In this document: positions 1 to 64,000 of the stretch, piece by piece
Numbering within the stretch: the stretch's first letter is position 1
Layout: each line of letters opens with the position of its first letter
Source: Sulfurimonas gotlandica GD1
Lineage (GTDB): Bacteria; Campylobacterota; Campylobacteria; Campylobacterales; Sulfurimonadaceae
Assembly: GCF_000242915.1 (NCBI RefSeq)
Contig: NZ_AFRZ01000001.1
Span: forward strand, 2,666,001 to 2,730,000
Length of the DNA: 64,000 nt
Reading direction: 5' to 3'
Translations under genes and position numbers: made by a program
Notes under the pieces: generated by a model
Seen by the model: the letters and a program-made list of their open reading frames with translations, nothing else
What the model was told of the DNA's origin: nothing
Database searches by the model: none

Positions 1-1
1 A

Positions 2-976
2 AGATTTGCAATGCTTGCAAAACAGGGTAAATTAGCTCTTGCGTATTCTCTTGCTCTTAAGCATCCAATGTATCAAGACTCAAAAATTTACAGAAGCTTA
101 GAAGCAGGTTGGAGAAAAGCATTTACAGCAGCCCAAAAACATGCTATTGATCCAAAGGGTGCTGATATAGCTCGTGATATCTTAGCTCCATATAGAGGAA
201 TAACACAAAAAACAAAACTAATACAAGAACTTTTAACAAAGAGTGAAGTGTATAAGCGTTTTCGTGTTGCTATTGGTCAAAAAGATTTTAGAGTTGCATT
301 TGAACTTATCAAGCAACATTCATTTTTAAAAGAGTTCGCAGATTATGATGCATTGATGAACTATGCAGACTCACTATATATTAAAAGTCAAAAACTTCTT
401 CAAGATGGTGATACTCACGCTGCTATAAAAGTTCTTAGAATATTGGTTGATTTTAGTGATTTTACTCTTGAAGTTAAAGAGTTGATGAGAGATATAGAGA
501 ATAAACAGAAGTTTTATAATGCTATGGAAGATGGTGATGCAGAATCTGCGTATAACCTTCTGTCAATAAATGATGAACTTCAAGATTCTGAAGATGGAAA
601 GTTGCTGCAAGAAGAGTGGAATAATGATCTTTTAAAAGCAAATGAGTATGCACTTGAAGGCAATGTAAAACAATTAAATGAAGTGTTGAATAAATATATG
701 AAGATCAGTTCTAAAAACAATGCTTTAGCAAACATATATGGTTGGTGCTACATGGCACAGCTTGAGAAAGCAGTGAAAAATAAAAAAGAGCAGGCTGTTA
801 TCGAAAATGGTATAAAAAACTATATTTTATACTTCGGATTACAAGATCAGATAGAGAGTTTTTTCCATATTTTTAAGAAAAATTATCCAGCTACTAAACT
901 AAACTTAAATCTCCAGACAAAAGGCTCTATAAGCATGTGGAGAGCTTCTATGATTGTTAAGTCTATCTTAGATTAA
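2..976 (+). CDS. Helical-repeat protein of unknown function, C-terminal part (cut by window edge)
   Basis: The frame is open from the left edge (Arg-Phe-Ala before the first Met at 11), so the Met at 11 is probably internal and the gene starts outside the window. The visible 324 residues are Lys/Glu/Leu-rich and look almost entirely alpha-helical, with TPR-like segments (paired helices with Ala/Tyr spacing, for example around ALEGNVKQLNEVLNKY). No signal peptide, membrane segment or catalytic motif is visible in this part. It ends 89 bp before ilvB, which has its own promoter, so the two are probably not strictly co-transcribed. I do not recognise the family; a scaffold or protein-interaction role is only a guess from the helical repeats. 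Confidence 0.6.
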   Translation, partial: RFAMLAKQGKLALAYSLALKHPMYQDSKIYRSLEAGWRKAFTAAQKHAIDPKGADIARDILAPYRGITQKTKLIQELLTKSEVYKRFRVAIGQKDFRVAFELIKQHSFLKEFADYDALMNYADSLYIKSQKLLQDGDTHAAIKVLRILVDFSDFTLEVKELMRDIENKQKFYNAMEDGDAESAYNLLSINDELQDSEDGKLLQEEWNNDLLKANEYALEGNVKQLNEVLNKYMKISSKNNALANIYGWCYMAQLEKAVKNKKEQAVIENGIKNYILYFGLQDQIESFFHIFKKNYPATKLNLNLQTKGSISMWRASMIVKSILD

Positions 977-1030
977 TTTTAATAGATAAAATTCTGTGGA
1001 CACTTAACCTGAAATATAGCTCCTTTTAAA

Positions 1031-1036
1031 TATAAT
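1031..1036 (+). promoter_or_regulatory. Probable -10 box of the ilvB operon
   Basis: TATAAT preceded by a TTTTAAA tract and with no evident -35, the usual sigma-70 promoter style in Campylobacterota. It lies 29 bp upstream of the ilvB start, whose ribosome binding site is GAGGAG. I see no leader peptide, T-box or attenuator in the short leader. Confidence 0.5.
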
Positions 1037-1065
1037 AAGCGAATTTTTTATTAGAGGAGACTTTT

Positions 1066-2763
1066 ATGCAGATTAGTGGCGCACAGATGGTCATTGAAGC
1101 TTTAATCGCAGAGGGTGTAGATACAGTATTTGGCTACCCTGGTGGAGCGATAATGAATGTCTACGACGAGATTTACAAACAAGACAACTTTCAACATATT
1201 TTGACAAGACATGAACAAGCTGCTGTACATGCTGCAGAGGGTTATTCAAAGGTTAGTGGCAAGGTCGGCGTTGCTTTGATTACTAGTGGACCAGGATTTA
1301 CAAACGCTGTAACAGGTTTAGCAGATGCTTACATGGATTCTATTCCACTGGTTGTAATTAGTGGACAAGTTCCAATGAGTCTTATCGGTACAGATGCATT
1401 TCAAGAGATTGATGCTGTTGGAATAAGTCGTTCATGTACTAAGCATAATTACCTTGTAACACAGGCAAGTGATCTGCCTCGTATCTTAAAAGAAGCATTT
1501 TATATTGCAGCTTCTGGTCGTCCAGGTCCTGTTCATGTTGATATTCCTAAAGATGTTACGGCAGAAATAGCAGAATTTGATTACTCTGCTGAAATTGATT
1601 TAGAAACTTATAAACCTCATACAAAAGGTAATCCACGCCAAATTAAAAAAGCTATGGAAGCTATTGCTAAAGCTAAAAGACCAGTCTTTTATTTAGGTGG
1701 CGGTATCATCAATGCTAATGCTGCTGATGAAGTAAGAGAATTAGTTCATAAGACAGGGATTCCTGCAGTTGAGACATTTATGGCAAGAGGTGTTTTATCT
1801 CATGATGATGATCTTTTAATCGGTATGCTGGGTATGCATGGCTCATACGCTTCAAATATGGCTATGAGTGAAACAGACTTAGTTATTGGTTTAGGGGCTA
1901 GATTTGATGACCGTGTAACAGGTAAGCTTTCAGAGTTTGCTAAAAATGCAGGTGTTATCCATGTAGATATTGATCCAGCATCTATTTCTAAACTTGTTAA
2001 TGCAGATTATCCAATAGTTGGTGATGTTAAAAATGTTGCAAAAGAGATGCTGGAACTTTCTTCACAGATCAATTCTGCTAAATATAAATCTTGGAGAGAA
2101 ACTGTTGCAAACTTTGCAGAGCTTCATCCTCTTACTTATCATGAAGATACAGATAGAATCAAACCTCAGTGGGTTGTAGAGAGAGTTGGGCAGTTACTTG
2201 GTGCCGGTGCTAATATCTCTACAGATGTTGGACAGCACCAAATGTGGACAGCACAGTTCTATCCATTTAGCCGTCCAAGACAGTTCATTAGTTCTGGTGG
2301 ACTTGGAACTATGGGATTTGGTTTTCCGGCAGCGATGGGTGTTAAAGCAGCCGCCCCTGATAAGGTAAGTATTAACTTTACTGGAGATGGTTCTATTTTG
2401 ATGAACTGTCAAGAGTTAATGACTGCAGTTGAGAAAAAACTTCCAGTTATTAACATCATTCTGAATAATAATTATTTAGGTATGGTTCGTCAGTGGCAAA
2501 CACTGTTCTATGACAAGCGTCATAGTGAAACAGATTTATCTGTTCAACCAGATTTTGTAAAGTTAGCAGAGGCTTTTGGCGGTATTGGATACAGAGTTAC
2601 TACTAAAGAAGAGTTCGATGCAGCTCTTAAAGATGCGGTTGAGAAAAATATTGTTGCATTTATAGATGTTGTAGTTGAGAGACTTGAGAATGTTATGCCA
2701 ATGGTGCCAGCAGGTGGAAGCCTGTTCAATATGATGTTACTAGAGAAGAAGGAGACAAAATGA
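1066..2763 (+). CDS. ilvB: Acetolactate synthase, large catalytic subunit
   Basis: Thiamine-diphosphate enzyme that condenses two pyruvates to acetolactate, or pyruvate with 2-oxobutyrate, the first common step of valine/leucine/isoleucine synthesis in the cytoplasm. At 565 residues it has normal family length. The N-terminal pyrimidine-binding domain carries the catalytic Glu in RHEQAAVHAAEGY (about residue 50), the central FAD-type domain contains LGARFDDRVTG, and the C-terminal domain has the ThDP/Mg motif GDGSILMN followed by NNN. ATG follows a strong GAGGAG site. The stop overlaps the small-subunit start by 4 bp (ATGA), indicating translational coupling. The gene order ilvB-ilvN-lpxD is, from memory, also that of Campylobacter. 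Confidence 0.97.
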   Translation: MQISGAQMVIEALIAEGVDTVFGYPGGAIMNVYDEIYKQDNFQHILTRHEQAAVHAAEGYSKVSGKVGVALITSGPGFTNAVTGLADAYMDSIPLVVISGQVPMSLIGTDAFQEIDAVGISRSCTKHNYLVTQASDLPRILKEAFYIAASGRPGPVHVDIPKDVTAEIAEFDYSAEIDLETYKPHTKGNPRQIKKAMEAIAKAKRPVFYLGGGIINANAADEVRELVHKTGIPAVETFMARGVLSHDDDLLIGMLGMHGSYASNMAMSETDLVIGLGARFDDRVTGKLSEFAKNAGVIHVDIDPASISKLVNADYPIVGDVKNVAKEMLELSSQINSAKYKSWRETVANFAELHPLTYHEDTDRIKPQWVVERVGQLLGAGANISTDVGQHQMWTAQFYPFSRPRQFISSGGLGTMGFGFPAAMGVKAAAPDKVSINFTGDGSILMNCQELMTAVEKKLPVINIILNNNYLGMVRQWQTLFYDKRHSETDLSVQPDFVKLAEAFGGIGYRVTTKEEFDAALKDAVEKNIVAFIDVVVERLENVMPMVPAGGSLFNMMLLEKKETK

Positions 2764-3236
2764 TAGAAGCTAGCGAAAGAAGAGTAATTTCTGTTATTGT
2801 TGTTAACGAATCAAGCGTTTTATCTCGTATTACTGACCTTTTCTCTGCCAGAGGTTATAATATTACATCTTTAACGGTTGCTCCTATTCCTGAGAGTAAG
2901 TATTCAAGATTAACTATTGTAACTTCAGGTTCTGTTAGGGTGATTGAGCAAATAACTAAGCAATTACATAAATTGATTCCAGTTTTGAGAGTTTATGAGC
3001 ATGCAGATTTAGTTGAAAAAGAGATGGCAATGATTAAGTTCCCAGTATCTGAAAATATTACTGATATAAATACTCTTTGTGAAGCTTATAATGGAAAAAT
3101 AGTAAATGTTGGTGAAAATGTAATTATTGCAATGGTTGCAGATGAGCCAAAACGTGTAGAGAACTTTTTAAGTATCATTAAAAGATATAACCCTAAAGAG
3201 ATAGTTAGAAGCGGTGCTGTTGCACTAGAGAGATAA
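2760..3236 (+). CDS. ilvN: Acetolactate synthase, small regulatory subunit
   Basis: Regulatory partner of IlvB that activates the enzyme and confers valine feedback inhibition. The 158-residue protein begins with an ACT domain (about residues 8-80; VIVVNESSVLSRITDLFSARGYNI is typical of the ligand-binding fold) followed by the C-terminal ALS-small domain. It starts within the ilvB stop codon region and ends 3 bp before lpxD. In gamma-proteobacteria the equivalent is named ilvH or ilvN depending on isozyme; the symbol here is a family assignment. Confidence 0.95.
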   Translation: MIEASERRVISVIVVNESSVLSRITDLFSARGYNITSLTVAPIPESKYSRLTIVTSGSVRVIEQITKQLHKLIPVLRVYEHADLVEKEMAMIKFPVSENITDINTLCEAYNGKIVNVGENVIIAMVADEPKRVENFLSIIKRYNPKEIVRSGAVALER

Positions 3237-3239
3237 GTA

Positions 3240-4190
3240 ATGACTCTTAGTTCTATAGCATCAGTTTTAGAGACAGGATTTGACTCTACTGATATAGAAA
3301 TAACAGGTATGAATGCATTAAAAGATGCTACTTCTACAGAAGTCTCTTTTGTTGCTAACTCTAAATATATTAAAGATATTCAATCTACCAAAGCAGCTGC
3401 TGTAATTGTTTCTGCTTCTTTAGTAGAATATGTACCTCAAGGCTGTGTACCATTAATTGTTGAAAACTCTTACTGGTCTATGGCTATCCTTTCTAAATAT
3501 TTTGCTCCTGTTATAGAAAATGATGAACTTCCGAAAGCTGAAATAGGCGAGGGAACTAAAGTGTCTGCTAAAGCCGAAATAGCAAATGGTGCAAAAATAG
3601 GTAAAAACTGTACAATCTTAGCCCATGTGTATATCGGTGCTGAAGCTGTTGTTGGTGATAACACAGTAATCTATCCAAATGTAACAATCTACAGAGACTG
3701 TATAGTTGGCAGTGACTGTATAATACACTCTAACAGTGCTATTGGTGCAGATGGCTTTGGTTTTGCAACAAACAATAGAGGTGAACATAAAAAAATCTAC
3801 CAAAATGGAAATGTTGTCATAGAAGATGATGTTGAAATTGGTAGTAATGTTAGTGTAGATCGTGCAGTTTTTGGATCTACTCTTATTAAAAAAGGTGTTC
3901 GTATAGATAACCTTGTTCAAATTGGACATAATTGTGAAATAGGTGAATACTCAGTATTTGTGGCTCAATCTGGTAGTGCCGGTTCAACTAAACTAGGACG
4001 TAATGTCGTAGTTGGTGGACAGTCTGCATTTGCAGGGCATCTTGAAATTGCACCATTTTCTACATTTGCTGCAAGAAGTGGTGTTACAAAGAATATTACT
4101 GAGAGCGGCTTAACATTTGCTGGTTTCCCTCTAATGGATCACAAGTTATGGTTGAAACTTCAGGTTAAAATAGCTAGACTATTGAAATAA
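3240..4190 (+). CDS. lpxD: UDP-3-O-(3-hydroxyacyl)glucosamine N-acyltransferase
   Basis: Third step of lipid A synthesis: transfers a second 3-hydroxyacyl chain to UDP-3-O-acyl-glucosamine at the inner face of the cytoplasmic membrane. The 316-residue protein has an N-terminal uridine-binding domain (about residues 1-100) and a left-handed beta-helix made of hexapeptide repeats (AEIANGAKIGKNCTI and similar). The catalytic His is in QIGHNCEIG, and IGADGFGFA matches the family. Only 3 bp separate it from ilvN, so it is probably in the same operon; the pairing of amino-acid and lipid A genes is a conserved arrangement rather than a functional link. Confidence 0.95.
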   Translation: MTLSSIASVLETGFDSTDIEITGMNALKDATSTEVSFVANSKYIKDIQSTKAAAVIVSASLVEYVPQGCVPLIVENSYWSMAILSKYFAPVIENDELPKAEIGEGTKVSAKAEIANGAKIGKNCTILAHVYIGAEAVVGDNTVIYPNVTIYRDCIVGSDCIIHSNSAIGADGFGFATNNRGEHKKIYQNGNVVIEDDVEIGSNVSVDRAVFGSTLIKKGVRIDNLVQIGHNCEIGEYSVFVAQSGSAGSTKLGRNVVVGGQSAFAGHLEIAPFSTFAARSGVTKNITESGLTFAGFPLMDHKLWLKLQVKIARLLK

Positions 4191-4209
4191 CTAATAAAAG
4201 GAATATATA

Positions 4210-4413
4210 ATGTCAACAACGATTGCATTAAGTGGAACTAAAAAAGGTGTTATTTCGATTGCTAAGCTAGAAGAGCCGTATGGAAAAGATAGTGGTACTG
4301 TAGCTAGTATCGGTATCTCTTTATCAGGAAATACGGATTCACCAGAGTGGAAAGTTCATCTTCCTCTTGATAATTTAGATGAAGTTATAGCAGCACTTCA
4401 GGCTCTTAAATAA
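4210..4413 (+). CDS. Small conserved protein of unknown function (67 aa)
   Basis: A 67-residue ORF starting 19 bp after lpxD and ending one base before the next gene, with ribosome binding site AAAGGAATAT. The composition is soluble and mixed, with two Gly-rich beta-like halves (ALSGTKKGVISIAKL, TVASIGISLSGN) and a C-terminal helix. No Cys, signal peptide or membrane segment. I do not recognise the family. The tight packing in the ilvBN-lpxD unit and clean codon use argue that it is a real gene. Confidence 0.7.
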   Translation: MSTTIALSGTKKGVISIAKLEEPYGKDSGTVASIGISLSGNTDSPEWKVHLPLDNLDEVIAALQALK

Positions 4414-4414
4414 T

Positions 4415-4621
4415 ATGGCAAAAAAGCCAAATGTTAAATTTCTTGGTATTGCATTAATAGTTCTAGGTGTAGGATTGGCATTTTATGGATATCAAATGTC
4501 TGGTTCTATGTCTTCTAAACTTAGTGTAGCAATCACGGGATCAGACACAGATAGAGTGATTGCTTTTTACGCTGCAGGTGCTATAAGTATACTTGCAGGT
4601 TTGTTTTTCATTCGCAAGTAA
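4415..4621 (+). CDS. DUF3185-like small membrane protein
   Basis: A 68-residue protein with two predicted membrane helices (FLGIALIVLGVGLAFYGY and VIAFYAAGAISILAGLFFI) separated by a polar stretch ending in ITGSDTDR. The spacing of helices and the SxxLSxxxTGSxTDR-like middle resemble the DUF3185 family, whose function is unknown to me. It is the last gene of the unit and is followed directly by a hairpin terminator shared with the convergent aspC. Confidence 0.75.
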   Translation: MAKKPNVKFLGIALIVLGVGLAFYGYQMSGSMSSKLSVAITGSDTDRVIAFYAAGAISILAGLFFIRK

Positions 4622-4632
4622 GAACTTACTTG

Positions 4633-4653
4633 TTTCCACACTAAGTGTGGAAA
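4633..4653. terminator. Bidirectional hairpin terminator between convergent genes
   Basis: Perfect 9-bp stem TTTCCACAC / GTGTGGAAA with a TAA loop. T-rich tracts follow on both sides, including the TTTAGTTTTTT stretch at the aspC end. It serves the lpxD unit on plus and aspC on minus. Confidence 0.7.
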
Positions 4654-4654
4654 T

Positions 4655-5824
4655 TTAGTTTTTTAACTCAGCTACAAACTCTGCAATTCTAGCAATACCT
4701 GTACGAATAGTCTCAATATCAGTAGCAAAACTCATTCTAAAATAACCTTCACTACCAAAAGCAACACCAGGAACTACAGCAACAAGTTTCTTATCTAATA
4801 ACTCTTTTGCAAAGTCAAGTGAGTCAGAACTAACTTCTTTGATGTTTACAAATAGGTAAAAAGCTCCATCAGGTTTAACAACACTAAGTCCATCAATCGC
4901 ATTGACTAGTTTAACAGCTTCATCTCTGCGCTCTATAAATGCTTTTCTCATCATTTCTATATCTGCATCTGCACTTCCATCTAGACCTGCGATTGCAGCT
5001 TTTTGAGTAATAGTATTGATGTTTGAAGTACTTTGGCTCTGTAGCTTTTTAGTTGCTTTAATAAGTTCAGTATCTGCAGCAGCCATATAGCCGAATCTCC
5101 AACCAGTCATTGCTACAGACTTACTTAGACCATTGATAGTAACTGTTCTTTTGTACATATCTTCGCTTACAGCAGCACATGATGTAAATGTACCATCGTA
5201 AGTTAGTTTCTCATACATCTCATCAGATGCTACAATGATATCAGTTCCTTCTAAAACTTTTCCAAGTTCTACTAGTTCATCTCTTGTATAGATAGAACCT
5301 GTCGGGTTTGATGGAGAAGTTAATATAAGCATTCTTGATTTTGGAGTTATGGCAGCTTTTAATTGCTCAGGCGTGATTTTAAATGAAGTCTCATCAGTAG
5401 TCTCAATTTCAACAACTTTACCACCACAGTAGTTCACTAACTCAGGATAAGTTACCCAATATGGAGAAGGGATGATTACTTCAGCACCTTTTTGAATAGT
5501 GGCAGAAATAAGATTAAACAGTGAATGCTTTGCACCATTGTTTGTTATGATTTGGTTTGGAGCATAAGTTAAACCATTGTCTTTTTTTAATTTTGCAGCA
5601 ATAGCAACTCTTAGTTCAACAATCCCATCAACAGCAGTGTATTTTGTAAAACCTTCATTAATAGCTGCTATAGCAGCATCTTTAATAACTTGAGGTGTGT
5701 CAAAGTCTGGTTCACCTGCAGAAAAGCTAAGTATATCTTTGCCCTCTGCTTTTAATTCTTGTGCCAAAGTTGTAATAGCAATCGTAATAGATTCAGATAG
5801 TGTGTTAACGCGATCAGTTAGCAT
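4655..5824 (-). CDS. aspC: Class I pyridoxal-phosphate aspartate aminotransferase
   Basis: Interconverts aspartate/2-oxoglutarate and oxaloacetate/glutamate, linking the TCA intermediates made elsewhere in this window to amino-acid synthesis. The PLP lysine sits in GLSKSVAMTGWRFGY and the NNGAKH and SPSNPTG motifs are intact. I place the start at the ATG at 5824 (389 residues, MLTDRVNTL), because GGAGG lies 5 bp upstream; a longer frame beginning with TTG at 5836 would overlap that site. It is the last gene of a minus-strand group with cysE and speA, separated from cysE by about 80 bp. A broader specificity (aromatic or other amino donors) cannot be excluded. Confidence 0.92.
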   Translation of the reverse strand: MLTDRVNTLSESITIAITTLAQELKAEGKDILSFSAGEPDFDTPQVIKDAAIAAINEGFTKYTAVDGIVELRVAIAAKLKKDNGLTYAPNQIITNNGAKHSLFNLISATIQKGAEVIIPSPYWVTYPELVNYCGGKVVEIETTDETSFKITPEQLKAAITPKSRMLILTSPSNPTGSIYTRDELVELGKVLEGTDIIVASDEMYEKLTYDGTFTSCAAVSEDMYKRTVTINGLSKSVAMTGWRFGYMAAADTELIKATKKLQSQSTSNINTITQKAAIAGLDGSADADIEMMRKAFIERRDEAVKLVNAIDGLSVVKPDGAFYLFVNIKEVSSDSLDFAKELLDKKLVAVVPGVAFGSEGYFRMSFATDIETIRTGIARIAEFVAELKN

Positions 5825-5904
5825 AAAAGCCTCCAATAAAATAATGGTGACATTATACTAAAATAATATTATATATTAGTTTTATAAGAGGAGGTTTAGC
5901 GTAT

Positions 5905-6606
5905 TTAGCTTTTCATTGCTTTAATAAATGATTCGTAGATACTTTCTAGTTCTAAATCTTCTTCAAGTACATTTTTATTGTCTTCAACGAGTATGTGCTC
6001 TAAAACTGCAACCCTTTTTAGAAGATATTCAAACATCTCTTTGTTAATATCTGGAAGCATATTGTGCATAAATGGATCTTTACATCTTCCTTTTGCGATA
6101 ACATGAGCAGGAATACCTATAGCAGTAGAGCAGTCAGGAACTTCTTTAACAACAACCGAGTTCGCACCAATCTTAGCATACTCACCAATAGTGATATTTC
6201 CTAAGACTTTAGCGCCAGCACCGATAACAGCACCTTGTTTTATAGTAGGGTGACGTTTTCCGTGTGTAAGAGATACCCCACCAAGAGTTACACCTTGATA
6301 GATTAATACATCATCTTCAATTATACATGTTTCACCAATAACAACACCAACCCCATGGTCTATAAATACTCTTCTGCCAATTTGTGCTGCTGGATGAATA
6401 TCAATAGTTGTAACAATCTGATTTAAACCCATAACAATTCTTGCAAGTCTTTTAAAACCTGCATTATGGAATTTATGAGCTACCCTGTACCATGCAATAG
6501 CCCAAACTCCAGGGTAATTAAAAATAAAATCTATTCTCGAGTTTAGGGCAGGATCATTTTTATAAGCATTCGAAAAGTCTTCTTTTATGTCAGTATAAAG
6601 TCCCAT
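5905..6606 (-). CDS. cysE: Serine O-acetyltransferase
   Basis: Acetylates L-serine with acetyl-CoA to O-acetylserine, the activated precursor of cysteine. The 233-residue protein has an N-terminal helical domain (about 1-70) and a C-terminal left-handed beta-helix with hexapeptide repeats; the acetyltransferase core DHGVGVVIGETCIIEDD carries the catalytic Asp-His pair, and THGKRHPTI is the family CoA/serine loop. The C-terminal tail after KGRCKDPFMHNM is acidic and longer than in short epsilonproteobacterial homologues. It starts 8 bp after the speA stop, so it is co-transcribed. Confidence 0.95.
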   Translation of the reverse strand: MGLYTDIKEDFSNAYKNDPALNSRIDFIFNYPGVWAIAWYRVAHKFHNAGFKRLARIVMGLNQIVTTIDIHPAAQIGRRVFIDHGVGVVIGETCIIEDDVLIYQGVTLGGVSLTHGKRHPTIKQGAVIGAGAKVLGNITIGEYAKIGANSVVVKEVPDCSTAIGIPAHVIAKGRCKDPFMHNMLPDINKEMFEYLLKRVAVLEHILVEDNKNVLEEDLELESIYESFIKAMKS

Positions 6607-6614
6607 ATTAACCC

Positions 6615-8444
6615 TTAGTTAGTCGTTCGCAGATAGCCATTTTGCTCTACAAAAGTTTCAAGTTTTGCAAGTGTATCATTTTTTTCTTTTTCTGTGATAA
6701 AATCACTGATTTTCAAATCATGTTTAAGTTTGTTTAAAATATCACTTTTATTGTATCCAATAGAGTCTAGAATATCTAAAATATTTTTTGATTCAACTTC
6801 GTTTATAATATTATAAGAAGTGTCATCTATATTAACTGTATATTCATTTGGATGCGTGAAGAGATTGTGATTCATCCCCAGTGTCTCTTGATAAGCACCA
6901 ACATTAAAGAATCCTAAAAAGTAGTCTTCTTCATCTAAATTTACATCATGCAAGTACAATGGTTTTTCTGGGTTAAAACCTATCTCTCCGTCGCTGTCGC
7001 ATGTTATGTCCCAAAGAGAAGCTGCTCTTAGTGGAACTACATCTAAGTGATGAAGAGGCATAACAGGAAAATGTTGATCTAATCCCCAGTAATCCGGTAA
7101 ACTCTGAAATATAGAAGCATTTATAAGATATCTTTCTTGAAGTCTTACTTGAAGCTGTACAAATTCATTTGTTGAATATGCATTAGTTAAATATAAAGCT
7201 TTCTTGATGATACTATGTACCAGAATCTCAGCATTTGATCTGTCTTGAAGGTCTATATATCCTAAGTCGAATAGGGTTAGTAAAGACTCCATGTGGTCTA
7301 GTGCATCGTGCAAATACTCAATAGAATTTTTATTATTTAGATTTTTAGACAGATATTTTAACTCTTCTAAAAGTGGAGGATTCACCACTTTAAAGTTTAA
7401 GAGTCTTTCTTGATAATCTTGAGTAAAGAGTTCAAGAACAGGAGTAATCAACACAGCATGTGAAGCAACTATGAATCTACCAGATTCCGTGTATATATCA
7501 GGATGTGATACATTCTTAGCATTCATGATTTCACCAATTAAGAATACAACAGAACTTGAAAACTCATCAACAGAGTAGTTACGAGATTTTGAATGTGTAT
7601 GTTGATCATACTCGACTGCTAAGCCACCACCGATATTAATGCTGTTAAGCGAATTAGCACCCATCTTTTTAAGTTCAGCATAAATATTTCCAGCTTCACG
7701 AAGAGCTCGTTTTAGAGGAGCTATGTCTTCCATTTGTGAACCAATATGAAAATGAATCATTGTGAAATTATCCAGCATATTCTCATTCCTAAGAAGAGTT
7801 ATCGCTTCTATTATTTCTGTTGATGTCAAGCCAAATTTAGCATCCATTCCACCACTTTTAGCCCAAATTCCAGTTCCTGCACTATGAAGTCTTACTCTAA
7901 TGCCAATATTTGGAACTTTAAGATTACACTCATTTGCTACTTCTATAATTGTTTCAAGTTCGCCAAGACCTTCAATAGTAAGTGTGATGTTGTGTCCACT
8001 TTGAGCGGCTATAAACCCGAGAGTCATCATCTCCTTGTCTTTAAAGCCATTAACGGTTATAGGAGCTCCATGAGTTGTCTGACTCATAGCTAGTATAAGT
8101 TCAGCCTTACTACCAGCTTCAAGTCCATAACCAAACTCTCTACCTTGTTCTGCAATTGCTTTGACAGCGTGAGGATATTGATTTACCTTAAGAGGAAAAA
8201 CAGCATGAAAATTACCTTGATAATTATTATATCTAATCGCTTTATCAAAATAAGAGTAAAGAGTTGTAATCTGTTTTTTAATCAGATGCGGAAACCTAAG
8301 TAAAATAGGGCCCTTAACATCGTTTGTACGGATTTCTTCTATTATTGATAATAGAGCTGGCATACTCTTGTAGTTTAATTTAATTTGACCATTTTCTATT
8401 AGAAAATTATTATTTGACCATATGTCTAAGCCATAGTTATTCAT
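6615..8444 (-). CDS. speA: Biosynthetic arginine decarboxylase
   Basis: PLP enzyme converting arginine to agmatine, the entry to spermidine synthesis in Campylobacterota. At 609 residues it fits the SpeA family (fold type III, alanine-racemase-like barrel). The PLP lysine is in FPLKVNQYPHAV near residue 87, the glycine-rich phosphate loop INIGGGLAVEYD is present, and the substrate-side CDSDGEIGF motif is near residue 500. It sits between the FMN glutamate-synthase-like gene (8 bp gap) and cysE (8 bp gap), in the aspC-cysE-speA-hisS order remembered from Campylobacter. Confidence 0.95.
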   Translation of the reverse strand: MNNYGLDIWSNNNFLIENGQIKLNYKSMPALLSIIEEIRTNDVKGPILLRFPHLIKKQITTLYSYFDKAIRYNNYQGNFHAVFPLKVNQYPHAVKAIAEQGREFGYGLEAGSKAELILAMSQTTHGAPITVNGFKDKEMMTLGFIAAQSGHNITLTIEGLGELETIIEVANECNLKVPNIGIRVRLHSAGTGIWAKSGGMDAKFGLTSTEIIEAITLLRNENMLDNFTMIHFHIGSQMEDIAPLKRALREAGNIYAELKKMGANSLNSINIGGGLAVEYDQHTHSKSRNYSVDEFSSSVVFLIGEIMNAKNVSHPDIYTESGRFIVASHAVLITPVLELFTQDYQERLLNFKVVNPPLLEELKYLSKNLNNKNSIEYLHDALDHMESLLTLFDLGYIDLQDRSNAEILVHSIIKKALYLTNAYSTNEFVQLQVRLQERYLINASIFQSLPDYWGLDQHFPVMPLHHLDVVPLRAASLWDITCDSDGEIGFNPEKPLYLHDVNLDEEDYFLGFFNVGAYQETLGMNHNLFTHPNEYTVNIDDTSYNIINEVESKNILDILDSIGYNKSDILNKLKHDLKISDFITEKEKNDTLAKLETFVEQNGYLRTTN

Positions 8445-8452
8445 TTATTCAC

Positions 8453-10180
8453 CTATATGTGTAATTTTTGATGAAAATATTTATCAATATCAAAGTATAT
8501 TTCACCATTTTGATTTTTAAACGTAAGATGTGATTTATTTACATCATTTATGTTTTTAACACCCATAACAGAAGCAACCATTTTCATTCCTTTAATGAGG
8601 TTAGTATGGTAGTTACCTATCTCTTTACCTTCCTTTATTACTAAGTAGGAAGCTCTTTTTTTCTCATCTTGAGTTGCAAGCCCAACAGGGCAAACATGAG
8701 AGCCAAAACCAGAGCACATGCGAGCACGTATACATCCACCGCTCATCATAAAGCCTCTAGCAATACCAACAGCATCTGCCCCCATTGACATAGTTATTAT
8801 TGCATCATCTGGAGTTAAAACCTTGCCGCTAGCAATAATCTTAATATCTTGACGAATTTCATGTTTTTTAAGCATTGTATCTAGGACGTATAGAGCATTA
8901 TTAGTTGTTAAACCTACTGACTCCATAAGTTCTAGCGGAGCTGTAGCACTTCCACCTTCTCCACTATCTACAGTTATAAAGTCAGGGATACTTCTTCCTT
9001 GTGCTTTTCTTTTTGCTATTTCTTTAACCATTTCGTCAATTGCATTAGCATCTGAGATAACTATTTTAAAACCAACCGGTTTTTTTGATAAATTTTGCAG
9101 TCTCTCAACAAAGTCAAGCAGATGCGTTGTTGTATCTGCAAAGGGGAATCTATTAGGTGAAAATATATTTTGAGCCTCAGGAACACCTCTATAGTAGGCT
9201 ATATCAGCAGTAACTTTAGCAGCTGAAAGTTTTCCACCAGTCTGTTTTGCACCTTGGGCAATCTTAATCTCTGTCATACGGCAGAATTTCATTACTTTTT
9301 GGTATCTTAATTCGTCAAATTTACCATTTTCATCCCTTACGCCATAAAGCCCGGAACTCATCTGAAAAATTGTATTTGGTATATCACTCGGAACTTCTTT
9401 TGGAAATGATTCTATAGGAGCATTCCAGTTAACACGAAACAGAACATGTGAAGTGGTATCATAAATGTATGTGTTTTGAGTTTTCTCGTTTAATAAAGCA
9501 GTTCTGTACCATTTAAGAGCTCTAGGTCTATTAAAAAGCATATCCCCCATTTTAAAAAGAAATTCTGCCCATGGAGTACTTTCTATAATTTCAAGATAAT
9601 CAGCATTGTTAAGGTCAGGTTTGTGGGTAAAAAGGTGGTTCGAAGTTAAAGATCCCTCACCTGTATTTATAGTAAGGTTTGTATTAGCACCAGCAATAGA
9701 AAATGCTCTAATAGCTTCGGGACTAAGTGATCCATCACTCATGGCAGAACGAATAATAGGAGTGTGAGATACAAAAGGGATTTCTCTGTCTTTTCCAAAC
9801 ACCACAGATGTGTCATCATCAACTTCATCTTCATTTAGTACGTTTGTGGCGTGTTTAATAATAAATCTTGAACCAGAAAAAGGCTGAGCTACTGAGAAGG
9901 ATTTATAGTTTGGTTTGTCTTTTGCTGCTGTATAAACCCAGTCAACTTTATCTTTTGAATCATAAAATGTTTCTTCTGCAAAGTATTGACGTAGTGGTTC
10001 TCTCAGTGCTTCAAAAAAGTATCTAAATCGCCCAATAACAGGATAGTTAATAAGTAAAGCATGCTTTCTTTGTATGTGCTTATCGTAGATGTAAAGCAGT
10101 ATCAGTACAAATACGCCACCAAGTAAGAAAAATTCAATAAAATCTATAAATAAAGACCATAATACATGAAGTGTATCCAT
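8453..10180 (-). CDS. Membrane-anchored FMN-binding glutamate synthase-domain protein
   Basis: A 575-residue protein with one N-terminal membrane helix (about residues 8-29, LFIDFIEFFLLGGVFVLILLYIY) followed by a cytoplasmic GltB central/FMN barrel. Family motifs include KIAQGAKQTGGKL, VDSGEGGSATAP and the Cys-rich CSGFGSHVCPVGLATQ (about residue 490), which resembles the Fe-S cluster region of glutamate synthase. It lacks the amidotransferase and C-terminal GXGXG domains of true GOGAT, so its electron donor and substrate are unknown. The stop of hisS touches its ATG (0 bp gap; GGAG site inside hisS), placing it in the hisS-speA-cysE operon. Confidence 0.85.
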   Translation of the reverse strand: MDTLHVLWSLFIDFIEFFLLGGVFVLILLYIYDKHIQRKHALLINYPVIGRFRYFFEALREPLRQYFAEETFYDSKDKVDWVYTAAKDKPNYKSFSVAQPFSGSRFIIKHATNVLNEDEVDDDTSVVFGKDREIPFVSHTPIIRSAMSDGSLSPEAIRAFSIAGANTNLTINTGEGSLTSNHLFTHKPDLNNADYLEIIESTPWAEFLFKMGDMLFNRPRALKWYRTALLNEKTQNTYIYDTTSHVLFRVNWNAPIESFPKEVPSDIPNTIFQMSSGLYGVRDENGKFDELRYQKVMKFCRMTEIKIAQGAKQTGGKLSAAKVTADIAYYRGVPEAQNIFSPNRFPFADTTTHLLDFVERLQNLSKKPVGFKIVISDANAIDEMVKEIAKRKAQGRSIPDFITVDSGEGGSATAPLELMESVGLTTNNALYVLDTMLKKHEIRQDIKIIASGKVLTPDDAIITMSMGADAVGIARGFMMSGGCIRARMCSGFGSHVCPVGLATQDEKKRASYLVIKEGKEIGNYHTNLIKGMKMVASVMGVKNINDVNKSHLTFKNQNGEIYFDIDKYFHQKLHI

Positions 10181-11392
10181 TTAAAAATCTCCTATATTTA
10201 TTGTTTGTTCTATTTTGTCTTCTAAGTTTTTTACCCAGATAGTACCGTTTCTCAACTCTTCAGAACCTATTACACAACAGAATTTAGCATTGGCTTTATC
10301 TGCTGCTTTTAAGTGTTTTTGCAGATTCTTTGCTTTGTAGTCAACAGTTGCTTTGTCTGTTTTTCTTTTCTTTTGAGTAAGTTGAATTACCAAATCAACA
10401 GCTTCAGCGTCCATAGCACCAATAAAATAACCATCTCTAGAGATTTCAGGCATTACAATCAGTTCCATCAATCTCTCTATTCCCATTGCAAAACCTACAG
10501 CAGGAGTAGGGCGACCATCAAGAAACTCTACTAATCTGTCGTATCTACCACCACCTGCAATTGCACTTTGCGAACCGATATTGTCGCTTACAAACTCAAA
10601 TGCAGTTTTAGAGTAGTAGTCTAGACCACGAACGAGGTTTGTGTCTATTTCATAATCAATACCATTTTCTTCTAATATCTTTTTTAAAGAGCTGAAATCA
10701 TCTTCACAGTTTTGACATAAGCAGTTGATTAGCTTTGGTGCACCTTCATAAAGTGTTTGGCATGAATTATTTTTACAATCAAGTACTCTAATAGGGTTAG
10801 TTTCTAGTCGTCTAACACAATCTTCACAAATCTCATCTCCACACTCTTGTACAAATTTTACTAATTTATTTCGATAGTCAGGCATACAGTTGTTGTCACC
10901 AAGAGAGTTTAGCTGAAGTCTGTACCCAATTCCAAGAGCTTTTAGGATATCACTAACCATCATAATCATAGTAGCATCCTCATAAACGCTATCTACACCA
11001 AAGCTTTCAACACCAAACTGATGAAACTCTCTTAGTCTTCCCTTTTGAGGTCTCTCATAGCGAAACATTGGACCATGGTAAAAATATCTATGTGTTCCAC
11101 CGGCTTTGTCTAATTTTTTTTGAATAAATGCACGAACAACACCAGCTGTTCCTTCTGGACGAAGACATACATCATTTTCACCCTTATCAATAAACTGATA
11201 CATCTCTTTTCCAACAATATCGCTTGATTCCCCAACAGAGCGTTTAAAGAGAGCAGTTTCTTCTAATAATGGAGTTTCAATAAAGTGATACCCGTATTTT
11301 TGGGCTATATCTGTAGCAGTATTAATAAAGTGAGTAAATCTTTCGTAGTCTTCACTTAAAATATCGTTCATTCCTCTGAGTGATTGAATCAT
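10181..11392 (-). CDS. hisS: Histidyl-tRNA synthetase
   Basis: Class II aminoacyl-tRNA synthetase charging tRNA-His. 403 residues. Motif 2 lies in YRYERPQKGRLREFHQFGVE, histidine-specific motif LVRGLDYYSKTAFE is intact, and motif 3 is AVGFAMGIERL. The insertion domain contains several Cys pairs (CEDC, CLCQNC) that may bind zinc, a variation seen in some epsilonproteobacterial HisRS. ATG follows AAGGATGTAA. It is the first gene of the minus-strand operon; the 235-bp region upstream separates it from the divergent sodB. Confidence 0.95.
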   Translation of the reverse strand: MIQSLRGMNDILSEDYERFTHFINTATDIAQKYGYHFIETPLLEETALFKRSVGESSDIVGKEMYQFIDKGENDVCLRPEGTAGVVRAFIQKKLDKAGGTHRYFYHGPMFRYERPQKGRLREFHQFGVESFGVDSVYEDATMIMMVSDILKALGIGYRLQLNSLGDNNCMPDYRNKLVKFVQECGDEICEDCVRRLETNPIRVLDCKNNSCQTLYEGAPKLINCLCQNCEDDFSSLKKILEENGIDYEIDTNLVRGLDYYSKTAFEFVSDNIGSQSAIAGGGRYDRLVEFLDGRPTPAVGFAMGIERLMELIVMPEISRDGYFIGAMDAEAVDLVIQLTQKKRKTDKATVDYKAKNLQKHLKAADKANAKFCCVIGSEELRNGTIWVKNLEDKIEQTINIGDF

Positions 11393-11581
11393 TTACATCC
11401 TTAATTACATCTATTGCAGTATGAGTTTAATATATGAAAGGATACCATTTTTTGCTTATATATGATTTATTTAAGCTATTTTTTTAAAAACAATGAACAC
11501 AAGCAGTGATAAAAGATTATCATCATTAATTTATATCTAAATGTAAGTAATATTGTTAAATAAGCTTTAATAAAAAAATCT

Positions 11582-11587
11582 TATAAT
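11582..11587 (+). promoter_or_regulatory. Probable -10 box of sodB
   Basis: TATAAT after an A/T-rich tract, 40 bp before the sodB ATG, which has an AAGG ribosome binding site. The rest of the hisS-sodB gap (11393-11581) is AT-rich and contains a weak Fur-box-like GATAA-N4-TTATC dyad around 11508-11521, not strong enough to call. Confidence 0.4.
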
Positions 11588-11627
11588 AGTTGAATAGTAA
11601 TATATTATATACAAATAAGGATTTATT

Positions 11628-12305
11628 ATGATTGATTTACAAAAACTGCCGTTTGCAGATAATGCCCTTGAGCCTTTTATCTCTGAAGAAACAATAAGAT
11701 ATCATTACTACAAACATCATACCGCTTATGCAAATAAGCTAAATGAGTTAATTCAAGGAACTGAGTTTGATAAGATGTCACTATCATCAATTATTCGTGA
11801 TTCTGATGGAGCAATTTTTAATAATTCTGCACAAGTGTTTAATCATACTTTTTATTGGAATAGTCTTACTCATTTAAAGCTAAATCCAAGTGGAAAACTT
11901 TTAACAAAGATAAATAATGACTTTGGCTCTTTAGAAGCTCTAAAAGAAGAGTTTATAAAGGCGGGAACAACACTTTTTGGCTCAGGTTGGGTATGGCTAG
12001 TTAGAGAACCTAAAGGGCAGTTGATACTTAGAAAGACTGAAAATGCTCATACACCTCTAAGTTCAGGACTGGTACCATTATTTGTATGTGATGTTTGGGA
12101 ACATGCTTATTATATTGATTACAGAAACTTACGTCCAAAATACTTGGAAGAGTTTTGGAATCATATTAATTGGGATTTTGCAGGAGAAGCATATGAAAAA
12201 ACAGATAATGACGTTTTTATAGGGACAGAAGTGTGCAATGATATACACGATCCTTTTTGTCAAATACTTGATGATCTCCAAAATGGGGACAGAGTAACAA
12301 GCTAA
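11628..12305 (+). CDS. sodB: Iron/manganese superoxide dismutase
   Basis: Dismutates superoxide in the cytoplasm. Metal ligands are visible: His in HYYKHHTAY, His in FNHTFYWNSL, and Asp/His in CDVWEHAYYIDYRN. GSGWVWLV and the family's usual spacing are present; the Fe form is most likely by phylum. The normal Fe-SOD would end near WDFAGEAYEKT; this one carries an extra tail of about 30 residues with two Cys (VCNDIHDPFCQIL). It is a plus-strand gene inserted between hisS and tmk, which are neighbours in Campylobacter as I remember it. No leader peptide, so cytoplasmic. Confidence 0.93.
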   Translation: MIDLQKLPFADNALEPFISEETIRYHYYKHHTAYANKLNELIQGTEFDKMSLSSIIRDSDGAIFNNSAQVFNHTFYWNSLTHLKLNPSGKLLTKINNDFGSLEALKEEFIKAGTTLFGSGWVWLVREPKGQLILRKTENAHTPLSSGLVPLFVCDVWEHAYYIDYRNLRPKYLEEFWNHINWDFAGEAYEKTDNDVFIGTEVCNDIHDPFCQILDDLQNGDRVTS

Positions 12306-12314
12306 ATAAAAGAG

Positions 12315-12887
12315 TTACTCGATATTTTTGAGTATTTCTTTAGTTATGTCTTCAATGGAGTTTGTAGCATCTATGGTTACTAGTTCCAAGTTTAGAAGCT
12401 CAGTAGCTTTTATGATGGCATCTTGTATGCTTAAGAGATACTCTGAACCTCTTAGCTCGATGCCGTCTAACTCTTTTTGAGAAAGTCTGTACTCAAGTTC
12501 TTCTTTTGTAAGTTTAAGAAGAAAAACTTTTTGGGGATATATACCACCTGTCGCAAATCTATTTAAATGAACTATAGCTGTCTCACTTATTTCACCTTGA
12601 ATTAAAGCGTATGCCACACCGCTTACTGCACTTCTGTCAGAGATAATCATTTTGTCTAAATTAGGCTCAACTACTTCTTTTATATGCTCGGCACGGTCTG
12701 CTAAAAAAAGTAAGAACTCAGCCTTTTTACTTTGGGCCTTTGCACTAAGAACTATCTCTCTTATCTCTTTGCCTATTGCAGTTGCACCTGGCTCTTTCGT
12801 GATTATAGCATCTGGAAAGTTCTCTTTGAGTTTTTGAATCTGTGTGCTCTTTCCTGCAGTATCTATGCCTTCTATTGCAATGTACAT
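12315..12887 (-). CDS. tmk: Thymidylate kinase
   Basis: Phosphorylates dTMP to dTDP for DNA synthesis. 190 residues, short but normal for Campylobacterota. The P-loop is EGIDTAGKST at residues 6-15 and the DR(S) motif ISDRSAVSG is present; the LID region is short. It starts 16 bp inside the end of coaD, so translation is probably coupled. It is the promoter-distal gene of the flgA-ubiX-coaD-tmk unit and ends convergent to sodB with a 9-bp gap and no obvious hairpin. Confidence 0.94.
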   Translation of the reverse strand: MYIAIEGIDTAGKSTQIQKLKENFPDAIITKEPGATAIGKEIREIVLSAKAQSKKAEFLLFLADRAEHIKEVVEPNLDKMIISDRSAVSGVAYALIQGEISETAIVHLNRFATGGIYPQKVFLLKLTKEELEYRLSQKELDGIELRGSEYLLSIQDAIIKATELLNLELVTIDATNSIEDITKEILKNIE

Positions 12888-13375
12888 GAATCCATACTCC
12901 CTATAATCTCTTGAACTTCTTTTGGAAGTAGATGCTCAGTTTTAGCGTTAAATTTTAGTAAGTTTCTTACGCTTGATGAACTGATAAAAGCATGTTTTAG
13001 TTTTGGCATTAGATAAACGGTTTCTATTGAGTCATCTAATGAGTTATTTAGATATCCAAGTTGCAGCTCATATTCAAAATCACTTACTGCTCTAAGCCCA
13101 CGTATAAGAATAGTCGCTCCGTGAGTTTTAGCAAGTTCTACTGTTAGATTGTCAAAACCGAGAACGCTTACATTATCTAGGTGCCCTATGGCTTTTTTTG
13201 TCATTTCTATACGTTCATTAAGTGTAAACATAGGTTTTTTGTCTGCCGAAATAGCAACTGCAATAATTACTTCATCGAATAGTCCTAAAGCTCTTTCTAT
13301 AATATCATAGTGGCCATTTGTAATAGGGTCAAAAGTACCAGGATATAGTGCGATTCTTTTCAATTTTATTCCCAT
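12872..13375 (-). CDS. coaD: Phosphopantetheine adenylyltransferase
   Basis: Penultimate step of coenzyme A synthesis: transfers AMP from ATP to 4'-phosphopantetheine. The nucleotidyltransferase motif PGTFDPITNGHYDII (HxGH-like) and the C-terminal ISSSSVRNL motif are intact; about 165 residues. The start is either the ATG at 13375 (10-bp overlap with ubiX) or a TTG four codons further in, which sits behind GGGA and would give the usual N-terminus LKRIALYPG. Overlaps both neighbours, indicating an operon. Confidence 0.94.
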   Translation of the reverse strand: MGIKLKRIALYPGTFDPITNGHYDIIERALGLFDEVIIAVAISADKKPMFTLNERIEMTKKAIGHLDNVSVLGFDNLTVELAKTHGATILIRGLRAVSDFEYELQLGYLNNSLDDSIETVYLMPKLKHAFISSSSVRNLLKFNAKTEHLLPKEVQEIIGSMDSCTLQ

Positions 13376-13890
13376 CTTTTATATAAGTTATTTTCAATGC
13401 CAAGTAGATCAAACCACTTGCCAATAATGAAGTTTTCCATCTCATCAAGAGTCTGTTGTTCTGAGTAATAAGCCATTACTGGTGGAGCTATTATAACTCC
13501 TAGCGTTGCAAGTTTTTGCATGTTTTCTAAAGCTATGGCAGAAAACGGCATCTCTCTGGGAGCAATGATTAGTTTCTTTTGCTCTTTTATCATTACGCTT
13601 GCACATCTTGTAACTAAGTTATCTGAGATTCCGCAAGCTATTTTAGCCAAAGTATTCATACTGCATGGTGCTATAATCATAGCATCCGTACCAAATGAGC
13701 CAGAAGCGATACTTGCTGAAATATCTTCATTGTCATGCATCGTTAAATTATTTTCTTTGTCTAGAACAATGCCAGAGTTTTTTGTCATTATAAAGTGCCT
13801 ATCAATCTCTTTAGGTAGCAACTTAAGAGTTTTAATTCCCAGGTTAACTCCACTTGCTCCACTTGTAGCAATGATTATTTTTTTATTCAT
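13366..13890 (-). CDS. ubiX: Flavin prenyltransferase UbiX
   Basis: Attaches a dimethylallyl group to FMN to make prenylated FMN, the cofactor of UbiD-type decarboxylases, used in quinone synthesis and aromatic-acid metabolism. 174 residues. The FMN-binding start IIIATSGASGVNLG and APCSMNTLAKIACG are family hallmarks. It overlaps flgA by 4 bp and coaD by 10 bp. Its UbiD partner is not in the window. Confidence 0.9.
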   Translation of the reverse strand: MNKKIIIATSGASGVNLGIKTLKLLPKEIDRHFIMTKNSGIVLDKENNLTMHDNEDISASIASGSFGTDAMIIAPCSMNTLAKIACGISDNLVTRCASVMIKEQKKLIIAPREMPFSAIALENMQKLATLGVIIAPPVMAYYSEQQTLDEMENFIIGKWFDLLGIENNLYKRWE

Positions 13891-14756
13891 CTCATCTCCG
13901 CTCTATTTTTACCAGTAACTCTTACTTTAAGTCTTTTCCCACTGCTCTTTTGAACTGTTATGGTGTCTCCAAGCTTACCATCTTGGAGTGCTTTAGCACT
14001 AAAACTTATGGACATATTTTTGGAGTTTAAACTAACGTCTATGAAAGAGTCCCTCTTTACAACGCTTAAAATTTCAACATCTCTTGTTGTGATAACTTCA
14101 TCTTTTTTTATATTATGCTTGCCTTGAAGAGCATTGGAATCTATGTTTTGTATAGGTTTTGCCATAAAATTATCTAAAAGTATACTCTTTTTTACAGTGT
14201 TTAATGGAGATAGTTCAGTATCTCTATTTATCTTTTTATTTGATAGATAAATCAAAATATTTGCATTTATAGTATAGTTAAAAAATATTTTCTTATTATC
14301 TGATGTTTTTATATTTACAATACCACTTTTAGAGAGGTAGTTTTTTTTTCTGATTTCAATGCTGTAGTTTTTTGGAAGAGTTGCTATATAACCTCTTGAT
14401 TCTACTTTAATCTCTTTTATATCTATTTGATCGTAATTATTTAAATAATACTCTTTAATGTATAAGGCTATTTTTGAAGTGTCAATAGGGCTTTTCTTTA
14501 TAAATTTAACATACATACTTTTAGCGCTAAAGTCTCTGTATCCATGTTTTTTTAATGTTTTAAGCAAGTCTTTTGATCTTACTCTTTTGGTGTATTTTCC
14601 AGGTTTTATTTTATATATTTGTTTGTTGCTAGGGGCATCTTTGATGATGTGAGAGAGATATATATCATTAGAATTTACATAGTAAGTGCTTTGTATAATA
14701 TTGTTGGCGGATAGTATTGTAGAAAGTAGGATAAAAAAGATAAATTTAGTTAACAT
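13887..14756 (-). CDS. flgA: Flagellar P-ring assembly chaperone FlgA
   Basis: Periplasmic chaperone for assembly of the flagellar P-ring around the rod. I favour the ATG at 14756 (289 residues) because it gives a compact signal peptide, MLTKFIFFILLSTILSANN; an ATG at 14783 adds nine residues and neither has a clear ribosome binding site. The C-terminal half has the SAF-like domain (KHNIKKDEVITTRDVE and DTITVQKSSGKRLKVRVTG). It is the first gene of the flgA-ubiX-coaD-tmk unit, so a motility gene drives three housekeeping genes. Confidence 0.85.
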   Translation of the reverse strand: MLTKFIFFILLSTILSANNIIQSTYYVNSNDIYLSHIIKDAPSNKQIYKIKPGKYTKRVRSKDLLKTLKKHGYRDFSAKSMYVKFIKKSPIDTSKIALYIKEYYLNNYDQIDIKEIKVESRGYIATLPKNYSIEIRKKNYLSKSGIVNIKTSDNKKIFFNYTINANILIYLSNKKINRDTELSPLNTVKKSILLDNFMAKPIQNIDSNALQGKHNIKKDEVITTRDVEILSVVKRDSFIDVSLNSKNMSISFSAKALQDGKLGDTITVQKSSGKRLKVRVTGKNRAEMR

Positions 14757-14800
14757 ATCAACACTTTTTGCACAGTTTAGCATATTATTATAATAGTCAG

Positions 14801-14884
14801 TGGTACCAGAGAGGGGATTCGAACCCCTAAGCCTTGCGGCAGCGGATTTTGAATCCGCCGTGTATACCGTTCCACCACTCTGGC
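14801..14884 (-). tRNA. tRNA-Leu (anticodon CAA)
   Basis: Reading the minus strand, the 7-bp acceptor stem GCCAGAG pairs with CTCTGGT, followed by A and an encoded CCA. The anticodon stem GCGGA/TCCGC encloses TTCAAAA, giving CAA, which reads UUG. A long variable arm (TGCCGCAAGGCTTA) marks it as a class II tRNA, and the T-arm contains GGTTCGAATCC. Length is 84 nt including CCA. Confidence 0.97.
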
Positions 14885-14950
14885 TTGATGATGTGGAATG
14901 ATAGTGATTTATTACTTAAAAGTAAATAATATTAATAAGATGTTGCGACA

Positions 14951-14966
14951 TGGAACTTTTATTGCT
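14951..14966 (+). promoter_or_regulatory. Sigma-54 promoter of flgL
   Basis: TGGAACTTTTATTGCT matches the -24/-12 consensus TGGCAC-N5-TTGCW with one change, and the GG and GC doublets are exactly 10 bases apart. It lies 43 bp before the flgL start. Several hook, rod and hook-filament junction genes in Campylobacter and Helicobacter are RpoN-dependent, so the assignment is consistent with the gene. Confidence 0.75.
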
Positions 14967-15009
14967 AGTAATTAAGTATTAAAGTTATAGCGGCAAACGG
15001 AGGTGCGTT

Positions 15010-17100
15010 ATGAGAGTTACATCTAGTATGTATTACAATAGTTTGTATGGAGCAAATAACTCAAAATTGAGTCAAAATCTTTTTGATGTAAATAAACAGA
15101 TAGCATCTGGACTGCAAATTCAGTATGCAAAAGATAATGTTAGAACATTCGCAGAGACTATGAGACTGGATAATGAGCTTGCTACATTAGGGCAAGTTAA
15201 GATGAGTACGCAAAGTGGTTATAAAGTTTCAAATCAAACAGATGTTATTTTGAATGAGTTTGAAACAACAATGAACCGTATGAGAACTTTACTCTTGCAG
15301 GCTGCGAATGGAACCAATGATGCAACTTCTTTAGATTCAGTTGCAAAAGAGCTAAGAGGAATAGAGAGTCATTTTAAAGGCTTAGCAAACTCATCTATAA
15401 ATGGTCAATACCTTTTTTCTGGTACTGCGGTTGATATTAAACCTATAGCAGATGATGGAACATATATGGGTAATGATAAATCTATGAATTCTTTCACTGG
15501 ATCAAAAACTCAGCAACAATATAATATCTCTGGTGGTGATCTGTTTCTAGGAGAAGAAGTACTTGTTAGAAGAGAAATAACATCAAACGTTCCTCAAGAA
15601 AATTTAATACGAAAATATCCAGCTTTAGGTTTGCCTACAGCAAATACAACACATATGAATCCAGATAATTCTATTCGTGATTTAATGGGTGATACAGATA
15701 ATGTAATAGATACGGTAAATGCAAAACATCATTTTTATCTTAGAGGTACAAAAAGCGACGGAACCGCTTTTAATAAAAAAATATCTATGAGAGATGATGA
15801 AAAAGTTGATGAACTATTGATTCAGATTGGAAATGCTTACGGAAATACACCAGCTTTAAAACTTGTAAATGTTACTCTAAATCAGTCTGGGCAAATAGTG
15901 GTTGAAGATAAAATTAAAGGCTCAAGTCAGATAGATTTCCACATGGTTGGTGCAGTTGATTTTACAGGTGGTGCCGCAGCAAACGTTACTAATCTAGATG
16001 CACTTGGTGTTGGTGAGAGTGATTTTGATAGAATAATGCTCTCGACATCAACCGCTACAAATCCGAATCTTCATGTAAAAGAATTTATTAAATCGTCTTT
16101 AACATCTGCAGGTGATGTCGCCGGTACAAATATAATTGAAGGCACGGTTTATGATAGAACACAGTTTAGTAAAAATGGTTCTACATTATCATCAAGCGTT
16201 CCTCAAATAGTAAAAGCAGATAATAGCTTTGCGGCAGGATCAACAAAACTTTCAGAAGTGGCTGATATCTCTCAACTTCCAAATGTTGGTTCATTAGATG
16301 CGACACAGTTTAAGTTGACAGGCATAAATGTTATAGGAGTAGCTTATGATGTTCAAATAGACCTTGCAACTGCTGGCTCCACATTCACAGTAGGTGGAAA
16401 CACTTATGATATTTTTAATATGGGAACACCAAGAGTAGCTGTAGCTGCTGATGATATGACATATCAACAGCTTATGGATGTAGTAAATATGGTTGTAACC
16501 AATAACCTCCCATCAACTACAAATGTAGCGACTGATTATGACAACGCTGTTAAAGCATCAAAATTTAATGGAAATACATTTTTAAGTTATGATGGAAAGC
16601 TTAAGTTTCAAGATATTGGCACTAGCTCTACTCAGGCAACAATGGCGTTACATGATACAAACAGTGGAGATATTTCAAATCCAGCTTCAGTTATGACGTT
16701 TAACGCAAACAATGGACTGACTGTTCGTGATCCTAAAACGGATTTCTTTAAAACACTAAATGAAATGATTATTGCTGTAGAAAATCATAAACTATATCCA
16801 GATTCATCTGGTGGTGTTATTAGAAATGTTGGTATTGAAAATGCGATAACAATGATGGATGATTTACAAGATCATGTTTTTAGAGCACACTCTTTAGTTG
16901 GTTCACAATCAAATGCATTAACAATGGCCCAAGAACGTACAGAACTGTTAGAGATTAGTACAAGCACTCTTCGTTCAGCCGTAATAGATACAGATTTAGC
17001 AAAAGCATCCCTTACTTTAACTCAGTTAACACTAAATTATGAGGCTATGTTATCTACTGTTGGTAAGGTTTCAAAGTTAAATCTAGTAAACTATTTATAA
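15010..17100 (+). CDS. flgL: Flagellar hook-associated protein 3 (hook-filament junction)
   Basis: Exported through the flagellar type III system to form the second junction layer between hook and filament. 696 residues, much longer than enterobacterial FlgL (about 317) but similar to other epsilonproteobacterial FlgL, due to a large variable middle domain. The N-terminal D0/D1 helix (MRVTSSMYYNSLYGANNSKLSQNLFDVNKQIASG) and the C-terminal helix (STLRSAVIDTDLAKASLTLTQLTL) are the flagellin-like parts. The start follows GGAGG. Transcribed alone from a sigma-54 promoter and followed by a hairpin terminator before ftsK. Confidence 0.9.
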   Translation: MRVTSSMYYNSLYGANNSKLSQNLFDVNKQIASGLQIQYAKDNVRTFAETMRLDNELATLGQVKMSTQSGYKVSNQTDVILNEFETTMNRMRTLLLQAANGTNDATSLDSVAKELRGIESHFKGLANSSINGQYLFSGTAVDIKPIADDGTYMGNDKSMNSFTGSKTQQQYNISGGDLFLGEEVLVRREITSNVPQENLIRKYPALGLPTANTTHMNPDNSIRDLMGDTDNVIDTVNAKHHFYLRGTKSDGTAFNKKISMRDDEKVDELLIQIGNAYGNTPALKLVNVTLNQSGQIVVEDKIKGSSQIDFHMVGAVDFTGGAAANVTNLDALGVGESDFDRIMLSTSTATNPNLHVKEFIKSSLTSAGDVAGTNIIEGTVYDRTQFSKNGSTLSSSVPQIVKADNSFAAGSTKLSEVADISQLPNVGSLDATQFKLTGINVIGVAYDVQIDLATAGSTFTVGGNTYDIFNMGTPRVAVAADDMTYQQLMDVVNMVVTNNLPSTTNVATDYDNAVKASKFNGNTFLSYDGKLKFQDIGTSSTQATMALHDTNSGDISNPASVMTFNANNGLTVRDPKTDFFKTLNEMIIAVENHKLYPDSSGGVIRNVGIENAITMMDDLQDHVFRAHSLVGSQSNALTMAQERTELLEISTSTLRSAVIDTDLAKASLTLTQLTLNYEAMLSTVGKVSKLNLVNYL

Positions 17101-17131
17101 AACATTTTTTTTATGCCCTTGGGTGCAAATT

Positions 17132-17164
17132 GCCAAAAAAATTCCTTAGTGGAACATTTTTGGC
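17132..17164 (+). terminator. Hairpin terminator after flgL
   Basis: Stem GCCAAAAAAATTCC / GGAACATTTTTGGC (14 bp with two internal mismatches) and loop TTAGT, 31 bp after the flgL stop. The T-run after it is weak. Confidence 0.55.
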
Positions 17165-17211
17165 TATACTTCAACTATAAAAACTTATCTATATTTTAAA
17201 GGCAACATGAT

Positions 17212-19416
17212 TTGAAAGAGACCTTATTTATCGTAACATTTGGAGTTTTAATCTATCTAGGTTTTGCAACTATCTTTGGTGATAGTGGGCTTATAGGAAG
17301 CTATGGTGCTGTTTTTGCTTCATATAACCATGAATATTTCGGATATATATCTTACATATATTTAATATCTTTTTTAATACCTCTATATTTTCTTTACAGA
17401 AATACTTCATTTAATCTTAGAAAGCTAGAAGTAACTACAGCTTCATTTTTGTTGTTTTTCTCTTTTCTTTTAGCCCAGGCATTACTTGTTGATAATGAAT
17501 TAAGAGGAAAGATAGGTGCTGATTTTGTTGACTTTTTGGTTCAATATATTGGACTTTTTGGACTTTGGACTTTTTGGTTTATAATTATTTCTGTTTCTAC
17601 TTTGATTCTTTTAGATAAAAATATGGAAGAGTTAACATCTGCATTTGCAAAACTACTTAAAAGTGCTATGCCTACTCCAAAACCCCAAATAAATTTTCAA
17701 GAGGCAGATAGTCTTGATAGTGAATATGACAAGCCGGCATATTTGAGAAAAAGTGATGATACAGAGTTTTTAAAGGTACAAGAAGAAGATATTTGGAAAG
17801 TAGAAGATCTCCCGCAAACTAAAAAAGTTGTACCAGCAAAACCAGAAAAGCGTATTCAAGAGGAAATACTTGAAGAAAAAATAACAACCAATACATCACA
17901 TACAATATTGGAAATAGCATCAAAAGTTAAAGAACAGAAAAACGCTCTTATCGTAGATGAATTAGAAGAAAATGCTAAACTTTTAGAGAGTATAGAAAAA
18001 GGTGAAGTTGAAAAACCAAAGAACTTTACTCTTCCCTCCGTAAATTTTTTACAAAAAGCGAGTTCAACATCTCATAGTGTTGACGAGAGTGAAGTAGATG
18101 ACAAAATACGTTACTTGATAGAAAAACTAGCTCACTTCAAGATTGAAGGTGATGTTGTAAGAACGTATGCAGGCCCTGTTGTATCTACTTTTGAGTTTAA
18201 GCCGGCTGCAAATGTAAAAGTGTCAAGGATTTTAAACCTTCAAGATGATTTAGCAATGGCATTAAGTGCTGAAAGCATTAGAATACAAGCACCAATTCCA
18301 GGGAAAGATGTTGTAGGTATAGAGATACCAAATGCAACCGTTGATACTATTTACTTAAGAGATTTACTTGATTCTAAACTCTTTAAAGAATCCTCATCCC
18401 CGTTAACGATTGTTTTAGGTAAAGATATAGTTGGAAGACCATTTATAACTGATCTTAAAAAACTACCACATCTACTTATTGCCGGGACAACAGGAAGTGG
18501 CAAGAGTGTTGGTATAAACGCGATGATACTATCTTTACTTTATAAAAATTCACCTGATCAATTAAGATTATTGATGATTGATCCTAAGATGCTTGAATTC
18601 TCTATATATAATGATATTCCTCATCTTCTTACTCCTGTTATCACTAAGCCTAGGCAAGCTATAGTCGCTTTAAATAATATGGTTTCAGAGATGGAACGTC
18701 GTTATGAACTTATGAGTGAAAATAGAACTAAAAGTATAGAAAACTATAATGAAAAAGTGAAAAAAGAGGGTGGTGAACATTTTCCATATATAGTAGTTAT
18801 TATTGATGAATTAGCTGATTTAATGATGACAAGCGGAAAAGATGTTGAACACTCAATCGCAAGACTGGCGCAGATGGCAAGAGCTTCAGGTATACATCTT
18901 GTTGTGGCTACACAAAGACCTTCAGTTGACGTTGTGACCGGGCTAATAAAAGCTAATTTGCCATCTCGAATCTCTTATAGAGTAGGGCAAAAAGTAGATA
19001 GTAAAATCATCTTGGACCAACAGGGGGCTGAGTCTCTTTTAGGCAAAGGAGATATGTTGTTTACTCCTCCGGGCTCTGTGGGATTAGTCCGTCTTCATGC
19101 GCCTTGGAGTACAGAAGAAGAGATAGAAAATATTGTAGAGTTTATAAAATCTCAAAGAGCACCAAACTACGATAAAAGCTTTTTACTTGAAGAAACAGAA
19201 GGTGAAAGTAGTTCTAAGAGTGAAACATATGAAGAACTTGACCAACTTTACGAAGAAGCTAAGAGTGTCATACTTTCAGATAGAAAGACATCTATTTCAT
19301 ATTTGCAGAGAAAGCTTCAAATAGGGTATAACCGATCGGCCAGAATAATTGAGCAGCTAGAGGGAGAGGGTATCTTATCTTCTCCAAATTCTAAAGGTAT
19401 ACGTGAAATACTCTAA
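17212..19416 (+). CDS. ftsK: DNA translocase FtsK
   Basis: Septal DNA pump that clears the chromosome from the division site and promotes dimer resolution. 734 residues starting with TTG; the ATG five bases upstream is out of frame and stops at once. The N-terminal region has about four membrane helices (residues 1-140), then an acidic linker (about 150-290), the RecA-like motor with Walker A AGTTGSGKSVG (about residue 425) and Walker B VVIIDELADLM, and a C-terminal winged-helix gamma domain (about 665-734, SISYLQRKLQIGYNRSARI) that reads KOPS-like sites. The order flgL-ftsK is, from memory, also found in Campylobacter. Confidence 0.95.
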   Translation: MKETLFIVTFGVLIYLGFATIFGDSGLIGSYGAVFASYNHEYFGYISYIYLISFLIPLYFLYRNTSFNLRKLEVTTASFLLFFSFLLAQALLVDNELRGKIGADFVDFLVQYIGLFGLWTFWFIIISVSTLILLDKNMEELTSAFAKLLKSAMPTPKPQINFQEADSLDSEYDKPAYLRKSDDTEFLKVQEEDIWKVEDLPQTKKVVPAKPEKRIQEEILEEKITTNTSHTILEIASKVKEQKNALIVDELEENAKLLESIEKGEVEKPKNFTLPSVNFLQKASSTSHSVDESEVDDKIRYLIEKLAHFKIEGDVVRTYAGPVVSTFEFKPAANVKVSRILNLQDDLAMALSAESIRIQAPIPGKDVVGIEIPNATVDTIYLRDLLDSKLFKESSSPLTIVLGKDIVGRPFITDLKKLPHLLIAGTTGSGKSVGINAMILSLLYKNSPDQLRLLMIDPKMLEFSIYNDIPHLLTPVITKPRQAIVALNNMVSEMERRYELMSENRTKSIENYNEKVKKEGGEHFPYIVVIIDELADLMMTSGKDVEHSIARLAQMARASGIHLVVATQRPSVDVVTGLIKANLPSRISYRVGQKVDSKIILDQQGAESLLGKGDMLFTPPGSVGLVRLHAPWSTEEEIENIVEFIKSQRAPNYDKSFLLEETEGESSSKSETYEELDQLYEEAKSVILSDRKTSISYLQRKLQIGYNRSARIIEQLEGEGILSSPNSKGIREIL

Positions 19417-19808
19417 TGACTAAGGCACATTTAGTTTTTACAAAGTACCATAATTCTTACAGTGTGCATGTAAAAAACCTTGAAAAATTGACAGTACCTG
19501 AAATACAAATTTGGGAAAAATTTGTATATGATAGAAAAGGTATCTTTGATTTTAGCTCATATACATTTGTTATTCAAAAAAGATTAGAATTTAATGATTT
19601 TGTTGCTTTGCTTAAAAGTCTTAATATAGAAGCCAGATGCGAAGAATATATACGTGAAGTTAAATCTCAGCCAAGAGTTGGTTTTGGACAGTATAAAGGT
19701 ATGCAATATAGTGATCTTGCTGATTCATATATGATCTGGTTAAAAACAAACTATAGAGGTTATGACAGAGAATTGATAGATGCAGAGTTAAAAAAAAGAA
19801 ATTTATAA
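19416..19808 (+). CDS. Small protein with ExoX-tail/DUF3820-like C-terminus
   Basis: 130 residues, start overlapping the ftsK stop by one base, so translationally coupled to ftsK. The first ~85 residues are unassigned. The end ([21 protein letters not shown], then [17 protein letters not shown]) has the FGxYKGxxxxDLxxxYxxWL pattern of the short domain found at the C-terminus of exodeoxyribonuclease X and in DUF3820 proteins. No nuclease catalytic residues are visible. Its last 6 bp overlap the convergent fumC stop. A DNA-related role alongside FtsK is inference only. Confidence 0.65.
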
Positions 19809-21200
19809 CTCTTTAGGACTAATCATATTTTGTGGAACTACCCACTCTTTAAATTCTTCTTCTGTTAATAGTTCCAGAGATAGTGCAGCTTCTAGTAGGG
19901 TTGAACCATCCTTATGAGCTTTCTTAGCAATTTTTGTAGCATTGTCATAACCTATGTAAGGATTCAGTGCTGTTACGAGCATAAGTGATTCATCTCTTAG
20001 TTTTGCTATACGCTCTTCATTGGCAGTTATTCCTACTATACATCTATCTGTAAAGCTTTTGCATCCATCACTTAGTAGACGTATTGATTGAAGTAGATTG
20101 TAAATCATTACAGGTTTAAACACATTTAGCTCAAAATGGCCATTAGAACCTGCAACAGAAATAGTAGTATGGTTTCCCATTACTTGTGCAGATATCATTG
20201 TGAGAGCTTCACTTTGTGTAGGATTAACCTTTCCTGGCATAATAGACGAGCCTGGCTCATTTTCAGCCAGAGAAATCTCTCCGATGCCACATCTCGGCCC
20301 AGAAGCTAAAAAGCGAATATCATTAGCGATCTTCATTATACTAACAGCGGTTGTATTTAGTGCTCCACTAGCTTCAACTATAGCATCGTGAGCAGCGAGT
20401 GCTTCAAACTTATTTTCTGCAGTAATAAATGCAATCTTAGTAGTTTTTGCTACTTGGGTGGCAAAGGCAACATCAAATCCCTTAATAGAGTTAATCCCCG
20501 TACCAACAGCAGTACCGCCTTGAGCAAGTTGATAGAGAGCAGGAAGTATAGCTTCAACTCTACGTATAGAGTTGGCTACTTGTGCCGTATATCCTGAAAA
20601 TTCTTGACCTAGTGTTATTGGAGTGGCATCTTGAGTATGAGTTCTACCGATTTTAACTATATGATTAAATGATTTTGATTTTTTATCTAGTTCAACGTAC
20701 ATATGCTTTAAAGATGGTAATAATTTATGTGTAATTTCTTCAACTGCCGCTATATGCATAGCTGTAGGAAATACATCATTGGAAGATTGCCCCATATTAC
20801 AATGATCATTAGGATGTACAGGATCTTTTGAACCAATGACTCCACCGAGAATCTCTATGGCACGATTTGAAATCACTTCATTTGTATTCATGTTACTTTG
20901 AGTACCAGAACCAGTTTGCCAAATAGATAAAGGAAAATGCTCATAAAGTTTACCTTCCATAACTTCACTAGAAGCTTCCATGATAGCAGTTGCAATATCA
21001 GCATCTAGAACGCCAAAATCCATATTAACTTTTGCTGCAGAGTGTTTAACTATTGCTAAAGCTCGTATAAGAGGCTTTGGCATAGTTTCTATACCTATGG
21101 GAAAATTAATCAATGAGCGAGCAGACTGTGCTCCATAATACATATTTGATGAAACCTGTAGTTCACCAAATGAATCGCTTTCAAGTCTAAATGATTTCAT
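19803..21200 (-). CDS. fumC: Class II fumarate hydratase
   Basis: Reversible hydration of fumarate to malate by the iron-independent, oxygen-stable fumarase. The superfamily signature [16 protein letters not shown] is intact, as are GSGTQSNMN and [15 protein letters not shown] start at the ATG at 21200 (465 residues, the normal length) behind AAGGAAATTATA; the upstream 36 codons in frame are Phe/Cys/Tyr-rich and not family sequence. An unrelated class I fumarase (fumA/fumB) lies 20 kb away. FumC is divergent from acnB and the shared control region has a 13-bp inverted repeat. An aspartase reading is less likely given length and context. Confidence 0.93.
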
Positions 21201-21230
21201 TATAATTTCCTTGTTGAATATATAAAGTAA

Positions 21231-21236
21231 ATAGTA
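21231..21236 (-). promoter_or_regulatory. Probable -10 box of fumC
   Basis: On the minus strand TACTAT follows a run of seven T (21241-21247) and precedes the fumC start by about 30 bp. The same T-run plus TACTAT arrangement is seen before RNase P RNA in this window. Confidence 0.4.
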
Positions 21237-21283
21237 GCATAAAAAAATACATCTAAAGTAGTTCTGTATATCTGCTTTGAGTC

Positions 21284-21356
21284 TAAACAGTGTTACTAAA
21301 GTAAACATATTGTATAGTTATGGCGATATTTTTGTGTAGAAACGTAACACTGTTTA
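21284..21356. promoter_or_regulatory. Paired 13-bp inverted boxes in the fumC-acnB control region
   Basis: TAAACAGTGTTAC at 21284-21296 and its exact reverse complement at 21344-21356, with centres 60 bp apart. Each box is itself a near-dyad (AACA-S-TGTT). Box 2 is centred about 40 bp before the likely acnB transcription start and box 1 about 66 bp before that of fumC, which are activator-like positions. The regulator is unknown. Confidence 0.6.
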
Positions 21357-21377
21357 TTTTGACTTTATATATTTGGT

Positions 21378-21383
21378 TATAAT
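21378..21383 (+). promoter_or_regulatory. Probable -10 box of acnB
   Basis: TATAAT within TTTGGTTATAATC, 28 bp before the acnB ATG; strong match and no clear -35. Confidence 0.55.
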
Positions 21384-21411
21384 CTTTTTAAATTAAAAAA
21401 CAGGAATCACT

Positions 21412-23997
21412 ATGTCATTTATTGAAGATTATAAAGCACATGTAACTGAGAGAGAAGCTCTTGGTGTACCACCACTTCCACTTACAGCTGAACAAACAGC
21501 AGAAGTAATTGAATTAATTAAAAGTAACTGTACAGATGAGTTACTAGATCTTATTACAAACCGCGTATCACCAGGTGTTGATGATGCTGCATATGTAAAA
21601 GCTGCTTTTTTAAATGATGTTGCATCTGAAAAAGTAACTGTTAATGGTATCGCTCCTGCTCATGCAGCTAAAATCATGGGCATGATGCTAGGTGGCTATA
21701 ATGTTAAACCACTAGTAGACTGTTTAACTTCTGCAAACAGCGAAGTTGTTGAAGCTGCAAAAGAAGCATTAAAGCATACATTACTTGTATATGATGCATT
21801 CAATGATGTTGAAGAGTTACATAAATCTGGTAATGCTGCAGCTACTGAAGTAATGACTTCATGGGCAAACGCTGAGTGGTTTACTTCTAAACCAGAGTTA
21901 GCTGAGGAAATCACAATAACAGTTTACAAAGTCCCTGGTGAAACAAATACAGACGATCTTTCTCCAGCATCTGAAGCATTTACTCGCTCTGATATTCCAG
22001 TTCATGCAAACTCAATGCTTCAATCAAAAATGGAGAATCCACTTAATACAATAATGTCTCTTAAAGAAAAAGGTCATACAATTGCTTACGTTGGTGACGT
22101 AGTTGGTACAGGTTCATCTCGTAAATCTGGTGTTAACTCTGTTCAATGGCATATGGGTGATGATATCCCAGGTGTACCCAATAAGCGCACTGGTGGTGTT
22201 GTTATTGGTGGTATTATCGCTCCAATTTTCTTTGCAACTTGTGAAGATTCTGGTGCATTACCATTAGAGATGGATGTAACTGCTATGGAAACAGGTGACG
22301 TTGTTACTGTTTATCCTTATAAAGGTGAAGCACATAAAAATGGTTCTTGTGTAGCTACATTCAAACTAAACCCTAATACTATTACTGACGAAGTTCGTGC
22401 TGGTGGTCGTATTCCATTAATTATCGGTCGTGGTTTAACTGCAAAAGCTCGCGCTGTTCTTGGTCTTGGTGCATCTGATGCATTCTTAACAGCAGAGCAA
22501 CCAGCTGATAGTGGCAAAGGTTATACTTTAGCTCAAAAAATGGTAGGAAAAGCTTGTGGAATGGAAGGTGTTCGTCCAGGTATGTATGTTGAGCCTGTTA
22601 CAACTACAGTTGGTTCTCAAGATACTACTGGTCCTATGACTCGTGATGAGATTAAAGAGCTTGCAGCTCTAGGTTTCTCAGCTGATTTAGTTATGCAGTC
22701 TTTTTGTCATACAGCGGCTTATCCAAAACCGTCTGATGTTGTAATGCACCACACGCTTCCAGATTTTATCTCTAACCGTTCAGGTGTAGCTTTACGTCCA
22801 GGTGATGGTGTTATCCACTCTTGGTTAAATCGCTTGACTCTTCCAGATACTGTTGGAACAGGTGCGGATAGTCATACACGTTTCCCAATCGGTATCTCTT
22901 TCCCAGGTGGTTCAGGTATCGTTGCATTTGCTGGTGTTACTGGTTCTATGCCTCTTACTATGCCAGAATCAGTTCTTGTGCGTTTCAAAGGTGAATTACA
23001 ACCTGGTATCACTCTTCGTGACCTTGTAAATGCTATTCCTTACTATGCAATCAAAGAAGGTCTTTTGACTGTTGAGAAAAAAGGTAAGAAAAACATATTC
23101 AACGGACGTATCTTAGAGATTGAAGGTCTTCCTGATCTTAAAGCTGAGCAAGCGTTTGAATTATCCGATGCTTCTGCTGAGCGTTCTGCTGCTGCATGTA
23201 CTGTATTGTTAAATGATGCACCGGTAATAGAATACTTAAAATCTAATATTGTATTAATTGAGTCTATGATAGAAGATGGTTATTCAGATGCTCGTACACT
23301 ACAACGTCGTGCAGACAGAATGAAAGAATGGGTAGCTAACCCGTCTTTAATGCAACCAGATGCTGATGCAGAGTATGCAGCAGTTATTGAAATAGATCTT
23401 AATGAAGTAACAGAGCCTATCTTAGCTTGTCCTAATGATCCGGATAATGTTAAGCTTTTAAGTGAAGTTGCTGGTGAAAAAATTGATGAAGTATTCTTAG
23501 GTTCTTGTATGACTAACATTGGTCACTATCGTGCAGCTGGTGAAGTTATGCGTGGAGAAGGTAAGCATGGTGTTGAGAAATTCTGGATTGTGCCACCAAC
23601 TCGTATGGATGAGCAACAACTTATTAACGAAGGTTACTATGATGTATTTAATGCTATTGAAGCAACTACAGAGGTGCCAGGATGTTCTTTATGTATGGGT
23701 AACCAAGCAAGTGCTCGTGTTGACTCAACAGTATTTTCGACATCAACTCGTAACTTTGACAACCGTTTAGGTAAAGGTACTCAAGTTTATCTTGGTTCTG
23801 CAGAACTTGCAGCAGTATGTTCTAAGCTTGGTCGTATACCAACAGTTGAAGAGTATATGGACATTGTTCCTGCTAAGATTGCTGGAAAAGAAGCAGATAT
23901 ATATAAATATCTAAACTTTAATGAAATTAAAGATTATAAACTTGAAGAGCGTACAGTTGCTCAAGAAAAATATGGCGTAACTATCAAAGCTGTATAG
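21412..23997 (+). CDS. acnB: Aconitate hydratase B
   Basis: Bifunctional aconitase (citrate/isocitrate and possibly 2-methylaconitate) with a [4Fe-4S] cluster, a core enzyme of both TCA directions. 861 residues, the usual AcnB length. The N-terminal HEAT-like helical domain (about 1-160) and the swivel domain (about 165-380, [16 protein letters not shown]) precede the cluster domain. Cluster Cys are in [12 protein letters not shown] and [27 protein letters not shown] is the substrate-binding stretch. Single gene, divergent from fumC, ended by a strong hairpin terminator. Confidence 0.97.
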
Positions 23998-24008
23998 TTA
24001 AAACTTTA

Positions 24009-24035
24009 TAAACGACGCAGAGATTGCGTCGTTTA
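24009..24035. terminator. Bidirectional terminator between acnB and lolA
   Basis: Perfect 11-bp stem TAAACGACGCA / TGCGTCGTTTA with loop GAGAT, followed on plus by TTTATTTTATTTTA and 12 bp after the acnB stop. The A/T ends suit termination in both directions for these convergent genes. Confidence 0.8.
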
Positions 24036-24046
24036 TTTATTTTATT

Positions 24047-24562
24047 TTAATCCCTGATAATATCAAATTCTAAAGGATACTTTGGAACAAAAATCTCTTT
24101 ATTGATTTCTTCATTTTGTTTTTGGTTGTTAAACACTATTTTTACTTTATTTTCAAACTCATCTATATAAGATATTGATTTTATAATTTTATTATTGGTA
24201 GTTATAGTAAATTTAGACTCTTTATAGTTTGCTTCATATTTATCTTTTTCTATCTCTTTCGCATTTTGTATCATGTTGAAAAAATCTAAACTAGCATCTA
24301 TCTTTCTGATAATTACTTGCTCGATCTCCGGCTCTATTACCGTTACATTAAATCTATTTATATACACATCTTTTTTTATGGGTTGTATGTAGTTCCAAAC
24401 AGCATTTTGTGGCTTAGATGCTATTATATGGCCCTTATAGACTAAAGATTTGTTCTTATCATCAGTAACGCTTTGTGTAAAATCAGCTTCAAATGAATTC
24501 AGATTGTCAAAAGAAGCAAAACTTAGTGAAAAAGATAGCAATAATGTAAAAATATGTTTCAT
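24047..24562 (-). CDS. lolA: Outer-membrane lipoprotein carrier LolA
   Basis: Periplasmic chaperone that takes lipoproteins released by the LolC/E-type ABC transporter to the outer membrane. 171 residues with a signal peptide (MKHIFTLLLSFSLSFASF). The LolA core FEADFTQSV at about residue 24 and the half-barrel strands (VYKGHIIASKPQNAVWNY) are visible. It is divergent from secA and its likely partner permease follows secA, so the Lol parts cluster around secA, as I recall for Campylobacter. Confidence 0.88.
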   Translation of the reverse strand: MKHIFTLLLSFSLSFASFDNLNSFEADFTQSVTDDKNKSLVYKGHIIASKPQNAVWNYIQPIKKDVYINRFNVTVIEPEIEQVIIRKIDASLDFFNMIQNAKEIEKDKYEANYKESKFTITTNNKIIKSISYIDEFENKVKIVFNNQKQNEEINKEIFVPKYPLEFDIIRD

Positions 24563-24605
24563 TGTAGTTCCTTATATTGGAAATTATATCTAAGAGACTG
24601 TTTAC

Positions 24606-24622
24606 ATATTAATTAGTATTAA
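24606..24622 (+). repeat. 17-bp palindrome-like repeat, copy 1
   Basis: ATATTAATTAGTATTAA, identical over 17 bp to 47506-47522 and over 15 bp (reversed) to 48643-48657. One base pair away from a perfect 16-bp palindrome. It lies in the lolA-secA divergent promoter region. Confidence 0.5.
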
Positions 24623-24694
24623 TTTTTAATAGTTTCATTTTTAAATTTATGCAAATTATAACTATTACTATGCTAGAATAAGAGCAATTTCAGT

Positions 24695-24724
24695 GACTAC
24701 TATATAGTAAGTTATATAGTGGTC
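24695..24724 (+). promoter_or_regulatory. Stem-loop in the secA leader
   Basis: GACTACTATATA / TATATAGTGGTC, a 12-bp stem with one G-T pair and loop GTAAGT. It ends 16 bp before the secA ATG, just ahead of the AAGG ribosome binding site, so it could affect translation initiation or mRNA stability. Confidence 0.5.
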
Positions 24725-24740
24725 TATAACAAGGTTGAGA

Positions 24741-27314
24741 ATGCTACAGGCATTAATGGGTAAGATTTTTGGTACATCAAATGATCGCGAATTAAAAAAA
24801 TATTCTAAAAGAGTTAGCAATATCAATGCTTTAGAAGCTAAGTATGAAGTTCTAAGTGATGATGAATTAAAAGAAGCGTTTTCAGAGCTAAAAAACAGTG
24901 TTTTAAATGAAGAGAAAACTTTAACAGATGTTTTAGAAGACTCTTTTGCTATTACAAGAGAAGTCGGTAAAAGAGTTCTGAATATGAGACACTTTGATGT
25001 TCAGCTCATCGGCGGTATGGCTTTACATGAAGGCAGAATTGCAGAGATGAAGACAGGTGAGGGTAAAACACTTGTAGCTACTCTTGCTATAGTTTTAAAT
25101 GCTATGACAGGCAAAGGTGTGCATTTAGTAACAGTAAATGACTACCTAGCATCTAGAGATGCTTCTGAAATGGGAACTCTATATAACTTTTTAGGGTTTA
25201 GTGTTGGAACTGTACTAGAGAGTAACTCTGAGCCGCAACAAAAGATAGAAGCATATAATTGTGATATTACATATGGTACAAATAACGAGTTTGGATTTGA
25301 TTACCTAAGAGATAATATGAGTTATTCAGCGGATCAAATGGCTCAAAGAAATCACAACTTTGTAATAGTAGATGAAGTTGATAGTATTTTAATTGATGAA
25401 GCTAGAACTCCACTTATTATCTCTGGACCGACCAATAGAACTATGCAAGACTACTCAGATGCTAATACTATTGCTATGCAATTGGTAAAAGATGAGCATT
25501 TTACGGTAGATGAAAAAGATAAAGTTGTTCTTATTACTGAGGATGGTATTACTAAAGCGGAAGAACTTTTTGGTGTTGAAAATCTTTACAGTGTAGAAAA
25601 CTCTTCTCTTCCGCATGCACTTGATCAAGCTTTAAAAGCTAACTATCTTTTTGAAAAAGATGTTGATTATGTTATCAATAATGGTGAAGTTGTAATCGTT
25701 GATGAATTTACAGGTAGACTAAGTGAAGGTCGTCGTTTTAGTGAAGGGCTTCATCAAGCTCTTGAAGCAAAAGAAAAAGTACAAATAAAAGAAGAGACCC
25801 AGACTCTAGCAGACATCACTTTCCAAAACTACTTTAGAATGTATGATAAATTAGCAGGGATGACAGGTACTGCTGAGACTGAAGCGACTGAGTTTTCTCA
25901 GATTTATTCTCTTGATGTTGTGTCTATTCCAACAAATATTCCTGTTACGCGAGCTGACTTAAATGATCTTATCTATAAAACAGAAGGTGAAAAATTCAAT
26001 GCAGTAATAGAAACTATTAAAAAACTATCAAAAACAGGTCAGCCAGTTTTAATCGGTACAGCATCTATTGAAAAGTCTGAAGTTTTACACGAAGTTCTTA
26101 AAAAAGAGAAGATAGCTCATACGGTCTTGAATGCTAAAAATCATGCTCAAGAGGGTGAAATAATAAAAAATGCCGGTTCTAAAGGTGCTGTTACAATCGC
26201 TACAAATATGGCTGGTCGTGGTGTTGATATTAAAGTAAATGAAGAAGTAAAAGCTCTTGGCGGGCTTTATATAATCGGTACAGAGAGACATGAGAATCGT
26301 CGTATTGATAATCAGCTTCGTGGTCGTTCTGGCCGTCAAGGTGATGCCGGTACTACACAATTTTACCTATCTTTAGAAGATAACTTACTCCGTATTTTTG
26401 GCTCTGACAAGATTAAATCTATTATGGAAAGACTTGGCGTTGAAGATGGTGAGTATATTGAATCTAAAATGGTTACTCGTGCAGTTGAAAAAGCTCAGAT
26501 GAAAGTTGAAAATATGCACTACGAGGGTAGAAAGCAGATTGTTGAGTATGATGATGTCGCAAATGAGCAAAGAAAAATTGTATATAAGTTTAGAAATCAG
26601 CTTCTTGACAAAGAATTTGACATAATTTCAAAAATTGATGATATTAGAGTTGAGTATGTAGATAATATATTAAATACATGCGATATATTTGATGGTGGAG
26701 CAAAAGAAGATTTCAATCTTAAAAAACTATCGGAAATTTTAAAAGAAGAAATTAATCTTGATGTTAATGTTGATGATTATGCAAATTTAGAATTTGAAGA
26801 ACTTCAATATAGTTTAACTGATGTAATTAAAAAATCATATGACAATAAGATGAGTGTTCTTGAAGAAGAGATTCAGAACGACATTGCAAGAGAGCTTTAC
26901 TTAAAAGAGCTAGATAGTGCTTGGAGAGAGCATTTGTATGCTATGGATAACATGAAAACAGGTATTAGACTTCGTGCATATAATCAAAAAGATCCACTAG
27001 TAGAATATAAAAAAGAGAGCTTCAACCTTTTTACTGAGCTTATTAAAGATATTAAATTTAATACTATTAAAACTCTTCAAATAATCCAGTTTAGAATGGA
27101 TTCTCCAGAAGAAGAAGCTGCTGAAGTTGCGCAGCAATTAGAGATGCAAAGAAGATTTGATGAAGCAGCTAGACAATTAAATCATAAACTACAAGAAGAT
27201 GAGTCATCTGTAAAGAAAGTTGCTAGAAATGAGTCTTGTCCATGTGGAAGCGGTAAAAAATACAAACAATGCTGCGGTAAAAGTGGCCCTAAAAAAGGTA
27301 TTTTTGCTTCTTGA
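24741..27314 (+). CDS. secA: Protein translocase ATPase SecA
   Basis: Motor of the Sec pathway that pushes preproteins through SecYEG. I start at the ATG at 24741 (857 residues) behind AAGGTTGAG, not at the TTG two codons upstream. Walker A is MKTGEGKT near residue 100, the DEAD-like box [14 protein letters not shown] is intact, and motif VI is in [10 protein letters not shown]. The C-terminal zinc-binding SecB/lipid tail [13 protein letters not shown] is present, although SecB is not typical of this phylum. A stem-loop precedes it and the permease gene overlaps its stop by 4 bp. Confidence 0.97.
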
Positions 27315-28513
27315 AAACATCAATAGTACCTTATTTAGTCAAGCGTTTTTTACGCTTTGACAATGAACAGCCATTTATATTTCTCTCCGCGTTACTTGCC
27401 TTTTTAGGTATTACTCTTGGTGTTATGGTACTTCTTATTGCCATGGCACTTATGAATGGTTTCGATAAAGAGTTCAAGAAAAAGCTTACAATTATGAACT
27501 ACCCATTAACTGTTATACCTAAATTTTATGGCGCAGTTAACGAAGATCTTCTGATAGATTTAGAAAGCAGATTCCCAGAATTAAAATTCAGTCCTTATGT
27601 TCAATCAGCTGTAATGGCTAGAAGTGGTACTAAACTAGAAGGTGGCTATATCTTTGGTATAAACTTTAAAGATGAGGCAAAAGTCAATAGTGTTTTGGGT
27701 GAAGCTATAGAAAAAAGCAGTTTTTCGAAATTTGATGTATTAATCGGTAAGAGCTTAAAAGATGAGTTCAACCTATATACCGATGATAAATTGATGTATA
27801 TCTTTACTCATGTTGAACCTGGAGGATTGTCTATTACTCCAAAAATAAAAAGATTTAAAGTAAAAGGCATCTTTGATTCTGGACTTAGTGCTTATGATAA
27901 AGCATACAGTTACACAACACTATCTTCTATGCAATCGATGCTTGGTATACCTTCTAATCAATATGATGGAATCCATGTCTTTTCAAATGATCCTCACGCT
28001 GATATAGTAAAAATCAAAGAAATTCTTCCTGTTAGTGTAACAGTAAAAGGCTGGTGGGAAGATAATGTTAACTTTTTTGCAGCTCTTGAATTGGAAAAAG
28101 CTTCTCTTTTTATTGTTTTAATGCTTATTATTTTAATAGCAGCCATCAATATAATCTCTTCACTTTTGATGACAGTTATGAATAGAAGAAGTGAGATAGC
28201 TCTTCTGCTTTCTCTTGGTGCTACAACTGCAGAAATAAAAAAAGTGTTCTTATATCTTGGTATTGTGATTGGAGTTAGCGGCATCTTGGCAGGAATAGTT
28301 TTTGGCATGGGTGGTTTATGGATTTTAAGTACTTTTGACATAGTTTCTCTTCCAAAAGACGTTTATCCAACTACAACACTTCCTCTTGATCTTAGTATTA
28401 AAGATTTTATACTAATAGTCAGTGGAGCATTTGTAATTGTAATTGCTTCATCATTCTATCCTGCTAAAAAAGCAAGTGAAGTAGATATCTTAACTGTTTT
28501 AAGAAATGAGTAG
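27311..28513 (+). CDS. LolC/LolE-type lipoprotein-release ABC permease
   Basis: Inner-membrane permease of the FtsX/MacB family, most like LolC/LolE (or the single LolF of species that lack separate C and E). 400 residues: one N-terminal helix ([30 protein letters not shown]), a large periplasmic domain (about 60-250), then three helices with the FtsX core ([33 protein letters not shown]). Start is TTG overlapping the secA stop by 4 bp, so it depends on secA translation. The ATPase LolD is not in the window. Confidence 0.85.
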
Positions 28514-28527
28514 AGAAGCTTACTCTT

Positions 28528-31500
28528 TCACTTCTTTTCTTCTTTTTCTTTTTCAAATAGATGAAAAGGTAGAAGGAGAGTTCTTTTAATAATATTCAGT
28601 GGAGCTACAACGATATCTTTTGCAATTAAACTCTTTACATCCGGATTATTTAACTTACCGCTTATTCTCATAGATGTTGATATGCTGTCTTCTCCTAAGA
28701 GTATGTAGCCAACAACAGGTATTTTTGAAATACTACTTCCTAAATCTGTTTTTAGGTTTAGTTTTATGTCTATGTTATTTTTAACAAAACTAGCGGTTCC
28801 TCTACCGACAATATCCATTTCTTTTGAATCAAGAGAAATGTCACTTATATCAAACACATCATCTTTAGAATGAAAGTTTATATATGCACTTTTAACTTCT
28901 AAGCCATTTTTACTATAGCCTGGTATGGAGAAAGTTACAAGAGATGGTATTGTATTTACAAATGCTAAAACATTATTTAAAACCTTATAGTCAATAATAG
29001 TAGTATTTTTTACATGCATTAAGCCGTTGTAGTCTTCTGTTGAGCCAGCCATGGAAAAAGATAGTTTTCCGCCTTTAAAGTCTGATAGAGCAAATAGTTT
29101 ATCCATGAACTCATCATTGAAATCATCCCCATAAAGATAAAACTTACCATCTTTTAGCTCAAAACCTGCATTTCCATTTTTATGTTTTAATTGAGCACTT
29201 ACTATATTTTTGAAATACTGCAGATGCATATTGTCTGATATAGCGTGTCTATCATTACTTATATATAGGTAGCAATCTTTTGAATTAAAGATGATGTTTT
29301 TGCCCTGCGATGAACTTGAGTTTCTATCCTTTACATAGTTTAGGATTTCATCTAAATTTATCCCTATTTTATTTGCTGTAACTTTAATCTCTTCGCTTAC
29401 TTGAACATCTACAGAACTATTTATGTTTAAGAAGATATCTTTAGTTTTATTATCAATATATCCTCTGATTATATAATTTTCTATTGGCTTGTTCTGCAGA
29501 GTTAGAAGCTTATATGGATATTTTGTATTTGCTGAAAATTGGATGTTTTTATCTGTAGAGTTTTTATAAAGAGTAAAGTCACCATTAGTTACATTGTAAT
29601 CTTGTAAAAGTTTTGATTTGACAGCTATATTTTTTAGTGAATTAAATTTTAATTTCCAGCCTCTGTCTTTTAGTGTGAATTGTGCATTGAAATTCTTAGC
29701 TTCTATCTCAGTTTTTTTTATATTCGACATCACATTAAGCTCTATAGCATCGCCAGAAGAAAATATTTCTCCTAAGTCTTTGTTTTTAAACTTTAGTTTT
29801 TTTAGTCTTATTGTTCCTGCTTCATCTTTAAATATGTATTTGGCACTGAATTTTGCATCTGCTAAGTCTTTAATTTTTACTGTAGAATTTATAACTCTAA
29901 ACTCTTCTTGTCCAATCTCTATAACTGTGTCACCAAGTGCATAGTCTAAATTATTGGCATTGAGTCTAATTTTATCGTTTGAAGTAACTATAAGCTTTTC
30001 ATCATATTTAACCTTTAGAGATGCACTTGACTGATCCATTTCTACATCATGAAGTGTAAATTTTAATAGGTCAACATCTAAGTCAGCTTTGATAGGATTA
30101 AGTGAAAAAGTACCTGAAGCGTAAGCAGAAGCAATATTTTCTACACTTAAAGGTGTAGTCGGTATCTGCGCTACAAGAGTTTTTAAGTCAAAAGGGATAG
30201 TAGCCCTGTCTACATTGACATCTTTGCCTTTAAATAGCCATGAAGAGTTCTCAACATCTATAGTATCTTGTTTGTTTGAAATTTCATAAGCTACTTTTAG
30301 TGGTGTTTTTCTTTTTTTCAGACTAAGACCTATCTCCTTAAAGTTTACATCTTGAACATCAAAGTCTATTGTTCCCTCATTTTTCTTTGCATTAAACCTT
30401 ACATCAACATCCGCTGTTGCTATATTCTTATATTTTGAGTGCATCTTGTCTATCTTAACATCATAGTTGTGCAAAAATATACGTGCATTAAATATATCTA
30501 TATCAAGCCCAAGGTAATTGAAATTTGCCTTTTTTGTAAAGAAATCACCTTTGGCGGTAACATCTATATTTCTAAGTCCTACTTCTATCTTGAGGTTTGT
30601 ATCTACGTTGCCACTGTTTTGTAAAAAAGGAAGATCTATTTTGTATGTGTGCAATAGGTTTAGCAGGTCTTTGTTAACCTTGCCTTCGAAGAGTAAAAAG
30701 AGGGTTAATAGTTCTTCTTTTTTAGAAAAATCAATCTTTAACCAACTTTTATTCAAATAAAAACCATATTGATAAGCATCTTTTGGTCTAATAAACAGTA
30801 TCCCATCTTTAAATTCAAGTTCAGTTTTTTTAGTAATGACTGCTTCTAGTTTTGGGTTGTATCTGTATTCTAGATTATTAGCAATTGCTAATACATGTAA
30901 ATTTTTTAAAGCTTTAGCTAAATTGTCAAACTCAATCCAGCCGTAAGCACTTTTAAGTTCTATATCCGATATTTTTATTGCATCATAAACCCAATATTTA
31001 ACCTCTTTTGGCATCCCCAGCATCTCAATGGTGTGTTTAATACTCTTTATATTCTCTTTTGAGTCTATTTTATAAGAGAGCTTTTCTTTATCAGCGAGCG
31101 CATATACTGTTAGATTTATATCGTTGTTTATATTTATATTTAGAGCAGACAGTATTTCCATATTGTAGTAACTGTCAAATATTATATTTCCATTTATTTT
31201 TATTTTTCGTTTGTAATCATGAAACTCTTCTATTTTTGCATTAAAGTAGTGAGATTCAAAAAATAGTGAGCTACGAAATGAAAAATCTTTCGATGAGGCA
31301 CTTAAGAAGCCTTCTTGTCCATCTATATATTTAAATGAAGCATTGATATTATTAAAGATTATTTTATTTACTTCAATCCTTTCAAACCAGTTGTCAAACA
31401 GAAGAAGTGATTTAAAGAACTTATTTACCTGTTCTGTTCCAATTTTAGTATTGGTTTTTTTTGAATTTTTGATTATTTTAGCTTCTTGGATGCTAATGTT

Positions 31501-31686
31501 TAATTTTTCATTCCATTTAATGTATAATTTCTTAATTTGAAGATTTGGCAAAGAGATATTTTGTATATAAACGCCATTTTGTAACAATATAAATAAAAGA
31601 GAAAGTGTTAAAAAGATGAATGATAAAGCGCTAACTATAGTGAAGTGGAGTTTTGAAATAGTATTGATTATTATTTTATCGTTCAT
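28528..31686 (-). CDS. AsmA/YhdP-like envelope protein (DUF3971/AsmA-like C-terminal domain)
   Basis: 1052 residues with one N-terminal membrane helix (about residues 15-38, FTIVSALSFIFLTLSLLFILL) and a very long, beta-strand-rich periplasmic region, ending in a positively charged tail (HLFEKEKEEKK). The C-terminal part (DLKTDLGSSISKIPVVGYILLGEDSIS) matches the AsmA-like end of YhdP-type proteins, which bridge the envelope and are implicated in phospholipid transport to the outer membrane. The ATG at 31686 has TTTAGGT upstream; its first 71 bp also encode the N-terminus of mltG on the other strand. Confidence 0.8.
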   Translation of the reverse strand: MNDKIIINTISKLHFTIVSALSFIFLTLSLLFILLQNGVYIQNISLPNLQIKKLYIKWNEKLNISIQEAKIIKNSKKTNTKIGTEQVNKFFKSLLLFDNWFERIEVNKIIFNNINASFKYIDGQEGFLSASSKDFSFRSSLFFESHYFNAKIEEFHDYKRKIKINGNIIFDSYYNMEILSALNININNDINLTVYALADKEKLSYKIDSKENIKSIKHTIEMLGMPKEVKYWVYDAIKISDIELKSAYGWIEFDNLAKALKNLHVLAIANNLEYRYNPKLEAVITKKTELEFKDGILFIRPKDAYQYGFYLNKSWLKIDFSKKEELLTLFLLFEGKVNKDLLNLLHTYKIDLPFLQNSGNVDTNLKIEVGLRNIDVTAKGDFFTKKANFNYLGLDIDIFNARIFLHNYDVKIDKMHSKYKNIATADVDVRFNAKKNEGTIDFDVQDVNFKEIGLSLKKRKTPLKVAYEISNKQDTIDVENSSWLFKGKDVNVDRATIPFDLKTLVAQIPTTPLSVENIASAYASGTFSLNPIKADLDVDLLKFTLHDVEMDQSSASLKVKYDEKLIVTSNDKIRLNANNLDYALGDTVIEIGQEEFRVINSTVKIKDLADAKFSAKYIFKDEAGTIRLKKLKFKNKDLGEIFSSGDAIELNVMSNIKKTEIEAKNFNAQFTLKDRGWKLKFNSLKNIAVKSKLLQDYNVTNGDFTLYKNSTDKNIQFSANTKYPYKLLTLQNKPIENYIIRGYIDNKTKDIFLNINSSVDVQVSEEIKVTANKIGINLDEILNYVKDRNSSSSQGKNIIFNSKDCYLYISNDRHAISDNMHLQYFKNIVSAQLKHKNGNAGFELKDGKFYLYGDDFNDEFMDKLFALSDFKGGKLSFSMAGSTEDYNGLMHVKNTTIIDYKVLNNVLAFVNTIPSLVTFSIPGYSKNGLEVKSAYINFHSKDDVFDISDISLDSKEMDIVGRGTASFVKNNIDIKLNLKTDLGSSISKIPVVGYILLGEDSISTSMRISGKLNNPDVKSLIAKDIVVAPLNIIKRTLLLPFHLFEKEKEEKK

Positions 31687-32560
31687 GTATTACCTAAATC
31701 AGCCTGTGAGAACCCAGAAAGTGGTATTTATACCAAGTGGTTCTATAAATCAGATTATAACACAATTGCGTGAGAGAAATTATAATGTAAGTAAATTAGA
31801 CTCATTACTTTTGAGACTAATTGGTTCTCCTCAAAGTGGCTGGATAGACATGGGAGATAACTATAGCAGTAGAGGTGATTTTCTATATAAACTGACAACT
31901 GCAAAAGCAGCACTTCAAAAAGTAACACTTATTCCAGGTGAGACAACATATATGTTTTTAAATGAGTTGTCACAAAAGTTACTGTTGGATAGAGAAAAAT
32001 TAGAAAGCGAATATCTAAGACAGACAAATCAACTAGAAGGTGCCTTGGTTCCGAATACCTATAAAATGCCAATAGGTATTACCGAAAGAGAGTTGATTAG
32101 AATTCTTCTATATAACTCACATAATCAAATGAAAGATTTGTCACTTAAGCTATTTGGAACGTATAATGAGAAGAAATGGTTTCATTTTGTAGCAATTGCA
32201 TCTGTAATCCAGAAAGAATCTGCTAATATTGAGGAAATGCCACTGGTTAGTTCCGTTATTTACAACCGAATTAAAAAAGGCATGAAACTTCAGATGGATG
32301 GAACTCTAAACTATGGTGAATACTCTCATATAAAGATAACTCCTAAGAGAATAAGAGAAGATGATAGCATCTATAATACCTACAAAAACAGGGGTGTTCC
32401 AGAGATTCCAGTATGTAATGTTAGCTTTGATGCAATAAGAGCTGCTGTCTTTCCAGCAAATACAGACTACCTATATTTTATGAAATCTAAGAGTGGAGGG
32501 CATGATTTTTCATGTAACTATTCTACACATTTAAGCAATATAAAGCATGTTACGAAATGA
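31616..32560 (+). CDS. mltG: Endolytic murein transglycosylase MltG
   Basis: Inner-membrane lytic transglycosylase that cuts nascent glycan strands and sets their length. 314 residues with one N-terminal helix (about 11-28) and a YceG catalytic domain: the catalytic Glu is in VIQKESANIEEMP and the family motif SVIYNRIKKGMKLQMDGTLNYG follows. The ribosome binding site is poor (AAAAAG). The start region overlaps that of the AsmA-like gene head to head by 71 bp; starting at the GTG at 31640 would shorten but not remove the overlap. Confidence 0.9.
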   Translation: MNDKALTIVKWSFEIVLIIILSFMYYLNQPVRTQKVVFIPSGSINQIITQLRERNYNVSKLDSLLLRLIGSPQSGWIDMGDNYSSRGDFLYKLTTAKAALQKVTLIPGETTYMFLNELSQKLLLDREKLESEYLRQTNQLEGALVPNTYKMPIGITERELIRILLYNSHNQMKDLSLKLFGTYNEKKWFHFVAIASVIQKESANIEEMPLVSSVIYNRIKKGMKLQMDGTLNYGEYSHIKITPKRIREDDSIYNTYKNRGVPEIPVCNVSFDAIRAAVFPANTDYLYFMKSKSGGHDFSCNYSTHLSNIKHVTK

Positions 32561-32692
32561 AACAAAACAGAAATATAAGTGATTCTTTTGAGAAGCTAAC
32601 CACATATTATTTATCTTAGTGTTATGATTGTCGTGTAAGTTTTAGTGGGCTTTAATCCATCATAAAACAAAATATTAACCTAAGGACAGAAA

Positions 32693-34867
32693 ATGTCAAA
32701 AATAATTTGGTCAAAAATTGATGAAGCACCAGCTTTAGCAACATATTCGTTATTACCAATCGTAAATGCTTTCACAAAAGCAGCAGGCGTTGAAGTAGTT
32801 ACTAGTGATATTTCACTAGCAGGTAGAGTTTTAGCTGCAATGGGTCTTGCAGAAGATGAACTTTCAAAACTAGGTGAAGTTGTTTTACAAGAAGATGGAA
32901 ACATTATTAAGCTTCCAAATGTATCAGCATCTGTTGGTCAACTTAAAGATTGTATTGCAGAGCTTCAAGGACAAGGTTATGATATCCCTAACTTCCCTGA
33001 AAATCCAGCAAATGCCGATGAAGAAGCAACTAGAGCTAAATACAACACTTGCTTAGGTTCAGCTGTTAATCCAGTTTTACGTGAAGGAAATTCAGATAGA
33101 CGTGCTGCAGTGGCTGTTAAAAAGTTTGCTCAGAAAAACCCTCATAAACTTAGAGCATTCCCAGAAAATCCAAAGTCTTATGTTGCACACATGGAAGGTA
33201 ATGGAGATTTCTACGGAAATGAGCAGTCTATTACTATGGATAAAGACCAAAAAGTAACTATCGCTTTAAATGGTAAAGAGCTAGGAAGCATTAACGCAAT
33301 TGACAAAGAAGTTTTAGACGGAACATTTATGTCTAAAGCTAAATTTAGAACATTTATCCAAAAAACAATTGATGATGCAAAAACAAATAATGTTTTATGG
33401 TCAATTCACTTAAAAGCAACAATGATGAAAATTTCTGACCCTATTATGTTCGGTCATGCTTTTGAAGTATTTTTTCAAGGTGTATTTACAAAATATGCAG
33501 ATGTATTTGCATCATTAAATGTAAACCCTAACCAAGGTATGAGTGACTTAGAAAAGAAAATTGCTGGTCATGCTCAAGAAGCAGAGATTAAAGCAGCTTT
33601 CCAAGCGGTAGTTGAATCTGATAACCCAGAAATCGCAATGGTTGATTCTGATAAAGGTACAACTAACTTTAATGCTTCAAATGATGTAATTATTGATGCT
33701 TCTATGCCAGTTGTAGTAAGAGAAGGTGGTAAGCAGTGGAATAGAAATGGTGATGCTAAAGAGTGTGTTGCAGTTATTCCTGATTCTACTTATGGTATGT
33801 TTCATGCAGAAATGTTAGCTGATTGTGTTAAAAATGGTCAATATGATGTTGCTACTATGGGTTCTATGGCTAATGTTGGTCTTATGGCTCAAAAAGCAGA
33901 AGAGTATGGCTCTCACCCAACTACGTTTGAACTAGCAGAAGGTGGAAAAGTGACTGTTACTGCTGAAGATGGTACAGAGCTTATGACATTTGATGTTGAA
34001 GCTGGAGATATCTGGAGAATGAGTAGAGCTAAAGATATTCCTATTAAAGACTGGGTAAGACTAGCAGCTGAAAGAGGAAGACTTGAAGGTGTTCCAGTAA
34101 TTTTCTGGTTAGATAAAAACAGAGCTCACGATGCCCAGATGATTAAAAAAGTAAACACTTACTTAGCAGATAATGACACAGCTGGTTTAGATATTCAAAT
34201 TATGGATATAACTGCTGCGACTAGATTTACTAATGCAAGAGTAAGAGAAGGTAAAAATACTATTGCTGTAACAGGAAATGTATTAAGAGATCACCTAACA
34301 GACATGTACCCAATTTTAGAACTTGGAACATCTGCTAAAATGCTTTCAATCGTTCCATTATTAGCTGGTGGAGGACTGTATGAGACTGGTGCTGGTGGAT
34401 CTGCTCCAAAACATGTTGACCAATTCTTGAGCGAAGGTCACCTTCGTTGGGATTCTTTAGGAGAATTTTTAGCACTTGCTGAATCTTTACGTTTCTTAGG
34501 TAACAAACACTCTGATTCAAAACTTGCTGCACTAACAGCAGCACTTGATGTTGCAAATGATAGTTATTTAGATAACAACAAAGAGCCTTCAAGAAAGTGT
34601 GGTGAGCCAGATAACAAAGCTTCTCACTTCTTTGTTGCTCAATATTGGGCTAAAGCACTTAGCACTGGTGACAATGCTGAGTTAGCTGCTAAATTTGCTC
34701 CAGTAGCAAAAGCACTTATAGAAAATGAAAATACTATTATTGCTGAGCTATTAGCTGCTGAAGGTAAAGCTCAAGATATTGGTGGTTACTTTCATCCAGA
34801 TGATGCTAAAGCTGAAGCTGCGATGAGACCATCTGCTACTTTAAATGCTATAATTAACGCAATATAG
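32693..34867 (+). CDS. icd: Monomeric NADP-dependent isocitrate dehydrogenase
   Basis: Interconverts isocitrate with 2-oxoglutarate and CO2 using NADP(H); in the reductive cycle it carboxylates 2-oxoglutarate. 724 residues, the monomeric IDH-II type (about 740), not the 350-420 residue dimeric form. Recognisable stretches: FPENPKSYVAHMEGNGDFYG, LKATMMKISDPIMFGHAFEVFF, GTSAKMLSIVPLLAGGGLYETGAGGSAPKH. ATG with AAGGACAG upstream. First gene of the plus-strand TCA cluster; two small hairpins separate it from mdh1. Confidence 0.96.
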   Translation: MSKIIWSKIDEAPALATYSLLPIVNAFTKAAGVEVVTSDISLAGRVLAAMGLAEDELSKLGEVVLQEDGNIIKLPNVSASVGQLKDCIAELQGQGYDIPNFPENPANADEEATRAKYNTCLGSAVNPVLREGNSDRRAAVAVKKFAQKNPHKLRAFPENPKSYVAHMEGNGDFYGNEQSITMDKDQKVTIALNGKELGSINAIDKEVLDGTFMSKAKFRTFIQKTIDDAKTNNVLWSIHLKATMMKISDPIMFGHAFEVFFQGVFTKYADVFASLNVNPNQGMSDLEKKIAGHAQEAEIKAAFQAVVESDNPEIAMVDSDKGTTNFNASNDVIIDASMPVVVREGGKQWNRNGDAKECVAVIPDSTYGMFHAEMLADCVKNGQYDVATMGSMANVGLMAQKAEEYGSHPTTFELAEGGKVTVTAEDGTELMTFDVEAGDIWRMSRAKDIPIKDWVRLAAERGRLEGVPVIFWLDKNRAHDAQMIKKVNTYLADNDTAGLDIQIMDITAATRFTNARVREGKNTIAVTGNVLRDHLTDMYPILELGTSAKMLSIVPLLAGGGLYETGAGGSAPKHVDQFLSEGHLRWDSLGEFLALAESLRFLGNKHSDSKLAALTAALDVANDSYLDNNKEPSRKCGEPDNKASHFFVAQYWAKALSTGDNAELAAKFAPVAKALIENENTIIAELLAAEGKAQDIGGYFHPDDAKAEAAMRPSATLNAIINAI

Positions 34868-34881
34868 TTTTAAGGCATGTT

Positions 34882-34906
34882 TATAGAGAGTTTTGAACTC
34901 TCTATA
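34882..34906 (+). terminator. Hairpin after icd
   Basis: Perfect 11-bp stem TATAGAGAGTT / AACTCTCTATA with loop TTG, 14 bp after the icd stop. No T-run follows, and a second smaller stem (AAAGGTTA / TAACCTTT at about 34917-34941) comes next. Could be a weak terminator or an mRNA processing/stability element between icd and mdh1. Confidence 0.4.
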
Positions 34907-34982
34907 GCAAACACTCAAAGGTTAAAGCAAGATATAACCTTTAATTGTTTACTATAAAAATAATAAAGTAAAAAGGGGTACC

Positions 34983-35933
34983 ATGAGAGGTAAAAGAGTA
35001 GGAATTGTAGGTGTAGGTAATGTCGGTTCATCAGTAGCATATTCTTTGGCGATGAGTGGCTCTTGTCATGAAGTTATTTTAAGAGCTCACGACGTTGATA
35101 AAGCAAGAGGAAAAGCCTTAGATTTATCACAAGCCGCACAAGCTGCTAGAAAGCATACAGTTATTACTGTAGCAGAGACACTTGAAGATGTAAAAGATTG
35201 TGATGTTGTTGTTATTACAGCCGGAAGTCCAAGACTTCCTGGTATGAGTAGAGATGATTTACTAATTAAAAATGCTCAAATCATGAAAGATGTAATGCAT
35301 GTAATAAAAGTTTCATCGCCAAATGCTGTTATTATTCCTGTGTCAAATCCACTTGATGCTATGGTTTACGTTGCTTTAAAAGAGACAGGTTGGGACAGAA
35401 GTAGAGTTATTGGAATGGCAGGAATCTTAGACAGTGCAAGAATGGCTCACTTTGTATATGAGAAACTAGGCTATGGAGCAGGACAGATTAGATGTTCTGT
35501 TATGGGTGGTCATGGTGATGACATGGTTCCACTACCAAGATTTTCAACTGTTGCCGGTGTTCCTCTAACTGACCTTTTAACTTGGGATGAGATTAACGAA
35601 ATAGTTGAGAAGACTAAAAAAGGCGGGGCAGAGATAGTTGGATTACTTAAAGATGGTAGTGCTTACTATGCACCAGCAAAAGCGACCGCACTTATGGTTG
35701 AAGCTGTACTTACTGATATGAAGCAAATTTATCCATGTGCTGTTATGCTTGATGGTGAATATGGCTATAGTGATGTTGTAAGTGGAGTTCCAGTTATGAT
35801 AGGTGCTCGCGGTGTTGAAAAAGTTATTGAAGCTAACTTGAATGATGACCAAGATAGAAAATTTGCTAAATCAGTTGGAAGTGTAAAAGAACTAATCGAC
35901 GCTCTATATGCAAATAACTTTTACGCTGAATAA
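34983..35933 (+). CDS. mdh: LDH-like malate dehydrogenase, paralogue 1 (possible NADP preference)
   Basis: Interconverts malate and oxaloacetate. 316 residues; NAD-fold GVGNVGSS at residues 10-17, catalytic Asp150/Arg153 in GILDSARM and His177 in GGHGDDM, substrate loop SPRLPGMSRDDL with the Arg residues typical of malate specificity (so not lactate dehydrogenase). At the end of the second beta-strand, where NAD-specific enzymes have an acidic residue, it has Arg34-Ala35-His36, whereas the second paralogue at 39787 has Tyr34-Asp35. That pattern suggests NADP(H) use, like the neighbouring icd; this is an inference. ATG behind AAAGGGG. Confidence 0.92.
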   Translation: MRGKRVGIVGVGNVGSSVAYSLAMSGSCHEVILRAHDVDKARGKALDLSQAAQAARKHTVITVAETLEDVKDCDVVVITAGSPRLPGMSRDDLLIKNAQIMKDVMHVIKVSSPNAVIIPVSNPLDAMVYVALKETGWDRSRVIGMAGILDSARMAHFVYEKLGYGAGQIRCSVMGGHGDDMVPLPRFSTVAGVPLTDLLTWDEINEIVEKTKKGGAEIVGLLKDGSAYYAPAKATALMVEAVLTDMKQIYPCAVMLDGEYGYSDVVSGVPVMIGARGVEKVIEANLNDDQDRKFAKSVGSVKELIDALYANNFYAE

Positions 35934-35938
35934 CCTAT

Positions 35939-35959
35939 AGAGCTACTTTTAGTAGCTCT
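35939..35959 (+). terminator. Hairpin after mdh1
   Basis: 9-bp stem AGAGCTACT / AGTAGCTCT with TTT loop, just after the mdh1 stop. It lacks a strong T-run. The rest of the 221-bp gap to the ETF-QO gene holds another inverted repeat (TTAAGTTTAAG at 36050-36060 with CTCAAACTTAA at 36068-36078). Confidence 0.4.
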
Positions 35960-36154
35960 AACTCACTAAAATCTTCTTACATCCTTGTTTCATTATGTAA
36001 CTATATAAATCACTAGTTTTGTTTCCATATGTAGCAGTATTAAACTGATTTAAGTTTAAGAAGAACTCTCAAACTTAAGTTTAACCTTACATCTGTTACT
36101 TTATCTTATTACTTAAGGTAATCTTTAAAATTAATCTAATTAATGGAGTGTTAA

Positions 36155-37813
36155 ATGGATAATATTTCAACAGATGTGCTTATTGTTGGTGGAGGTCCTT
36201 CAGGCCTTGCAACAGCAATATCTTTAGCAGATAAGCTAAAGCAGCGAGGTGAAAATAAAAAAATAATGCTGATTGAAAAGGGTAGCTCAATTGGATCACA
36301 TATACTTTCAGGTGCTGTAATAAGACCACAAGTATTTCAGCATCTATTAACAACTGGAGAGTTTGATGGCATACCATTTGATTCAATAGTTGGTGCAGAT
36401 GAAGTTGCAAAATTAAATGATAATGACACACAAATAGTTCTCCCATTTCATCCACCATACATGTCAAATGAAGGTAATTACATAGCGTCTTTGGGGCAAG
36501 TATGTAAATATTTAGCTACTTTGGCCCAAGATAGAGGTGTTGAGATTTATACTGGTTTTGCTGTAGATTCAGTAGTGTATGATAGTAATAATAAGGTTAT
36601 AGGCGTAAAAACAAAAGATACTGGTGTTGATCATCATGGTGTAAAGCAAAAAAACTTTCAAGAAGGTACAACTGTAAACGCCAGTATAACTGTATTTGCT
36701 GAGGGGACTAGAGGTTCTGCAGTTAAAACAGTAATCGAGAAACTGAACTTAGATGCTGGTAAAAACCCTCAAATCTATTCTTTGGGCGTAAAAGAGATAT
36801 GGAGTATTCCAGAAGGCAATATAAAAGCCGGAGAAGTTAAGCATACTTTTGGTTATCCATTAAGAGATAAAGAAGAGTTTGGCGGTGGATTTATCTATGG
36901 AATGACAGAAAATAGAGTCGCAGTTGGGCTTGTAGTCGGACTTGATTATCAAGATCCGTCTTTTGACGTTCATGCAGCTATGCAGGTTTGGAAGACTCAT
37001 CCATATGTTTCAAAGATTCTTGAAGGTGGCTCAGTCCTTGAAGCTGGTGCAAAAACACTACCTGAGGGTGGTTGGAACTCGGTACCAAAATATTACGCTG
37101 ACAACATGATGATAGTCGGTGATAGTGCAGGTTTTTTAAGCACTGCAAGATTGAAAGGTGTTCATTTAGCTGTTAGATCTGGCATCTGTGCAGCTACTGC
37201 GGCTGCTGAAGCACTTGTAAAAAATGATACAAGTAAAGCCTCTTTATCCAGATATGAAGAACTGGTAAACAGCAGTTCTATATATACAGAGCTGTATCCA
37301 ATTAGAAATATGAGAGCAGTAATGCAAGATGGAATGCTCTTGGGTGGACTGAAAATGGGTGTTCAGCTGATTACTGGCGGTGCTTGTTTAATGGTTCCAA
37401 AAGTTGAAGATGATTATATTACAACTAAAAAAATCAATGAATTTTCTATACAACCTTTTAATGAAAGATTTGCCGATAAGCTTGAGTACGATAAAAAACT
37501 TACATTTGATAAGGTTACAACAGTTTACTACTCAAAAGCGATGCACGATGAAATTCAACCAGTTCATTTAGTTGTAAATAACAAAGAACAGTTTAATTCC
37601 TCAAACATAAATGAGTATGGTTTAGCAGAAGCTTCTATGTGTCCTGCAGAGGTTTATGAACTTCATGTTGATAAGAAGAGTGGTAATAAATCACTTAGAA
37701 TTCATGCTGAAAATTGTGTTCACTGTAAAACTTGCGATATTAAATCGCCTAACAGTGGAATTACTTGGACTACACCTTATGGTGGTGACGGTCCAGACTA
37801 TAACTTTATGTAA
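36155..37813 (+). CDS. Electron-transfer flavoprotein:quinone oxidoreductase (FixCX-like)
   Basis: Membrane-associated flavoprotein that passes electrons between ETF and the (mena)quinone pool. 552 residues: N-terminal FAD fold VGGGPSGLATA (residues 11-21) and EKGSSIGSHILSGAV, a middle quinone-binding region, GDSAGFLSTARLKGVHLA, and a fused C-terminal ferredoxin domain with SMCPAEVYE and NCVHCKTCDIKSP (one [4Fe-4S]). Layout equals FixC fused to FixX, as in mitochondrial ETF-QO. The gap to the fused EtfB-EtfA gene is only 18 bp, so the two proteins are partners. It stands between two mdh genes in the TCA cluster. Confidence 0.9.
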   Translation: MDNISTDVLIVGGGPSGLATAISLADKLKQRGENKKIMLIEKGSSIGSHILSGAVIRPQVFQHLLTTGEFDGIPFDSIVGADEVAKLNDNDTQIVLPFHPPYMSNEGNYIASLGQVCKYLATLAQDRGVEIYTGFAVDSVVYDSNNKVIGVKTKDTGVDHHGVKQKNFQEGTTVNASITVFAEGTRGSAVKTVIEKLNLDAGKNPQIYSLGVKEIWSIPEGNIKAGEVKHTFGYPLRDKEEFGGGFIYGMTENRVAVGLVVGLDYQDPSFDVHAAMQVWKTHPYVSKILEGGSVLEAGAKTLPEGGWNSVPKYYADNMMIVGDSAGFLSTARLKGVHLAVRSGICAATAAAEALVKNDTSKASLSRYEELVNSSSIYTELYPIRNMRAVMQDGMLLGGLKMGVQLITGGACLMVPKVEDDYITTKKINEFSIQPFNERFADKLEYDKKLTFDKVTTVYYSKAMHDEIQPVHLVVNNKEQFNSSNINEYGLAEASMCPAEVYELHVDKKSGNKSLRIHAENCVHCKTCDIKSPNSGITWTTPYGGDGPDYNFM

Positions 37814-37831
37814 AGTACAAAGGAATAAAAC

Positions 37832-39769
37832 ATGGCTTTAACAATAATCAGTTTAATGAAACAGGTACCACTACCCTCTGAGATGAGAATGGGTGACGAT
37901 GGTTTAATGGATAGAACTAAAGCAAAATCTATTATAAATATAGATTGTGGATACGCTTTGGAAGCTGGGCTTCAAATGAAGGTTGACAATCCAGATGCCA
38001 AACTTATAGTGTGCTCAATGGGACCACCATCTTTTGACGTATCCCTTAAAAAAGCTATCTCTATGGGGTATGATGAAGCATATCTTTTAAGTGATAGAAG
38101 ACTAGGCGGGTCAGATACTTATGCTACAGGTTTAGCAATTTCAACTATGCTTAAGCATTTGGGTTTTGGAAAAGGATTAAATGAAGACTTTATAATTGTT
38201 GCAGGACGTCAAACTAGTGATGGAGATACAGCACATGTCCCATCACAAGTTGCTGAAAATATGGGAATTCCTCAGGCTACATTTATAGAAGTTGCAAAAT
38301 TAACGGACAGACATATAGAAGCAAAGAGAATTATTGAAGGTGGCTATCAGATGATGAGACTACCGCTTCCTTGTACTCTTTCTTTTACTCCAACTGGAAT
38401 TAGCCCTAGACGGGTCTCTTTGAGTGGTGCTGTAAAAGCAAGAAATGTTAATGTAACAGTGTTCAATATAGATGATATCAATTTAAGTGATGAGAAGATT
38501 GGTCTTAGCGGATCTCCAACTATTGTTGCAAAAGTAGCAAATATTGTAAGCGAGAGAGCACCTATTAAAATGTGTGAAGGTCATAATGAAGCTGAGTTAG
38601 TGTCTAGCTTGATTGAAAATATGAAATCTGGAAAAAATACAATTGAAGTAAAAGAGAAGAAAACTGCTAAAGAGAAAAAAAGACCAGAAGGTTTCAAAGA
38701 AGTTGATTTTAGAAACGGGGCATCTGGTATATTAACTTGGGCGGAAGTTGTAAACGGAAAGATATCAAGACCTTCTTTGGAGCTTTTGACACCTGCTAGA
38801 AATCTGGCATCTGATCTTGGAGATAACACAAAAGTTATGACGCTTCTTATAGGCAAAGATATCTCAGAATTAGCAAAAGAGCTTATTGCTCATGGAGCGG
38901 ATGAAGTTATAACTGTTGAAGATGAGAAACTTGAAGAGTATAGAATACTACCTTTTTCATCGATATTTGCCCAAGTAATTAAAGAAAAAAATCCAGAAAT
39001 AGCACTCTTTGCAGCTACAACAGCCGGTCGTGAGTTAGCTCCTAGAATTGGCGTTAAAACTCAAGGCGGTGTTACAGCAGATTGTACAGCTCTTGAAATT
39101 GGAGAACATTATGATAGAAAAAATAAAATTATATATTCTCCAATCTTAGAATCAAGAAGACCAACTTACGGTGAGTCTAAGCTTGCAACGATTTTAGGAT
39201 TTGTATGTCCTCAAATATCTACAGCTCGTGCTGGTACCTTTGAAGTGCCAACACCAGATGCAAGTAGAAAAGGATCTGTCCTAGAGTTTGTGCCACTATT
39301 AACAGACGATGATTTTGTAACTGAAATTATTGAGACAGTAAGAGGTGAGGGTGGATTGCAAAATCTATTTGAAGCTGATGTAATTATAGCTGGCGGTAGA
39401 GGTACAGTTGGGGATGATATGCAGCTTATTAAAGATTTAGCAGCTGCACTTACTGCAAAAGGTATTAACGCAGAATGGGCAGTAAGTCGTCCGGTTGTTG
39501 ATGAAGGTTTAGCTGAGTATGCAAGACAGGTAGGTCAAACTGGTAAAACTGTAAGACCTAAGGTATATATTGCTATTGGTATCAGTGGTGCGGTTCAGCA
39601 TATTGCAGGCATGAAAGAGGCTGAAACTATTGTAGCGATTAATCATCATCCAAAAGAAACAATATTTGCTAATGCTGATTTTGGAATCCTAGGTGAATAT
39701 GAAGATTTATTACCGGAACTTATAGAAAAAGTTAATTCAGGTTTTACATTTGGGCTTGAAGTAAAATAA
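37832..39769 (+). CDS. EtfB-EtfA fusion: electron-transfer flavoprotein, beta and alpha subunits in one chain
   Basis: 645 residues in one open frame. Residues about 1-260 are EtfB: LMKQVPLPSEM, SMGPPSFDVSLKKAISMGYDEA (GPP at 64-66), LLSDRRLGGSDT, and GRQTSDGDTAHVPSQVAENMG at 125-145. These look like the EtfB of the electron-bifurcating/FixA group (GPP and GRQxxDGDT signatures) more than the mitochondrial type. After a Lys-rich linker (about 265-290) residues 290-645 are EtfA, with AGRELAPRIGVKTQGGVTADC and the FAD-binding end VGQTGKTVRPKVYIAIGISGA (about 567-587). Fusion should yield a fixed 1:1 ETF. ATG follows AAAGGAATAA; the mdh2 gene is 17 bp downstream. Confidence 0.92.
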   Translation: MALTIISLMKQVPLPSEMRMGDDGLMDRTKAKSIINIDCGYALEAGLQMKVDNPDAKLIVCSMGPPSFDVSLKKAISMGYDEAYLLSDRRLGGSDTYATGLAISTMLKHLGFGKGLNEDFIIVAGRQTSDGDTAHVPSQVAENMGIPQATFIEVAKLTDRHIEAKRIIEGGYQMMRLPLPCTLSFTPTGISPRRVSLSGAVKARNVNVTVFNIDDINLSDEKIGLSGSPTIVAKVANIVSERAPIKMCEGHNEAELVSSLIENMKSGKNTIEVKEKKTAKEKKRPEGFKEVDFRNGASGILTWAEVVNGKISRPSLELLTPARNLASDLGDNTKVMTLLIGKDISELAKELIAHGADEVITVEDEKLEEYRILPFSSIFAQVIKEKNPEIALFAATTAGRELAPRIGVKTQGGVTADCTALEIGEHYDRKNKIIYSPILESRRPTYGESKLATILGFVCPQISTARAGTFEVPTPDASRKGSVLEFVPLLTDDDFVTEIIETVRGEGGLQNLFEADVIIAGGRGTVGDDMQLIKDLAAALTAKGINAEWAVSRPVVDEGLAEYARQVGQTGKTVRPKVYIAIGISGAVQHIAGMKEAETIVAINHHPKETIFANADFGILGEYEDLLPELIEKVNSGFTFGLEVK

Positions 39770-39786
39770 AAAATAAAGGAGACTGT

Positions 39787-40731
39787 ATGGTAGGTAGAAG
39801 AGTAGGGATAGTTGGAGCTGGATTTGTTGGAGCTACGGCAGCATATAGTTTAACTATGACTGGTAGATGCCATGAAGTTGTACTATATGATATAAACAGT
39901 GATCTTGCAAAAGGAAAAGCTATTGATATTGGACAGTCTACAAGTTATTCTGTTCGTGGAACTATAGTAACTGCTGCAGAAGATGCAAAAGATTTAAAAG
40001 ATTGTGACATCATCGTAGTTACAGCTGGTGTGCCTCGTAAAAGCGACATGACGAGAGCTGATTTACTAATGATAAATGCAAAAATAATGAAGGATGTTGT
40101 TGGAAATATCATGAAGTATTCTCCAAATGCAATTATCATTTGTGTTTCAAATCCACTAGATATCATGACTTATGTAATTCACAAGATGACTGGTTGGAAT
40201 AGAAATAGAATTATTGGTATGGCCGGAGCACTTGACGGTGCAAGAATGGCATATCAAATAAATCAAAAAGTCGGCTACGGTTCTGGTCAAACAAGAGCAA
40301 TGCTAATAGGTGATCATGGACAAAACATGATACCTCTTCCAGAAATTTCAGCTGTTGGTGGTGTTCCTTTGGATCAGATTGTAACAAAAGAAGATATGGA
40401 AGACATAATCGCAAGAACAAAAGATGGTGGAGCTGAAATAGTTAAGTATCTTGGAACTTCTGCTTATTATGCTCCAGGTCGTGCTATCTCAGTTATGGTT
40501 GAAGCTATTTTAGATGATAGCAGAATTGTAATGCCATCTTCTGTTATGCTTGATGGTGAGTATGGATACAGAGACATTACTGTCGGTGTACCAGTAGTTC
40601 TTGGTGCCAATGGAGTTGAGAAAATCATTGAGCTTGAGTTAGATGAAGAGACTAAGGCTAAGTTTAAAATTTCTGTTGATTCAATTCAAGATGGAATTGA
40701 TATTTTGAAGGAAAATGATTTCTTTGTGTAG
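39787..40731 (+). CDS. mdh: LDH-like malate dehydrogenase, paralogue 2 (NAD-type)
   Basis: Malate/oxaloacetate interconversion. 314 residues, closely parallel to paralogue 1 but with the NAD-type Tyr34-Asp35-Ile36 after the second strand (GAGFVGAT motif at 10-17). Catalytic ALDGARM and IGDHGQNM are intact and the substrate loop is VPRKSDMTRADL with both Arg. GGAG ribosome binding site. It lies 17 bp after the ETF fusion, so the ETF-QO/ETF/mdh2 genes are one unit, followed by a palindromic hairpin. The two mdh genes bracket the ETF genes. Confidence 0.94.
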   Translation: MVGRRVGIVGAGFVGATAAYSLTMTGRCHEVVLYDINSDLAKGKAIDIGQSTSYSVRGTIVTAAEDAKDLKDCDIIVVTAGVPRKSDMTRADLLMINAKIMKDVVGNIMKYSPNAIIICVSNPLDIMTYVIHKMTGWNRNRIIGMAGALDGARMAYQINQKVGYGSGQTRAMLIGDHGQNMIPLPEISAVGGVPLDQIVTKEDMEDIIARTKDGGAEIVKYLGTSAYYAPGRAISVMVEAILDDSRIVMPSSVMLDGEYGYRDITVGVPVVLGANGVEKIIELELDEETKAKFKISVDSIQDGIDILKENDFFV

Positions 40732-40765
40732 AATCTACACCTTTTGAGCTAAAATCAAAATTCTT

Positions 40766-40786
40766 AGTGTGTAAAATTTACACACT
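40766..40786 (+). terminator. Hairpin terminator after mdh2
   Basis: Near-perfect 10-bp dyad AGTGTGTAAA / TTTACACACT around a single central A, followed by TTTTC, 35 bp after the mdh2 stop. The small loop potential makes a palindromic protein-binding site an alternative. The rest of the gap to fumA is AT-rich. Confidence 0.5.
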
Positions 40787-40896
40787 TTTCTATATGTTTA
40801 AAAATAAATATATATAATGTGCAGTATTATAAAAAGCGTGCTAAACTATGTTTCAAATATATTTTAGTGTAAATATTTAACAAAGAGGGATTGCAT

Positions 40897-41748
40897 ATGC
40901 GTGAGATAGCGTATCAAGAAATAGTAAAAAATGTTAGAGATATAATCGTATATTCTGCTTCAAATTTACCTGAAGATGCTTTAAATGCTATGAAAGAAGC
41001 TTACAAGAATGAAAAAAGTCCTGTAAGTAAAGAAGTTTTAAAGCAACTTTTAGAAAATGCTGATATTGCAAGTAGCGAAGCTCGTCCACTGTGTCAAGAT
41101 ACAGGACTGGCAGTTTTCTTTGTAAAAATTGGTGCTGATGTTAAAGTTGTTGGTGGTCTGTTAAAAGACGCTATCAACGAAGGTACTGAAAAAGGTTACA
41201 TTGAGGGCTACTTAAGAGCTTCTACTTGTCACCCTTTTACTCGTGCTAACAACAAAGATACAGTAGGTTATAACTTGCCGGCAATTATTCATCTTGATAT
41301 TGTTGAAGGTGACAAGATAGATATTGAGTACGCTGCAAAAGGTGGTGGTAGTGAAAATGTATCACGTGCGAGAGTTTTCCCACCGGCAGCTGGAAAGCAA
41401 GGTGTTATTGATTATGTAAGAGAGTGTATCTCAGATGCTGGCCCAAATCCATGTCCTCCACTTACTGTAGGTGTTGGAATTGGTGGAACTTTTGAAAAGG
41501 CTGTTATTAGTTCCAAGCATGCGCTATTTCGTAACATAGGTTCAGTAAATGAAGATCCTGAAATGGCTGAATTAGAAGACACCATAAAACTAGAGCTCAA
41601 TAAACTTGGAATCGGTACTATGGGTATGGGCGGAACAGAGACTGTATTAGCTGTACATATTGAATCTAATCCATGTCACATTGCATCTTTACCTGTTTCA
41701 GTAAATGTTCAGTGTCATAGTTCACGTCATACACATATCACTATATAA
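40897..41748 (+). CDS. fumA: Class I fumarate hydratase, alpha subunit
   Basis: Iron-sulfur fumarase, N-terminal (alpha) half of the two-subunit type. 283 residues from the ATG at 40897, which sits 7 bp behind GAGGG; a TTG two codons upstream overlaps the spacer. Cluster Cys candidates are in LCQDTGLAVFF and STCHPFTRANNKDTVGYN. The GGSENVSRARVFPPA loop and GIGGTFEKA are family sequence. Heterodimeric class I enzymes may also act as L(+)-tartrate dehydratases, but the TCA context supports fumarase. 9 bp before the beta subunit. Confidence 0.92.
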   Translation: MREIAYQEIVKNVRDIIVYSASNLPEDALNAMKEAYKNEKSPVSKEVLKQLLENADIASSEARPLCQDTGLAVFFVKIGADVKVVGGLLKDAINEGTEKGYIEGYLRASTCHPFTRANNKDTVGYNLPAIIHLDIVEGDKIDIEYAAKGGGSENVSRARVFPPAAGKQGVIDYVRECISDAGPNPCPPLTVGVGIGGTFEKAVISSKHALFRNIGSVNEDPEMAELEDTIKLELNKLGIGTMGMGGTETVLAVHIESNPCHIASLPVSVNVQCHSSRHTHITI

Positions 41749-41757
41749 AGGAAAACG

Positions 41758-42315
41758 ATGAGTAAAACATATCATTTAACAACTCCACTGAGTGATGAAA
41801 CTGTTTCAGAGTTACACAGTGGTGATATCGTCTACTTAAGTGGCACAGTTTATACTGCAAGAGATGCAGCACACAAAAGATTAGTTGATTTACTAGATGA
41901 AGGTAAAGAACTTCCTTTTGATATTAAAGGTGCCGTGATCTATTTTGTTGGACCTACTCCACCTAAACCTGGTGATCCAATTGGAAGTGCTGGTCCAACT
42001 ACATCTTATCGTATGGATTCTTACTCTCCTCGTTTAATTGCTGAGGGCTTAAAAGGAATGATAGGCAAGGGTAAAAGAAATAAAGATGTAACAGATGCTT
42101 GTCAAGAACACAAGGCTGTATATTTTGGTGCTACTGGCGGTGCTGGTGCACTTTTGGGTAAACAAATTAAAAGTGCAGAAGTTATCGCTTATGAGGAATT
42201 GGGTCCTGAAGCAGTTAGAAAACTAGAAGTGGTTGACTTTCCGGTAACTGTAGTTAATGACACATATGGTGCAGATCTATATAAAATAGGTCGCGCTCAG
42301 TACGAAGTTAAATAG
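41758..42315 (+). CDS. fumB: Class I fumarate hydratase, beta subunit
   Basis: C-terminal (beta) half of the class I fumarase, 185 residues. Typical stretches are LSGTVYTARDAAHKRL, VGPTPPKPGDPIGSAGPTTS and YFGATGGAGALLGKQI. Needs the alpha subunit for activity; the oxygen-sensitive [4Fe-4S] centre is in alpha. AAGGAAAACG ribosome binding site and a 27-bp gap to sucC put fumAB-sucCD in one unit. The symbol follows the alpha/beta naming and does not mean the E. coli FumB isozyme. Confidence 0.92.
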   Translation: MSKTYHLTTPLSDETVSELHSGDIVYLSGTVYTARDAAHKRLVDLLDEGKELPFDIKGAVIYFVGPTPPKPGDPIGSAGPTTSYRMDSYSPRLIAEGLKGMIGKGKRNKDVTDACQEHKAVYFGATGGAGALLGKQIKSAEVIAYEELGPEAVRKLEVVDFPVTVVNDTYGADLYKIGRAQYEVK

Positions 42316-42342
42316 ACTTCCATTTTAAAACAAGGAGAATAA

Positions 42343-43515
42343 ATGAATATACATGAATATCAAGCAAAACAAATTTTTGCTAAATACAATATACCAACAC
42401 CAAAAGGTATAATGGTTGAAAGTGTAAAGGCAGCTATTGAAGCTGCTGAAGTACTTGGTGGTCCTATTTGGGTTGTTAAAGCTCAAATACACGCAGGTGG
42501 TCGTGGTCTTGGCGGTGGTGTAAAACTTGCTAAATCTATTGATGAAGTGGAATCTTTAGCTACTGAAATTCTTGGTATGACTTTGGTTACTCACCAAACT
42601 ACTGCTGAAGGAAAATTAGTTCAAAAACTTTACATCGAAGATGGAGCTGATATTAAAGACGAGTTATATCTTTCTGTTGTTCTTGATAGAAAATCAGAAA
42701 TGCCTTTAATTATGGCATCTACTGAAGGTGGAATGGATATTGAAACTGTTGCTGAAAATACTCCAGAAAAAATAATTACTATTCCTGTTGACCCAGCTAT
42801 TGGTTTCCAAGGTTTTCATGGTCGTCAACTTGCATTTGGTCTAGGTATTACTGATAAGATTGAGCAGAAGAACATTATTAAATTTGCAGAAAAACTTTTT
42901 AGATTATATATGGAAAATGATGCAGAGATGATTGAAATAAATCCTCTTGTTAAAACTGGTAAGGGCGTGTTTCTTGCACTTGACGGAAAGATGGGATTTG
43001 ATAATTCTGCTCTTGGACGTCAACCAGAAATCGCAGCCATGAGAGATTTAACAGAAGAAGATGCTGATGAAATAGAAGCTGCTAAGTATGGTCTTTCTTA
43101 TGTTGCTCTTGATGGTGAAATCGGTTGTATGGTAAATGGTGCCGGCCTTGCAATGGGTACTATGGATACAATCAATTATATGGGTGGAACTCCTGCTAAC
43201 TTCTTAGACGTTGGTGGTTCTGCAAATGCTGAAACTGTTGCTAAAGGTTTTGAGATTATTCTTAAAAATCCTAGAGTTAAGGCAATTTTCGTAAATATAT
43301 TTGGTGGAATTGTTCGTTGTGACCGTATCGCTAATGGTATTATTGAAGCTACTAAACTTACTGATGTTAATGTTCCGGTTATTGTTCGTCTTGATGGTAC
43401 TAACGCTCCAGAAGCAGCAGAAATTCTTAAAAATGCGAATATTCCTAACCTTATTGTTGGTAATGATTTAGGCGATGGCGCTGCAAAAGCTGTAGCTGCT
43501 GCAAAAGGAGAATAG
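42343..43515 (+). CDS. sucC: Succinyl-CoA synthetase, beta subunit
   Basis: ATP-grasp subunit of succinyl-CoA synthetase; in the reductive direction it helps make succinyl-CoA for Oor. 390 residues. [19 protein letters not shown] at the start, [16 protein letters not shown] in the ATP-grasp domain and [17 protein letters not shown] in the CoA-ligase-like domain are diagnostic. GGAG ribosome binding site; sucD starts 5 bp after the stop. Confidence 0.97.
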
Positions 43516-43520
43516 TTTAT

Positions 43521-44393
43521 ATGAGTATTTTAGTTAATAAAGACACAAAAGTTATCGTTCAAGGTTTTACAGGTAAAGAGGGAACTTTCCATGCTGAGCA
43601 GTGTTTAGCATACGGCACTAAAATTGTTGGTGGTGTTACTCCCAACAAAGGTGGTCAAGAGCATTTAGGCAAGCCTGTTTTCAATACAGTTAAAGATGCG
43701 GTAAGCTCTACTGGTGCTACAGTTTCTATGATTTTTGTTCCACCTGCATTTGTTGGTGACGCTGTAATGGAAGCTGCAGAAGCAGGAATTACTCTTGCAG
43801 TAATCATTACCGAAGGTGCTCCGGTTAAAGATATGCAAGCTGCTAAAGCTCACGCAACTAAGCATGGTATGATGACAATAGGGCCGAACTGTCCTGGTAT
43901 TATCACTGCGGAAGAGTGTAAGATTGGTATCATGCCAGGTTCAATTTTCAAAAAAGGTAATGTTGGTCTGATTTCAAAATCAGGTACATTAACTTATGAA
44001 GGTGCAAATCAAGTATGTAATGAAGGTTTTGGAATAACTACTGCAGTTGGTATTGGTGGAGACCCGATTATTGGTCTTTCATATTTGCAAATATTACCAA
44101 TGTTTGAAGCAGATCCAGATACTCATGCAATCGTTATGATTGGTGAAATTGGTGGAGATCTTGAGATTCAAGCTGCTAAACTGATTAAAGAGCAAATAAC
44201 TAAGCCTGTTGTTGCTTTTATTGCTGGTCAAACTGCACCTAAAGGTAAAACAATGGGTCATGCAGGTGCGATCGTATCTGGTAGTGCAGGTACTGCAAAA
44301 GAAAAAATGGAAGCGCTTGAAGCTGCTGGAGTAAGAGTTGTTGTTTCACCAGCTGAAATTGGTAAGGCAATCGCAGAGGTCCTAGCTAAGTAA
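43521..44393 (+). CDS. sucD: Succinyl-CoA synthetase, alpha subunit
   Basis: CoA-binding subunit carrying the phosphohistidine. 290 residues. Rossmann start [17 protein letters not shown], the CoA-binding GPNCPGII and the active-site His in [10 protein letters not shown] are intact. Followed by a 152-bp gap with a hairpin (GTAATGTAAC / GTTATATTAC around AAAAA, about 44416-44440) before oorD, so oorDABC may have its own promoter. Confidence 0.97.
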
Positions 44394-44545
44394 TTTACTT
44401 TTGTGCGAGCCTCGTAATGTAACAAAAAGTTATATTACAAAGCGCTAACAGCACAATTTATAGTGAAATTATAAAAACTTAGCTACTCTTTGTTGATAAA
44501 GAGCAATGTGCAAATTAAATTTGTACTTTAATAATAGGAGAATAA

Positions 44546-44659
44546 ATGGGAACTTTTAAAACTGAAAACCCAGGTAACCAACCTGTATGGGTAAATACAA
44601 GCACTGTAAAGCATGTGATATTTGTGTATCAGTATGTCGTTCAGGTGTACTTGGTATGA
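44546..44659 (+). pseudogene. Out-of-frame N-terminal piece of oorD (apparent one-base frameshift)
   Basis: The ATG at 44546 has the best ribosome binding site (AGGAG, 6 bp upstream) and encodes MGTFKTENPGNQPVWVNTS, which reads like the normal OorD N-terminus ahead of a CKACDIC cluster. The Cys cluster follows directly, but in the +2 frame: after AAT ACA AGC only two bases (AC) remain before TGT AAA GCA TGT. As written, this frame stops at 44657. One extra base near 44603-44606 would restore a single OorD chain. It is a sequencing or assembly error, a real mutation or (less likely) programmed frameshifting. Confidence 0.7.
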
Positions 44660-44892
44660 AGTATGAATCTACATCAACACTTGGTGCAATGATTTCAATT
44701 GATCATCCAGAAGCTTGTATAGGCTGTAATGAGTGCGAGTTAACTTGCCCGGACTTTGCTATTTATGTAGCAGATTCAAAAGAATACAAAGCTGCAGGAT
44801 TTAGTTTTGCAAAACTTACTGACGAAGCAAAAGAGCGCCAAGCTGCTATTATTGCTAATAATTATATGTCACTAAACCAAGGAGCTAAATAA
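44587..44892 (+). CDS. oorD: 2-oxoglutarate:ferredoxin oxidoreductase, delta (ferredoxin) subunit
   Basis: Small iron-sulfur subunit that moves electrons between ferredoxin and the catalytic subunits. This frame (101 residues from an internal ATG) keeps both [4Fe-4S] motifs: CKACDICVSVC near the start and CIGCNECELTCPD. The residue after the last Cys of the first cluster is Arg instead of the usual Pro. This ATG lacks a good ribosome binding site, and the true N-terminus seems to lie in another frame from 44546. Its stop overlaps the oorA start (TAATG), so coupling is expected. Gene order oorDABC is the same as I recall in Campylobacter and Helicobacter. Confidence 0.85.
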   Translation: MGKYKHCKACDICVSVCRSGVLGMKYESTSTLGAMISIDHPEACIGCNECELTCPDFAIYVADSKEYKAAGFSFAKLTDEAKERQAAIIANNYMSLNQGAK

Positions 44893-46025
44893 TGGCAACT
44901 AGAGAAGTAATATCTACAGGGAATGAACTAGCGGCAATTGCAGCGGTTGATGCTGGCTGTATGTTTTTTGGTGGTTACCCACTAACACCGTCAAGTGAAG
45001 TAATGCATGTTGTTTCTGATCTTTTACCTGCTAAGGGTGGTGTAGCCATTCAAATGGAAGATGAAATCGGTGGTATCTGTGCAGTAATTGGTGCAGCAAT
45101 GGTTGGACAACGTGCATTAACTGCTACATCTGGTCCTGGTATGTCACTTAAAGCTGAACAATTAGGTCTAGCTCAAATGGCAGAAGTACCTTTAGTTTGT
45201 GTAAATGTTATGCGTGGTGGTCCATCAACTGGTCTTCCAACTCGTGTATCTCAAGGTGATATACTCCAGTCTAAAAACCCATCACATGGTGATTACAAGT
45301 CGATTACTTTATGTGCTGGTTCTTTAGCTGAATGTTATACTGAAGTTGTAAGAGCTTTTAATATCGCTGATAGATTCATGCAGCCAGTAATTGTTTTACT
45401 TGATGAAACTATTGGTCACATGCATGGTAAAGCAAATATTCCAACTCTAGAAGAAGTTGAAGCTGGAATAGTTCCAAGAAAAAGATTTGATGGTGCTCCT
45501 GAGGATTATTTTCCATATCAGTGTGAGCATGATGAACCAGCGGTTCTTAACCCTATGTATGAAGGTTATAGATACCACTTTACAGGTCTTCACCATGATA
45601 AAAATGGTTTCCCAACTGAAGAAATTGAGACTTGTAGAAAGTTAATCCAAAGACTAGAAGATAAAGTTGCTCTTCATGAAGATGAAGTTGAGTCTTATGA
45701 AGAGTTTATGATGGATGATGCTGAAATTATGATTATCGCTTACGGTTCTGTTTCACTTGCTGCTAAAGAATCAATCAGACACCTTAGAAAAGAGGGTATT
45801 AAAGCTGGTTTATTTAGACCAATTACTATTTGGCCTTCCCCAGCTGCTAAAATAAAAGAGCACACTGATAAAATTGAAAAAGTTTTAGTAGTAGAGCTTA
45901 ATATTGGTCAGTATCATAGTGAAATTCAGCGTGCAGCTGCAAGACTAGACATTAATGGTCTATTTAAAGTTAATGGTAGACCAATATCTCCTTATGAGAT
46001 TGTAACTAAAGTAAAGGAATTATAA
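44892..46025 (+). CDS. oorA: 2-oxoglutarate:ferredoxin oxidoreductase, alpha subunit
   Basis: Carries the pyrimidine-binding and transketolase C-like domains of this ThDP enzyme, which makes 2-oxoglutarate from succinyl-CoA and CO2 in the reductive TCA cycle (or the reverse). 377 residues. GGYPLTPSSEVMH and QMEDEIGGICAVIGAAMVG are typical of the alpha chain, followed by TATSGPGMSLKAEQLGLA. The start overlaps the oorD stop and oorB begins 1 bp after its stop. Confidence 0.96.
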   Translation: MATREVISTGNELAAIAAVDAGCMFFGGYPLTPSSEVMHVVSDLLPAKGGVAIQMEDEIGGICAVIGAAMVGQRALTATSGPGMSLKAEQLGLAQMAEVPLVCVNVMRGGPSTGLPTRVSQGDILQSKNPSHGDYKSITLCAGSLAECYTEVVRAFNIADRFMQPVIVLLDETIGHMHGKANIPTLEEVEAGIVPRKRFDGAPEDYFPYQCEHDEPAVLNPMYEGYRYHFTGLHHDKNGFPTEEIETCRKLIQRLEDKVALHEDEVESYEEFMMDDAEIMIIAYGSVSLAAKESIRHLRKEGIKAGLFRPITIWPSPAAKIKEHTDKIEKVLVVELNIGQYHSEIQRAAARLDINGLFKVNGRPISPYEIVTKVKEL

Positions 46026-46026
46026 G

Positions 46027-46884
46027 ATGGCATTCAATTATGAAAAATATTTAAGACTTTCAAAGATGCCAACACTATGGTGTTGGGGTTGTGGTGACGG
46101 TGTAATTCTAAAAGCATTCGTGAGAGCAATTGAGAAAATGGGCGTAAATCAGAATGATGTATGTGTTGTTTCAGGAATCGGATGTTCTGGAAGATTTTCA
46201 TCATATGTTGACTTTAATACTGTTCATACAACCCACGGTAGAACTATAGCTTACGCAACAGGCATCAAATTGGCTAGACCAGACAAAATGGTTGTATGTG
46301 TTGCTGGTGATGGTGATGCACTTGCTATTGGTGGCAATCATACTATTCATGGCTGTAGAAGAAACATAGATATGACTATGATTGTTATCAATAACTTTAT
46401 CTATGGTTTAACTAACTCACAAACTTCTCCAACTACCCCAAAAGGTATGTGGACAGTATCTCAAAAAGCTGGTAATATTGACCCAACTTTTGATACTTGT
46501 GATTTAGCAATAGCTGCTGGAGCTTCTTTTGTAGCTCGTGAGTCTATGCTTGACCCTAAAAAATTAGAAAAAGTACTTATTAAAGCTATGGAACATAAAG
46601 GTTTCTCAATGATGGAAGTTCTTTCTAACTGTCACATTAACCTTGGTAGAAAAAATAAAATGGTTTCTGCTATGGAAAACCTTGAGTGGATTGACAGTAT
46701 CACTACTCCTAAGAAGAAGTATGATACTTTAACTCCTGAAGAGCAACTAAACTTACTTCCAACTGGTATTTTAAAGCAAGATCTAGAAGCTGACGAGTAT
46801 TGTGATATGTATGCAGAAATTCAAAAAGTACATCAAGGTCTGAGAAAAACAATATCTCAAGATGACTTTGCGAAAAAAATATAA
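46027..46884 (+). CDS. oorB: 2-oxoglutarate:ferredoxin oxidoreductase, beta subunit
   Basis: ThDP-pyrophosphate-binding subunit. 285 residues. The N-terminal CWGCGDGV, followed by GIGCSGRFSSY, and the ThDP motif GDGDALAIGGNHTIHG ending in NNFIYGLTNSQTSPTTP are characteristic; CWGCGDG and a further Cys further on would bind the beta-subunit cluster. It begins one base after oorA and precedes oorC by 9 bp. Confidence 0.96.
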   Translation: MAFNYEKYLRLSKMPTLWCWGCGDGVILKAFVRAIEKMGVNQNDVCVVSGIGCSGRFSSYVDFNTVHTTHGRTIAYATGIKLARPDKMVVCVAGDGDALAIGGNHTIHGCRRNIDMTMIVINNFIYGLTNSQTSPTTPKGMWTVSQKAGNIDPTFDTCDLAIAAGASFVARESMLDPKKLEKVLIKAMEHKGFSMMEVLSNCHINLGRKNKMVSAMENLEWIDSITTPKKKYDTLTPEEQLNLLPTGILKQDLEADEYCDMYAEIQKVHQGLRKTISQDDFAKKI

Positions 46885-46893
46885 GGAGACACT

Positions 46894-47448
46894 ATGAGTA
46901 AAACATTAATGAGATTTACGGGTGTTGGTGGACAAGGTGTTCTTCTTGCTGGAGAGATTTTTGCAGCTGCAAAAATTAAAACTGGTGGACATGGACTAAA
47001 AACTGCAACATATACATCACAAGTTCGTGGTGGACCAACTGTTGTTGATATTCAACTTGATGATGAAGAAATTTACTATCCATATGCAAATGATGGTGAA
47101 ATTGGTTTCATGCTTTCTGTTGCGGATGTAAGTTATAATTCTTTTAAGAATGGTGTTATGCCAGGTGGAACAATAGTTGTTGATCCAAACCTAGTTCATC
47201 CAACTGATGCAGATCGTAAAATGTGGAAGATTCATGAGATTCCAATTATTACTATCGCCAAAGAAGAGGTTGGTAATGTTATTACTCAATCTGTTGTAGC
47301 ATTAGCAATCGCTAATACAATGATGAATGCTATTGATAAAGATACCCTTATCGCAACAATGCTTTCAAAAGTACCTGCTAAAGTTCACGAAGTAAATAAA
47401 ACTGCTTATGAGCTTGGTGAAAAATACGCTAAAGAAGCTATGGCTTAA
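46894..47448 (+). CDS. oorC: 2-oxoglutarate:ferredoxin oxidoreductase, gamma subunit
   Basis: Gamma-domain subunit of the OFOR family, 184 residues. FTGVGGQGVLLAGEIFA at the start and TYTSQVRGGPTVVDIQL are typical. Last gene of oorDABC; GGAG ribosome binding site, and a strong terminator 12 bp after the stop closes the whole TCA cluster. Confidence 0.96.
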   Translation: MSKTLMRFTGVGGQGVLLAGEIFAAAKIKTGGHGLKTATYTSQVRGGPTVVDIQLDDEEIYYPYANDGEIGFMLSVADVSYNSFKNGVMPGGTIVVDPNLVHPTDADRKMWKIHEIPIITIAKEEVGNVITQSVVALAIANTMMNAIDKDTLIATMLSKVPAKVHEVNKTAYELGEKYAKEAMA

Positions 47449-47460
47449 TTAGCTATGTTA

Positions 47461-47491
47461 AAGGACAGCCTGTAATGGGCTGTCCTTTTTT
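47461..47491 (+). terminator. Strong terminator of oorDABC
   Basis: Perfect 10-bp stem AAGGACAGCC / GGCTGTCCTT around TGTAATG, running straight into TTTTTT. Classic intrinsic terminator. Confidence 0.9.
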
Positions 47492-47505
47492 AAACTCTTT
47501 ATGTA

Positions 47506-47522
47506 ATATTAATTAGTATTAA
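47506..47522 (+). repeat. 17-bp palindrome-like repeat, copy 2
   Basis: ATATTAATTAGTATTAA, the same 17 bases as at 24606. It overlaps the stop codon region of tetR on the minus strand. With copy 3 at 48643 it forms an inverted pair around tetR-rnpB. Confidence 0.5.
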
Positions 47523-48136
47523 ATTCTTACACTTTCCCAAAAAAACTCAACATGCTTTTCAAACTGAGTTGATATTGCAGTTGTGGAGTCATTATCAAAC
47601 CTCATAAGTGTTATCTGTAATCTCATATAGAATAGGGTGGATAAAAATTCATAAGACATCATCATAGGATCTTGTGATCGTATGAGTGAGTTTTGCATCA
47701 TTATAAAGAATGCCTCAGAGAGTATCTTTACATTCTTATCGTGAAATTCACTCATAAACTGCTCTCTAAGCTCTTTGTTTTGGAAAAGCTCTATCATGAG
47801 TAGTCTAAACATGTTTTCGTTGCTCTTATCAAACGTGAGAAGCTTATACTGCATCGTAAAGTTTTGCAAAAAAGCTTTACCTTTCATAGCAGATTCTTTT
47901 ATATCTGTATTTCCCTGAGAGAATGGCGAACTAAATATACCTTTTGCAACCTCTAGAAATATTTCCTCTTTATTCTTGTAGTGATTATAGATAGCACTCT
48001 CTCTAATACCTACTTCTTTTGCTATTTTTCTTACACTTGTACCTTTGTATCCAAGCTCAGAGAATAGGGCAGTTGATACTTTTAGTATCTTTTGTTTTGT
48101 ACCGGTTCTTTTATGTGGTGTCGTATTTTCGGGCAT
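47519..48136 (-). CDS. TetR-family transcriptional regulator
   Basis: 205 residues. The N-terminal helix-turn-helix (about 14-60) is clear: ILKVSTALFSELGYKGTSVRKIAKEVGIRESAIYNHYKNKEEIF. The C-terminal ligand-binding region is Met- and Phe-rich, suggesting a hydrophobic ligand, but its identity is unknown. AAAAGGTC precedes the ATG. The promoter region between this gene and RNase P RNA holds four 14-bp palindromes with exact 32-bp period, two flanking its own -10, so it very likely represses itself. It is separated from oorC by a terminator and so is not evidently a regulator of that operon. Confidence 0.9.
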   Translation of the reverse strand: MPENTTPHKRTGTKQKILKVSTALFSELGYKGTSVRKIAKEVGIRESAIYNHYKNKEEIFLEVAKGIFSSPFSQGNTDIKESAMKGKAFLQNFTMQYKLLTFDKSNENMFRLLMIELFQNKELREQFMSEFHDKNVKILSEAFFIMMQNSLIRSQDPMMMSYEFLSTLFYMRLQITLMRFDNDSTTAISTQFEKHVEFFWESVRI

Positions 48137-48156
48137 TATAGACCTTTTTTATTTAG

Positions 48157-48266
48157 TGAACAAACGTTAACTTTAAAAGAATTATATATGAACACTTGTT
48201 AATTTAAGCTTATTTTATTAAGAACATTTGTTCATTTATATTCAGACTGATATGAACAAGTGTTCT
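48157..48266. promoter_or_regulatory. Four-site TetR operator array, 32-bp period
   Basis: Palindromes TGAACAAACGTTAA (48157-48170), TGAACACTTGTTAA (48189-48202), AGAACATTTGTTCA (48221-48234) and TGAACAAGTGTTCT (48253-48266). All start exactly 32 bp apart, about three helical turns, so all face the same side of the DNA. The core is GAACA-NN-YGTTM; the two sites nearer rnpB are perfect GAACA/TGTTC dyads and the two nearer tetR are slightly degenerate. Sites 1 and 2 flank the likely tetR -10; site 4 is about 45 bp upstream of the rnpB start. The regulator is presumed to be the adjacent TetR protein. Confidence 0.85.
48181..48186 (-). promoter_or_regulatory. Probable -10 box of tetR
   Basis: TATAAT on the minus strand, lying between operators 1 and 2 and 45 bp before the tetR ATG. 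Bound repressor at either site would block it. Confidence 0.5.
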
Positions 48267-48294
48267 TGTGTTGATAAAACTGATTTAAAGGAAG

Positions 48295-48307
48295 TTTTTT
48301 GTACTAT
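48295..48307 (+). promoter_or_regulatory. Probable rnpB promoter (T-run plus -10)
   Basis: TTTTTTGTACTAT: a T-run and G before a TACTAT -10, the Campylobacter-type sigma-70 layout, a few bases before the 5' end of RNase P RNA. Confidence 0.5.
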
Positions 48308-48310
48308 TTC

Positions 48311-48636
48311 ACAGGTACAGCAGATAGTGACTTGGCTTATTTCAAGAGGAAAGTCCGGGCTGCTATAAGACAGTGTTCCATTTAACTAATGGCCGTAGTA
48401 ATGCGAGGGAAAGTGCAACAGAGAGTAGACTGCCGCAGCAATGCGGTAAAGGTGAAAGGGTGGAGTAAGAGCCCACCAGTCTTTATAGCAATATAGAGAG
48501 CTTGTAAACCCAACATGGCAGCAAGAAACAGATGGTCAGCGTCTTATAATGCTACTGTTTCGCTAGAGATACTATGTAAATAGTAAAGTAGATTAATGCT
48601 ATCAAAACAAAACCCGGCTTACGCTGTACCTATTTT
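48311..48636 (+). ncRNA. rnpB: RNase P RNA
   Basis: Catalytic RNA of RNase P, which trims tRNA 5' ends. The 5' and 3' ends pair (AGGTACAGC with GCTGTACCT, helix P1). Universal landmarks are GAGGAAAGTCCGGGC near the 5' end, the CR-II/III stretch AGAGTAGACTGCCGC and GGTGAAAGGGTGGAGTAAGAG, the ACAGAGAGTAGAC-type J region, and the 3' ACAAAACCCGGCTTA, which pairs to form P4. Bacterial type A by overall layout, about 326 nt. Boundaries are estimated from helix P1. No protein gene lies between it and the operators upstream. Confidence 0.95.
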
Positions 48637-48642
48637 ATAAAC

Positions 48643-48657
48643 AATACTAATTAATAT
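48643..48657 (-). repeat. Palindrome-like repeat, copy 3 (inverted)
   Basis: Reverse complement reads ATATTAATTAGTATT, 15 bases shared with 24606 and 47506. It starts just after rnpB and could lie in its 3' trailer or in the promoter of the next gene. Confidence 0.5.
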
Positions 48658-48744
48658 CAATACTCAACTAAAATGTGTAGAATTATTATTTCAAGAGAAT
48701 TTACATTATGTTAACCAATGAAACTTATTATTAGGAATATAAAA

Positions 48745-49527
48745 ATGTTATTTAAAAAACCAATTTTAATCCTCTCGTTACTACTTAGTGTTTCTACGCT
48801 TTATGCAAATGAATTTAGTTTTAGAAAATATGATCATGTTAAAGCGTTTTATAAAGCAAATTGTATAGAGGCTATAGAAGTAGCTAAAAAGCATAAACTG
48901 CCTCCTGCTGCCATATTAGCTATAGCAGGACTTGAATCTGGATATGGAAGAGGATATGTAGCTCAGATTACAGGAAATATTCTTAGTCTGGGTGCCTTTA
49001 AAGGAGATAAAGAACTTCCTAGATTGTATCTACCCTACTCTAAATCAAAACAGAGTGTTATATTTAACCCTAATGAAATAAAAAAACATGCCAAAGATGA
49101 TTTAACATGGAAAAAAAGACCAAAAAGCTTAAAAAGAGACTATAGACCTTCCCCATATGCTGGAACAACAAAGAATCTTGAACTTTTGACTTATGATAAA
49201 AGACTAAAGTATAGTGCACATAAGGCCTGCTTTAATGATTTTGCAACTAGATGGATAATAGACAGTTCAAAAGTAAAAGTTTTTAAGGAAGCTCGTATTT
49301 GGTTAGATGAGTTAGTTGAAAAGCATGGCATAGAGATACTATTTACTAAAGATGTAAATGTTAAGTTTATATCAAAGATTGGTGGGCACCCTCACTCTTT
49401 TAATTATAGAGAAACTTGGCCAAAAAAAGCTAAGCACATTATGAAAAAAGTTGGACTTGTTAAGCTCACAAATGATATTCAATTTAAAGCTATGAAGTTT
49501 GATAGCGCCTGGAGTAATAATATATGA
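48745..49527 (+). CDS. Glucosaminidase-domain (Bax-like) exported protein
   Basis: 260 residues from the ATG at 48745, which sits behind AGGAATATAAAA; an upstream in-frame ATG at 48718 adds nine residues. Signal peptide LILSLLLSVSTLYANE, then a glucosaminidase/Bax-like domain: KKHKLPPAAILAIAGLESGYGRGYVAQ with the catalytic Glu in LESGYG, and GNILSLGAFKGD. It probably hydrolyses peptidoglycan glycan strands in the periplasm. Its stop overlaps the next small gene by 4 bp. Confidence 0.8.
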   Translation: MLFKKPILILSLLLSVSTLYANEFSFRKYDHVKAFYKANCIEAIEVAKKHKLPPAAILAIAGLESGYGRGYVAQITGNILSLGAFKGDKELPRLYLPYSKSKQSVIFNPNEIKKHAKDDLTWKKRPKSLKRDYRPSPYAGTTKNLELLTYDKRLKYSAHKACFNDFATRWIIDSSKVKVFKEARIWLDELVEKHGIEILFTKDVNVKFISKIGGHPHSFNYRETWPKKAKHIMKKVGLVKLTNDIQFKAMKFDSAWSNNI

Positions 49528-49736
49528 ATTCAAGAAAACAACAATTAATAGAAGATATACAAAACCTTTTAAATTCATACGATAGTGAAAACACTACGTC
49601 TATAAATCCCGATCTATTAGAGTTTATGGATGACAATACATTGATTAATATTATAGATTCCTTGCTAAATCAAAAAGAAGAATCTAAAGAAACTGATATT
49701 GCATGGCTAGAACAATTTAAAAAATATGATATTTAG
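49524..49736 (+). CDS. Small acidic protein of unknown function (70 aa)
   Basis: 70 residues, start overlapping the end of the glucosaminidase gene (ATGA). Helical, acidic, Asn/Asp-rich (SYDSENTTSINPDLLEFMDDN), no signal peptide or membrane helix. I do not recognise it. The overlap and coherent composition argue that it is a real gene coupled to its neighbour. Confidence 0.55.
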   Translation: MNSRKQQLIEDIQNLLNSYDSENTTSINPDLLEFMDDNTLINIIDSLLNQKEESKETDIAWLEQFKKYDI

Positions 49737-49879
49737 TTAGCTGTTATAAGGTTAACAAAAAGAAATTTAATATTTTACAACAATTCATTAACCCCATAAA
49801 CCCCCCAAAAATACGAGCTTCTACTCTTTTTTTGTTTTTTTAAATTGTCACAGCACTTCATTTGTTACCGAAATATCTG

Positions 49880-49885
49880 TACAAT
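49880..49885 (+). promoter_or_regulatory. Probable -10 box of the REC-RHH regulator gene
   Basis: TACAAT after TATCTG, 31 bp before the gene start. The 180-bp region upstream has C-run and T-run stretches but no clear hairpin. Confidence 0.4.
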
Positions 49886-49916
49886 AGTGTTAATATTAAA
49901 CAAAAAAGGAATTAAT

Positions 49917-50462
49917 ATGGCAAATATTGATTTAGTTCAGTTAACTGGACAGACTAAAAAATTGACAGCAATGATAGTTGAAGATGAAAAGGTTACTAAT
50001 GAGCTTTTAAGCTCTACTTTTAAAAACTTTTTCTCTGATGTTTATTCTTGCTTCAATGGTGATGAAGCATTGAGCACATATAACAGAGTTAAGCCAGATG
50101 TTGTTTTCGTTGATATAGTTATGGCCGGTATGGATGGTATAGAATTATCTCGTAGAATTCGTGAAATCAACCCTACTCAAATTATTATTGTTATTTCAGC
50201 AAGTAATGATATTGAGAAGATATCTGAATCTATTGAAGTTGGTGTAAACAGCTTTATTCAAAAACCGATTGATACTAAAAAGATTATTGAGCTTTTAACA
50301 AGCGTAGTTGCAATGATTACTAAAAAAAGAAAGATTGAGACAAAGACATTCTCTATCTCTCTTCCTTTAGATCTTTATGATTTAGTAAATGATAATGCAA
50401 AAGCTGAAAGCATCTCTAAAAATGCTGTTATCATTAGAGCACTTAGAGGTTTCTACGAATAA
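49917..50462 (+). CDS. Response regulator with ribbon-helix-helix DNA-binding tail
   Basis: 181 residues from the ATG at 49917 (AAAAAAGGAATTAAT upstream); an upstream in-frame start would add 24 unlikely residues. REC domain at about 14-130: acidic pocket Glu22-Asp23, phospho-acceptor Asp66 in VFVDIVMAGMDG, Ser94, and Lys116 in IQKPID. After a basic linker (KKRKIE) the C-terminal 38 residues, FSISLPLDLYDLVNDNAK ... SKNAVIIRALRGFYE, have the strand-helix-helix pattern of Arc/CopG-type RHH domains. So phosphorylation would control an RHH DNA-binding dimer. No histidine kinase is next to it, so it is an orphan here. Confidence 0.8.
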   Translation: MANIDLVQLTGQTKKLTAMIVEDEKVTNELLSSTFKNFFSDVYSCFNGDEALSTYNRVKPDVVFVDIVMAGMDGIELSRRIREINPTQIIIVISASNDIEKISESIEVGVNSFIQKPIDTKKIIELLTSVVAMITKKRKIETKTFSISLPLDLYDLVNDNAKAESISKNAVIIRALRGFYE

Positions 50463-50519
50463 TTAACAAAAAATTTACTGAGTTTAGATAATTTAAGGAT
50501 CTATTAAGACATAGATCTA

Positions 50520-50525
50520 TATAAT
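50520..50525 (+). promoter_or_regulatory. Probable -10 box of tRNA-Glu
   Basis: TATAAT about 30 bp before the mature tRNA. A perfect 7-bp hairpin (GATCTAT / ATAGATC, 50498-50517) just upstream may end the preceding transcript. Confidence 0.45.
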
Positions 50526-50555
50526 TTCGGCTCAGTTAAACAAACTGACTTAAGT

Positions 50556-50630
50556 GGCCCCGTCGTCTAGCGGTTAGGATCCATGGTTTTCATCCATGTT
50601 ACAGGAGTTCAATTCTCCTCGGGGTCACCA
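50556..50630 (+). tRNA. tRNA-Glu (anticodon TTC)
   Basis: 75-nt cloverleaf with acceptor pairing GGCCCCG / CGGGGTC, discriminator A and encoded CCA. The anticodon stem CATGG/CCATG encloses TTTTCAT, giving TTC (reads GAA/GAG). The T-arm contains GAGTTCAATTCTC. In this phylum it also feeds the GluRS found downstream. Confidence 0.97.
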
Positions 50631-50643
50631 CTTACACTTTTTC

Positions 50644-52590
50644 TTAAACTTCTTCAACCCTATTTCTTCCATTTTCTTTAGCTAAGTAAAGAGCTCTATC
50701 TGAACGTACATACAGTGTGTTTGCTGTGTCGTTATTCATTATGTTTGCTATTCCGATGCTTACAGTGATCTTTATAGACTTCTCATCGATAATTAACGGA
50801 ACTGCCTCAATGCTTTTTCTAATGCGCTCTGAAATACTTTGTGGTGTATACGGCACTTTAGTCTCAATCAGAATAATTCCAAACTCTTCTCCTCCAAGAC
50901 GACTAAATATATTTTCTTTACGTACATTTGAGTTTATGATATTAACTACATGTTTAATGGCTTTATCCCCTATGTCGTGACCCCAAGTATCATTTATATT
51001 TTTGAACAGATCAATATCTATCATTAAAAGTGACATGTTTATATCATAACGCTGAGAGCGGCTTATCTCTCTATCTAGCATTTCAAAGAAGTATCTCCTA
51101 TTCCAGATGCCAGTCAGAGCATCTGTACGTGATATCTTTCTAAGCTCTTCCTCTACTGTTTTTCTTCTATTGATCTCTTTTTGTAACTTTGCAGTTCTCT
51201 CGTAAACTTTTTCTTCAAGCAGTTGTTGGTTAAACTTTACTTTTTCAACCATAATATTAAAAGTATCAAAGAGAGTTTTTAATAGATTCATATTTGAGTA
51301 TTGAACTTTCACATCGGTATAGCCATCACCAAAGTGTTTAGAGGCCTTATTGATTATATCCAGCGGTGCTATTAGATGTCTCATTGTTAAAATACCGCTA
51401 AATATAAATAATGTTGTAATAAAAATAGATAATATTAATAGAGTTTGATAAAAAATTGATCTCGTTTCGTCAACAATACTCTCTTTAGGTACGCAGGAAA
51501 CCAGTATCCACTCAGTTGCTGGAATCTGTGATACCATAAGCAACTTATCATGAAAAAAACCTATTGAACTGTTCCATAAAGCTGTATTTACATCTTTTAC
51601 TGGCTTTATCGTAGAAACAATTTCGTCTCCAAGTTCGTTTAGATACTCATGAGTTGACACCGTAATATCGTTTAGTCCATTTTCTTTTGCATTTTTAATT
51701 GTTCTATAGTAAAAATTACCTTTATATTCTTGTTTATTTTGTTTTTGAATCTCTTGCATCTGGTCCGGATTTGTAGATGATATAACCTTGCCTTGCTTAG
51801 ATATTAAAAAAGAGATACTTCCTTTATGCATAGTTGTTTCGTTCAAAATAGATTCTGCGACTTTATTAACAGTAATATCATGAGAGGCTACGCCTAAAAG
51901 CTTTTCGTTTTTATCATATATTGGGTATGAAGCGGTAATTAAAACCCCTGCTCCCGCTATATCATTGTATGGCTCTTCCCATCCTACGCTTTTTTGTGCA
52001 AAATTTGCTGCTTTGTAGAAGTGTTGCTGGGTCGGTTTATATATATCATTTGCATTTACATAAGGAACATAAGGGTATATAAGCATAAAATCATTGACTG
52101 TTGTTATGTAAACCCATGAAAAATGAAAAGAGTTATGTAGTGATTCAAGAGCCGGTGTAAGCTGATGGAAGATGTTGAGTTCTTTACCTATGGCTTCTTT
52201 ATCTTGGCTTAGGTTTGAAAGTATCATAGATGCATGGTCTGATTGAAATGTAAAATCCTTTTTATCTGTAAAATCATTAAAGAAAGTTATTTGCTCATTT
52301 TTTAAGTGTTTATGTTTGTATATTGGTTTGTTTTTAATGTGTTCATACTTTTTTTCGTAAAGCTTTCTATAGCTATCACCGAGTGCTTTAACACTGTTAG
52401 ATACATACTCTAGATGCGTGTTTACGCCTTTTGCGCTAAGTTTGTTAATAGCTAGAAGATTTTGATTTGCAGATTTTTCTTTTAGGTTTAGAAAAAGGTT
52501 GTGAGCATAGTATAGACTAAATGCAATACCGGAGAATAGAATGATATAATTTAATACAAAAATTGCTTTTATACTTTTATTATTTGACAC
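50644..52590 (-). CDS. Membrane diguanylate cyclase with Cache sensor
   Basis: 648 residues, GTG start behind AGGAAAGG. A first membrane helix (about 8-30), an extracytoplasmic double-Cache-like domain (about 35-375, with VYITTVNDFMLIYPYVP and LITASYPIYDKNEKLLGVASHDI), a second helix (about 380-403, TLLILSIFITTLFIFSGIL), a HAMP-like and coiled-coil segment, and a C-terminal GGDEF domain (about 480-648) with active-site GGEEF in FSRLGGEEFGIIL. The inhibitory I-site position reads RKEN rather than RxxD. It should make cyclic di-GMP in response to a small external ligand; a PNAG locus at the right edge is a plausible output. Confidence 0.9.
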   Translation of the reverse strand: MSNNKSIKAIFVLNYIILFSGIAFSLYYAHNLFLNLKEKSANQNLLAINKLSAKGVNTHLEYVSNSVKALGDSYRKLYEKKYEHIKNKPIYKHKHLKNEQITFFNDFTDKKDFTFQSDHASMILSNLSQDKEAIGKELNIFHQLTPALESLHNSFHFSWVYITTVNDFMLIYPYVPYVNANDIYKPTQQHFYKAANFAQKSVGWEEPYNDIAGAGVLITASYPIYDKNEKLLGVASHDITVNKVAESILNETTMHKGSISFLISKQGKVISSTNPDQMQEIQKQNKQEYKGNFYYRTIKNAKENGLNDITVSTHEYLNELGDEIVSTIKPVKDVNTALWNSSIGFFHDKLLMVSQIPATEWILVSCVPKESIVDETRSIFYQTLLILSIFITTLFIFSGILTMRHLIAPLDIINKASKHFGDGYTDVKVQYSNMNLLKTLFDTFNIMVEKVKFNQQLLEEKVYERTAKLQKEINRRKTVEEELRKISRTDALTGIWNRRYFFEMLDREISRSQRYDINMSLLMIDIDLFKNINDTWGHDIGDKAIKHVVNIINSNVRKENIFSRLGGEEFGIILIETKVPYTPQSISERIRKSIEAVPLIIDEKSIKITVSIGIANIMNNDTANTLYVRSDRALYLAKENGRNRVEEV

Positions 52591-52718
52591 TTTGAAGCCT
52601 TTCCTTTCGTTATGGTAATCGAATAAATATTAATTATAAATGAATTATTATTCGTAATTTGTGAGTATAACTATTGATTATGGCAAATAAGGTCATTTAG
52701 GGCGAAAAGGAGTTAGAT

Positions 52719-52743
52719 AAAGGCTAGTTGAACACTAGCCTTT
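52719..52743. terminator. Hairpin terminator downstream of glnS
   Basis: 10-bp stem AAAGGCTAGT / ACTAGCCTTT with loop TGAAC, 12 bp after the glnS stop (minus strand). The plus strand has the better T-run (TTTTT). Confidence 0.6.
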
Positions 52744-52755
52744 TTGGTTAGTTTA

Positions 52756-55044
52756 TTATTTTAACCTCTCAGCTACAAGATGATTCACCACTGTTGGGTT
52801 TGCTTTGCCACCTGTGGCTTTTAGTACTTGCCCGACAAAGAAGCCTAAAAGTTTAGTATTCCCTGCTTTAAACTTAGCGACGTTATCTGGATTTTTTGCA
52901 ATTATTTCGTCAACAATAGGTTGAATTTTATCTATGCTACTAATTTGCATAAGTCCTTTTGTATCTACTATTTTTTTTGGACTTTCTCCACTTTTAACCA
53001 TCTCTTCAAATACTTCTTTGGCAATTTTATTTGAAATTATCATTCCATCAACCATTTTAGCAAGCTCTACTACTTGCCTTGGAGTGAATTTAAGTTCATC
53101 TAATTGTTTTTCTTTTAACTCTCTAGCTATTTCATTTGCCACAATATTAGCCAGACTTGCTGGAGCATAAATTTTATTAGAATCGGTTGCTGGATTATCA
53201 AAGTGAACTAGAGCTTCTTCATAAAAATGAGATAGTTTCTCATCACGTGCCAGTGTATTTGCAATTTCAATACTTATCGAACGAGCAGTATATTTATTAA
53301 ATAGTGTTTGCTCAGCTTCAGTCATAGCCACAACTTCACCATCTACTTGCACTTTTTTAGCTTGAGGTTTAGATGCTGACTTAAGTGCGCTCTCACTTGC
53401 TTTTGTCTTTTTAGTCCAAGAGTCTTTAAGACCGACAATTTTATTAAACACAGGTGTTGTATCAGTGTAGTCAATAGGATCAGCATAAAAATACCCCTGT
53501 CTTTCAAACTGGAATCTTTCATCAGGTTTTTGGGATATAACAGCAGGTTCAATAAGAGCATTCTTGATAACCTGTAGAGAATCTGGATTTATATCTTCTA
53601 CTCCCTCAGGTGCTTCATCTTTGAATAATCTGTCATAAAGTCTTACTTCTACCGTTTTAGCGTGCGAAGCGCTCACCCAGTGGATTGCACTTTTTACGTC
53701 GATACCGCTACTGTCTGAGCCGCTTTTAGACTCAGGGTAATACTCAGCTTTTATTTCTATAATATTTCCACTAGCATCTTTAACAACTTCTTTACAAGAT
53801 ATGATAAACCCGTGTTTAAGTCTCACTGGTTGCTCAGGCGTAAGACGAAAGTAATCTTTTGGAGGGTTTTCTTTAAAGTCATCACGCTCAATATAAATTT
53901 CCTTTGAAAAAGGCATCTTTCTTGAGCCCTCTTTAGGTACATCATGCGGGTAGTATGAAGCTTCTAATTCTTCAGTTCCTTCATAATTTTCAATTGTTAC
54001 TTTTAATGGGTCAAGAACACACATAACACGTGGTACTTTTGTGTTTAAATCATCTCTTATACAAAATTCAAGTTGTGCAACATCAACCATTGAGTTTGCT
54101 TTTGCTATACCTATTTGATCACAAAAATTTAAAATAGCTTCAGGGGTATAACCTCTTCTTCTATATCCTGCAATTGTAGGCATGCGAGGATCGTCCCAGC
54201 CATTAACTTGGCCACCTTCAACCAATTCTAAAAGCTTTCTTTTGCTCATAACCGTATAGTTAATACCCAGTCGTGCAAACTCATGCTGATAAGGACGTGG
54301 CAACTCAAGCCCAAGCGTATCTAGTACCCAGTTATAAATATCACGATTGTTTTCAAACTCTAATGTACAAATAGAGTGAGAAACACCTTCAATATAGTCG
54401 GATAAACAATGAGCAAAGTCGTACATTGGGTAAATAGACCATTTGTCCCCTGCTCTAAAGTGATGCGAGTGTCTGATACGATATAAAAGTGGATCTCTCA
54501 TTTTCATATTAGCAGCGCTCATATCAATTTTAGCTCTTAATACGTGCTCACCATCTTTAAACTCACCATTTTTCATTCTCTCAAAAAGGTCTAGATTTTC
54601 TTCAATACTACGATCAGCATATTTACTACGTTTTCCTGACTCTGTAACAGTTCCGCGAAGTTGGCGCATCTCTTCTTCATTTGTACTATCAACATATGCC
54701 TTACCCATTTTGATAAGCTCTATAGCATAATCGTATATCTTAGGAAAATAATCAGAAGTAAAATATACATCATCACCCCAGTCAAATCCAAGCCACTGTA
54801 CAGCATCTTTAAGAGCCTCAACATATTTTGTGTCTTCTGTAGTTGGATTAGTATCATCCATTCTCAGGTTGCAGTGACCATTATAGTCACGAGCGATACC
54901 AAAATTTATAAAGATAGACTTAGCATGTCCAATATGTGGGAAGCCATTAGGCTCTGGTGGAAATCTTGTAATAACCTCTTTATACTTACCTGACCTTAAG
55001 TCCTCTTCAACTATTGTACGTAAAAAATCTTTGCTCTCACTCAT
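52756..55044 (-). CDS. glnS: Glutaminyl-tRNA synthetase with fused YqeY/GatB-like tail
   Basis: Charges tRNA-Gln directly. 762 residues: class I catalytic core with PEPNGFPHIGHAKS (HIGH near residue 38) and MSKRKL (KMSKS equivalent), an anticodon-binding beta-barrel (about 340-560), then a linker and a C-terminal helical YqeY/GatB-tail domain (about 600-762, RQVVELAKMVDGMIISNKIAKEVFEEM) that occurs in some bacterial GlnRS and aids tRNA-Gln binding. Direct GlnRS is unusual in a phylum that often uses the GluRS/GatCAB transamidation route. Divergent from gltX with 132 bp between. Confidence 0.95.
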   Translation of the reverse strand: MSESKDFLRTIVEEDLRSGKYKEVITRFPPEPNGFPHIGHAKSIFINFGIARDYNGHCNLRMDDTNPTTEDTKYVEALKDAVQWLGFDWGDDVYFTSDYFPKIYDYAIELIKMGKAYVDSTNEEEMRQLRGTVTESGKRSKYADRSIEENLDLFERMKNGEFKDGEHVLRAKIDMSAANMKMRDPLLYRIRHSHHFRAGDKWSIYPMYDFAHCLSDYIEGVSHSICTLEFENNRDIYNWVLDTLGLELPRPYQHEFARLGINYTVMSKRKLLELVEGGQVNGWDDPRMPTIAGYRRRGYTPEAILNFCDQIGIAKANSMVDVAQLEFCIRDDLNTKVPRVMCVLDPLKVTIENYEGTEELEASYYPHDVPKEGSRKMPFSKEIYIERDDFKENPPKDYFRLTPEQPVRLKHGFIISCKEVVKDASGNIIEIKAEYYPESKSGSDSSGIDVKSAIHWVSASHAKTVEVRLYDRLFKDEAPEGVEDINPDSLQVIKNALIEPAVISQKPDERFQFERQGYFYADPIDYTDTTPVFNKIVGLKDSWTKKTKASESALKSASKPQAKKVQVDGEVVAMTEAEQTLFNKYTARSISIEIANTLARDEKLSHFYEEALVHFDNPATDSNKIYAPASLANIVANEIARELKEKQLDELKFTPRQVVELAKMVDGMIISNKIAKEVFEEMVKSGESPKKIVDTKGLMQISSIDKIQPIVDEIIAKNPDNVAKFKAGNTKLLGFFVGQVLKATGGKANPTVVNHLVAERLK

Positions 55045-55176
55045 TATTATTAAACCTTTTGATTTTGAAACTCTTATAAGAGTTGTATTTTATCTTATTT
55101 GTGCTTATATCACCATGCTTCTTATATTTAATCAAAAACTTGTTAGAATCACAAAAATATTATTTTAGGAATTTTA

Positions 55177-56475
55177 ATGCTTAGATTTGCGACTAGTCCA
55201 ACTGGTGATATGCAAATAGGTGACCTCAGAGTTGCCCTATTTAACTATATTATGTCAAAACAAAGAAACGAAGATTTAATCATTCGTATAGAAGACATAG
55301 ATAAAGAGAAAAATATAGAGGGCAAAGATGAAGAGATTTTAGGGTTACTATCTCTTTTTGATATTGAATACTCACACGTTATCTATCAAAGCGAGAGAGT
55401 TCGTTTTCATACCGCGATGGCGCTACAACTTATTCATGATAAAAAAGCTTTTAGCTGCTTTTGTTCTGATGAATGGCTTGAAAAGAAACGTGAAGAAGCA
55501 AAAGAAAATAAAAAAGAGTATAGCTATGACGACGCTTGCAGAAATCTTCCAGATGAGCTTGTAATCGACAATATGAACCCCTTTACCATTAGACTAGGTA
55601 GACCAGATAAAACTGTTGTAACCAATGATTTAATAAAAGGTGAAATAAGCTTTGAGCCAGATGCTGTAGATAGTTTTATTGTAATGAACCAAGACAAGAC
55701 GCCTACATATAACTTTGCATGCGCAGTTGATGATATGTTAAGTGATATCTCTCTAGTTATCCGTGATGAAGACCATATGAACGACACACCTAAGCAAGAT
55801 TACATTAGAGCTTCTTTAGGTTATGAGAAAAAAGTACAATATGCTCACCTGCCTATCATCTTAAATGATAATGGTGAAGAAATTGGTAAAAGAGATGAAA
55901 CAGCTAGTATTAAGTGGCTTTTAGAAGAAGGTTTTCTTCCAGAAGCTATTTCAAATTATTTAATATCAATAGGAAACAAGCCACCTCAAGAGATCTTTGA
56001 TACTAAAGATGCAATAGAGTGGTTCACTTTAGACAGTCTATCTAAGTCCCCTGCTTGCTTTAGTTTTGAGCTATTAAAACACATAAACAAAGAACATCTT
56101 AAAAACATGGACGCTACGGAGCTTTCAAGATATGTAGGCTTTGCAGATGCTAACATAGGTGAACTTGCAAAAATTTATCTAGAAGAAGCAAGCACAACAA
56201 AAGAACTAAAATCTAAAGTAGCAACTATCTTCGCAACCAAAGAAATTACTGGAGAGTTTGCTGAAACCGCACAAATAATGGCTGAGACTATTAAGGGCGC
56301 ACCGTATTTTGAAGAGTACGATGACTTTAAAAATTATATTATGAAAGAATCTGGACTAAATGACGAAAACTTCTTAAAAGCACTACGTTTTTTACTGACT
56401 GGTGCAGAACATGGCCCAGATGTTGCTTTAGTTTATAAGTATTTAAAAAATTATATAGGTGAGATTGTAAAATGA
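55177..56475 (+). CDS. gltX: Glutamyl-tRNA synthetase-like protein with altered signature motifs
   Basis: 432 residues, overall GluRS of the epsilonproteobacterial GltX type (SPTGDMQIGDLR, DKTPTYNFACAVDDML, NTPKQDYIR...LGY). The HIGH motif reads Q13-I-G-D in place of H-x-G-x, and the KMSKS region reads EIGKR (residues 235-239), with Glu at the first Lys and Gly for Ser. Both motifs normally hold the ATP and transition state, so catalysis may be weak, altered or lost. It is intact and followed by an overlapping gene (ATGA with yggT), so still expressed. It may have been a tRNA-Gln-specific GluRS2; a second, active GltX would be expected elsewhere. Confidence 0.85.
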   Translation: MLRFATSPTGDMQIGDLRVALFNYIMSKQRNEDLIIRIEDIDKEKNIEGKDEEILGLLSLFDIEYSHVIYQSERVRFHTAMALQLIHDKKAFSCFCSDEWLEKKREEAKENKKEYSYDDACRNLPDELVIDNMNPFTIRLGRPDKTVVTNDLIKGEISFEPDAVDSFIVMNQDKTPTYNFACAVDDMLSDISLVIRDEDHMNDTPKQDYIRASLGYEKKVQYAHLPIILNDNGEEIGKRDETASIKWLLEEGFLPEAISNYLISIGNKPPQEIFDTKDAIEWFTLDSLSKSPACFSFELLKHINKEHLKNMDATELSRYVGFADANIGELAKIYLEEASTTKELKSKVATIFATKEITGEFAETAQIMAETIKGAPYFEEYDDFKNYIMKESGLNDENFLKALRFLLTGAEHGPDVALVYKYLKNYIGEIVK

Positions 56476-56756
56476 GTATATTATTAGAGATAATTCAAGG
56501 GCTTGGTTCGATTCTTCTAGGTCTTATAAATATCTATGTTTGGGTGATTATCATTACAGCACTTTTAAGCTTTGTAAATCCAGACCCACACAACCCTATT
56601 GTGCAGCTTCTTCATAGAGTTACACAACCAGCATATAGACTTGTTCGTAGGTTTATTAGAACAGATTTCAATGGTTTAGACTTAGCGCCACTTGTAATCA
56701 TCGTTGCTCTACAGGTTATTTTAGTTCTATTGAGTGCCCTACTTCACTCTCTATAA
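56472..56756 (+). CDS. YggT-family membrane protein
   Basis: 94 residues, two membrane helices (about 10-30 and 70-92) around a conserved polar loop: SFVNPDPHNPIVQLLHRVTQPAYRLVRRFI, the YggT signature. Function is not firmly known; homologues are linked to osmotic stress and to septum or chromosome-related processes in some bacteria. Starts in the gltX stop (ATGA) and ends 2 bp before slt. Confidence 0.9.
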   Translation: MSILLEIIQGLGSILLGLINIYVWVIIITALLSFVNPDPHNPIVQLLHRVTQPAYRLVRRFIRTDFNGLDLAPLVIIVALQVILVLLSALLHSL

Positions 56757-56758
56757 TT

Positions 56759-58381
56759 ATGATTAAAATTTTTATACCGCTTTTAGTTATATTGGCATCT
56801 CTAGATGCTAATATAACGCTCCAAGACATTGATTCTAAACCACCAAGTCGTGCAAAAAACTTTATGATATGGCAGTATCTAAAACAAAATATTAGCCCGG
56901 AAGAAGCCGATAAAGCCTACTCTCAGGTTAAAGGCAATAGCAATAAACTCTTTAAGCTTTACGCTCAAAAAACAGATAACGAAGAGGTAAAAAAAGAAAT
57001 TTCTTGTATGAAAGAGAAAGATTTACTTTCTATAAAAGATGCTAAATGTTTAGAGCTTGCATTCTCTCCATACAAAACTCTTGCCCTAAGCAAAGAACAA
57101 AGAGAAAAATTATCAAAAATGCTTACTACAAAAGCTAAAATAGAGCTTTTGAAAATACAAAATGAGCCATATTCTCAAAAAGCATATAGTCAGTATGACG
57201 CTAACACAGTACTCTCACTTTTTGTAAGTACAACATCCACTCACAGAAGAGAGAATTTAAACCTTCATCTAAGTGCTGAGTTTATAAATAAAATATCATC
57301 GTCTTGGAAAATATCCCAGCTTGTTAAGATAGTCATACACGACGATAAATTAAATAGACTGCAATTATCTCTTTTAAACCTAGAAGGAGAAAAGTTAAAC
57401 TCTAAGACTAACTTTTACCTAGCACTAAATCATCTAAAACACTCAAATAATACAGAGGCATTACGTTACTTCAACCTTTCTCTACTCAATGCTAAACATA
57501 AAATAGACGTAGATAAGAACTACTTTTGGATGTATAAAATCACAGAGAATCGAAAATACCTAGATAAACTAATAAATAGCCAAGATATCAATATGTACAC
57601 TCTCTATGCACATGAAATTCAAAATAAAAACTTTAACAACTACTTCAGTGCAGTAGAAATAAATGATGAAAAAGCCAAGAAAGATATTAAAAATCCATTT
57701 GAGTGGAGTCATATACTAGAAGATATAAATAGTGCTTCATCACAAGACAAACTCTATGAACTCTCAAAAAGCTATATGCAAAAAGATATGATTCCTGTTC
57801 AAACCATAATCCTTGAAAAAGCATATAAGTATGGGATGCATGGTTATATAATGCCATATGATAAATATTTAAGAGATATTACAAGAGATGAAAAAGCTCT
57901 AGTTTATGCGATTATGCGCCAGGAGAGTAAGCTTATTCCATCTGCTCTGTCTCGATCTTACGCTCTGGGTCTTATGCAACTGATGCCATTTGTCGCAGAT
58001 GCGATAAGTAAACAAGTTGAAAATCCTGTAAAAAGTTATGATGAGATGTTTATCCCTAAAAACAATATCAACTACGCACTCAAGCATCTAGAATGGATGA
58101 AAAAATCTCTGTACCACCCTCTTTTCATGGCTTATGCTTATAATGGTGGAATGGGCTTTTTAAGAAGACACCTTAAAAAAGGAACTTTTAACAGCGGAAA
58201 GTATGAACCATTTTTAAGTATGGAACTCATGGCTAATTCTGAGAGTAGAGAGTATGGAAAGAAAGTTTTGGCAAACTATGTGATGTACAAAAAAGTAATG
58301 GGAGAAGAAGTATCTATTCTTCGTCTTTTTGATACGTTAACGCATCCGAAGAAGACTGATCGGTTTCGAGCACAAGGTTAA
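56759..58381 (+). CDS. slt: Soluble lytic murein transglycosylase
   Basis: Periplasmic enzyme cleaving peptidoglycan glycan strands to 1,6-anhydro ends. 540 residues with a signal peptide (MIKIFIPLLVILASLDA), a long helical superhelix (about 60-370) and a C-terminal SLT domain: catalytic Glu in IMRQESKLIPSALSRSYALGLMQLMP (about residues 384-409) and AYNGGMGFLRRHL. The gltX-yggT-slt-mobB order is, from memory, the same in Campylobacter. Its last 68 bp overlap the end of the lipoprotein gene on the other strand. Confidence 0.92.
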   Translation: MIKIFIPLLVILASLDANITLQDIDSKPPSRAKNFMIWQYLKQNISPEEADKAYSQVKGNSNKLFKLYAQKTDNEEVKKEISCMKEKDLLSIKDAKCLELAFSPYKTLALSKEQREKLSKMLTTKAKIELLKIQNEPYSQKAYSQYDANTVLSLFVSTTSTHRRENLNLHLSAEFINKISSSWKISQLVKIVIHDDKLNRLQLSLLNLEGEKLNSKTNFYLALNHLKHSNNTEALRYFNLSLLNAKHKIDVDKNYFWMYKITENRKYLDKLINSQDINMYTLYAHEIQNKNFNNYFSAVEINDEKAKKDIKNPFEWSHILEDINSASSQDKLYELSKSYMQKDMIPVQTIILEKAYKYGMHGYIMPYDKYLRDITRDEKALVYAIMRQESKLIPSALSRSYALGLMQLMPFVADAISKQVENPVKSYDEMFIPKNNINYALKHLEWMKKSLYHPLFMAYAYNGGMGFLRRHLKKGTFNSGKYEPFLSMELMANSESREYGKKVLANYVMYKKVMGEEVSILRLFDTLTHPKKTDRFRAQG

Positions 58382-58808
58382 TTTCACTCTTATCTTCTCT
58401 CTCAAATGCAACAAGAAAGTATCGTCTCCACTCACTATTTACAGATGCTAAATGAGAAAACTTATTTTTAGCGTCAAGCTTTTTGATTTTCACTGGTAAT
58501 TTACCATTTAATCTCATGGTAAGTTTTATTTCATCAAGCGTGTTTGGATTATACATTTCTTTTTCATCTTTTAAGTAAAGATAAACATAGAAATATTCAT
58601 TAACACTATAGACATTCGGATAGACTTTATTTAGGTATATAGCTGAGAAGATTCCCTCAACATTTTCACCAATTTTTATCTTACTTCCTTGTAAGCTGGC
58701 TGCGCTTAATTCTTGGTCTGGCTGCATCTTAAACTTGCTAAAAGCATTTTTGTCTGCACATCCTAAAAATAGTAATGAAAAAGTTAAAATTGTTAATATA
58801 TATCTCAT
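58314..58808 (-). CDS. Predicted lipoprotein of unknown function
   Basis: 164 residues with a lipobox (LLFLGC, Cys at residue 17), so a lipid-anchored envelope protein. The mature part is beta-rich with no motif I recognise (VYSVNEYFYVYLYLKD, LTMRLNGKLPVKIKK). The overlap of 68 bp with slt is convergent, tail to tail. A small unknown gene sits at this place between slt and mobB in Campylobacter as I remember it, which supports it being real. Confidence 0.75.
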   Translation of the reverse strand: MRYILTILTFSLLFLGCADKNAFSKFKMQPDQELSAASLQGSKIKIGENVEGIFSAIYLNKVYPNVYSVNEYFYVYLYLKDEKEMYNPNTLDEIKLTMRLNGKLPVKIKKLDAKNKFSHLASVNSEWRRYFLVAFEREDKSEINLVLETDQSSSDALTYQKDEE

Positions 58809-58871
58809 GATTATTCCTATAATTTGTGAAAGAATTATATCTTATTAAACAAGCTTTTAAAGACAATTTTG

Positions 58872-58877
58872 TATAAT
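58872..58877 (+). promoter_or_regulatory. Probable -10 box of the mobB-fbp-metG unit
   Basis: TATAAT preceded by TTTTG, 38 bp before the mobB GTG. Good extended -10 shape. Confidence 0.5.
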
Positions 58878-58915
58878 CACTTAAAATTTTAGACAAATAA
58901 ATATAAAGACATAAA

Positions 58916-59419
58916 GTGAATAAAAGATTAGCAGTTGCATTTACAGGTCCATCAAATAGTGGAAAGACTACTCTTATATTAAAAGTAGCCAGAAAACTTA
59001 TACATGAACACAGTAAAAGAGTCGCAATAATTAAACATGATCCAAGTGATAAGGCTCGTTTTGATGTTGAAGGTAAAGATAGTTACAAGTTTTCTGACAC
59101 CGGTGCAGAGGTAATTGTAACCTCCCCTACCAGAACAACTTACTTCTCTAAACAAAATAAAGATTTAGATGAGATGATTAGACTCTTTAATGATTTTGAC
59201 ATTCTTCTTGTAGAAGGTTTAAAATATCTGCCACTGCCACGCATAAGCATATTTAGAGACACTTTAGATAGTGATTACTTTCCATATATGAATGCTTTGG
59301 CAATTGATGATAGTATAAACACGGCAGATTATGATGTGCCAAGTAATGTTGATATATTAGACCTAAATAACTGTGAAGATGTAATATCTTGGATACTTAA
59401 AAATGCGAAGGAAGTATAA
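58916..59419 (+). CDS. mobB: Molybdopterin-guanine dinucleotide biosynthesis protein MobB
   Basis: GTPase-like accessory protein that binds GTP and helps MobA and target enzymes in making or delivering the bis-MGD molybdenum cofactor (used in nitrate, formate and polysulfide enzymes). 167 residues, GTG start. P-loop GPSNSGKTTLI at residues 11-21, then IIKHDPSDKARFDVEGKDSY, the MobB signature. First gene of an operon with fbp (4-bp gap). Confidence 0.92.
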   Translation: MNKRLAVAFTGPSNSGKTTLILKVARKLIHEHSKRVAIIKHDPSDKARFDVEGKDSYKFSDTGAEVIVTSPTRTTYFSKQNKDLDEMIRLFNDFDILLVEGLKYLPLPRISIFRDTLDSDYFPYMNALAIDDSINTADYDVPSNVDILDLNNCEDVISWILKNAKEV

Positions 59420-59423
59420 ATAA

Positions 59424-60266
59424 ATGACTGACATATTTGACGCGATTCAGCGAACTGCAAAAAGAATTAAAAAAGCTATAGATGTTAAAGATATAGGCTA
59501 CTCACAACAGGCCAACAGTTCTGGAGAGACTCAGCTACAGCTTGATATTCAGTGTGATATGATTATTGAAGAGGAGTTCTCTCAAGTACCTTCTATTCAT
59601 ACTATTGCCAGTGAAGAGAAAGAAAATGCAATGCTTTTAAACGAAAATGGAAAGTATTTCATCGCCTACGACCCACTTGACGGTTCATCCTTGGTAGATG
59701 TAAACTTGAGCGTAGGTTCTATTTTTGGTATCTATGAAAATGCATTTGGAGCTGACAAAATGGTTGCTTCATGCTATGTTGTTTTTGGACCACGTGTTGA
59801 GATGGTATTTGCTCATAACAAAGCGAAACTCCACCTTCTTCAAGGTGAGAATTTTGAGTTTGTTAAAGAGATTCGTCTAAAAGAAAAAGGTAATCTAAAT
59901 GCTCCAGGTGGTACTCAGCAAAACTGGATGCCATACCACAAAGAGATGGTAGACAGCTTCTTTAAAGAAGGTTACCGTCTTAGATACTCTGGAGGAATGG
60001 TTCCTGACCTTCACCAGATACTTCTTAAAGGCGGTGGACTATTTTCTTACCCAGCTACTAGTGATAAACCTGATGGAAAACTTCGCAAACTTTTTGAAGT
60101 ATTTCCTTTTGCGTTTATTTATAAAACTGCCGGTGGAGAAGCGATTGATGGTAAAGAAGACCTAATGAAACTTGACCATGCTCATATACATGACACTTCA
60201 CCATGTTTCTTTGGTTCTAAGTACGAAATAGCGAGAGTAAAAGAAGTTTATGCAACCAACGCATAG
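59424..60266 (+). CDS. fbp: Fructose-1,6-bisphosphatase class I
   Basis: Gluconeogenic hydrolysis of fructose-1,6-bisphosphate, needed for sugar synthesis in an autotroph. 280 residues. The metal-binding motif [14 protein letters not shown] and the [15 protein letters not shown] and [15 protein letters not shown] sugar-phosphate loops are intact. The next gene starts 17 bp before its stop. Confidence 0.95.
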
Positions 60267-60456
60267 CGAGAGCAAAGACAAATTTGAACTTCATCTTGAT
60301 GAGATGATTGTAAAAGTACAAGTTTGCCAAAAAGAGAAAAACTTAGCATCTTGTAGTGTTTGCGAGCACTACATAGCTTGTGAGCTTAGAGCTGATTATG
60401 TTAAGTCAGTATACAACAGCATGTCCAAAGGTGAGACAGGCGGATTTGAATTTTAA
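60250..60456 (+). CDS. Small conserved four-Cys protein
   Basis: 68 residues, start 17 bp inside the fbp end and 12 bp before metG. Four Cys in C-x8-C-x2-C-x5-C layout ([19 protein letters not shown]), suggesting a metal site or structural zinc, but no family is recognised. Ends in GETGGFEF. The mobB-fbp-small ORF-metG order is, from memory, conserved in Campylobacter, which supports a real gene. Confidence 0.75.
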
Positions 60457-60468
60457 TGAGGGAAATGA

Positions 60469-62427
60469 ATGAGTAAATATATAACAACACCTATCTACTA
60501 TGTTAACGGAGAGGCTCACATTGGGCACGCCTATACAACTTTTATCGCTGATACTATGACTAGATATGAGAAATTAAAAGGTAACTATACGTACTTTTTA
60601 ACTGGAACTGATGAGCATGGCCAAAAGATAGAAGAATCAGCACAAAAGCATGGCAAGCCGACTCAAGAGTTTGCAGATGAGATCAGCGCGACATTTAAAG
60701 ACCTGTGGGATGAGTTTGAAATTGGTTATGATAAGTTCATCAGAACTACAGATGCAGACCATAAACTAGGTGTTCAAAAAGCTTTTGAAGTTATGTACGC
60801 TAAAGGTGACATATATAAAGACTTTTATGAGGGACACTACTGTGTAAGCTGTGAGACTTTTTTCCCAGAAACTCAGCTTATAGATGGTGAGTTCTGTCCT
60901 GATTGCGGCAGAACTACAAGTGTAGTTAAAGAAGAAAGCTACTTCTTTAAACTATCTAAATATGAAGATGCGCTTCTTAGACACTATGAGGACAACCCTG
61001 ACTTTATACTTCCACGTTCTCGTGCAAATGAAGTTAAAAACTTTGTAAAAGGTGGGTTGAGAGACCTTTCTGTGACTCGTACATCTTTTACTTGGGGTGT
61101 TAAACTTCCTGAGTCTATGAATGATGATAAGCATGTTATGTATGTTTGGCTGGATGCTCTTATGAACTATATTACAGCTCTAGGTTATGGTAAAGATGAT
61201 GCAAATATGGACTTTTGGCCTGCATCTATGCAACTTGTGGGTAAAGATATCCTTCGCTTTCATGCCATTTACTGGCCAGCATTTCTTATGAGTCTTGACT
61301 TACCTCTTCCTAAGCACATCGGTGCACACGGCTGGTGGACTAGAGACGGTGAGAAGATGAGTAAGTCAAAAGGTAATGTTATCTCTCCAAAAGAGGTTTC
61401 AGATGCTTATGGTGTTGAGAACCTTAGATATTTCATGCTTCGTGAAGTTCCATTTGGTCAAGACGGCGACTTTTCTCAAAGAGCATTTATAGATAGAATC
61501 AATTCGGAACTAAGCAATGATCTCGGTAACCTTCTTAATCGTATCATCGGTATGAGTGAAAAATACTCTGATTTCGAGATAGACAGTGTTGATGTTGAGA
61601 AATATCACGCTAAAGAGCTAGAAGCTATGAATGAAGCTCTTGGAAACCTTGATGGTTTTATGCAAAATATGCAGACGCACAGATACTTAGAAGAACTTTG
61701 GAAGCTGTTTGCTATTGGTAACAAAGCTATTGAAGAGCATGCTCCATGGGTAAAAATAAAAGAAGGTAAAAAAGATGAAGCTCTTGCTACTGTTGCACTT
61801 GTTGCGAACATCCTAGCTAAAGCTTCTATCATGTTAAGCCCAGTAATGCCTAGAACTACAGCGACTATTGCAGATGCGCTTAACTTTACTATAGACAACG
61901 CTAGCTTCAACGAGCTAGTTATAGATAAAAAGTTATTGAAATTATTTAATATCAAAAAAGTTCCACCTCTCTTTCCTCGTGTTGAAGAGCCTTTAATAGA
62001 AGAAGCACCAAAGTCTATGCCTGACGATAAGCCTAATGATGAGATGAAACAAGAGTTAGCAGCTAAAAAAGAGGCTAAATTAACAAAAAGTGAAGAAGAT
62101 AACCTAATTGAGATTGGTCAGTTCTTTGAAACATCTCTAAAAATTGGTGTTGTTGTAGAAGCTGAAGAAGTTCCCAAGAGTAAAAAACTTCTAAAACTGC
62201 AAGTTGATTTAGGCGAAGGCAAAAATAGACAAGTTGTAGCCGGAATTAAAGAGTTTTATTCTGCTGAATCACTTATAAACACACAAGTATGTGTTGTAGC
62301 AAACTTAAAACCTGCAAAACTTATGGGAATGATATCAGAAGGTATGCTTCTTGCTGCTAAGGATGAAGATGGTCTATGTCTAGTTAGACCTGAAAAACCT
62401 AAAAAAGCAGGCACACCTATTGGATGA
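60469..62427 (+). CDS. metG: Methionyl-tRNA synthetase
   Basis: Charges tRNA-Met. 652 residues. HIGH equivalent in PIYYVNGEAHIGHAYTTF, zinc-binding CVSCETFFPETQL...FCPDC, and KMSKSKG at about residue 300. The C-terminal ~105 residues after a Lys-rich linker form the EMAP-II/Trbp111-like tRNA-binding domain (GQFFETSLKIGVVVEAEEVP), typical of dimeric MetRS. Overlaps the next gene by 4 bp. Confidence 0.96.
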   Translation: MSKYITTPIYYVNGEAHIGHAYTTFIADTMTRYEKLKGNYTYFLTGTDEHGQKIEESAQKHGKPTQEFADEISATFKDLWDEFEIGYDKFIRTTDADHKLGVQKAFEVMYAKGDIYKDFYEGHYCVSCETFFPETQLIDGEFCPDCGRTTSVVKEESYFFKLSKYEDALLRHYEDNPDFILPRSRANEVKNFVKGGLRDLSVTRTSFTWGVKLPESMNDDKHVMYVWLDALMNYITALGYGKDDANMDFWPASMQLVGKDILRFHAIYWPAFLMSLDLPLPKHIGAHGWWTRDGEKMSKSKGNVISPKEVSDAYGVENLRYFMLREVPFGQDGDFSQRAFIDRINSELSNDLGNLLNRIIGMSEKYSDFEIDSVDVEKYHAKELEAMNEALGNLDGFMQNMQTHRYLEELWKLFAIGNKAIEEHAPWVKIKEGKKDEALATVALVANILAKASIMLSPVMPRTTATIADALNFTIDNASFNELVIDKKLLKLFNIKKVPPLFPRVEEPLIEEAPKSMPDDKPNDEMKQELAAKKEAKLTKSEEDNLIEIGQFFETSLKIGVVVEAEEVPKSKKLLKLQVDLGEGKNRQVVAGIKEFYSAESLINTQVCVVANLKPAKLMGMISEGMLLAAKDEDGLCLVRPEKPKKAGTPIG

Positions 62428-63416
62428 GACTTGAAAACTTTCTAGCACTTACGCATGCTAAGCTCACAAATGAACCTTGCGTAAACAGTTTTGAAAACAC
62501 TGTCTTTGAGGCAAACAAAGTAAAAAGAGGTGACCTCTTCTTTGCTTATAATGAATCAGATATTGATTTAGCTGTCTCAAATGGTGCTTATGGGATAGTC
62601 TTTGACAAACCTACTCAGATAATAGATAATGAAATCGCTTGGATAAAAGTAGAAGATATAGATGACGCCTTAAAAAGACTTCTTCGTTTTAAGATGATTG
62701 AAAAAGAAGTAGTTGCTTATGAGTGCAATGAAATCATTTTAAAACTTGCTCTTCAGGTTATTACTCAAACAAACTTTGTAGTTGTTCATGGAGACATAAG
62801 AACTGTTTTCAAGTCCCTTTGGGAAGTTGAAGACAGAACTACAATACTTTTTTGCCCTGCTCTAAACTCCAAAGATATGTTTACTAACGTAAAAACACTT
62901 CCTAAGATAGCCATTGAGCCTATCGAGATTATGGAACAAACTCTTTTTGAGACATCGTTTATATATGACAATACTTTTTATGAGAGACAACTAATCTCTC
63001 CATTTTTCATTCCATATCTTGCAGAATTACTGCATCTGTACAAAAGTCTCAAGATAAGTTTTAGACTTAGAAAGTTCACTCCGATAGAACACTTTGAGGC
63101 GGTCTTTACAAACAAGAACTTCGAGATAAAAGACTTCGGTACTAGTGATAAAGTATTAATATTTGAGCAAAATACAAGCCTTATAGAAAGTGAGATAACA
63201 TTTTTGCATCAGAGTGCTCCATGGGCGAAGATTATTATCATTATTCCCTCTTTTGTAGAGCAATTGCATAATAAAAATGTGTTTAGCTACGAACATGAAA
63301 AAGAGATACTGCCTTTACTAAAAGAAAACAGTTTTCACTTTGCTCTTGTTGTAGGAGTTGACAAATCAATACTTAACAGAACAATACCTTACCATACACA
63401 GTTGACTCTATTTTAA
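62424..63416 (+). CDS. Mur ligase-like protein lacking the ATP-binding loop
   Basis: 330 residues. The N-terminus resembles the substrate domain of MurE/MurF (KVKRGDLFFAYNESDIDLAVSNGAYGIVFDKPT, then IAWIKVEDIDDALKRLL). Where real Mur ligases have the GxxGKT P-loop, this reads VVVHGDIRTVFKS, and the C-terminal ligase domain is much reduced and not convincing. So it is probably not an active ligase; a regulatory or scaffold role in peptidoglycan synthesis is possible. The start is in the metG stop (ATGA), suggesting coupled translation. Alternatives: a divergent MurF relative of unknown function. Confidence 0.55.
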   Translation: MRLENFLALTHAKLTNEPCVNSFENTVFEANKVKRGDLFFAYNESDIDLAVSNGAYGIVFDKPTQIIDNEIAWIKVEDIDDALKRLLRFKMIEKEVVAYECNEIILKLALQVITQTNFVVVHGDIRTVFKSLWEVEDRTTILFCPALNSKDMFTNVKTLPKIAIEPIEIMEQTLFETSFIYDNTFYERQLISPFFIPYLAELLHLYKSLKISFRLRKFTPIEHFEAVFTNKNFEIKDFGTSDKVLIFEQNTSLIESEITFLHQSAPWAKIIIIIPSFVEQLHNKNVFSYEHEKEILPLLKENSFHFALVVGVDKSILNRTIPYHTQLTLF

Positions 63417-63434
63417 AATATTGATCCTAATCTC

Positions 63435-63863
63435 TCATGCTTTATTGTCAAGCTTAATTATATGACCATGCTCATCAAAGAAAACAGTAACAAGTTGGCT
63501 GTCTGTACATTGTTTTAAATTGGCATCGCTTAAGTTAAAATATTTCGCATAATCACTTGATGTATATATTAAATGTTCACTAGGGGCGATGTGTCTGTTA
63601 AGTCTAGACAATATAAATAATATTATAGGCGTTGCAGTCAACAAAAATACAGCCTTTGTAAATGTCACGCTATGAATATTGTCATAAATCCAATTTGATA
63701 TTTCATTAGCAGGTACTTCTAAAGTAATTATTTTATAAAATATCAGAAGTAAAGGCTTCCATAAATAGACAAAACCAAACCAAAGTAAAATTGTTGCTAT
63801 ATCCCAAATCAATTTTTTGGTTCGAGGTAACTCATGGCGTTTATTAATTATTAAAGTTTCCAT
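63435..63863 (-). CDS. pgaD: PgaD-like small membrane protein of PNAG synthesis
   Basis: 142 residues with two membrane helices (about 20-45, IATILLWFGFVYLWKPLLLIF, and 70-90, FTKAVFLLTATPIILFIL), then a cytoplasmic tail (YAKYFNLSDANLKQC, VTVFFDEHGHI) typical of PgaD. PgaD partners the glycosyltransferase PgaC in making poly-beta-1,6-N-acetylglucosamine; in E. coli the pair is activated by c-di-GMP. The upstream gene (pgaC) ends 7 bp before its start. Confidence 0.8.
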   Translation of the reverse strand: METLIINKRHELPRTKKLIWDIATILLWFGFVYLWKPLLLIFYKIITLEVPANEISNWIYDNIHSVTFTKAVFLLTATPIILFILSRLNRHIAPSEHLIYTSSDYAKYFNLSDANLKQCTDSQLVTVFFDEHGHIIKLDNKA

Positions 63864-63870
63864 ATCTGTC

Positions 63871-64000
63871 TTAACCTTTTTTCAACTGTTGATGTGCGCC
63901 TCTGTCTGGACTAATCCATCGAGCTCGACCTTTCTTGCTAAATAAAACTTTTGGTACAGCTACTACGGCTGTAAGCAAATTTAACAGCCAATATGCAAAC
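63871..64000 (-). CDS. pgaC: PgaC-like poly-N-acetylglucosamine synthase, C-terminal end (cut by window edge)
   Basis: The minus-strand frame is open to the window edge and encodes about 42 residues ending in SKKGRARWISPDRGAHQQLKKG. The RARW(I/V)SPDRG tail and the preceding membrane-helix-like FAYWLLNLLTAVVAVPKVLF match the C-terminus of PgaC-type glycosyltransferases. The rest lies outside the window. Confidence 0.75.
   Translation of the reverse strand, partial: FAYWLLNLLTAVVAVPKVLFSKKGRARWISPDRGAHQQLKKG

Follow-up and report, generated by a model that had tools for sequence, protein, structure and literature searches.

Comparison across related genomes shows that the array of four palindromic sites found in Sulfurimonas gotlandica GD1 follows the adjacent tetR-family gene and not the gene for RNase P RNA (rnpB), and that tetR, the array and dif lie together at the chromosome terminus, in a fixed order and with a fixed dif polarity, as judged from the genome sequences. 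The explanation we favour, while giving it slightly less than an even chance, is that an autoregulated TetR protein builds a helically phased complex beside dif which serves as a terminus landmark. Specifically, TetR dimers would fill the array in phase to give a compact complex, their binding at sites 1 and 2 would repress tetR (meaning that the supply of protein would be set by array occupancy), and the complex beside dif could be read as a terminus landmark by the division or chromosome-dimer-resolution machinery. Terminus organisation and its coupling to cell division are understood mainly from enteric bacteria and Bacillus, and a protein linked to dif whose array is short and exactly in phase offers a direct, testable handle on the subject elsewhere.

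Within the window (i.e., the whole 64-kb stretch of DNA that was analysed), four dyads with the consensus ATGAACRNNYGTTCAT start at 48157, 48189, 48221 and 48253, in steps of 32, 32 and 32 bp. These are site 1 (TGAACAAACGTTAA, 48157-48170), site 2 (TGAACACTTGTTAA, 48189-48202), site 3 (AGAACATTTGTTCA, 48221-48234) and site 4 (TGAACAAGTGTTCT, 48253-48266), each without an assigned strand, recognised by pattern match and kept in relatives. The pattern GAACANNYGTTM was found in the window at these four sites only (counted as 6 strand-matches, since the pattern fits sites 3 and 4 on both strands), compared with a mean of 0.40 and a maximum of 3 in 100 shuffles. Throughout the 2,952,682-base genome, two copies of GAACANNYGTT lying 4-34 bp apart were found at a single place, the array, and the reversed-pattern control gave 0. 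Both the coordinates and these pattern scans thus bear out the exact 32-bp period of four palindromic sites claimed by an earlier, sequence-only reading, and the genome scan for dyads which it suggested found the array to be the only close pair in the genome. When 56 arrays were aligned, GAAC and GTT were near-invariant across sites and the spacers were variable except for two blocks, one around the tetR -10 and the other being CTTA; base 5 of the core is R in relatives and not A alone, which refines the GAACA core originally described.

The tetR-family gene (47519..48136, minus strand) encodes a predicted array binder of 205 aa, in which the Pfam domain TetR_N (PF00440) was detected with 53.1 bits against a cut-off of 24. 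Its AlphaFold model (pLDDT 76) has an ordinary all-helical TetR fold, and in a structure search a TetR-family regulator came top among the PDB matches listed (Z 13.7, rmsd 3.9 over 179 residues), with EthR among the TetR regulators in the best structural matches. The domain score and the fold together place the protein in the TetR family; the structure search yields the TetR fold alone, by which a RefZ-like protein and an ordinary repressor are indistinguishable. Orthologues from six families are 44-92% identical, and in an alignment of 16 sequences the HTH is strongly conserved and a FEKH..(F/Y/I/L)FW motif at the C-terminal end is invariant. The likely tetR -10 (48181..48186, minus strand; ATTATA on the plus strand, TATAAT on the minus strand) was placed between sites 1 and 2 from a conserved block, AATTATATATGAAC, which is present in the consensus of the 56 aligned arrays and near-identical in a comparison of six; a generic promoter scan called neither the tetR nor the rnpB promoter. 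This block supports the earlier proposal that sites 1 and 2 flank the tetR -10 and fits autorepression, while comparison across relatives supports the assignment of the sites to the adjacent tetR. We consider it very likely that the array is bound by the adjacent TetR-family protein, and highly probable, if a little less so, that this protein represses its own gene.

To follow the array in relatives, we searched 99 same-genus and same-order genomes for TetR, taking as orthologues all matches of at least 170 bits (a cut-off of our own choosing), and found an orthologue in 55 of them (own genome counted). Upstream regions were read at 56 loci, namely 48 from the same genus (counting our own and two from G052) and 8 from five other families. 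The same-genus loci had steps of 32/32/32 in 24 cases, 32/31/32 in 19 and 32/32 in 2 (where three sites were found), with single loci at 32/31/43, 32/32/33 and 32/32/31. Exact 32-bp pairs occurred in 45 of the 99 genomes and, among the matches listed, were all beside a TetR orthologue; the reversed-pattern control gave 0 in all 99. A further scan covered named genomes (218 relatives, of which the best 80 were kept; mostly named Sulfurimonas, and partly the same contigs as the 99). Among these best 80 of 218, at least four sites were present at 77 loci and the first three steps lay within 1.5 bp of whole 10.67-bp turns at 76. The four exceptions were L222, which has no array; L231, whose broken array shows steps of 32 and then 63 bp in a relaxed scan; L216, with a single step of 34 bp; and L192, where there are three sites and these are in phase. 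Because a random step would pass this test with a probability of about 0.28 by our reckoning, such agreement in phase is not due to chance, bearing in mind that related genomes are not independent. Four loci carry a fifth site, either 32 bp beyond the fourth (L163, L166 and L202) or 22 bp beyond it (L220), suggesting that arrays may grow or shrink by whole units.

Step lengths in the other families were 22/22/22 (G076 and G093), 22/31/33 (G062), 43/43/43 (G083), 32/32 (G097), 33/33 (G068 and G061) and 33/32 (G086), i.e., mostly 22, 32-33 or 43 bp, or about 2, 3 and 4 helical turns. All 8 of these loci fell within about 1.2 bp of whole turns at a repeat of 10.6-10.7 bp (lengths 22, 31, 32, 33 and 43). 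On a quick TetR tree the whole step pattern changes 26 times, and step 2 alone changes at least 14 times with values of only 31, 32 and, once, 34 (a count which excludes three loci with fewer than three steps). Given that steps differ from one another by 1-2 bp or else by whole turns, the sites lie on one face of the helix, meaning that it is the DNA face that is conserved and not the distance. Same-face phasing, which had been proposed from the period alone, is therefore upheld by the whole-turn steps of 76 of the 80 named loci and 8 of the 8 other-family loci; random spacing or loss of sites in relatives is not the rule (4 exceptions in 80).

The other neighbour of the array is rnpB (48312..48636, plus strand; RF00010, 217.8 bits), and the sequence-only reading had raised the possibility that it is under TetR control. 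Proximity speaks for this idea, in that site 4 ends 45 bp before the RNA and rnpB adjoins the array in 75 of the 80 named loci. Among the remaining five, L185 is too short to be informative, and at L204, L222, L229 and L231 rnpB was not found beside tetR or the array by blastn: L204 keeps its array, as does L229, where the array and dif stay and rnpB lies 4.7 kb away on the opposite side of tetR. Beyond Sulfurimonas and close relatives, the only group in which rnpB was found as the neighbour of the array, it was near the array in none of 7 informative other-family loci (searched with blastn, and with Rfam in stretches up to 20 kb); the eighth, G086, is uninformative as its contig extends no more than 353 bp upstream of tetR. 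Conversely, a search for rnpB in eight same-genus genomes without a TetR orthologue gave 3 matches (G023, G043 and G049), and in all three rnpB follows oor genes with neither tetR nor a site between. Arrays without rnpB (at the 7 other-family loci, and by blastn at L204, L229 and L231) and rnpB without sites lead us to reject control of rnpB as the main role of the array. As site 4 also appears to lie upstream of the likely rnpB core promoter, we regard TetR control of rnpB as highly improbable and rnpB as, in all probability, a bystander.

What the earlier reading overlooked is that the array lies beside dif and at the terminus. The dif site in the window (TTTCAAGAGAATTTACATTATGTTAACC, 48689..48716, plus strand) is about 490 bp from the array middle and identical at 27 of 28 positions to S. 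denitrificans dif as listed, along with a Nitratiruptor difH site, in the accessible text of Carnoy and Roten (PMC2731167). With its 28-bp motif, a 19-base core that is single-copy in the genome and a position near the terminus, it has the features of a classical dif of the XerC/XerD type. We found the exact 19-base core in 53 of the 99 genomes, 44 of which (45 loci) have a TetR orthologue, and at all 45 loci dif shares a contig with tetR, lies on the array side of that gene and is read from the opposite strand. The distance between tetR and dif ranged from 453 to 20650 bp with a median of 707, being under 1.6 kb in 39 of the 45 and 6-21 kb in 4. Among the named loci (best 80 of 218), dif with at least 24 of 28 matches was present in 55, at 458-3641 bp and invariably on the side of the array; the 25 without it comprised 12 with under 3 kb of array-side sequence and 13 with 5-10 kb. 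A mobile element inserted at dif was considered and rejected, as no second dif-like site (at least 24 of 28) was found in the 80 named loci.

Linkage is not universal. Nine of the 53 genomes with the dif core have no TetR orthologue, and around their dif we found neither another TetR nor a dyad array (three of the stretches were short on one side); the TetR-array system is, on this comparison, dispensable. Eleven genomes have an orthologue but not the exact core. In four of them (G001, G018, G025 and G035) the contig stops 0.25-2.1 kb upstream, G086 also ends too early, G007 has a 25/28 dif variant, G062, G097, G076 and G093 have difH, and neither was seen in G061. The one clear exception to linkage is L222:10001-10591, a tetR orthologue 71% identical without array, dif or rnpB nearby. 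We also observed that in L257 (G064), whose genome belongs to the G083 family, dif is flanked by other genes and no TetR orthologue was found, which would point to gain or loss within one family. In the window itself, dif is followed by a glucosaminidase-like ORF (48718-49527; Pfam 29.5 bits, just below the cut-off of 30.2), whose given start is one base after dif, with a later ATG that may be the real start.

Four loci from two families (L077, L078, L081 and L082) carry difH instead of dif, 139-156 bp from tetR. Their site is identical at 25 of 25 positions to the Nitratiruptor site (accessible text of PMC2731167) and lies between the array and an XerH-like recombinase ORF of 350-374 aa; a Phage_integrase domain was present in both of the two ORFs (of four) that were searched against Pfam. 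The combination of the motif with a single long Xer recombinase was seen in these four loci only. With four XerH-like queries, we found no Xer gene or close relative of the recombinase in the window, and the leading same-genus chromosomal matches were partial and 33-37% identical. Searches for difH in our own genome gave 19 and 24 matches versus 19 and 23 in the control, i.e., noise.

In all 12 one- or two-contig genomes, representing four families, the array lies at 0.46-0.55 of the circle from dnaA, and in our own genome at 0.491. GC skew in the window is mixed up to 12 kb, stays positive between 12 and 48 kb and is then close to zero as far as 60 kb, with the best change point at 50.3 kb, a weak but consistent sign of the terminus. 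We then compared gene neighbourhoods in 12 tetR-centred regions, each no longer than 20 kb (232 ORFs of at least 90 aa in all). tetR was the sole cluster common to six families; murA was common to 4 of the 6 and other neighbour genes to two or three. The sharing of murA by four of six families indicates some inherited synteny, so that the linkage could be partly inherited. Four other families have murA no more than 10 kb from tetR, but the two are 0.77 Mb apart in our own genome, where a J-domain/MerR/murA block is found at 1.94 Mb and tetR at 2.71 Mb (genes named by eye). The link to dif has thus outlived the link to murA in Sulfurimonas, and we think it probable, well short of certain, that the tetR-array-dif linkage at the terminus is maintained by selection.

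We also asked where else such sites occur. The 19 other places in the genome that match GAACANNTGTTM are all inside ORFs of 80 aa or more, and therefore none is a clear promoter site; all 3 looser sites elsewhere are likewise inside ORFs. Non-array strict matches numbered 14 forward versus 6 in the reversed-pattern control, and 10 versus 9 in reverse. Strict single sites are thus somewhat commoner than in the control, and real binding at some of them is possible. A scan allowing two mismatches performed no better than its control (157 matches versus 163). Variants with G at base 5 are covered by the full-palindrome searches only. Across 7 Sulfurimonas genomes that are closed or nearly so, these found the full palindrome at 9 places, comprising 6 in arrays, 2 in genes and 1 at an operon start. 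The last of these (L239:1501-1547; G012:C1:84799) combines a perfect TGAACATATGTTCA with a weaker site 33 bp away, in one genome only, at the start of an operon that includes a ParA/Mrp-like ATPase (named by eye), and may possibly be an extra target. With this one possible exception, strict sites gave no promoter target besides tetR itself. The 19 stray places leave a gap of 858 kb, centred 1.5 kb from dif; random placement produced a gap this large in 4.0% of trials, and in 0.13% its centre also fell within 50 kb of dif, an observation made post hoc in one genome (G000) and with one looser match lying 105 kb from dif.

How should these results be weighed against other explanations? The main rival is an ordinary multi-operator autorepressor, whose array would control tetR only (perhaps with weak single-site targets) and whose proximity to dif would be inherited or neutral. 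The location of the array at the tetR promoter, with sites 1 and 2 around the -10, agrees with this, as do the residual synteny near dif (murA, J-domain and MerR genes) common to some families and the several dif-bearing genomes without tetR. We nevertheless consider it a possibility that is clearly less than likely, given that the strict sites point to no promoter but its own (G012 being the one possible exception), that the tetR-array-dif order and dif polarity are kept at 45 of 45 loci while the neighbours change, and that the array is found beside two different dif/Xer systems.

Other functions at the terminus are harder to reconcile with the data. A role as an accessory element of Xer recombination, shaping DNA at dif as PepA and ArgR accessory sites do at plasmid cer, or as a repressor of xerH, would suit families f4 and f18, in which the array lies between tetR and the difH/xerH-like genes, with difH 139-156 bp from tetR. 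Such accessory sites normally need a fixed geometry, however, while the distance to classical dif ranges from 0.45 to 20.7 kb, and the window holds no close relative of the XerH-like recombinase, making this explanation unlikely. More improbable still is a replication-fork barrier like Tus-Ter or RTP: the array does have a terminus position and several phased sites, but the sites are near-palindromic and there is no mirrored array across dif in the window.

A landmark role for the TetR protein is proposed by analogy, since RefZ and SlmA (both of the TetR family) and MatP mark other chromosome regions. According to the accessible text of PMC6657595 and PMC3116907, TetR-family RefZ and SlmA are chromosome-position cues for division, and MatP is the Ter protein. 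RefZ, which acts in septum placement in Bacillus subtilis, resembles the array protein in its TetR fold and is a DNA-bound landmark acting on division; it was also the top NCBIfam model for the window protein, yet with 49.8 bits against a cut-off of 180 (three other-family orthologues scored 51-62 bits against the same cut-off). SlmA, a nucleoid occlusion factor, shares the TetR fold, palindromic sites and chromosome-position logic, and its NCBIfam model scored 29.8 bits against a cut-off of 120. As both scores are far below the cut-offs, the TetR protein is a member of neither family. RefZ relies, in the text available to us, on five motifs at separate positions, with two on each arm and the fifth close to oriC, whereas we found one phased terminus array, and in our own genome paired or phased sites only opposite dnaA, plus the 19 single strict matches elsewhere, some of which may also be binding places. 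SlmA sites are mainly in coding regions and absent from Ter (accessible text of PMC3116907), a layout which the stray single sites of our genome resemble in being inside genes and in the post hoc, one-genome gap around dif. The main array here, on the other hand, is at the terminus itself, and the accessible text mentions no phased terminus array for SlmA. The MatP-matS system of the E. coli Ter macrodomain is similar to the proposed role in that a dedicated DNA-binding protein marks the terminus, but with 23 scattered 13-bp sites (accessible text of PMC3116907) versus one four-site array here, and none of the strict sites scattered in the MatP manner was found in the 64-kb terminus window beyond the four. 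There is one array per chromosome here, unlike the scattered sites of SlmA, MatP and RefZ. MatP is not a TetR protein. EthR and further TetR repressors known to form oligomers on long operators have a similar fold and also place several dimers on one operator, although we know of no helically quantised spacing across families or dif linkage for repressors of this type. An EthR octamer appears in the title of a reference cited in PMC6657595.

A literature search for a TetR protein at the dif or terminus of these bacteria, with most subscription journals outside its coverage, found no such report, and to our knowledge no terminus landmark has been described in Campylobacterota. Such a single-array terminus landmark would be unlike MatP, SlmA or RefZ. 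In its fullest form, our proposal is that Campylobacterales may possess a single-array terminus 'centromere' or anchor, in which a TetR-based, self-regulated, phased complex would couple the terminus to division or dimer resolution and would have been kept across two dif/Xer systems, possibly together with stray single sites away from the terminus; this wider version is more tentative than the landmark role itself, and we give it less than even weight. The array further amounts to a natural experiment in helical phasing, since families differ in placing the same sites about 2, 3 or 4 turns apart. One locus, L083 (G061), differs from those of the other families in that its first site is centred in a long perfect inverted repeat with arms TATATCAAAAACACTTTA.
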